Below are positions 1 through 34,867 of a stretch of 34,867 bases of DNA, in pieces. Below the pieces are notes generated by a model. The model worked only from the letters and a program-made list of their open reading frames with translations, ran no database searches and was not told the origin of the DNA. The DNA is from an uncultured Pirellulales bacterium (GTDB taxonomy: Bacteria > Planctomycetota > Planctomycetia > Pirellulales > Lacipirellulaceae): the NCBI GenBank assembly GCA_947258835.1, contig CAMYJY010000009.1, positions 1 through 34,867 on the forward strand, written 5' to 3'. A program made the translations under genes and the position numbers. Within the stretch, counting starts at the first letter, position 1, and each line of letters starts with the position of its first letter.

Positions 1-285
1 TCTCTGCGAGCAGCGACAAAGACCGTAAAGACCAGCAGCAGGACCGACGCAACCGACTTGATCGCCACGAAGACACGTCGTGCCCCGTGCTGCCTGCGGT
101 ATTTCTGAAACGATTGAATTAGGAACGCCGCGTCAAAAAGGAATCTATACTCAACCATGCTTTTGTCTTTCGTCGAACGTTTGCGATCACGCGGCGAGGC
201 ATTGGCTTACCATTTCCAACACCCTTGTTCCCATGCGCGTGCATCGCACGGTCCTACGGTATTGTTCTGCGCGCAAACGAACGCC

Positions 286-864
286 TCAAGACACCAGCGT
301 GGCGATCTCTGCAAACGCTACCATAATCCCAATACAAATTAACACAAGCATGCCTATTACCTTGAGTTTGTTGATCTCTGTCAGGCCAAAGTATTCCAAG
401 ACGCTTCGTTTGAAGAAGTAAAGAACCAGCAGGAGGCTAACTACGATTCGGATGGAATGTTTTGCGTAATAGTATTCAGGTCCGCGCGCAGTCTCCATGA
501 GAGCATCGGACATTGCGGCGATCGTCCACAGTGCAGAAGCATTCCGGAAGACGGCATAGACGTAATAAAAACAACCTAGCCACCATCCCCATTGCAAACC
601 GCACCACATCCCGATTCCCGACGCCAGCGTCAATATTGCAAGAAATGCGATGCCGACCAAAACGAGTACCGGCGGGAACCCCATTTCCATGATGGCCGCC
701 CTAGTCTCTTGCCATGAGGCGGCAAATACGATTGGCGCGATCATCATGAGGACACCACCAAGAATCGCCAGGATGGCCAGAATCGCGATGCCACGTGGGC
801 GTCTCGGAGGTGCCGGTGAGAAGGAATCCGTCTTGGATGGCGCGTCGTTGGGATTGGAATCCAA
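286..864 (-). CDS. small multi-pass membrane protein, hypothetical
   Basis: 192-aa ORF with several hydrophobic segments (GIAILAILAILGGVLMMIAPIVFA, VLVLVGIAFLAILTLASGIGMW, IVVSLLLVLYFF). Confidence 0.6.
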   Translation of the reverse strand: MDSNPNDAPSKTDSFSPAPPRRPRGIAILAILAILGGVLMMIAPIVFAASWQETRAAIMEMGFPPVLVLVGIAFLAILTLASGIGMWCGLQWGWWLGCFYYVYAVFRNASALWTIAAMSDALMETARGPEYYYAKHSIRIVVSLLLVLYFFKRSVLEYFGLTEINKLKVIGMLVLICIGIMVAFAEIATLVS

Positions 865-904
865 TTTGAATCTCCGCTAGGCTGAGCCGTGGAACAAATC
901 CTGA

Positions 905-954
905 AGTCCCTTGCGGCAAATAGTGGGGCAGTCCCTTGCGGCAAATAGTGGGGC
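905..954. repeat. perfect 25-bp tandem duplication (AGTCCCTTGCGGCAAATAGTGGGGC x2)
   Basis: Direct reading: units 905-929 and 930-954 are identical. Confidence 0.9.
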
Positions 955-1265
955 ATGGAACCGACCTCATATCTCTGCAGACTAGCAACACAAACTATCA
1001 TATATCTCTTGGAGAAACAAGCCTTTTTGTCGCTCAAGCATCTTCGTGGCAAACCGTGTTCACCAGTCCGTAAGTGACGCACTTTGTGCTACCAACGCTT
1101 GAAGTTCCTGATGCTTGCGCAAATTCATTTGGTTCTTTGCCATAATATGTAAGTTGGAGGTGACATCATTCCGGCAAACTGGGACCTCAGCTTAGGCCCG
1201 AAAGAGCGGGCCGCCCAATCCCGTTCAACACGAAAGTCGTGGCCGAACAGCGACCGTGATTTCAT

Positions 1266-1306
1266 GCACCGTGCAAAAAAAGGTGTCAGGAACCTTTTTA
1301 ATCTCC
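1266..1306. repeat. REP-like palindrome CACCGTGCAAAAAAAGGTGTCAGGAACCTTTTT
   Basis: AAAAAGGT..CAGGAACCTTTTT imperfect palindrome; resembles GGTGTCAGGAACCTTTTT-type repeats seen in many bacterial genomes. Confidence 0.5.
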
Positions 1307-1459
1307 TTAGGTCTCGGTCTTCTCCAATCACGTCAGGCGCCTCGACGGGGTAGGCTTCCTCGAATTCCATCGTCGATCCCTGGAGGCCTGCCAGGATCTC
1401 ACCAAGGTTCTGTGAACAAGAAGCACCACGACCTTCCGTTGCCATGGGAATGAGCGAAT

Positions 1460-1550
1460 CAGTACTTCCAAATCCCCCCCCGTTCTCACCAGGAACCAGG
1501 GCGATAAGCCGCCCGGAAACCGACGTTTTTGGCAGCCAGCACTTGGCCCG
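1460..1550 (+). repeat. ~90-bp dispersed direct repeat, second copy at 34771-34861
   Basis: CAGTACTTCCAAA..CCC.CCCGTTCTCACCAGG.ACC.GGGCGATAAGCCGCCCG..AAC.GACGTTTTT.GCAG..AGCACTT shared by both copies. Confidence 0.85.
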
Positions 1551-1627
1551 CACTTGGCTTCATCGGCCAAATTCCAAATTTAAAACTACCGATATTTCTT
1601 TTCCAGCTCAAGAAACCATGTTTCGCC

Positions 1628-2068
1628 TCACCAAACTTCTTCAATTGATGGATCATCATAGCGCCCCAGAGCCGCCAACCACTCCGGCATTTCTGCTTTT
1701 ATCGTTTCCTTTAGATCACTCAGATCTTCTTTATCTATCAAGCCTTTTTCATGCACGAACGTGTAAAATTTCTTGAGGCTTGTCGCATTGCTCTTGATGC
1801 TTGATTGGCTGGCCCACAGAGCCTTTTTTATGAACCAATAGCCAAGAAACATAGATACATCGTCTACACCGTCTTTTGCTTCAGTTGCATCTTCGTAAAG
1901 CAGAAAGTCGTTTATGTAGAAATCAATATTTAAACGATGGTTGTTTATCGTTTTTTCCGCTAGACCAGAAGCCTTCAACCATACCCCAAACTCATTGAGC
2001 AGGCGTTCATTAGCTTTTCTTATCTTTTTGCAATCTTCTTCATATTTTTCGTAATCATCCATTTCCAA
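1628..2068 (-). CDS. stand-alone phage-integrase SAM-like (core-binding) domain protein, no catalytic domain
   Basis: 146-aa ORF: LLNEFGVWLKASGLAEKTINNHRLNIDFYINDFLLYE...SIKSNATSLKKFYTFVHEKG...ETIKAEMPEWLAAL; resembles the N-terminal domain of tyrosine recombinases. Confidence 0.7.
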   Translation of the reverse strand: MEMDDYEKYEEDCKKIRKANERLLNEFGVWLKASGLAEKTINNHRLNIDFYINDFLLYEDATEAKDGVDDVSMFLGYWFIKKALWASQSSIKSNATSLKKFYTFVHEKGLIDKEDLSDLKETIKAEMPEWLAALGRYDDPSIEEVW

Positions 2069-2171
2069 TACTCGGTTATTTGATTATCTATCGGCACCTA
2101 ACAAATTGTGCAATCCATTACCAAGAGCAGAGAGAGCGATGCGGCCCCCCGCGACTCTGACGTAGCATTGC

Positions 2172-3332
2172 TCAAGCTTGGGATGATGAGGCCGCGCCGC
2201 GGACGGCTTCTAGATGCTCACCAAGGAATTCCACAAGCTCCTCCGCTCTCAAATCTTCAGGCGTCACAAAACGGAATTTTACTTGGTCCAGGTCGTTCCC
2301 CGCTGTGATCGCCCGCTGGGCGGCCAATTGGGCAATCCGCCCCGTGGCAAAGGCACCGCTAGGGCCGTTGAGCACCAGGTCCACCCCGGCCAGACGTTTG
2401 GTGTACACCGAGGCCCATGGCTCCCGTTGCTGGGCCACGCGGAGGTGCACCACCTGCTGATTGTTCCACAAAAACTGCGAACCATTGACGTCCGTGCCAG
2501 CCACTTCCCCTAAGTTCTCCAACAGGTCTTCCAGCACCTCGTGCGACCACTGGGGAGACTTGCCAGGCGGAAAACCCTTGCGGGCCAGATGCCAACGACG
2601 ACCCAACACCTTCCAAGGCATCAATTCTTCCGGCTTCTGCTCCACCCGCTCGGTAAACTTACGAAAACCGGCCACCGCCCGCTCTAAAAAGCTCCAAAAG
2701 GCAGGGGTGTCCAGTTCCGCCCGACTGTACGCGGCAATCTGCACTTCCTGCCAAGGGCCGCGCAAGTTTTTGCAGCGGACCCGCGGACCGTGACCATAAG
2801 CCTCGATTTCCGGTAGCTCGTTGAGGGACTTGAGACCCAAGTCGATCATCAGCTCGTCGCGCTGGAAGGTTTTCTTGGCGGTGCGGAATTTTAACTTCAC
2901 CAACCACGGCTCGCCCGTAATCGCATGGAAAAACCAGCCGTCGCTTTTCTTGAGAGCCGCAATCTCCACGATCGTCCGTGAATTCCAATTCGTGGCACTA
3001 AAATCCCCCAATTCCTGAATCCGTCGTTCAATCATGTCCAACAGCTTGCCGTCCCAATGACACGGTTGGCCTGCCCGGCTCACGCGATCACGGGTATGCC
3101 AGCCGCGACCGTCGACTTCCCATTCCGCTGGCGGTAAGGGCCCGCCGCCAAAACGGGGGCCAAGGCCAGGGCCGTATGCGAAACGGAGGACGCATTCTTC
3201 CCACCCGCCGAGCGGGCTGACTTTTTCTTTACTTCGCGCCCCCGCGCCCCCGCCACGACCTGCTCCGGCGTCCCCTGGGCCACAATCGTCCCACCACCCG
3301 CGCCCGCCTCGGGACCCAGGTCGATAATCCAA
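2172..3332 (-). CDS. C-terminal extension domain of planctomycete-type UvrA, out of frame (-1) relative to the main uvrA ORF; authentic part roughly 2172-3120
   Basis: WEVDGRGWHTRDRVSRAGQPCHWDGKLLDMIERRIQELGDFSATNWNSRTIVEIAALKKSDGWFFHAITGEPWLVKLKF... reads as a conserved domain directly after uvrA; first ~70 aa of the ORF are the shadow frame of uvrA. Confidence 0.65.
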   Translation of the reverse strand: MDYRPGSRGGRGWWDDCGPGDAGAGRGGGAGARSKEKVSPLGGWEECVLRFAYGPGLGPRFGGGPLPPAEWEVDGRGWHTRDRVSRAGQPCHWDGKLLDMIERRIQELGDFSATNWNSRTIVEIAALKKSDGWFFHAITGEPWLVKLKFRTAKKTFQRDELMIDLGLKSLNELPEIEAYGHGPRVRCKNLRGPWQEVQIAAYSRAELDTPAFWSFLERAVAGFRKFTERVEQKPEELMPWKVLGRRWHLARKGFPPGKSPQWSHEVLEDLLENLGEVAGTDVNGSQFLWNNQQVVHLRVAQQREPWASVYTKRLAGVDLVLNGPSGAFATGRIAQLAAQRAITAGNDLDQVKFRFVTPEDLRAEELVEFLGEHLEAVRGAASSSQA

Positions 3333-6300
3333 TCGGCCTGTTTGATCACATCCAAATTGTGTTCAATCACCAGCACCGTGTTGCCCAAGTCGACCAGCCG
3401 ATGCAACACATCCAAGAGTTTCACAATATCGTCAAAATGCAGACCCGTAGTCGGTTCGTCCAGGACATACAGCGTTTTGCCTGTGTCGGGGCGGGCCAGC
3501 TCGGAGGCCAGCTTGACCCGCTGGGCCTCACCACCAGAAAGCGTGGCCGCGCTCTGCCCCAAGGCCAAATAGTCCAGCCCCACATCGCACAGAGTTTGCA
3601 AGGTACGGCGGAGCTTGGGAATGTTCTGAAACAGCCGCAACGCCTCACCACACGACATTTCCAGCACATCAGCAATCGAGTGCTCTTGATAACGCACTTC
3701 CAAGGTCTCGGGATTGTAGCGATGGCCCTGGCACGTCTCGCAATCCACCCACACGTCGGGCAAGAAATGCATCTCAATGCAAATTTGCCCGGCTCCTTCA
3801 CAAGCGTCGCAGCGGCCCCCCGAAACATTAAAACTAAACCGCCGCGCGGAATAACCACGCAGTTTGGCGGCCGGTAATTGGGCAAACATCTGCCGCACCA
3901 ATTCAAACAGTCCCGTGTAGGTGGCCGGGTTGGAGGTAGGCGTATTCCCCAAAGGTCGCTGATCCACACGAATCACTTTGTCGATCTGCTCCACACCCAC
4001 AATTTTATCATGCGCCCCGGGCGATGTACCCGCCCGATGCAACATCCGAGCCAACTGGTTGTAAAGCACCTCCTGCACCAACGAACTCTTGCCGCTGCCA
4101 CTGACCCCCGTCACGGCCGTCAGCGTCCCCAACGGAATTTCCACGTCAATGTTTTTTAGGTTTTGATGACGGGCGCCAATAATTTTTAGTTGGGAGGCGC
4201 TAGGCGCTGGGCGCTGGGCGCTGGTTTTTTGCTTCTTATTCTTACGAGCGCCTCGCGCCTGGCGCCCAGCGCCCCCCTCAATCCTTCTCTGCTGCGGAAT
4301 GGAAATGGCCTTTTTGCCTGAGAGGTAGGGGCCCGTGACGCTCTTGCGTTTGCTGGCCACTTCCGCCGGCGTGCCGCGGGCTACGATTTCACCGCCGCGA
4401 CGGCCGGCGGCCGGGCCAAAGTCCAGCAGACCATCAGCACTTTCCACCACTTCGCGGTCGTGCTCCACAACCACCAGCGTGTTGCCCAAATCACGCAACT
4501 TATGCAAGGCCCCCACCAGCCGCCGGTTGTCGCGGGGATGCAGGCCGATGGTGGGTTCGTCCAGTACATACAGCACCCCACACAACCCGCTGCCCACCTG
4601 GCTGGCCAAGCGAATCCGCTGCGATTCGCCGCCCGACAGGGTCGGTGCCTGGCGACCAATCGAGAGATACTCCAGCCCCACATCGAGCAAGAAGGTAAGC
4701 CGATTGCGAATCTCGCGGATCAACTCACCCGCCACTTTTTTCTCCCGCGCGGCCAATTTCCATTTTTTGACCGTCGCCAACAACGGATCCAGTGGCCAGC
4801 GGCAGTACTCGCCAATCGTGTGTCCGGAAAACCGCACCGCCGCCGCATCATCACGCAAGCGGCTACCCCCGCACTGACTGCACTCAATCTCATCCACCAA
4901 ATGATCCAACTGGGTACGCAACCGCGGAGAAAGCCGCGAAGCCTCTTCCAATGCGGGGTACAGACCCTTGTACTGGAAGCGGAAGGAGTTGCGAGTTGCG
5001 GGCCGCGAGTTGCGAGTTTTTTTCTTCCGACTCGCGCCTCGTGACTCGTAACTCGCGCCTACTTCAATCCACTCCTGGCCCGTGCCATACAATACCGTCC
5101 GGCGGTGACGGGGTGGGAGTTGATCAAAGGGGACATCGGTAGGGAGCCCCGTGTGCGCGGAGAGGGCGTCCAGCATGGCGGCGAACAACGGCTGCTGCAC
5201 TTGGGGCCAGGCCAGCACGGCACCTTCCGCCAACGTCAGCTGCGTGCTGCGGAGCAGGGCGGCCGGGTTGGCCCCCACCTCCGTGCCCAGCCCTTCGCAG
5301 GCATCGCACCAACCGAGACTGTTGTTAAAAGAAAAATGATGGGGCGACAGGGGCTCAAAGCTCCGTCCGCAGCCGCCGCACGCCAGGTGCTGGCTGTAGA
5401 CCCGCTGCTGCCACCGGGCCTCGGGAATCCCCTCTTCCACCGCGAGCGTGTGCAATACCCCTTGGCCTAAGGCCAGGGCATTCTCGATACTTTCAGCCAA
5501 ACGGCCGCGGGCGTTGTGGCGAATCGTGACCCGATCGACCAACACCTCCAACTCGTGCTTCCGGCGGCGATCCACCGCCGGCATGTTGTCCAGTTCATGC
5601 GTCTGCTGATCAACGCGCACCCGCACGTAACCGCTGGCACGCAGAAATTCCCAATAGTCCTCGTAGGTTTTTCCCTGCGGCAACTCCACCGGGGCCAACA
5701 AATACAAACGTGTTCCCTGGGGCTCTGCCAATACCGCATCGACCACCTCGTCGGCACTCTGAGTCCCCACGGGCTCATCGCATTCCGGACAAAACATTTG
5801 TCCCATGCGGGAAAACAGGATGCGGAAGTAATCATAAATCTCCGTCACGGTTCCCACCGTGGACCGGGGTGAGTGGCCCGTGGTCCGCTGCTCGATGGCA
5901 ATCGCCGGCGAAAGTCCCTCAATCGATTCCACGCGGGGCTTTTGCAGCTGGCCAATAAACTGCCGCGCATACGAACTTAAGCTTTCGACATAACGCCGCT
6001 GGCCTTCGGCATAAATGGTGTCCATGGCCAGTGAACTCTTGCCGCTGCCACTGGGCCCACAGCATACCGTGAACTGATCGCGGGGAATCTTGGCCTGCAC
6101 ATTCCGCAGATTATGCTGCTCCGCCCCCTGCACCACGATATGCGTGGCCTGCCGCGCTGCACTCCGCCGCACAGGCGCGGTCGTCTCCGCTGGCGCGCCA
6201 CGAAGATGCGCCGCCAGAGCCCGTCCCGTATAAGAAGGCAGCGCAGTCTGATTGCCGCGGTCCGCCTCGTGCTGCAATCTTTCCCCGCCGCTGGATACCT

Positions 6301-9253
6301 CCCGGGGAGTGCTGGCAGGGGCGTTTAATGCATACTCCATCACATGCTCGGGCGTGCCCGTAGCCACCACCTCGCCACCAAACTTCCCGCCGTCGGGCCC
6401 GAGGTCAATAATCCAATCGGCCGTCTTAATCACATCCAGGTTATGTTCCACCACCAACACCGTGTTGCCCGCATCCACAAAATCGTGCAGCACTTTCAGC
6501 AGCAATTCGATGTCGGCAAAGTGCAAACCCGTGGTGGGCTCATCCAGCATGTAGAGGGTTTTACCGGTAGACTTTTTTACCAGTTCCCGAGCTAATTTGA
6601 TCCGTTGCGCCTCGCCGCCGGAAAGCGTGGGCGAGGGCTGGCCCAGTTTTAAGTAGTCCAAGCCCACATCATGCAAGGTTGCCAACTTGTGGTGAATCTT
6701 GGGGATGTTTTCAAAATGCTCCAGCGCCTGCTGCACGTCCATCTCCAGCACGTCCGAGATCGACTTGCCCTTGTACTCAACTTGCAAAGCCTCGTGATTA
6801 AAACGGTGCCCTTGGCAAACATTGCAGGTAATCCACACGTCGGCCAAAAAATCCATTTCCAACTTATTCGAGCCGTTGCCGCTACAAGCCTCGCAGCGTC
6901 CTCCGGCCACATTGAAACTAAAACGACCCGGCTTATAACCTCGCCGCTTCGACTCGGGCAGCTGCGCGTACAGACTGCGAATCTCGTCAAACACCTTGAT
7001 GTACGTGGCCGGATTGCTGCGGGGCGTGCGACCAATGGGCGACTGATCGATGGCGATCATTTTGTCGAGGTATTCCAGACCCTCCAGCGCGTCATGCGCC
7101 CCCGGCTGGCCCTTGCCTTTGTTTAAATCACGACGGAGCGATTCCACCAAAATGTCAGAAAAAATGGAGCTCTTCCCACTCCCACTGGCGCCGGTCAGGC
7201 ACACGAATCCGCCCAGCGGGATTTCGATGTCCACGTTTTTTAGATTGTTGTGGCAGGCACCCACTACCTTGAGCCGCGGAGTGCTGGGGTCAAAACCTGC
7301 GAATGGCTGTGCAGGGCTCGCGCCGACAGCCTGGATTCTTCTTGTTTCCGGCACGGCAATCTGCCGTTTCCCAGACAAATAGGCCCCCGTCACGCTCCGC
7401 TTGGCTTGACAGACCTGGGCCACACTTCCGGAAGCCACCACTTCCCCACCTCGGATGCCCGGCCCCGGCCCAAAATCGATGATGCGATCGGCAGCCCGCA
7501 TCGTATCTTCGTCATGCTCGACCACCACCACGGTGTTGCCCAGGTCGCGGAGCCGCTTGAGCGTGTCTAGCAGGCGATCGTTGTCGCGAGGATGCAAACC
7601 AATCGAGGGCTCGTCCAAAATGTACAACACGCCGACCAAACCACAACCGATTTGACCGGCCAGGCGGATCCGCTGGGTTTCGCCTCCCGAGAGCGTGGGC
7701 GCCGTGCGGTTCAGCGAGAGGTAATCCAGCCCCACATTGGTCAAAAACCCCAGCCGCCCGCGGATTTCTTTGAGCACCTCCGCAGCTATTTTTTGTCCCG
7801 TCGCATCCAGCTCCAAACCACTGAAAAATTTTTGGGCCGCCTCAATCGACAGATCACTGACGGCTGGTAAGCTCCGCGCGGGGTCGTCAGCAAATTCCGG
7901 ATGGCTGGAGACCAACGTCACCGCGCAGGCCTGAGGATTCAACCGCTCGCCCCCACAATCGGGACAGCCAATCACGTTCATGAATTTTTCTAACTTGGCC
8001 AGCAACGATTTGCTTTTGGCCCCACGATATTTTTCCAACAGCTCAGGAATCAACCCGTCAAAGGTGCCACCGTACTTTTGGGAATTCTTGCCCCCGCGCC
8101 AAGTAAAAGTGATGTGCTCATCGCCCGTACCCCACAACCAGATCTGCTGCTGGGCGGAAGTCAACTCTTCCCAGGCCGTCTCCAGCAAGGTCCCGGCAGC
8201 CAGCTCCTGCTTCCGCTCGATCGTGTCGGCTACGCCCTTATAAATGTGACGTTTCCAGCGTCCCAGATCTTTCCAGGTGCCCAGCAGTTCGATACAGCCC
8301 TGAGCCAGAGATTTTTCCGGACTCGTGATCAGCTTGGCTGGGTCAAAAGAAAACATTTGCCCCAGACCGTCGCACTCGTAGCACATGCCCTGGGGACTGT
8401 TGAAGCTAAACAGTTGCGGCGTCGGCGGTAGAAAACTTTTTCCGCAATGATTGCAGGCGTAATCGGCGCTGAACAGGATGTCGGTGGAGTGCTGGGACTT
8501 CCCCCGGGCAGCTGGAGTAGTCGCAGAAGACCCCGCGTCAGGCACTACGATGAGACTGCCATCGCCCACCTTGAGCGCGGTCTCTACGGCCTCCGCCAGT
8601 CGGCTGCGGACACTGGAGCTCAACGTCAGGCGATCCACAACCACTTCGATGTTGTGCCGCATTTGCCGATCCAAAGACAGATCGTCCGCCAGCTGCACCA
8701 CCTGGCCGTCCACGCGAGCGCGAATAAAGCCCCGCTTGAGCAGGTCTGCGGATAAATCGCGAAACTCACCCTTCTGCCCGCGGACCACCGGTGCCAATAT
8801 CAAAAACTTCGTCTTCGAAGGTTGGGACATAATCCGCGCGATGATTTGCTCGCGGGATTGGGCCGTAATCGGCCGCTGGCACTGGGGACAGTGGCCTTGC
8901 CCGACGCGGGCATACAGCACCCGTAAAAAGTCATAAATCTCGGTGATCGTCCCTACGGTCGAACGCGGATTGCTCCCTGCACTTTTCTGGGCAATCGAGA
9001 TGGATGGGCTCAGTCCACTAATATGATCCACATCCGGCTTAGGCATCTGCCCTAAAAACTGCCGGGCAAAGGTCGAGAGACTTTCTACATACCGCCGCTG
9101 GCCCTCGGCAAACAGGGTGTCAAACGCCAGGGAGCTCTTGCCACTCCCGGAAACACCCGTCAGGCAAATCAGCTCGTTCCGGGGCAAGACTAAATCGACA
9201 TCCCGGAGATTGTGTTCCCGAGCGCCTTGGATGATGATATCAGAAGCGGGCAT
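3080..9253 (-). CDS. uvrA: excinuclease ABC subunit A, tandem (double) UvrA polypeptide
   Basis: 2057 aa; two complete UvrA modules: two GVSGSGKSSLA/GPSGSGKSSLA Walker A near module starts, two further Walker A (TGASGSGKSS, TGVSGSGKSS), repeated LSGGE(T/A/S)QR signatures, CxxC zinc motifs. Confidence 0.95.
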   Translation of the reverse strand: MPASDIIIQGAREHNLRDVDLVLPRNELICLTGVSGSGKSSLAFDTLFAEGQRRYVESLSTFARQFLGQMPKPDVDHISGLSPSISIAQKSAGSNPRSTVGTITEIYDFLRVLYARVGQGHCPQCQRPITAQSREQIIARIMSQPSKTKFLILAPVVRGQKGEFRDLSADLLKRGFIRARVDGQVVQLADDLSLDRQMRHNIEVVVDRLTLSSSVRSRLAEAVETALKVGDGSLIVVPDAGSSATTPAARGKSQHSTDILFSADYACNHCGKSFLPPTPQLFSFNSPQGMCYECDGLGQMFSFDPAKLITSPEKSLAQGCIELLGTWKDLGRWKRHIYKGVADTIERKQELAAGTLLETAWEELTSAQQQIWLWGTGDEHITFTWRGGKNSQKYGGTFDGLIPELLEKYRGAKSKSLLAKLEKFMNVIGCPDCGGERLNPQACAVTLVSSHPEFADDPARSLPAVSDLSIEAAQKFFSGLELDATGQKIAAEVLKEIRGRLGFLTNVGLDYLSLNRTAPTLSGGETQRIRLAGQIGCGLVGVLYILDEPSIGLHPRDNDRLLDTLKRLRDLGNTVVVVEHDEDTMRAADRIIDFGPGPGIRGGEVVASGSVAQVCQAKRSVTGAYLSGKRQIAVPETRRIQAVGASPAQPFAGFDPSTPRLKVVGACHNNLKNVDIEIPLGGFVCLTGASGSGKSSIFSDILVESLRRDLNKGKGQPGAHDALEGLEYLDKMIAIDQSPIGRTPRSNPATYIKVFDEIRSLYAQLPESKRRGYKPGRFSFNVAGGRCEACSGNGSNKLEMDFLADVWITCNVCQGHRFNHEALQVEYKGKSISDVLEMDVQQALEHFENIPKIHHKLATLHDVGLDYLKLGQPSPTLSGGEAQRIKLARELVKKSTGKTLYMLDEPTTGLHFADIELLLKVLHDFVDAGNTVLVVEHNLDVIKTADWIIDLGPDGGKFGGEVVATGTPEHVMEYALNAPASTPREVSSGGERLQHEADRGNQTALPSYTGRALAAHLRGAPAETTAPVRRSAARQATHIVVQGAEQHNLRNVQAKIPRDQFTVCCGPSGSGKSSLAMDTIYAEGQRRYVESLSSYARQFIGQLQKPRVESIEGLSPAIAIEQRTTGHSPRSTVGTVTEIYDYFRILFSRMGQMFCPECDEPVGTQSADEVVDAVLAEPQGTRLYLLAPVELPQGKTYEDYWEFLRASGYVRVRVDQQTHELDNMPAVDRRRKHELEVLVDRVTIRHNARGRLAESIENALALGQGVLHTLAVEEGIPEARWQQRVYSQHLACGGCGRSFEPLSPHHFSFNNSLGWCDACEGLGTEVGANPAALLRSTQLTLAEGAVLAWPQVQQPLFAAMLDALSAHTGLPTDVPFDQLPPRHRRTVLYGTGQEWIEVGASYESRGASRKKKTRNSRPATRNSFRFQYKGLYPALEEASRLSPRLRTQLDHLVDEIECSQCGGSRLRDDAAAVRFSGHTIGEYCRWPLDPLLATVKKWKLAAREKKVAGELIREIRNRLTFLLDVGLEYLSIGRQAPTLSGGESQRIRLASQVGSGLCGVLYVLDEPTIGLHPRDNRRLVGALHKLRDLGNTLVVVEHDREVVESADGLLDFGPAAGRRGGEIVARGTPAEVASKRKSVTGPYLSGKKAISIPQQRRIEGGAGRQARGARKNKKQKTSAQRPAPSASQLKIIGARHQNLKNIDVEIPLGTLTAVTGVSGSGKSSLVQEVLYNQLARMLHRAGTSPGAHDKIVGVEQIDKVIRVDQRPLGNTPTSNPATYTGLFELVRQMFAQLPAAKLRGYSARRFSFNVSGGRCDACEGAGQICIEMHFLPDVWVDCETCQGHRYNPETLEVRYQEHSIADVLEMSCGEALRLFQNIPKLRRTLQTLCDVGLDYLALGQSAATLSGGEAQRVKLASELARPDTGKTLYVLDEPTTGLHFDDIVKLLDVLHRLVDLGNTVLVIEHNLDVIKQADWIIDLGPEAGAGGGTIVAQGTPEQVVAGARGREVKKKSARSAGGKNASSVSHTALALAPVLAAGPYRQRNGKSTVAAGIPVIA
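4192..4277. repeat. inverted GGCGCTGGGCGCTGG repeat inside uvrA, translated in frame as a linker
   Basis: Left arm GGCGCTAGGCGCTGGGCGCTGGGCGCTGG, T-rich centre, right arm GAGCGCCTCGCGCCTGGCGCCCAGCGCC. Confidence 0.75.
4986..5056. repeat. inverted GAGTTGCGAGTTGCG repeat inside uvrA, translated in frame
   Basis: Left arm GAGTTGCGAGTTGCGGGCCGCGAGTTGCGAG, TTTTTTTCTTCCGA centre, right arm CTCGCGCCTCGTGACTCGTAACTCGC. Confidence 0.75.
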
Positions 9254-9353
9254 GCGTCCTTGCGGGGGCAGGGTGAGAGATCAAAAATGCGCGAACCTTC
9301 CATTGTAGGCCCTCACGGCAGACCCGCCAACCAAGGCGGCAGAGCGACAATCT

Positions 9354-9393
9354 GCAGTTTCTGAAAAAACGGCCGGAGGCCGTTCTTTCAGAA
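9354..9393. repeat. GGCC-core hairpin (TTCTGAAAAAACGGCC GGA GGCCGTTCTTTCAGAA)
   Basis: 16-nt arms with one mismatch; first 31 nt identical to 26843-26873. Confidence 0.85.
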
Positions 9394-9493
9394 GTAAATT
9401 GATCTGCACCAAAGTCGATCGTGAAGACCCACCCTGGGACGATCCCAACAGGCCGCCTTCACATGCCAATCGCCGCCAAGCGCTCCCTTTTTC

Positions 9494-9532
9494 CTTCCTG
9501 AGATGGCGGCCTCCGGCCGCTATCTCAGGAAG
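9494..9532. repeat. GGCC-core hairpin (CTTCCTGAGATGGCGGCC TCC GGCCGCTATCTCAGGAAG)
   Basis: 18-nt arms with one G/T wobble; near-identical copy at 12195-12232. Confidence 0.9.
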
Positions 9533-9541
9533 TGCAAGACA

Positions 9542-10435
9542 ATGACACCAACCAAAAAAACGCCCACGACCTGGCCTGATTATGAACTGCTGGATTTTGG
9601 CGGCGGCCGCAAGCTGGAACGGTTTGGGGCTTGGCTACTGGACCGGCCCTGTCCGGCTGCGGCTGCTAGCGAGCCGGCGGAACCGCTCGCGTGGCCTCAG
9701 GCCACCGCCCGCTACGCGGCCCGGCGGGCCGCCGCAGGAAACTGGCTCCCTTCAGTAGGTGATTGGGCAGAGTCGTCTTATCTCTTGCCCGCACCGGACG
9801 ACTTGCGGTTTACCGTAAAGCTCACCCCGCTGCCGTCGGGGCAAGTCGGTGTCTTCCCCGAACAACGGAGCAATTGGGGCTGGATTGCCGAACAAGTGCA
9901 GCGGGCCCGCAGACCGCTGCAAGTCCTCAACCTATTTGCCTACACCGGCGGGAGCACACTGGCCGCGGCCCGGGCGGGAGCCGCGGTCACCCATGTGGAT
10001 GCCTCCTCGAGCATGGTCCAGCGGGCCCGCCAGAATGCCCAGCTGTCCGGTCTGGCCGACTGCCCAATACGCTGGATCGTGGAGGACGCGATTAAATTTT
10101 GTCAGCGGGAAGTTCGTCGCGGCAGGCAGTACGACGCGGTCATCCTCGACCCCCCCAGCTATGGTCATGGCCCGCAGGGCCAAGCCTGGTCCATCCAGCG
10201 AGACCTGTTGCCCCTCCTCAAACTATGCAGTCAACTAACCACCACCCAGCGAACATTTATGTTGTGCACCTGCCACACGCCAGACATTGGCCCTGCCGAA
10301 CTGAGCGCCTACCTATCCGAGGGCCTGTTCGGTCACTGTAGCCAGCCCCCCCGCTGCGGCCAGCTCGTACTCCCCACAACCTCAGGACAAAAAAGAAAAC
10401 TACCCAGCGGCACCTACGCCCGGTGGCCCAAGTAA
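9542..10435 (+). CDS. class I SAM-dependent methyltransferase, RlmI/rRNA-cytosine methyltransferase-like
   Basis: VLNLFAYTGGSTLAAARAGAAVTHVDASSSMVQRARQNAQLSG...DAVILDPPSYGHG; ORF track start 9503, MTPTKK at 9542 more plausible. Confidence 0.85.
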   Translation: MTPTKKTPTTWPDYELLDFGGGRKLERFGAWLLDRPCPAAAASEPAEPLAWPQATARYAARRAAAGNWLPSVGDWAESSYLLPAPDDLRFTVKLTPLPSGQVGVFPEQRSNWGWIAEQVQRARRPLQVLNLFAYTGGSTLAAARAGAAVTHVDASSSMVQRARQNAQLSGLADCPIRWIVEDAIKFCQREVRRGRQYDAVILDPPSYGHGPQGQAWSIQRDLLPLLKLCSQLTTTQRTFMLCTCHTPDIGPAELSAYLSEGLFGHCSQPPRCGQLVLPTTSGQKRKLPSGTYARWPK

Positions 10436-10523
10436 GCTCATGCCCTTGTCGTTAACCACAAATCCCTGCTAGCAAAAAGGCTGTTCTATCCAAAATTACC
10501 ACTTGACACCCACGAATCCATCT

Positions 10524-11324
10524 ATGCCCCGAGAACTGATCACCAGCCGTCAAAACAACCGCGTCAAAGCAGCGGTCAAACTCCGCAGCGGCCGGCAGCG
10601 GGCGAAGCAGGGACGATTTCTCATCGATGGTGGGCGAGAAATCGGCCGAGCCCTCGACGCGGGTATTTCTTTTCTCGCAGCGTTTGTCTGTCCCGAACTG
10701 TGTCGCTTGGCCGAGACGAACGATGTCTTGGCGCGCCTTCCACGGACGGCAGCGGTTGTCTCCGAGGTAACGCCGGACGTGTGGGAAAAACTCCGTTTTG
10801 GGGAGCGCGACGACGGTCTGTTGGTAGTCGCGGAAACGCCCGCACGGAGTCTGGACCAACTGGACCTACCGCCCCAACCGCTCGTAGCCGTGCTCGAAGG
10901 GCTAGAAAAACCGGGCAACGTGGGTGCCATCCTGCGAACGGCCGACGGGGCAGGGCTAGATGCGGTGATCGTCGCCGATGGCCACACCGATCTCTTCAAT
11001 CCCCATACAATTCGCGCCAGCCTAGGAACCGTTTTTGCACCGCAGGTCTGCGTGGCTGCTACCGCAGAAACGCTCACCAAACTGGCAACTTGGCAACTAC
11101 CCATCGTCGCGGCCCAGCCCGCCGCAGAGCAGATTTATACCGATTTTGACTTTCGACGCGGCGCTGCGATTGTGCTGGGCAGCGAGGCCCAGGGTCTTTC
11201 GGCCGCCTGGCAGGAAGAACAAATAATCAGCCTGAGTCTGCCCATGCACGGCCTGGCCGACAGCTTGAATGTCTCGGCCACGGCCGCTGCCTTATTTTAC
11301 GAAGCTGTGCGGCAAAGAAGATAA
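10524..11324 (+). CDS. TrmH/SpoU-family RNA 2'-O-methyltransferase
   Basis: QGRFLIDGGREIGRAL; VAVLEGLEKPGNVGAILRTADGAGLDAVIV; IVLGSEAQGLSAAW; LSLPMHGLADSLNVSATAAALFYEA (SpoU motifs). ORF track start 10503. Confidence 0.92.
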   Translation: MPRELITSRQNNRVKAAVKLRSGRQRAKQGRFLIDGGREIGRALDAGISFLAAFVCPELCRLAETNDVLARLPRTAAVVSEVTPDVWEKLRFGERDDGLLVVAETPARSLDQLDLPPQPLVAVLEGLEKPGNVGAILRTADGAGLDAVIVADGHTDLFNPHTIRASLGTVFAPQVCVAATAETLTKLATWQLPIVAAQPAAEQIYTDFDFRRGAAIVLGSEAQGLSAAWQEEQIISLSLPMHGLADSLNVSATAAALFYEAVRQRR

Positions 11325-11344
11325 GTTCAAAGGGACAGACACTC

Positions 11345-12142
11345 ATGACCACCATCGTCGTACATGGAACGTTCGCTGCCAATGAGGATTGGTACTGGAA
11401 TTCCTGGCAAGAAAATGGCTTCTGCCGCAGTCTGTCGGCCGCGCTCCGTGACGCAGGCGGTGAAGACGATCTGTGGCGGGTGCGTGGCATTCCTGTTCGT
11501 GAGATCCCAGAGCTCAATCCCCCGCGGAGCTTTTGGATCGGTCGCCTCGGTCAGATTTCCCAGCGTCAAGGTCATTTTATCTGGTCCGGCGATGTCAACG
11601 CCATCTCAAGAAAATATGCGGCCACTGACTTTGCCAAATATCTCAACGTCATCCGCGACCTCACGGACGAGCCCATCCGCATCGTGGCCCACAGCCACGG
11701 CTGCAATGTGGTCAAGTCGGCCAGTGCCAGCAAAAAGCTTCAGCCCCAGGTGCATCTTGATCGCGCCGTATTTCTCGCGGGTCCACATTTTGTTGCCAAC
11801 GAATATCGCCAACAGGGGCCCTTTGATTTGCGATCCCAGGTGGTAGGTAAAAAACACCTCTATCCGTTACAACCAGCCCGCTTTGGTCGGATCGCGAATC
11901 TGTATTCCCCCAGGGATCCCGTGGTCGGTCAGCTGGCCGACAAACTGGCCACTGCCAGTGGCTGGAATTACGAGGTCCCCGAGGTATCATTCACGGACGA
12001 GGACCCGAAGGCCGCGGACCTCTATGAGAACTATGAAATTGAGGTGCCAGAGCAAATCACGGGCCTCGCTGTGCATGGCTGGCTGCACAGCTCGGAAATG
12101 GCACCTGCCATCGGTTCGTGGCTGACAACTGGGAAGTTATGA
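11345..12142 (+). CDS. alpha/beta-hydrolase fold protein (lipase/PGAP1-like)
   Basis: TTIVVHGTFA oxyanion-type start and nucleophile-elbow-like IRIVAHSHGCNVV. Confidence 0.75.
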   Translation: MTTIVVHGTFAANEDWYWNSWQENGFCRSLSAALRDAGGEDDLWRVRGIPVREIPELNPPRSFWIGRLGQISQRQGHFIWSGDVNAISRKYAATDFAKYLNVIRDLTDEPIRIVAHSHGCNVVKSASASKKLQPQVHLDRAVFLAGPHFVANEYRQQGPFDLRSQVVGKKHLYPLQPARFGRIANLYSPRDPVVGQLADKLATASGWNYEVPEVSFTDEDPKAADLYENYEIEVPEQITGLAVHGWLHSSEMAPAIGSWLTTGKL

Positions 12143-12194
12143 ATTTACAGTAACCGCACCCAAGTCGGATTATTGATTTCTTTCTTTGACTGCG

Positions 12195-12232
12195 CTTCCT
12201 GAGATAGCGGCCTCTGGCCGCTATCTCAGGAA
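12195..12232. repeat. GGCC-core hairpin (CTTCCTGAGATAGCGGCC TCT GGCCGCTATCTCAGGAA)
   Basis: 17 bp perfect arms, 3-nt loop; matches 9494-9532. Confidence 0.92.
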
Positions 12233-12718
12233 TGAAAAAGGGAACGCTACGATTCAAAAAGATGTTATTTGATTTCTTTCGCAACCGCCGTCGCAAGCAC
12301 TGGCTCGCTCAGCCCGAGCCAAGTCCATGGGATGCATGGCTACGGTCCAACGTTTGGCAGTACTCGTATCTCACGGATCCGCAACAAGCGAAGATCCGTC
12401 AGGTGGTATGCATTTTACTGCACGAAAAAGAGTGGTTTCGAGAAGAAATGGCATCGTGTGACCAGTGCCGAGTACAAGCGCTTGCTCGGCTTCGCACGGC
12501 GTGGCGAAGAGACTTTGCTCGATCACTATGGAGCGACGAATCCAGCGGAGTTTTTCGCCGTGGCGACCGAGTGCTTTTTTACCCAACCTCATGAACTGGC
12601 AGCCGAGCATCACGAGCTGTTTGGGGTGCTCACGCGTTTGTTTGGCCAAGACCCCCGCGACTGGCTACCGAAGTCGATCAACGCGACCGGCTCCTCGGAT
12701 ACCGACGTGGTTCCGTAA
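12232..12718 (+). pseudogene. MtfA-like zinc peptidase remnant lacking the catalytic centre, with frame change
   Basis: Frame of 12232..12594 gives an MtfA-like N-terminus (FRNRRRKHWLAQPEPSPWDAWLRSNVWQYSYLTDPQQAKIRQVVCILLHEKEW); frame of 12269..12718 gives the MtfA C-terminus (AEYKRLLGFARRGEETLLDHYGATNPAEFFAVATECFFTQPHELAAEHHELFGVLTRLFGQDPRDW). No HExxH between them. Confidence 0.75.
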
Positions 12719-12741
12719 ATCAACCTGCAGCAAATTTTTCC

Positions 12742-14136
12742 ATGTCGCACGTAAACGTGTTGCAGTATGGCAGACCCATCGCGTTGTGCTCCCAGTTGTT
12801 GTTGCTAGCAATGACTGGAGTCCTGTTCGCGATGCTATTCAGCCCCCCCGATCAGGAAATGGCCCTGCTGCTACCTTTGGCGCTGTTTGCAGGACTGCAA
12901 ATGCTGCCGGTCGTGGTGCTGGTGGTGGGATTATTACGCAAGGCCGCTTGGGCGCCTTGGTTTGGCATGGCGTCGGCCGTGGGAGTACTCGGCCTGCACA
13001 TAATGACCCAGGGTCTCAGTGACAATTGGCTGGTCATCACGCAGGCAATTCTGTGGCTCGTGACCGGCGGTGGACTGTTGCTCGAACTCGGTTTTTCTCG
13101 GAAGCGAAAAACTTCGACAGACGCCGCGGCGTTGCAAGGGGTATGCTGGGGCTGTTGCGCTGCGGTGCTGCCCCTTGGCATCATGTCGACCTTACTGGCT
13201 GTGGTGTTTACCGTGGGCTTCAACACCCGTGGCGGCACGGCTCCGGAAAAAGATTTTGCCGCCCGCAGAGCCTGGGGTGAGAGCACCTTTGGGAGCCCCT
13301 TTTTAGAATGTATCGACACCTGGGCGGCTACCTCCGAAGCTCTCCGTGAAGACCTTGGTGACGTGTTGCGGATTGCTCCCGTGGGTGGCCCCAATCGGTA
13401 CCATCCCGGCTTCACCGACCCAGGCTATGCGGAAATGAACCTGGAAGTCATTGGCACGCGGGGAGCGGGGGTATTGCATCTCCCCGAAGTTGTCATCTGG
13501 GACACGGGGGATATCGCTTCCCTTGGGAGTGACGCGACGTGGAGATTTGGCGACCAAACAGAGTACGTGATGAAAAGTGGCAAAAGCTATTTGGCTGAGT
13601 ACGGGTTGGCAACCATCTACGCAGACTTGCTGGCGTTGGCCGCTCGCGAGGAGGCGGAACAATTTTCCGTGCGATGGGTTGATCTCGAGCTGGCGGTGGC
13701 CGGCAGCGGACTGCAAGCATCCAGCAGACCGGATCGGTCCCCGCGACCCGTTGAGGCGCTGCGTGACCAATATCGGGAACCGATGTTGGCTCATCTGGGT
13801 GACGCGCTGGCCATGTTGCAGCAAAGTGCAGCGAGCGCGTCGATGTATCGAGACAGCGCCACCACCATTCTGGAGCGTGCAGAGGATATGCTCGCAGAGG
13901 AAGAGAGAGACAGGCTGCTACCTCAGGTTACCGAGCAGCTGCGGCAGGCGAATCGACTGCTGAAAAAAGCTGACAAGCAGGTTCCCAACCATGAAGAGAC
14001 CCTGGAGCTCGCTCGCAAGCGTGTGGTGCTGCAATATTTGCTTTCTTATTTGCGGATGCACCAAGGCCTCCGGACTATCCGCTCGTCATACGCTCCGCTG
14101 ACTGGCAGCTGGAGGGCCAGCAACGTTTGGAACTGA
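12742..14136 (+). CDS. hypothetical membrane protein with soluble coiled C-terminal part
   Basis: 464-aa ORF; several N-terminal hydrophobic helices; C-terminal charged helical region. Confidence 0.7.
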   Translation: MSHVNVLQYGRPIALCSQLLLLAMTGVLFAMLFSPPDQEMALLLPLALFAGLQMLPVVVLVVGLLRKAAWAPWFGMASAVGVLGLHIMTQGLSDNWLVITQAILWLVTGGGLLLELGFSRKRKTSTDAAALQGVCWGCCAAVLPLGIMSTLLAVVFTVGFNTRGGTAPEKDFAARRAWGESTFGSPFLECIDTWAATSEALREDLGDVLRIAPVGGPNRYHPGFTDPGYAEMNLEVIGTRGAGVLHLPEVVIWDTGDIASLGSDATWRFGDQTEYVMKSGKSYLAEYGLATIYADLLALAAREEAEQFSVRWVDLELAVAGSGLQASSRPDRSPRPVEALRDQYREPMLAHLGDALAMLQQSAASASMYRDSATTILERAEDMLAEEERDRLLPQVTEQLRQANRLLKKADKQVPNHEETLELARKRVVLQYLLSYLRMHQGLRTIRSSYAPLTGSWRASNVWN

Positions 14137-14182
14137 GCGCGAAGACCGGCGAGCCACATGGACGCTGAGTGTTTCATGGAAC

Positions 14183-14207
14183 AGGTGGGGCTGAGCCCCA
14201 GCCTACG
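14183..14207. repeat. AGGTGGGGCTGAGCCCCAGCCTACG palindromic dispersed repeat
   Basis: Also at 24570-24592 and inverted at 30326-30350; here between convergent genes, followed by (GACCAC)n. Confidence 0.8.
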
Positions 14208-14256
14208 ACCACGACCACGACCACGCATCCACGGCCCCACCAAGCCGGAGGCAACC

Positions 14257-16158
14257 TCACTCGCCCTGGGACAATGCCTCGTAATCCGCCACCGTGGCTC
14301 CACTGAGGCAGGCGTCAATGATCTGCTGACCCAGGGGATCCAAATCGTCTTCCCGGAACTTGTTGATTTGTTTGTGGAAAAATTCTGCAAGAATTTCCGC
14401 GCCGCGATCATAACCCTCCGAACCCACTTCCGGTTGGGAATCGACCTGCAAAAACCAGTGTCCAATCGTCTGACCTTCGATCTGAATCGTGTTGGGCGAC
14501 TTGCCGAGCAGGGAACACCGCGAGTCGACAAGTTTGCCTGGCGCGAACGGACTGGCACCGCGACGGGAAAGGTACTCCCGAGCAATCCACTGCGGCGCGA
14601 ATCCGGTTTCCCAGCAACCGACGTGCTGGTTGGGCACCAAAATAAACATGGTATCCGGAATGCTTAATATCTGCCGCAGCAAGATGTTCGCCTGGTCCAC
14701 GCGGCGTCCCGTCGCAAAGGGCCAGTACGAACCAACACCTTCGCTGCTCATGCCCTCCGTGGACACGATGGATGGGTTGCCATGACCGCGCGGCGCGACC
14801 AGCCGCCACAACCATGCCAATGCTGGCGGCAAGACATGAAAGACGCCCAGAATGCCATAGGTCGGGTGTTCCTGCGTGCAGGGGGGACAACGCACTCCAA
14901 AACTTCGAATGTCGACAGTCACCGGCTTGCTCACGATGCCTGGATAACTTTCGCGAGGAAAAACGAGTCGTGGGTTGGGACACGGTTCGCCCGGTGTGTC
15001 CTCGATATGCTCCCAAATCAGCGCGGTGGAATCGGGTTTGGCATCAATATTTAAAAACAGCAAGGGGTTTTCCGGGTGAATCGTCAGCCGCTCCAAATGG
15101 GGATCCTTCCCATAACCCGTGATATGGTTGACTCGCAAGAACCAAGCCTGCTCCGCGTCGGTCAAGGTGAGCTTTTTGAGGCGCGATTCGTGGTCTTGGA
15201 AATCGGGATGGCACAGCGCCATATCGTCGGTCACGGGCCGCAATTCACAACCGCGCGGGAGCACCAGGTAGCGCTGCTCGCCCGTGACGAGATTCCCTCC
15301 CAGCCGCAGCTGCCCATCCGGCTCGCGGTGCATCTGTTCCAGCATCTCACTCTTACCGCCCCCGGAGGCGCCTTCGTGCATGATGGTCACCGTGTTGTCG
15401 TAGGGCGTGATGACCTGCACGGTGGAGCAGTGGGCCGTGGTCCAGTCTTGCTTTTCACCCAGCGTCAGCAACATGCCGTAGACGCCTTTCTTCGCCGAAG
15501 GCCCCGGATACAAATTATAGCTGTACAGCTCGTGCAATTCGTCGCGACGATTGTGCACGACAACTTGTTTGCCGTCGAAATGCGTGTGGCGAAAAGGCGG
15601 TGCAATGTAGATGATTGCGGAGTGGCGGTAGTCTTCACCCTTGGCTTGGATTTCTTCCAAGGGGATGATGCCTTGCAACATCGCCAGGCCCATCGCAAAA
15701 AACGCCGCGTTGGCCGGACAAATGGCCATCACGGGCATCCCCTTGCCAATTCTCCCGGCGTTGAAAAAAAAGCAAGCAATGTCTTGGCCTTTCAACCAAG
15801 TAAATGTCTCCTGGCGCAACGGTTCAAAATCGCGTCCAAACCGTTTCTGGAACGTTTGTTTGTCGGTCGCCTTTTCGTCCGCGATCACCATGCAGTCCGG
15901 ATCGCGACGTCGCATGTACGGATCGATATAATTGGCACTGATGCCATTTTTCACGCGGCACACGCGGGCCTCCTCGTGAAATGTTCCCTCCACATCGTAA
16001 CCCACCGTGTAATACCCGTCCTCATCCACACTCTCCGCGGGAACCGCCGCCTCGACCAGCTCCGCCACGCTACCGAAATAACGCACCGATTTGGCCTCCG
16101 CCAAGACCGCTTCGGCATATCGGGAAATAGATAATTTGGGCATTTGGGCGGCATTCAT
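14257..16158 (-). CDS. DUF4914-type protein with P-loop (PEP-carboxykinase-like nucleotide binding suspected)
   Basis: ~633 aa from MNAAQMPKLS; contains TIMHEGASGGGKSEMLEQMHRE (Walker-A-like); ORF track start 16239. Confidence 0.75.
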   Translation of the reverse strand: MNAAQMPKLSISRYAEAVLAEAKSVRYFGSVAELVEAAVPAESVDEDGYYTVGYDVEGTFHEEARVCRVKNGISANYIDPYMRRRDPDCMVIADEKATDKQTFQKRFGRDFEPLRQETFTWLKGQDIACFFFNAGRIGKGMPVMAICPANAAFFAMGLAMLQGIIPLEEIQAKGEDYRHSAIIYIAPPFRHTHFDGKQVVVHNRRDELHELYSYNLYPGPSAKKGVYGMLLTLGEKQDWTTAHCSTVQVITPYDNTVTIMHEGASGGGKSEMLEQMHREPDGQLRLGGNLVTGEQRYLVLPRGCELRPVTDDMALCHPDFQDHESRLKKLTLTDAEQAWFLRVNHITGYGKDPHLERLTIHPENPLLFLNIDAKPDSTALIWEHIEDTPGEPCPNPRLVFPRESYPGIVSKPVTVDIRSFGVRCPPCTQEHPTYGILGVFHVLPPALAWLWRLVAPRGHGNPSIVSTEGMSSEGVGSYWPFATGRRVDQANILLRQILSIPDTMFILVPNQHVGCWETGFAPQWIAREYLSRRGASPFAPGKLVDSRCSLLGKSPNTIQIEGQTIGHWFLQVDSQPEVGSEGYDRGAEILAEFFHKQINKFREDDLDPLGQQIIDACLSGATVADYEALSQGE

Positions 16159-16260
16159 GGATCGTCTTTCTTCACAGGTGAGGAACTTCGGTGCAGGTCT
16201 GGAGGCCGCCAGTCGCCCCCATGGGGGCTCTGCAGTCAACCGCTGCCAACAGAAAAAACA

Positions 16261-16290
16261 TGATCTGATCTATTGTGATCTGATCTATTG
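16261..16290. repeat. 15-bp tandem direct repeat TGATCTGATCTATTG x2 upstream of the DUF4914 gene
   Basis: Direct reading, perfect. Confidence 0.85.
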
Positions 16291-16379
16291 TGAGCGGGAA
16301 TCTACAACTCCGCAAGCGGCACAAATCGGCGCAGCCACAGCGCTATCCGTAAGTCGTTTGATTGCAGAGGATTTCGGCT

Positions 16380-17336
16380 CTATTTGGTGGCAATCGTGCA
16401 GGACATGCCCCCACCACGACACAACACGTCGGCCACCGGAAGCGGCAACCAATCGAGCACGGGCTCGACCAGCTGCTTGACCAAACGCCCGCCACTGCCC
16501 GCGGTGTAGATGCGTTTTTTGGTCACGACCCAGGGCACGGCCACTCGGCGAAAACCGGCCTGCCGCAGCAAGCGCGTGACTTCAGCCAAGCGGTACTCTT
16601 TCAGGTGCAAGCCACGTGCCTCGGTCCGCGGCGGACAAAAGTCGCCCGTGACATCCGATGGCCGCAGCAGCCAGTTCGGCGTGATCGTGATTAAAGATCC
16701 GCCCGGCAGGAGCAACGTATATATTTGATCCAGGTAGTCTGCAATTTCGTCTGGGCAAACGTGCTCAAATACGTCATTCCAGTAGACCAGGCTGGGCCGA
16801 CCTGGCAGGGCGTCGGCGCTGAGCTGCAGGAGATCCCCCAACAACAAACGGTCGGCATATTTAGCACCCAACACCTGCAGCGCTTCCTCACGCATAGCAG
16901 CCGAAACTTCCAAGCCACTTACCGAAAAGCCCCGCTGGTCGACCTTTTCCAGCATCATCCCGCTGCCGTAGCCAATCTCGAACAGCCGTGGCTGACCCAG
17001 GCCTCGCTGCACCTGCTGGTCGAGTAGATCGAGCACCAGCTGTACGTACCGTGGATCCAACCCCATCGCCAGGGGACCTGCGGTAGGCTGCTGGGCAACC
17101 AAGATCGAACACACTGTATCGTAGGCCTGGCCGATCACCTGGGACCGCTCACAGGACCTCGGAGCCGTGGCCTGAATTGCCCGGGCAAACGCCTGTTCCT
17201 GCTGCCACTGCAAGGCCTGCAGTTCAGCAACGGGCATGCCGGTGAGAACTTGGGATTGGCCATCGGCCAACAACACAATCTGTTGAGAAGGGTCGGACTG
17301 TGGGGGGTTTTCAGGTGGCAAAACGGAAGTGGGCAT
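16380..17336 (-). CDS. class I SAM-dependent methyltransferase
   Basis: RLFEIGYGSGMMLEKVDQRGFSVSGLEVSAAMREEALQ...PSLVYWNDVFEHVCPDEIADYLDQIYTLLLPGGSLITITPN. Confidence 0.85.
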   Translation of the reverse strand: MPTSVLPPENPPQSDPSQQIVLLADGQSQVLTGMPVAELQALQWQQEQAFARAIQATAPRSCERSQVIGQAYDTVCSILVAQQPTAGPLAMGLDPRYVQLVLDLLDQQVQRGLGQPRLFEIGYGSGMMLEKVDQRGFSVSGLEVSAAMREEALQVLGAKYADRLLLGDLLQLSADALPGRPSLVYWNDVFEHVCPDEIADYLDQIYTLLLPGGSLITITPNWLLRPSDVTGDFCPPRTEARGLHLKEYRLAEVTRLLRQAGFRRVAVPWVVTKKRIYTAGSGGRLVKQLVEPVLDWLPLPVADVLCRGGGMSCTIATK

Positions 17337-17660
17337 GAAACGCAGTTCTCACGGCAAAGAGGAAAGAACGCCCCTCCAAGGATAGGTCAAAAATCCGTGC
17401 AATGGACTGCTAAAGCGGCCTCCAAAGCAGCTTCCCAAAATCGCCCCCGCGCACACCGAGGGAAGCCCAGCGGTGCGGAGACACCTCCATGCATTTTCGA
17501 AATTTGCTGTCGTGGCCTTGGCAGAAGCTGCGGGTTGTTGCGACTGCACCTGTTTTTCCGGCCCTCGTACCTCTGATTCACACCCAGGGCCAATTCAATC
17601 GCATGCGTGCCCGGCACGAGCTCATGAAAGGGATACCTGTTTTCACTTTGAGTAAAACAC

Positions 17661-19280
17661 CTACTCCACAAGATGGGCGGCCAAGATGCGGTTGAGTGCT
17701 TGGCCGGCTTCGGCCTCTTCACTCACAACCTCGTTGGCGCCCAGTCTTTTTAGTGGCGCCATGTTCGTATGGTAGCGACACCGCACCAGTAGCAAACCGC
17801 GACTATTCAGCTCCCGCACGCTGCCGGCAATCCGCAAGGCGGTGCTGTCATCAGAAACGCACACGATGATCAGCGCTGCGTTCCCCACGCGCGCATGCTC
17901 CAGAATGTCCAACTGCGTGGCATCGCCAGAAATGGTGCGAAATCCTTGCTGTGAAAAGGCATGCAAATTCACCGGACTGAAATCAATGATGCAGACATCG
18001 TACCCGGCGATTTCCAGCCGGGAGGCCACTTGGCGACCTGTCGGCCCGGCCCCCACGATCACCGCTTGCCCCTCTCCCCCCACGAGCTCACCGCGCGCGG
18101 ACACGGTATCCTGGAGCTCGGCATGGGCTTGGGCCCACTGCAAGCCCGTCTTGATTAGCCAGGGCGTCAACACGAGTGATGCCAAAGAAATCGATACGAA
18201 ACGCTGGTACTGCAACTCACTGAGGAGCCCCGCTTCCCAACCCAGCAACACCAAAACAAAGGCAAACTCTCCAATGTGTGCCAGCCCCAACCCCAACCCA
18301 CCTGCCTGGGGCCACCGCAGACCGGTCAGCCGTAGTGCCAGCAGCGCCGCCACGGCCTTCAGGACAACAATCCCCAGCAACCCGCTGCCAAAAACGAGCG
18401 GCTCCTGCCAGAGGAGGGCGGGATTGGCGATCAAACCTAAACTGACAAAGAAGATGGCGGCAAACGATTCCCGAAAAGGGAAGATCAAGGCATCCACTTG
18501 GTCCGTCCAACGGTTGCCACTAAACACCAAACCCGCCGTAAAAGCACCAATGGCCGGTGGCAAGCCCACCGTGTAGGCCGCCAGTGTCGTACCGCCCAGC
18601 ACGACCAGGGTGAACAGGACAATCAGTTCGGGGCTACGATAAGCCGCCAGCAGGGGAATGGCCCACCGGGCAATCAATCTCCGCAGAAAGACCACCGACC
18701 CAATGAACAACACCGAGGTCATCGCCAACAGCATGTAGTCGGTAAGTCCTGCCGTTTCACCCGCACCGGTAAGCAGCGGGACAACCAACAGCAAGGGAAT
18801 CAGCGCTGCGTCTTGAAACAGCAGAACGCCAATAGCGCGTCGCCCCAGCGGCCCCCCCAGCTGGCCCCACTCGGACAAAGCCTTGAAGACCAAGACTGTG
18901 GAACTGAACGAGCAGGCGGCGGCCAGCAGGAGAGCCACCTGCCAGTCGACACCCGTTGCCAACAACACCACCGCCACCGGCACGGCAACCAGCAGCATCT
19001 GCGCGCCGCCACCCAGGAAAAAATTGCGTCCCAATCCCCACAACTCTTCCAGCGAGAATTCCAATCCGATCGAGAACAACAACAGAAACACACCCGCCTC
19101 GGCGATGTGTTCAATCTCATGATGTTGACTGTGAATCAGCCCCAGCCCCGCCTCTCCAATCACCGCACCAATGATGAGATAGCCGATCAATACCGAGGCG
19201 CCCACGCGTCGACTGATCAGGCCGGCAACGAGGCCAGCACAGAGAATCGTCAGAACATCATAGATGATGGTGGTGAGCAT
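17661..19280 (-). CDS. CPA2-family monovalent cation:proton antiporter with C-terminal TrkA-N domain (Kef/YbaL-like)
   Basis: Multi-TM Na+/H+ exchanger-like core plus QAVIVGAGPTGRQVASRLEIAGYDVCIIDFSPVNLHAFSQQGFRTISGDAT. Confidence 0.92.
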   Translation of the reverse strand: MLTTIIYDVLTILCAGLVAGLISRRVGASVLIGYLIIGAVIGEAGLGLIHSQHHEIEHIAEAGVFLLLFSIGLEFSLEELWGLGRNFFLGGGAQMLLVAVPVAVVLLATGVDWQVALLLAAACSFSSTVLVFKALSEWGQLGGPLGRRAIGVLLFQDAALIPLLLVVPLLTGAGETAGLTDYMLLAMTSVLFIGSVVFLRRLIARWAIPLLAAYRSPELIVLFTLVVLGGTTLAAYTVGLPPAIGAFTAGLVFSGNRWTDQVDALIFPFRESFAAIFFVSLGLIANPALLWQEPLVFGSGLLGIVVLKAVAALLALRLTGLRWPQAGGLGLGLAHIGEFAFVLVLLGWEAGLLSELQYQRFVSISLASLVLTPWLIKTGLQWAQAHAELQDTVSARGELVGGEGQAVIVGAGPTGRQVASRLEIAGYDVCIIDFSPVNLHAFSQQGFRTISGDATQLDILEHARVGNAALIIVCVSDDSTALRIAGSVRELNSRGLLLVRCRYHTNMAPLKRLGANEVVSEEAEAGQALNRILAAHLVE

Positions 19281-19406
19281 CAGCCGCCGCGTGGCAAAGA
19301 AGCACTATGGATGTCTGCGCGGCCAAGGAACCCACCGCTAGCATTTCGCTCGCTAAATACCGGGCTTCCGCTGGTCGCCCTAGGCTCATTGGCAGTGCAA
19401 AAGTCA

Positions 19407-20285
19407 CTAAGAAGGTGTTGTCGTTCGCTCACTTTCCAACTCACGGGCAGCGGTCAGCGTATTCACTAGCAGCATCACTCGCGTCAGCGGGCCCACGCCA
19501 CCCGGAACGGGGGTCAGGTGTCCGGCCACTTCGCGCACACCATCAAAATCCACGTCGCCCACCAAGCCGTCCGCGGTGCGATTGATGCCCACGTCAATCA
19601 CGACGGCACCAGGCCGGACCATGTCGGCGGTTACAAACTTGGGCCGGCCAATGGCCACCACCAAAATGTCGGCCTGGCGGGTTATTGCCGGCAAGTCCGC
19701 CGTGCGGCTATGGCACAAGGTGACCGTGGCATCCAACCCCCGCTGAGCCAACATGATCGACAGCGGTTTGCCCACGATATCACTCCGTCCCACAATCACA
19801 ACGTGCTGACCGGCCAGTGCCAGGTTGTTCCGCTGCAGCAGTTGCTGCACACCGTGGGGCGTACACGGCAAATACCGGGGACGCCCCTGGACCAACAGCC
19901 CCACGTTTTCGGGATGAAATGCGTCCACGTCCTTCTGGGGGTGGATGGCGGCCAACACCCGCTCGGTATCGATCTGTGGCGGCACGGGCAGCTGGACCAA
20001 AATACCGTGGACCTGCGGGTCTTGGTTGAACTGCTTCACCAGGCCCAACAGATCTGCCTGCGATGTGTCGTCCGGCAATTCGTGCAATACGCTGGAAATA
20101 CCGACTTCACGACAGTCACGGCGCTTGTTGCGGACGTAGACTTGGCTGGCCGGATCACTGCCCACCAACACAGCCGCCAGGCTGGGTGTGACTCCCGTTT
20201 GTTCCACAAAACGGGTGACCTGCTCAGCCAATTCCTGGCGGATCTTAGCGGCCAGTGCTTTTCCGTCGAGTAACGTGGCAGACAT
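19407..20285 (-). CDS. folD: bifunctional methylenetetrahydrofolate dehydrogenase/cyclohydrolase
   Basis: VGSDPASQVYVRNKRRDCREVGI; VQLPVPPQIDTERVLAAIHPQKDVDAFHPENVG; VIVGRSDIVGKPLSIML; TPVPGGVGPLTRVMLLVNT; start MSATLLDGKALA. Confidence 0.97.
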   Translation of the reverse strand: MSATLLDGKALAAKIRQELAEQVTRFVEQTGVTPSLAAVLVGSDPASQVYVRNKRRDCREVGISSVLHELPDDTSQADLLGLVKQFNQDPQVHGILVQLPVPPQIDTERVLAAIHPQKDVDAFHPENVGLLVQGRPRYLPCTPHGVQQLLQRNNLALAGQHVVIVGRSDIVGKPLSIMLAQRGLDATVTLCHSRTADLPAITRQADILVVAIGRPKFVTADMVRPGAVVIDVGINRTADGLVGDVDFDGVREVAGHLTPVPGGVGPLTRVMLLVNTLTAARELESERTTTPS

Positions 20286-20332
20286 GCAGATGATCCATAC
20301 TACCTTAAAGTGAAAATTTTTCGCGATTGCAC

Positions 20333-20584
20333 AAGGGTGCCACTGCTGGCTTGCCCCAATCCCGTTCGGCACAAGATTTGGGCAACCGTCTGCGTGCACC
20401 GACAGCAATTCACTCTCTTCTCAGCCTTTTCTGTGGCAGCAAATGAACCACGACGAAACAACCGTCGTGGTTCAAAATTTTCTGCTACTCGCCAACAACT
20501 TTCGTGCCGAACAGGATTGGGCTTGCCCAGCAGTGCGAAGCGGGTACCAAACATCCACTGCTGGGCGAGCCAGCAGTGGCACCC
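20333..20584. repeat. intergenic mosaic of inverted dispersed repeats (GGGTGCCACTGCTGGC / CCCAATCCCGTTCGGCACGA / GAACCACGACG hairpin)
   Basis: Left module 20335-20377 recurs inverted at 20498-20535; GAACCACGACG AAACAAC CGTCGTGGTTC hairpin at 20445-20473; 43-bp palindromic repeat 20542-20584. Confidence 0.85.
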
Positions 20585-20589
20585 GCACT

Positions 20590-21093
20590 TCACAACGCGC
20601 CGCTGAGCCAACCCAGCTGCCAAACCGAGTCCAGCCAGACCAACCCGTGCAGTGTCCCGCAGGCCAAGACCGCGGCCACCCAATCGTCGGCCATGATCCC
20701 CCAGCCACCAGGCAAACGTTCAACATGGCGAATCGGCCAAGGCTTGGTGATATCGAATACCCGAAACCCCAGCCAGCCCACCACCCAGATGGCCATATTC
20801 TTTTCACCGAACCCCAAATAGGCAATGGGTAAGGCGGCAATCTCATCCCACACAATGGCCTGCGGATCCGCACCGCCGCCCAACACACGAGCAGCCCGTG
20901 CACAGAGGGCGACTCCCCCGCAGCCCAGGACCGCCAGCACCAGCACCTGGGCCACCGTGGTCGGCAAACAACCAATGGCCCAGGCCAGCGGCAAGCCCCA
21001 CAAGCCGCCCACCGTACCGGGTGCCGGACTCACACGCCCCAGCCCAAAACCCGTCGCCAGCCACACAACCACCGCGTTCTTGAGATCCCTCAT
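20590..21093 (-). CDS. pgpA: phosphatidylglycerophosphatase A
   Basis: ATGFGLGRVSPAPGTVGGLWGLPLAW; IVWDEIAALPIAYLGF; FRVFDITKPWPIRHVERLPGGWGIMADDWVAAV. Confidence 0.93.
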   Translation of the reverse strand: MRDLKNAVVVWLATGFGLGRVSPAPGTVGGLWGLPLAWAIGCLPTTVAQVLVLAVLGCGGVALCARAARVLGGGADPQAIVWDEIAALPIAYLGFGEKNMAIWVVGWLGFRVFDITKPWPIRHVERLPGGWGIMADDWVAAVLACGTLHGLVWLDSVWQLGWLSGAL

Positions 21094-21165
21094 GCCCGCA
21101 CATGATAGGTTCCAGGTCCCATAGCAGCAAGCCGGCGGTTACCAAGGAGAGCCCTCCCCACAAAT

Positions 21166-21231
21166 GAGCCGGTGGGCGATAGCCCCGGTTCCGTGAGACG
21201 CGCAAGAACCGGGGCTATCGCCCATCGGCTC
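21166..21231. repeat. long palindrome, 26-nt arms GAGCCGGTGGGCGATAGCCCCGGTTC / GAACCGGGGCTATCGCCCATCGGCTC
   Basis: Arms 21166-21191 and 21206-21231, one mismatch, 14-nt loop. Confidence 0.95.
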
Positions 21232-21578
21232 AGGCGCGACAGACGGCGGTCCACCCCTGATATGTTGGGCCCGAACGGGGGCCTTTGGTTACCGCCAGGT
21301 GCGTTGCGGTTGGCAAGCGGCATGGTCTTTTTGGACTCTTTCCAACAGGGCTTGGTATCCCGCGGGCCGGCTTGCTGGACCACGTAGTTCGTATTCCACC
21401 ATGGCGTTCTCTGGAAAAATAAGCTACCCAATGGAATTATGGGTAAAATATGCTCCAATTTAAGAAAAATGGGGCATCTGTGGTGTGCGCCAGCCAAGCT
21501 CCTTGCCGCAAGAACTGCTCATGGAATGGAAACATGGGGTGTGCGGGAACACACGGCACCGGTTGGCAGCCACCCACC

Positions 21579-21658
21579 GGGGTCTGGCTCATTTTTTCGG
21601 CGCGACCGACTGGATTCCCAAAAATCAGCACCACCGCCGAAAAAATGTGCCTGACCCC
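21579..21658. repeat. inverted repeat GGGGTCTGGCTCATTTTTTCGGCG / CGCCGAAAAAATGTGCCTGACCCC
   Basis: 24-nt arms with 3 mismatches, 32-nt spacer; REP-like GGGGTCAGGCACATTTTT motif. Confidence 0.85.
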
Positions 21659-21725
21659 CGCGACCCACTGACCCCCGCGACCCTGCGTCAAGTATGATAG
21701 TTGACTGGACATTGGACCTTTTTTA

Positions 21726-23450
21726 TTGAAAGTAATGATGAGCCGCGAGACAACATCCAAGCCAGTCAAACTGAGCCCCGTGGAAGGTTTTAAACAAGCC
21801 AGCGACTACCTGCGGGGTCCCATTGCGGAGGAACTGGCCGACGACAACGATTTCTTTGGCAAGGCCAGCATTCAGTTACTGAAGCACCACGGCACTTACC
21901 AACAAGACAATCGCGACACCCGCAAAAGCGGCAAGTCGTACAGCTTTATGGTACGTACGGCCATCCCGGGTGGCAAACTCACCAGTGCCCAGCTGCTGGC
22001 CGAGCTGGATTTATGCGACGAGCTCGGCGACAGCACCCTGCGGATTACCACCCGCCAGGGCCTCCAACTCCATGGCGTCTTAAAAAGCAACCTGCGAGAG
22101 ACCATTTGCCGCATCAACGAAACGCAGCTGACCACTCTCGCCGCCTGTGGGGATGTGGAGCGGAATGTGATGTGCTCCCCTTGCCCGTACCATGGGGATC
22201 CGGTCTACGATCAGCTGCAGACCTTGGCCGACCAACTGGCCCAACACCTACAGCCCCGCACCACGGCTTATCATGAGCTGTGGCTGACCGATCAAGAGAC
22301 GGAAAAAAAACACCTGGCCGGCGGGGGCGCGGCGGGGCACGACATCGAGCCCATCTACGGCCCCACCTATCTGCCACGCAAGTTTAAAATTGGCATTGGC
22401 TTGCCAGGAGACAACAGCGCGGACATCTATTCGCAAGACCTGGGCCTGCTGGCCGTCTGCAAAGATTGGAACGTTGTGGGCTACAACGTCCTGGTGGGTG
22501 GAGGCTTTGGGACCACCCCCAGTGCTGCCAAGACATTCCCCGCCATTGCGCAGCCCATGTGTTTTGTGAGCCCCACTCAGGCCATCGACGTGGCCACGGC
22601 AGTGATCAAGGTGCAACGCGACTTTGGCAATCGGGCCGACCGCAAGGTGGCCCGGCTCAAATACCTGATTCATAATTGGGGATTGGAACGCTTTCAGGAA
22701 AAGGTGGCGGAGTATTACGGCAGTCCCCTCGCGCCACCGCGCAGCGTGCACGTCACCGAAATCAATGACGGCATGGGTTGGCACGCCCAAGGCGATGGCC
22801 GCTGGTTCTATGGCCTGAACGTAGAAAACGGCCGCATCAAGGATGAAGGCTCCTTTCGCCTCAAAACGGCCCTGCGGGTTATCTGCTCCAAGCTGGCCCC
22901 CTCGCTCAGACTCACTCCCCACCAGGGACTCATTTTTTGTGATTTGGCGGAGGACGATCTTTCCTACCTGCAGCAGGTCTTGCGCGAGCACGGCGTGCCC
23001 CTAACCGAAGACATCTCCCCCGCCAGGCGGTGGTCCATGGCCTGCCCGGCACTCCCTACGTGCGGTTTGGCGATTACCGAAAGCGAACGGATCCTGCCGA
23101 GCATGATCGACCAGCTGGAAACGGAACTAAAACATCTCGGCCTGCAGGAAGAGATTTTTACGACCCGTATGACAGGCTGCCCCAACGGATGTGCCCGACC
23201 CTACAACGCCGACGTGGGCCTGGTGGGCAAGGCCCTCGATAAATACACCATTTTTTTAGGTGGCCGCCGGCAAGGTGACCGATTGAACTTTATCTACGCA
23301 GACAAAGTCCCTACGGCCGAGGTCGTCCCCACGCTGGTCAAGGTTTTTGAGTATTTCAAGGATGCGCGCCAAGCGGGCGAGGCGTTTGGGGATTTTTGCC
23401 AGCGTCTGGGCCTCGAGGCGTTACGCGCGCTCTGTACTACAAAAGGGTAA
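21726..23450 (+). CDS. assimilatory sulfite/nitrite reductase (siroheme, ferredoxin-type hemoprotein)
   Basis: LRITTRQGLQLHGVLKSNLRETI; GDVERNVMCSPCP; PALPTCGLAITESERILPSMID; TRMTGCPNGCARPYNADVGLVG. Confidence 0.92.
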   Translation: MKVMMSRETTSKPVKLSPVEGFKQASDYLRGPIAEELADDNDFFGKASIQLLKHHGTYQQDNRDTRKSGKSYSFMVRTAIPGGKLTSAQLLAELDLCDELGDSTLRITTRQGLQLHGVLKSNLRETICRINETQLTTLAACGDVERNVMCSPCPYHGDPVYDQLQTLADQLAQHLQPRTTAYHELWLTDQETEKKHLAGGGAAGHDIEPIYGPTYLPRKFKIGIGLPGDNSADIYSQDLGLLAVCKDWNVVGYNVLVGGGFGTTPSAAKTFPAIAQPMCFVSPTQAIDVATAVIKVQRDFGNRADRKVARLKYLIHNWGLERFQEKVAEYYGSPLAPPRSVHVTEINDGMGWHAQGDGRWFYGLNVENGRIKDEGSFRLKTALRVICSKLAPSLRLTPHQGLIFCDLAEDDLSYLQQVLREHGVPLTEDISPARRWSMACPALPTCGLAITESERILPSMIDQLETELKHLGLQEEIFTTRMTGCPNGCARPYNADVGLVGKALDKYTIFLGGRRQGDRLNFIYADKVPTAEVVPTLVKVFEYFKDARQAGEAFGDFCQRLGLEALRALCTTKG

Positions 23451-23477
23451 AAATTTTTGAATAGTGCGCAAATTTGA

Positions 23478-23620
23478 GCGACCAACGGGAGCGGACAAGC
23501 GCTTTCCGAGCGGTAGCTCGCTTTGGTTGGCGGCCCCCCGATCGAGTCGAGGGCAGGCCCCCGATCGAGTCGAGGGCAGGCCCCCGTTCAAGCCGGGGGC
23601 AGGCCCTGCCGCCTGCGCTG
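23478..23620 (-). repeat. ~100-bp dispersed repeat (intergenic copy) with internal 3 x 23-bp tandem expansion
   Basis: Matches the reverse complement of 33617-33710; 23-bp units at 23535-23557, 23558-23580, 23581-23603. Confidence 0.88.
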
Positions 23621-23728
23621 CCAACGATGAAAGTCCTTGACGCCTATCCAGCAACACCGGAAGATGTGGGGCATCCACGGATTGGTCCACAACATTCTCC
23701 TGAGCCTTTGACTCCCACAGGTATTCCC

Positions 23729-24391
23729 ATGATTCGAAATTTGCTATGCACACTTGGCGCCAGCTGCGCCTTATTGTTTATGAACGCACCCGTGCACGCC
23801 GTCGGCGCAGCCCAGGCAAAAGTTACCCACCAGGTTTTTTTTGACGTGGCTGTGGGCAACCAGCCGGTAGGGCGGATCGTGATGGGGCTGTTTGGTGAGG
23901 ACGTGCCCCGCACGGCAGAAAATTTCCGTGCCCTGTGCACGGGTGAAAGAGGCCAGGGCGCCTCGGGCAAACCGCTGCATTATAAGAACAGTATTTTTCA
24001 TCGGGTGATTCCCAGCTTCATGCTGCAGGGCGGCGACTTTACCAACTTCAATGGTACCGGCGGTGAAAGCATCTACGGCAACAAGTTTGCCGACGAGAAT
24101 TTCACTCTCACTCACGACGGCCCTGGCGTGCTGAGCATGGCCAATGCCGGCCCGAACACCAATGGGTCTCAGTTTTTTATTACCACGGTGAAAACAGCTT
24201 GGCTGGACGGCAAGCACGTCGTCTTTGGACGCGTCCTGCAAGGCCTGGATGTGGTCAAAAAGATCGAAAGTCTCGGCACACCCAGCGGCCAGCCCCGTCA
24301 ACAAATCACCATTGTGGATTGCGGGGAACTCCAGCAGGCCGGCTCTGGTAGCCAGCCCCCCCAGCAAGGCTCTGGCTCTGCCAGCCGCTAG
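23729..24391 (+). CDS. secreted cyclophilin-type peptidyl-prolyl cis-trans isomerase
   Basis: Signal-like [24 protein letters not shown] then [40 protein letters not shown]...[26 protein letters not shown] track start 23474. Confidence 0.95.
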
Positions 24392-24393
24392 AT

Positions 24394-24642
24394 GATGTTA
24401 GATGTTAGATGTGAGATATTTGATGTAAGGGTGCCACTGCTGGCTTGTCCAGCAGTGGATACTTGGTACCCACTTCCCGGGTCGAGCCCCAACGGGGCGA
24501 TCCTATGTCAGCCCAGGCCAACGGCCTGGGTAACTTGGTACCCGATCAACACACCCCAAAAAGCAACAGAGGTGGGGCTGCGCCCCAGCCTACATCTACA
24601 TCAAATATCTCACATCTCACATCTAACATCCCTTCTAACATC
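24394..24642. repeat. repeat mosaic filling a convergent intergenic region, bounded by inverted GATGTGA heptamer arrays
   Basis: 24394-24428 GATGTTA GATGTTA GATGTGA GATATTT GATGTAA; inverted counterpart 24591-24642; 43-bp palindrome 24429-24471; GGTGGGGCTGCGCCCCAGCCTAC 24570-24592. Confidence 0.9.
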
Positions 24643-24643
24643 C

Positions 24644-25852
24644 CTACGGTGGCAGCTGGTGCCCCATCTTATCCCGCTTGGTGGCTAGATACTCCGCGTT
24701 TTGCGGACGAATGGGCGGGACGATGGGCACCTGATCCACCACCTCCAAGTCAAAACCACCGTAGACAAAGGCATCGGTCTTTTTGGGATTATTTGTCAGC
24801 AGACGCACCCGGCTGAGGCCCAAATCCTTCAGCAATTGGAGTCCCACGCCATAGTCTCTGGGATCTGCCTTAAATCCAAGTGCCAGATTGGCATCGACCG
24901 TGTCGAGCCCCTCTTCTTGGAGTTTGTAGGCTTTGATCTTTTCGACCAACCCGATGCCACGTCCCTCTTGCGGCAAATAGACCAAGACGCCACATCCTTC
25001 GCGGCCAATCATGTCCAGGGCCAAGTGCAATTGGTCGCCGCAATCGCAGCGGAGCGATTTCAACAAATCCCCCGTAAAACAAGAAGAATGCAACCGTACC
25101 AGCGGAGCCGTCGACTTACTAAGGTCGCCAATTACGTACACCAGCGGCTCCTGGTTTTCGTATTGGACACCGTACACAATCAGCCGCCCTTCGCCGTACT
25201 TGGTGGGTATGTCTGCCTCCGCCTGACGGAAGACAAGCTTTTCCCGTACTCGGCGATAAGCGATCAACTGTTCGATGGAGATTATCGGCAGGGCAAACTT
25301 CTCGGCCAACTCCCGCAGGGCCGGGCGACTCGCTCGGTCTCCTTGTGCATCGAGGATCTCGCAGAGGGTGCCAGCCGGGGTCAAACCAGCCAGCCGCGCC
25401 AGATCCACCGCCGCTTCGGTATGGCCAGCCCGGCGGAGAACGCCGCCTGCTTTGGCCACCAGCGGAAATAGGTGTCCTGGACGATGAAAGTCGGTGGGCA
25501 CGCTGGTGGGGTCACAGAGGGCCAAAATAGTGCAAGCACGCTCGGCAGCCGTGATTCCCGTGCGGGTCGTGCGGTGATCCACAGGCACGGTATAGTTGGT
25601 GCCCAGCGGGGCCGTACTGGCCTCCACCATCGCCTGCAGCCCCAAACGCTCGCTGACTTCGGGCAAAATGGGCATGCACAACTGCCCACGTCCATGGGTG
25701 ATCATAAAATTCACCGTTTCCGGCGTCACCTTCTCCGCGGCGCACACAAAGTCGCCTTCGTTTTCACGGTCTTCCGCGTCCACGACAATCACCACACGGC
25801 CTTGCTTCAGGGCCTCCAAGGCCTCTTCGATCGTAGAAAATTTATCGGACAC
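24644..25852 (-). CDS. ribBA: bifunctional 3,4-dihydroxy-2-butanone-4-phosphate synthase / GTP cyclohydrolase II
   Basis: VVDAEDRENEGDFVCAAEKVTPETVNFMITHGRG; FHRPGHLFPL; RLHSSCFTGDLLKSLRCDCGDQLHLAL; LPQEGRGIGLVEKIKAYKLQ. Confidence 0.97.
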   Translation of the reverse strand: MSDKFSTIEEALEALKQGRVVIVVDAEDRENEGDFVCAAEKVTPETVNFMITHGRGQLCMPILPEVSERLGLQAMVEASTAPLGTNYTVPVDHRTTRTGITAAERACTILALCDPTSVPTDFHRPGHLFPLVAKAGGVLRRAGHTEAAVDLARLAGLTPAGTLCEILDAQGDRASRPALRELAEKFALPIISIEQLIAYRRVREKLVFRQAEADIPTKYGEGRLIVYGVQYENQEPLVYVIGDLSKSTAPLVRLHSSCFTGDLLKSLRCDCGDQLHLALDMIGREGCGVLVYLPQEGRGIGLVEKIKAYKLQEEGLDTVDANLALGFKADPRDYGVGLQLLKDLGLSRVRLLTNNPKKTDAFVYGGFDLEVVDQVPIVPPIRPQNAEYLATKRDKMGHQLPP

Positions 25853-26008
25853 GCGCGGATTTCGCTCCCTGTAAGCAAAGGTTTTGCTAGCCGCACCGGC
25901 GGCACTTGTTGTTTTGGCTGGCCATGGACACCGTTGTTCGTGCTATTATAAGTGCTGCACCGCACCACACCAATGACTGCGGAAAAAATTTGGGGGAACA
26001 CACAAACG

Positions 26009-26824
26009 ATGCCCACAACCCAATTCTCCCCGTTGCCAGCGGCAGAGTACATTGAACAAATCCACTTTTTCACCGTGCTGGGCGAGCGGCTGAAACAAAA
26101 CACGCCCGCCCAAGAGGTCCTGGCGTCGGTCCGTGAAGAGCTGCTGGCGACCACCAAGCTGCCTATGGCCGTCGATTTTTTGCTGGCCGAACTCCGCCAT
26201 CAGGGCCTGTTCTCACGGGCCATGCAGCAACTGCAGCACTATTTCACCCCTTTCCAGTGCTATGTCATGAGCGAGGCGGAATGCGACCGCCGGCGTTTCG
26301 ACCTCCGCATCGGGCTGGATATCCTAGCGCGGGAAGCCCGCTACCGCACGGAGGCCTCTTGTACCCGCGGAGGGCTGTTTCTTTATCAATTTGAAACCCT
26401 CTGTCGCAACCGGCTGGGGTACGATGAGGGCCTGACGGCCATGGCGCAGGACCCATCCTACGACACCGCCTGGCAGGAATGGATTCTCACGGTGCGGCGA
26501 CAAATTGGAATCGTGGAATTGGCGGATTTGATGTACGTCCGCAGTGATTTCTACCACCAACGCCAACCAGCCCCGGCACACACCGAGCACCCACGGGCCC
26601 TGTTTGGACTGCAGGAGGGGCGGATTGCCTGGGCCAATCGACGCAAGGACCCGCTGCTGCTCTTCGCTGCCTTGCAGCGGCAGCTGGGCTACCCGCAGGT
26701 GCCCCGCACCCGTCTAGCCGATCCGGAGGAACGACTCCTCCCCATGCTAGCTCGCCGGGTGGAACAACTTGCCGCCCGGCTCCAGCTGCTGGAAGAGCAG
26801 CAGCGGGGCGGCATCCAGCTATAA
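26009..26824 (+). CDS. conserved hypothetical protein
   Basis: ~271-aa ORF from MPTTQFSPLPAAEYIEQ; ORF track start 25952; no recognised catalytic motif. Confidence 0.75.
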   Translation: MPTTQFSPLPAAEYIEQIHFFTVLGERLKQNTPAQEVLASVREELLATTKLPMAVDFLLAELRHQGLFSRAMQQLQHYFTPFQCYVMSEAECDRRRFDLRIGLDILAREARYRTEASCTRGGLFLYQFETLCRNRLGYDEGLTAMAQDPSYDTAWQEWILTVRRQIGIVELADLMYVRSDFYHQRQPAPAHTEHPRALFGLQEGRIAWANRRKDPLLLFAALQRQLGYPQVPRTRLADPEERLLPMLARRVEQLAARLQLLEEQQRGGIQL

Positions 26825-26842
26825 CGTTTTTACGTCAAGTGA

Positions 26843-26880
26843 GCAGTTTCTGAAAAAACGGCCGGAGGCCGTTTTTTATG
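26843..26880. terminator. hairpin AAAAAACGGCCGGAGGCCGTTTTTT just downstream of 26824 stop, probable rho-independent terminator
   Basis: GC stem plus T6 tract 3' of CDS; shares 31 nt with 9354-9384. Confidence 0.8.
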
Positions 26881-27014
26881 TTTGGCGGGCAATATACAAT
26901 ATACTGGTCAAATGTTTCCCTCCCACAGGCCACGGTGAGTTTGCAGCGCAGTCTTAGCACCGCGTCGGTGGTGGCCGCCTCTCCCGACCTGCCGTTGTTC
27001 GTGGCTCCCCCCTC

Positions 27015-28892
27015 TTGAAAGAAATGCCGGCAACTATGGCCACTTCGACTCCAGGCAAGACTGTCTCCAATATAGCCGAAGCCACGGTACGTTTTTGCGG
27101 CGACTCGGGCGACGGCATGCAGTTGGCCGGAACTCAGTTCACAAACACCTCCGCCCTCGTCGGCAACGATGTGGCCACCTTTCCGGATTTTCCCGCCGAG
27201 ATTCGTGCACCGCGGGGTACCACAGCGGGTGTCAGTGGCTTTCAAATTCACTTTTCCAGTACCGAGATCTATACCCCGGGTGACACGGTTGATGCCCTGG
27301 TGGCAATGAACCCGGCTGCCTTGGTCACCAACCTGGGAGACCTGCGTGACGGCGGCGTCCTGCTGGTCAATCAAGATGCCTTCGACAAAAAAGGGCTGGC
27401 CCAGGCCGGCTACCAGACCAACCCCTTAGAAGACGGCAGTCTCGACCGATTTAAGGTGCATGCGGTCGAAATGACCAAGTTGACCCGCCTGGCGGTGGCC
27501 GACTGTGGGCTCAGCCAAAAAGAAGCCGACCGCTGCCGCAATTTCTTTGCCATGGGCCTTGTATTTTGGCTCTACGATCGGCCGCTGGAACCAACCCTCC
27601 GCTTTATTGAACAGAAGTTTGGCAGCAAAGTCCCCCAAGTTGCGCGGGCCAATTCGCTAGTGCTGAAAAAGGGGTTTCACTACGGCGAAACCGTGGAAGC
27701 CATCAACACCCAGTACCACGTCGAGGCCGCCCAGCTGCCAGCCGGCACTTACCGCAACATCATGGGCAACACGGCCTTGGCCTGGGGTCTGCTGACCGCC
27801 GCCCGCATGAGTGAAAAACGGTTGTTCCTGGGTGCCTATCCGATCACACCCGCCAGCACCATCCTGGAAGAATTGGCCAAACACAAGCACTTTGACGTGC
27901 TGACCTTCCAGGCAGAAGATGAAATTGCCGCCATGACCGCCACCATCGGGGCCGCCTTTGCTGGAGCCATGAGCATCACCGCCAGTAGTGGTCCCGGCAT
28001 CGCCCTCAAGGGCGAAGGACTGGGGCTGGCCGTGATTACCGAATTGCCCATGATTGTCATCAACGTGCAGCGCGGCGGTCCCTCCACGGGCCTTCCCACC
28101 AAGACCGAACAGTCGGATTTGCTGCAAGCCCTATTTGGCCGCAACGGCGAGTGCCCGCTGCCTGTTTTGGCCGCCCGCAGTCCGGGGGACTGTTTTGATG
28201 TGGCCCAAGAAGCTTGGCGCATCGCCGTGCGTTATATGACGCCCGTGCTCCTGCTTACCGACGGCTACATTGCCAACGGTTCGGAGCCCTGGAGAATCCC
28301 CAGTCTCTCCGAAATCCCCAAAATTCCCGTCAAACACCCCACACCGCTCGACAATGGCGAGACCTTTGAACCCTACCAACGCAATGCACGGTTGTCGCGA
28401 CCATGGGCCATCCCCGGCACCCCCACCCTGGAACACCGGTTGGGCGGACTGGAAAAACAGAATGTCAGCGGCAACGTAAGTTACGACCCGTCCAACCACG
28501 ATCACATGTGCCGACTGCGGGCACAAAAAGTCGCCAACATTGCGGACGATATTCCACTGCAAGCAGTCCAGGGCCCAGACAGCGGCGACCTGCTCGTCCT
28601 CAGCTGGGGCGGCCCTTATGGATCCTGTGCCACGGCCGTGCACCAAGCGCAAGCCGCGGGCAGAAAAGTCAGCCATTGCCATCTTCGTTATTTGAACCCC
28701 TTCCCTAAAAATCTGGGGGAGATTCTCACTCGCTTTGACAAAGTGCTCATTCCCGAATTGAATTTGGGGCAGTTGGGTTTGGTGATCCGCTCGACATTTT
28801 TGCTCGACACCATCGGCCTCAATAAAATCGAGGGCAAGCCGTTCAGTGTAGCGGAGATCTTGGCCAAGATAGAAGCACTCACTCCTGCTTAA
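27015..28892 (+). CDS. korA: 2-oxoacid:acceptor (2-oxoglutarate ferredoxin) oxidoreductase, alpha subunit with fused gamma domain
   Basis: ATVRFCGDSGDGMQLAGTQFTN; GAYPITPASTILEELAKHK; AEDEIAAMTATIGAAFAGAMSITASSGPGIALKGEGLGLA; QRGGPSTGLPTKTEQSDL. Confidence 0.93.
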   Translation: MKEMPATMATSTPGKTVSNIAEATVRFCGDSGDGMQLAGTQFTNTSALVGNDVATFPDFPAEIRAPRGTTAGVSGFQIHFSSTEIYTPGDTVDALVAMNPAALVTNLGDLRDGGVLLVNQDAFDKKGLAQAGYQTNPLEDGSLDRFKVHAVEMTKLTRLAVADCGLSQKEADRCRNFFAMGLVFWLYDRPLEPTLRFIEQKFGSKVPQVARANSLVLKKGFHYGETVEAINTQYHVEAAQLPAGTYRNIMGNTALAWGLLTAARMSEKRLFLGAYPITPASTILEELAKHKHFDVLTFQAEDEIAAMTATIGAAFAGAMSITASSGPGIALKGEGLGLAVITELPMIVINVQRGGPSTGLPTKTEQSDLLQALFGRNGECPLPVLAARSPGDCFDVAQEAWRIAVRYMTPVLLLTDGYIANGSEPWRIPSLSEIPKIPVKHPTPLDNGETFEPYQRNARLSRPWAIPGTPTLEHRLGGLEKQNVSGNVSYDPSNHDHMCRLRAQKVANIADDIPLQAVQGPDSGDLLVLSWGGPYGSCATAVHQAQAAGRKVSHCHLRYLNPFPKNLGEILTRFDKVLIPELNLGQLGLVIRSTFLLDTIGLNKIEGKPFSVAEILAKIEALTPA

Positions 28893-28913
28893 GTAAACAT
28901 AAAGATCAGCACC

Positions 28914-29939
28914 ATGAGCATCAATACGACCCTTCCTGTGCTAAAGCCGGCCGATTTTGCTAGCGATCAAGATGTGCGTTGGTGTCCCGGATGTGGCGAC
29001 TATTCCATCCTGGCCCAAATGAAAAAGGTGCTGCCGACACTGGGTTTGCCGCGTGAAAATATCGTCTTTGTTTCGGGCATCGGCTGCTCCAGTCGCTTTC
29101 CGTATTATATGAACACCTACGGCATGCACTCCATTCACGGGCGGGCACCGGCGGTAGCCACGGGACTGAAAACCTGCCGGCCCGAGCTGCAGGTGTGGGT
29201 GATCACCGGCGACGGAGATGGCCTCTCGATTGGCGGCAACCATCTGATGCACGCCATCCGCCGTAATATGGATCTGAACATCGTTTTGTTCAACAACCGT
29301 ATTTATGGCCTCACCAAGGGACAGTACTCGCCCACCTCGCCGCTGGGCAAAAAAACCAAAAGCACCCCCATGGGGGCCATCGACAACCCCCTGCATCCGC
29401 TCTCCATCGCCATTGGTTGCGAAGCCACCTTCGTGGCCCGCAGTATCGATACCAACATCAAACACCTCAGCGCGATGCTGCAACGGGCGGCCAACCATCA
29501 GGGAACCGCCTTTCTGGAGGTCTATCAAAACTGCAACGTGTTCAACGACGGGGCCTGGGAATATGCCACCAACCGTGAGACCAAAGCGGAAACGACTCTC
29601 CAGCTTGAGCACGGCAAGCCACTCATCTTTGGCAAAAACCGCGACCAAGGCATTCGCCTCAACGGGCTGGAACCCGAGGTCGTGGAACTGGGCCAGGGGA
29701 TTACTGAAGACGACCTGCTCTTCCATGACGAACGCAGCCCCGAGCCCAGCCTGGCCTATCTGCTCAGCCGGATGCGGCACGAAGATGGTTTTCCCGAACC
29801 GATAGGCGTTTTTCGTTCTGTCGACGCGCCCCGCTACGATGTCCAAATCAATCAGCAGGTGGAGGAAGCCACCCAGGCGAAGGGCCCGGGAGACCTCGAG
29901 GCCTTGTTCCAATCGGGCGAAACCTGGGAAGTCTCCTAG
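28914..29939 (+). CDS. korB: 2-oxoacid:acceptor (2-oxoglutarate ferredoxin) oxidoreductase, beta subunit
   Basis: VRWCPGCGDYSILAQ; FVSGIGCSSRFPYYMNTYGMHSIHGRAPAVATGLK; VITGDGDGLSIGGNHLMHAIRRNMDLNIVLFNNRIYGLTKGQYSPTS (TPP-binding). Confidence 0.95.
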   Translation: MSINTTLPVLKPADFASDQDVRWCPGCGDYSILAQMKKVLPTLGLPRENIVFVSGIGCSSRFPYYMNTYGMHSIHGRAPAVATGLKTCRPELQVWVITGDGDGLSIGGNHLMHAIRRNMDLNIVLFNNRIYGLTKGQYSPTSPLGKKTKSTPMGAIDNPLHPLSIAIGCEATFVARSIDTNIKHLSAMLQRAANHQGTAFLEVYQNCNVFNDGAWEYATNRETKAETTLQLEHGKPLIFGKNRDQGIRLNGLEPEVVELGQGITEDDLLFHDERSPEPSLAYLLSRMRHEDGFPEPIGVFRSVDAPRYDVQINQQVEEATQAKGPGDLEALFQSGETWEVS

Positions 29940-29942
29940 AGG

Positions 29943-30004
29943 GATGTGAGATGTGAGATGTGAGATGTGAGATGTGAGATGTGAGATGTGAGATATTTGA
30001 TGTA
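29943..30004 (+). repeat. heptamer tandem array (GATGTGA)x7 + GATATTT + GATGTA
   Basis: Direct count: 7 perfect units 29943-29991, then GATATTTGATGTA. Confidence 0.97.
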
Positions 30005-30005
30005 G

Positions 30006-30158
30006 GGTGCCACTGCTGGCTCGTCCCAATCCCGTTTGGCACGAAAGTTATTGGCAAGTAACAGATAATTTTGAACCACGACGAAACGACGGAAACAACG
30101 AATCAACAGAGGAGAAAGGCAAGTCTCCCTTCGTCGTCGCGTCGTTTCGTTGTGGTTC
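30006..30158 (+). repeat. composite dispersed element: GGGTGCCACTGCTGGC/CCCAATCCCGTTTGGCACGAAAGTT module plus GAACCACGACGAAAC MITE-like unit (30073-30158)
   Basis: First module matches the reverse complement of 20474-20535; MITE-like unit has ~19-nt terminal inverted repeats and relatives at 20445-20473 and 34417-34510. Confidence 0.85.
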
Positions 30159-30325
30159 TGTTGCGAACGCAGACGGATGTCCTTTACGTCCCCAATTTTC
30201 CAAGTAGAGGAGCTAAGCCCCTGCTGTCGAGCCCGAACGGAGGTCTGCTGGGATTGGCCGCAATGCCAATTACGAAGGGTCCGCGCTACTCTAGCTCATC
30301 AATCAAACTCTACGCCTAACTGAGT

Positions 30326-30383
30326 CGTAGGCTGGGGCGAAGCCCCACCTTTTCTATGTGTGATGTGAGATATTTGATGTGAG
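30326..30383. repeat. inverted GTAGGCTGGGGCGAAGCCCCACCT repeat plus short heptamer relic TGATGTGAGATATTTGATGTGAGG
   Basis: Compare 24570-24592/24394-24428 and 29943-30004. Confidence 0.85.
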
Positions 30384-30548
30384 GTGCGACCCCATGAGTG
30401 GACTGGGAGCAGCCCAGGAGGTAATCTGCTTGGGAACCCATAAACCTCCTGTGCTGCGCACAACGACACATGTCCGACTATGTGTTGCTCGGTAGTTATG
30501 CTCATTGCGGACAAGTTTCGGTGCCACCCTCAAGTCGGGCCCTACCTT

Positions 30549-33500
30549 ATGCAGGATAAAAAAAGGCTCTCATCTGTGGCGGCGCAGGTAGCTGAGTTGC
30601 TGGCCGATTTTCAGATGGACGACGACTCGGCCCCAACAGTCCAGCAAGCCGTGCACCTGGCTCGCCAGCTACAAATTCGTGCCAACGCACTGCAAACGAC
30701 CGCCGAGCGCCGCCAACAGGCCGAATTGGATCGCATGATCCAATCACCGCACGACAAGGCCACCCTGCTGCAGCTGACCGATCAGGCCTTTCGTGCGCGG
30801 CTACCCCACCGCGCGGCGGATCAGCTGATTCATATCCTCGATGTGCAGGGCATCCCACGGTTTTTCAGCGCCCTGGACCGCACACTCCTCAAAGGCTTTC
30901 AGTCCTTTGGGAGCTATCTGCCCAGCGTGGCCATGCCCTTTGTCCAAGAGAAAATGCGCCAGGAAACGGCCAACGTCGTGCTACCCGCGGAACCCGAGTT
31001 CCTTAGCAACCACCTCCGCCAACGCCACGCCTCCGGCGTGCGGATGAATGTCAACTACCTGGGCGAAGCCCTCTTGGGCGAGCGGGATGCCGAACGAAGA
31101 CTGCAGCGCTACGTGCAGGCCTTGCAGTGCCCGGACATCGAAGTGATTTCCGTAAAAATTTCCACGATCTACTCGCAGATTTCAGCGCTATCTCGTGAAC
31201 ACTCCATCGACGTGCTCTGCGACCGGATGGAACGGCTCTACCGGGCCGCAGCCCAAGAGCGGTTTCGACAAGTCGATGGCTCGGAGGTAGCCAAATTTGT
31301 GTACCTCGATATGGAAGAATATCGCGACAAAGAAATCACGGCCGAGGTCTTTATTCGCACGTTATCGCGACCGGGGCTGGAGCAAGTCCGCGGCGGCATT
31401 GTGTTGCAGGCCTACATCCCCGATTCCTGGGCGACCCAACAGCGGATCACACATTGGGCCCGCCAACGGCTGGCCGCCGGGGGAGCGCCCATCACACTCC
31501 GCATCGTCAAAGGGGCAAATTTGGAAATGGAGCGGGTGGAGGCCAGCCTGCGGGGCTGGCCCCAGGCCCCGTACCAAGAAAAAAGACAGACCGATGCCAA
31601 CTACAACCGCATGCTGGCCTGGGGGATGCAACCGGAAAACTTATCCGCGGTGCGACTGGGAATCGCCTCCCACAACCTTTTTACCTTGGCGTACGGTCTG
31701 GTACTGGCCTACCACGCCGACGCCTGGCCCCAAGTGCAATTTGAAATGCTGGAAGGCATGGCCAACCATCAACGGCGGGCTCTGTTTGAATTCACCCACA
31801 ACCTGCTGCTCTACGCCCCCGCCTGCCGACAAGCAGAGTTTGTAAGCGCCATCGGCTACCTCATTCGGCGACTCGATGAAAACACGGGGCCCGAAAATTT
31901 CCTCCGCCACGCCTTCCGCTTAGAAGTAGACTCCCCGGACTGGCAAGCATTGGAAGACGCTTTTGTCGCATCATTCGAACACCTAGAGACAATCCGTTCC
32001 GCACCCCGCAGAACACAAAATCGCCAGCGGCAGTCCGACGATGGAGATCAAAATCCAGAGACATCAACTCCGCCAACCGCGGCGGTCGGGCACGGTCCAG
32101 CGCACTCGGCCCCCAACCTAGGATTCACCAACGAACCGGACACCGATTGGTCGTTGCCCCACCACAGCCAGTGGGCCGAGGACATTGTAGCGCGCTGGAA
32201 ATCGCGTCATGGCCCCCGCGCCGAGACCGTCCCCCTGGTGGTGGCCGGCGAAGAGATTGCCACCGGTCGCGAGCTGTGCGAATCGATCGATCCCTCGCGG
32301 CCGGAAACGGTAGTCGGCAGATATTTTCAGGCCCGCGCAGCGGATGTGGCCACAGCCGTCACAGCGGCCACAGCCGACCCCGACGCCTGGCGACGCCGCC
32401 CGGCACAAGAACGTTGTGACATCCTGCAAGCGGTGACGCAGCGGCTCGCTGCCCAGCGGGCCGAGCTGCTGGGCGTCATGTTGGCGGAAGGAGGAAAAAC
32501 ACTCTCCGAATCCGACCCCGAAGTCTCCGAGGCAATCGACTTTTGCCGTTTTTATGCCCAGTCGGCCGGCTACTTCCATGAGTTAGCAGGCCTGGCACCA
32601 TGTGGCTCGGGAGTGGTGGTGGTCGTTTCGCCGTGGAATTTTCCGCTGGCGATCCCCTGTGGCGGGATTGCGGCGGCCTTGGCGGCAGGGAACACGGTAA
32701 TTCTCAAACCGGCTTCCGACACGGTTCTGATTGCGTACCACTTATGCCAGTGTTTTTGGCAGGCGGGGGTGCCACGTACGGCCTTGCAGTTTTTACCTTG
32801 CCCGGGCGCCACCGTTGGCAGCCACTTGGTCACCCACCCGGGCGTGGCCAGGGTGCTGCTGACCGGCGGCACCGAGACGGCCCTGCACATGCTGCGGGCC
32901 AAACCCTCTCTGCAGCTGCTGGCCGAAACGGGTGGCAAAAATGCCACCATCGTCACGGCCTTGGCCGATCGGGAACAGGCCATCAAAAACGTGCTGCATT
33001 CGGCCTTCAGTCACAGTGGTCAAAAATGTTCTGCCACATCCCTGTTAATTTTGGAAGAGGAAGTCTATCACGACGCCCAGTTTCGGGAGGCGCTGTGCGA
33101 TGCCTTGGAAAGCCTGGCGGTGGGTTCTGCGTGGCAGCTCCAGACCAAAGTCGGCCCACTGATCCGCCCGCCGACGGGCGTGTTGGAGCGAAGTCTCACG
33201 AAGCTCGAACCGGAAGAATCCTGGGCGGTTCGGCCCCAACTGCGCGTCCACGACAATCCCCATAGTGTCAGCCCAGGCCTCAAATGGGATGTGCAGCCAC
33301 AGAGCTTCACCCACCTCACCGAGTTTTTCGGGCCGCTGTTGGCAGTGCTACCCGCCCGTGATTTGCACGCAGCGATCGACTTGGTCAACGCCACCGGCTA
33401 TGGCCTCACCGCGGGCCTGGAGAGCCTGGACGATCGCGAGCAACAGCTGTGGCAAGAAGGCGTTCGCGCTGGCAATCTCTACATCAATCGCCCCACCACG

Positions 33501-34364
33501 GGTGCGATCGTACTCCGCCAACCGTTTGGCGGACTGGGAAAAAGTGCCGTCGGCCCCGGCCTGAAGGCGGGCGGGCCCAACTACGTGGTGCCCTTGATGC
33601 ATTTCCAAGCGACAGGGCGGCAGTGCCTGCCCCCGGCTCGAACGGGGGGCCGCCAGCCATCGCGAGCTACCGCTCGGAAAACAATGGCCCGCTCCCGTTG
33701 GTCGCTGGAATCCCTTCAAATATCAGAGAGTCCCACCATGAGCCAGATAGAACTCGACGACTTTTATGCTGCCCTCCGGGCGAGCACCCTCGACCCGGCC
33801 GCGGTAGCACAAATTGTCTCCGCCGCGGAAAGTTACCTAGCCTGGATGGCCACCGAGTTTGGCCCCACCCACGACGAGTTTCGGCTGCTGGGGGAGGACA
33901 ACTACCGCCGTTATCGGCCGCTCACAACGGTTCATATTCGTTTGCATTCGGCGGATACACCCTGGGAACTATTTGCCCGAGCGTTGGCGGCCCGCGTGGC
34001 CGGCTGCCGCATCGTGATCAGCTCACCACCCTTGCTGGAAAGCAGCTTCGTCCAACTGCTGGATCAGCTGACCCACGGCTGGGCCGGACAAATTGAATTC
34101 GTCCCGCAATCCGACACCGAGCTGGCCGACGCCATCCGCGCATCTCACATCCACCGCCTGCGCTATGCCGCTCCCGATCGTGTTCCGCTGGCCATTCGCC
34201 AAGCGGCCGCCGAGACAGGCCACTACCTCGCCGATGCCCCCGTATTGGCGCATGGCCGAATTGAACTGTTGTGGTATTTCCAAGAACAAAGCCTGTCTCA
34301 GATCTACCACCGTTATGGCAACCTGGGGCCGCGCGCGGCGGAAGTACGACACCAGCCCGCATAA
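30549..34364 (+). CDS. putA: bifunctional proline dehydrogenase / L-glutamate gamma-semialdehyde dehydrogenase with C-terminal extension
   Basis: PRODH motifs (NYLGEALLGERDAERRL, RIVKGANLEMERVEASLRGWPQAPYQEKRQTDANYNRML), ALDH motifs (VVVVSPWNFPLAIPCGG, LAETGGKNATIV, HSGQKCSATS), QPFGGLGKSAVGPGLKAGGPNYV; ORF track start 30480. Confidence 0.93.
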   Translation: MQDKKRLSSVAAQVAELLADFQMDDDSAPTVQQAVHLARQLQIRANALQTTAERRQQAELDRMIQSPHDKATLLQLTDQAFRARLPHRAADQLIHILDVQGIPRFFSALDRTLLKGFQSFGSYLPSVAMPFVQEKMRQETANVVLPAEPEFLSNHLRQRHASGVRMNVNYLGEALLGERDAERRLQRYVQALQCPDIEVISVKISTIYSQISALSREHSIDVLCDRMERLYRAAAQERFRQVDGSEVAKFVYLDMEEYRDKEITAEVFIRTLSRPGLEQVRGGIVLQAYIPDSWATQQRITHWARQRLAAGGAPITLRIVKGANLEMERVEASLRGWPQAPYQEKRQTDANYNRMLAWGMQPENLSAVRLGIASHNLFTLAYGLVLAYHADAWPQVQFEMLEGMANHQRRALFEFTHNLLLYAPACRQAEFVSAIGYLIRRLDENTGPENFLRHAFRLEVDSPDWQALEDAFVASFEHLETIRSAPRRTQNRQRQSDDGDQNPETSTPPTAAVGHGPAHSAPNLGFTNEPDTDWSLPHHSQWAEDIVARWKSRHGPRAETVPLVVAGEEIATGRELCESIDPSRPETVVGRYFQARAADVATAVTAATADPDAWRRRPAQERCDILQAVTQRLAAQRAELLGVMLAEGGKTLSESDPEVSEAIDFCRFYAQSAGYFHELAGLAPCGSGVVVVVSPWNFPLAIPCGGIAAALAAGNTVILKPASDTVLIAYHLCQCFWQAGVPRTALQFLPCPGATVGSHLVTHPGVARVLLTGGTETALHMLRAKPSLQLLAETGGKNATIVTALADREQAIKNVLHSAFSHSGQKCSATSLLILEEEVYHDAQFREALCDALESLAVGSAWQLQTKVGPLIRPPTGVLERSLTKLEPEESWAVRPQLRVHDNPHSVSPGLKWDVQPQSFTHLTEFFGPLLAVLPARDLHAAIDLVNATGYGLTAGLESLDDREQQLWQEGVRAGNLYINRPTTGAIVLRQPFGGLGKSAVGPGLKAGGPNYVVPLMHFQATGRQCLPPARTGGRQPSRATARKTMARSRWSLESLQISESPTMSQIELDDFYAALRASTLDPAAVAQIVSAAESYLAWMATEFGPTHDEFRLLGEDNYRRYRPLTTVHIRLHSADTPWELFARALAARVAGCRIVISSPPLLESSFVQLLDQLTHGWAGQIEFVPQSDTELADAIRASHIHRLRYAAPDRVPLAIRQAAAETGHYLADAPVLAHGRIELLWYFQEQSLSQIYHRYGNLGPRAAEVRHQPA
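33617..33710 (+). repeat. dispersed repeat copy lying in frame inside the putA ORF
   Basis: Reverse complement matches 23478-23620: AGCGACCAACGGGAGCGG...TTTCCGAGCGGTAGCTCGC..TGG.TGGCGGCCCCCCG..TTC.AGCCGGGGGCAGGC.CTGCCGCC. Confidence 0.88.
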
Positions 34365-34416
34365 CCCAGGGCCACATGGTACGAACTTTTACAGCCTTTC
34401 ACCCGGCAGCAAAGAA

Positions 34417-34510
34417 GAACCACGACGAAACAACGCAACGACGAACAGGAACTTATTTTTTCGTTTGTTGATTCGTGGTGGACGTTGTTTCCGTTGTTTC
34501 GTCGTGGTTC
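34417..34510. repeat. 94-bp MITE-like element, TIR GAACCACGACGAAACAACG (19 bp perfect)
   Basis: Left GAACCACGACGAAACAACG, right CGTTGTTTCGTCGTGGTTC. Confidence 0.9.
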
Positions 34511-34552
34511 AAGATTCTTACTGTTCGCGGCACCATGAGAAACTCGGCCCCC

Positions 34553-34749
34553 CGTCATTCCCGCGCAGTTCCGTCATTCCCGCGCAGTTCCGTCATTCCC
34601 GCGCAGGCGGGAATCTAGGCAACGTGCGTTCCAATCATTCCCGCCGGAATCCAGACGGTTCGCGCACCATACAGGTTCCTGGATTCCCGCCTGCGCGGGA
34701 ATGACGTGTCGAGGCTTCCTGGATTCCCCCTTTCGCGGGAATGACGTGG
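34553..34749. repeat. cluster of GTCATTCCCGCG/CGCGGGAATGAC repeats (dRS3-like ATTCCC...GGGAAT)
   Basis: CGTCATTCCCGCGCAGTTC at 34553-34571 and 34572-34590, third unit at 34591; half-copy at 34636; opposite-orientation copies 34677-34708 and 34717-34749. Confidence 0.92.
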
Positions 34750-34770
34750 GGGGGCCAGGACACAGAGTTT

Positions 34771-34861
34771 CAGTACTTCCAAAGTCCCGCCCGTTCTCAC
34801 CAGGGACCGGGGCGATAAGCCGCCCGAGAACTGACGTTTTTAGCAGTTAGCACTTCGCTCG
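34771..34861 (+). repeat. second copy of the ~90-bp dispersed repeat at 1460-1550
   Basis: See 1460-1550. Confidence 0.85.
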
Positions 34862-34867
34862 GGTCGG

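Follow-up and report, generated by a model that had tools for sequence, protein, structure and literature searches.

An in-frame repeat copy within putA

The window, by which we mean the whole stretch of 34,867 nucleotides that was analysed, carries a putA gene (30480..34364, forward strand) encoding a 1294-aa protein with a proline dehydrogenase domain (Pro_dh, residues 178-477), an ALDH domain (Aldedh, residues 600-1034) and a C-terminal domain. After the Aldedh match, which stops at residue 1034, and before the C-terminal domain lies, in frame and on the forward strand, a full-length copy of a repeat of about 135 bp (33612..33751; residues ~1045-1091). Three modules can be distinguished in it. 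Module A (33612..33654), defined from module counts, is a GGCGGC hairpin with a C-rich insert (CCCCCGGCTCGAACGGGGG); module B (33647..33705), the most widespread of the three, runs from a GCGAGCTACCGCTCG hairpin to CCGTTGGTCGC; and module C (33706..33751), an A/T-rich segment placed by the profile alignment to 33751, is degenerate in putA and holds the in-frame ATG 33738. No stop codon interrupts the putA frame across the element, and the whole ORF is open. As had been predicted, the copy encodes a basic linker, which in the window PutA is 49 residues long, begins just past the Aldedh match and is derived nearly entirely from the element.

The original prediction also held that this segment matches an intergenic repeat of opposite orientation in the same window. 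Such a match was found between 23472-23558 and 33625-33711 (87 nt, 85% complementary), with a further arm between 23575-23613 and 33616-33654 (39 nt, 90%). It stands far above background: a 125-bp putA query returned 49 places in its own genome (48 non-self), and in the best non-self match 96 nt align at 95% identity (E 1e-36). A profile from which the putA copy had been left out still recovered that copy at 33612-33751 (E 1e-31, model positions 3-145 of 153), so that the predicted limits of 33617-33710 were slightly short and ATG 33738 falls inside the element. The intergenic partner is likewise present with a corrected extent: instead of 23478-23620, it consists of a reverse-strand copy with modules B, C and part of A at 23428..23559 (profile match 23559-23428, E 2e-37), followed in tandem on the same strand by partial units at 23575..23647 (module A and a module C remnant at 23613-23647), which were identified from the arm match, the genome search and the profile. 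A solitary module C remnant lies at 1080..1125 on the reverse strand (E 7.5e-5, profile), and an Rfam search of the window yielded zero matches.

In eight congeneric PutA proteins that cover the junction, and in others of the family, the fusion is unbroken and the linker short, variable and free of the repeat. The orthologues from the genus are uninterrupted and about 1230-1290 aa long, and their hydrophilic linkers sit between a ...PNYVxxLMxF and an LDDF motif. Among named genomes, the nearest PutA relatives are those of Bythopirellula and other planctomycetes. In an AlphaFold model of the ALDH and C-terminal parts, low confidence at fragment residues 456-499 coincides with the element (457-503), which gives mild support to the view that the insert may be flexible; the support is only mild because the model as a whole is poor (mean pLDDT 58.9, 12 sequences), with part of the ALDH domain low too. 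A PDB fold search retrieved PutA structures and nothing bearing on the insert.

Modular structure and abundance of the element

The family was characterized in 1.43 Mb of sequence (88 contigs) from a draft Lacipirellulaceae (Bythopirellula-like) MAG of 2.75 Mb (327 contigs, 84% complete). Alignment of the copies gave about 135 bp for the complete unit (CAGGGCGGCAG...GTAGTACAG), and tandem copies repeat with a period of 135 bp. Profile searching (E<1e-4) of the 1.43 Mb returned 171 hits at 153 loci, of which about 10% were intragenic and in frame, confirming that the segment belongs to a high-copy repeat. Modules occurred most often as B alone (73), A-B (53) or A alone (43), with A-B-C in 6 cases and other arrangements besides; module A was found both singly and in tandem. 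Module B gave 157 matches in the 1.43 Mb, and a 17-mer module-B tag was found 169 times in the full genome, as compared to 0 for the reversed control.

The ends of the unit (CAGGGCGGC... and ...AGTACAG) are not complementary, and we found neither terminal inverted repeats nor a long end-to-end stem, the folds yielding internal hairpins alone. Single-strand RNA folding energies were not clearly better than those of shuffled sequences (z -0.05 to -1.5). The freedom of the element from stops does not exceed that expected from composition; the consensus in the putA frame contains a TGA where putA has CGA (TGA in 38 and CGA in 12 of the copies read).

Other genes carrying in-frame copies

Unrelated conserved genes elsewhere in the genome contain the element as well. 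The clearest case is NadB, which is exactly 45 residues (135 bp) longer than 11 congeneric orthologues sharing one linker length, and alignment with solved L-aspartate oxidases leaves the same gap opposite the insert; a CAG common to both ends of this insert could belong to the element or to the target. The dGTPase contains two tandem diverged units (~88 extra residues) at a position where 12 congeneric dGTPases are contiguous (subject gap from a few-nt overlap to about 30 nt). BirA has about 30 extra residues, and in MnmE the insert lies inside the G domain, past the VLDATQ motif and ahead of NKLD. Shorter or partial in-frame copies are present in LpxB, an RND permease, an anti-sigma-like protein and a PHP-type protein, and a 33-bp partial match points to a possible in-frame copy in ThiH (C11). 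NCBIfam identifies the hosts, and its match is interrupted at the insert in NadB, BirA, the dGTPase and the RND pump. Loci C58, C44, C79 and C65 are putative further intragenic candidates, as are C12, C30, C52 and C62 at N-terminal positions. The encoded peptide is GRQ..PPARTGGRQP in both PutA and BirA, QAAEPA..GGPPT in NadB and different again in MnmE.

A candidate copy in the linker between the two halves of CarB (C55) was left outside the clean count because an unrelated lesion breaks the frame upstream of the insert. Within this gene (L127, G000:C55, ~900-2565) the frame of the N-terminal half differs from that of the rest, and residues are apparently missing after WFLDNL; the lesion may be real or may stem from misassembly. 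Directly after the element, the CarB linker (L127:2818-2930) holds another, distinct in-frame repeat composed of TAGCCCC units.

Frame and position of intragenic copies

Intragenic loci made up only 16 of the 153, whereas 79% of the sequence is coding according to a codon-usage gene caller (1.43 Mb), a strong depletion. Thirteen copies have coding sequence directly abutting them on both sides and could be assessed for frame, 11 being in frame and two shifted. The shifted pair was rejected as intragenic, as these copies sit at real gene boundaries, rplM|rpsI and aceE|aceF (names read from the flanking translations), and are therefore intergenic. One of the 11 (C65) may lie in a spurious antisense ORF. 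By simple arithmetic, ten of ten copies in frame, at a chance of one-third each, has a probability of about 2e-5. The frame used varies among genes, and no single peptide is therefore under selection; the in-frame pattern needs no more than selection against broken genes.

Distribution among relatives and candidate movers

Module B was found in two of 13 congeners; in one of them, G008, a full-length homologue is present and its ends are similar. Outside the family, the planctomycete G323 has 46 copies of the module-B tag, mostly with different flanking modules, a possible case of horizontal spread (L270, L274-L303). This patchy distribution suggests repeated loss or horizontal entry. Hairpin 1 has undergone paired changes between these lineages (GCGGC/GCCGC, GAGGC/GCCTC and GCAGC/GCTGC). 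The covariation involves two pairs and six cells, a cell count that none of 500 shuffles reached, and could stem from just two events.

Four matches to Y1_Tnp (RAYT-like) were detected, and three of these genes (L194, L195 and L196) are bounded by other inverted sequences of their own (GGTGTCAGGAACC, GGGGTCAGAACTA and GGGGACATT..). The fetched Y1_Tnp flanks contained no copy of the element except a weak partial remnant ~1.4 kb from one gene, and a RAYT was accordingly rejected as the mover. None of these Y1_Tnp transposases carries the ends of the element, and no autonomous partner was found in the sequence read, which is about half of the draft MAG.

Relationship to known intragenic repeats

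The original prediction likened the element to the Rickettsia palindromic elements (RPEs) while placing it in a different lineage. The resemblance holds for behavior but not for membership, and the lineage is indeed a different one, a planctomycete. RPEs are repeats of ~100-150 bp found in frame inside unrelated conserved genes, with 19 such genes in R. conorii (PMC2229807, PMC10969869). The present element is likewise dispersed, multi-copy and in frame inside unrelated conserved genes. However, RPEs are specific to Rickettsia, and in the element described here, which is modular (A/B/C, with B alone commonest), no terminal inverted repeat was found; it is set apart from RPEs by description, not by sequence comparison.

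REPs tagged with GTAG or CGTC encode 20-80 aa inside conserved enzymes of Opitutus terrae, Thauera, Thioalkalivibrio and R. conorii (PMC3733652). They share with the element a palindromic and dispersed character, and O. terrae belongs to the neighboring Verrucomicrobia (PMC3733652). Their units, however, are 20-40 bp long and end in a GTAG or CGTC tag, in contrast to ~135 bp here, where the sole GTAG lies on the reverse strand in the loop of hairpin 2. Unlike REPs and REPINs, moreover, the element flanks none of the RAYT (Y1_Tnp) genes detected. Enterobacterial ERIC (RU-1) and the 107-bp Correia element are MITE-like repeats of 107-127 bp that are fused in frame to ORFs (PMC2229807), but their terminal inverted repeats, target-site duplications and TA termini have no established counterpart here. 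Although the element behaves like RPE, ERIC, Correia and REP sequences, it conforms to none of the structures that define them, and therefore constitutes a new family that illustrates a known phenomenon, the in-frame insertion of small repeats. Insertions of this kind in Planctomycetota were not encountered in a non-exhaustive literature search.

Origin of the PutA insert and alternative explanations

These findings make it highly probable that a non-autonomous repeat was inserted in frame into the PutA linker, that PutA is still one polypeptide, and that the same happened independently in other genes. Under this explanation, a hairpin-rich, dispersed family of ~135-bp repeats would have multiplied in the planctomycete, by transposition or a related copying process, and one copy would have landed in the flexible linker that joins the ALDH domain to the C-terminal one. 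Since the length of the unit is divisible by three (45 codons) and the putA copy is free of stops, PutA would remain a single polypeptide that gained a basic, probably unstructured linker. Equivalent insertions would have arisen independently in NadB, the dGTPase (two tandem units), BirA, MnmE, LpxB, the RND pump and others. Purifying selection presumably purges frame-breaking insertions and spares those that preserve the frame in linkers and loops, and the insert is probably tolerated rather than useful.

It had been suggested alternatively that the insert separated the domains: translation of the ALDH part would stop in or near the element, and ATG 33738 would start a distinct C-terminal product. 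This ATG is in frame and is preceded by a weak purine-rich AGAGAG. Nevertheless, neither a stop nor a frameshift lies between the two parts, relatives covering the junction retain the fusion, and the ATG is within the degenerate module C, and is not an ancestral start; re-initiation is thus improbable. The linker could also be an ordinary basic linker of a GC-rich gene that has come to look repeat-like by composition, and the variability of the linker at this site among PutA orthologues would fit such convergence. This explanation is refuted at the nucleotide level, by a match to another copy (96 nt, 95% identity) and by the 140-nt profile match at E 1e-31. Reading of the element in different frames in NadB and MnmE also speaks against selection for a single peptide.

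A further proposal is that the inserts are adaptive, the peptide or the RNA or DNA structure of the element working for the host genes, for example in translational pausing or protein interaction. The compensatory changes in hairpin 1 between lineages (2 pairs, 6 cells) are in its favor, and nucleic-acid structure may consequently be kept in the element as such. On the other hand, the peptide varies with the frame (PutA and BirA as opposed to NadB and MnmE), the hosts are unrelated and genes are depleted of copies, and we regard an adaptive role as unlikely. A more far-reaching reading would be that a planctomycete-specific modular palindromic family, with putative mobilization machinery of its own, keeps making in-frame linker insertions in core enzymes. 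We consider this reading possible, and put it forward tentatively. If true, it would provide an independent natural system of protein growth by repeat insertion, in which pre- and post-insertion orthologues could be compared at residue resolution.

In-frame "protein-coding palindromes" have usually been a Rickettsia story; the same outcome is seen here in a planctomycete and with an apparently unrelated element. Several hosts (NadB, BirA, dGTPase, MnmE and PutA) have solved homologues, and the 45-residue gain of NadB relative to its 11 congeners offers clean before-and-after pairs with which the neutrality of an insert can be tested.

Other repeats and ORFs in the window

The window also contains palindromic repeats with three arms at 34591-34755 (CGTCATTCCCGCGCAGGCGGGAATCTAGG), which we take to resemble the ATTCCC..GGGAAT units (dRS3) of Neisseria. 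A second palindromic family (CTGAGATxGCGGCCTCCGGCCGCTATCTCAG, TTTCTGAAAAAACGGCCGGAGGCCGTT) is found at 9353-9391, 9494-9536, 12191-12248 and 26843-26877, and its members are possibly terminators. Arrays of a GATGTGA heptamer occupy 24394-24430, 24596-24630, 29943-30007 and 30348-30384 and adjoin a common AGGGTGCCACTGCTGGCT segment. Finally, an ORF of 2057 aa on the reverse strand (3080-9253), possibly a double-length UvrA, contains an internal duplication of 137 nt at 71% (positions 5913 and 9012).
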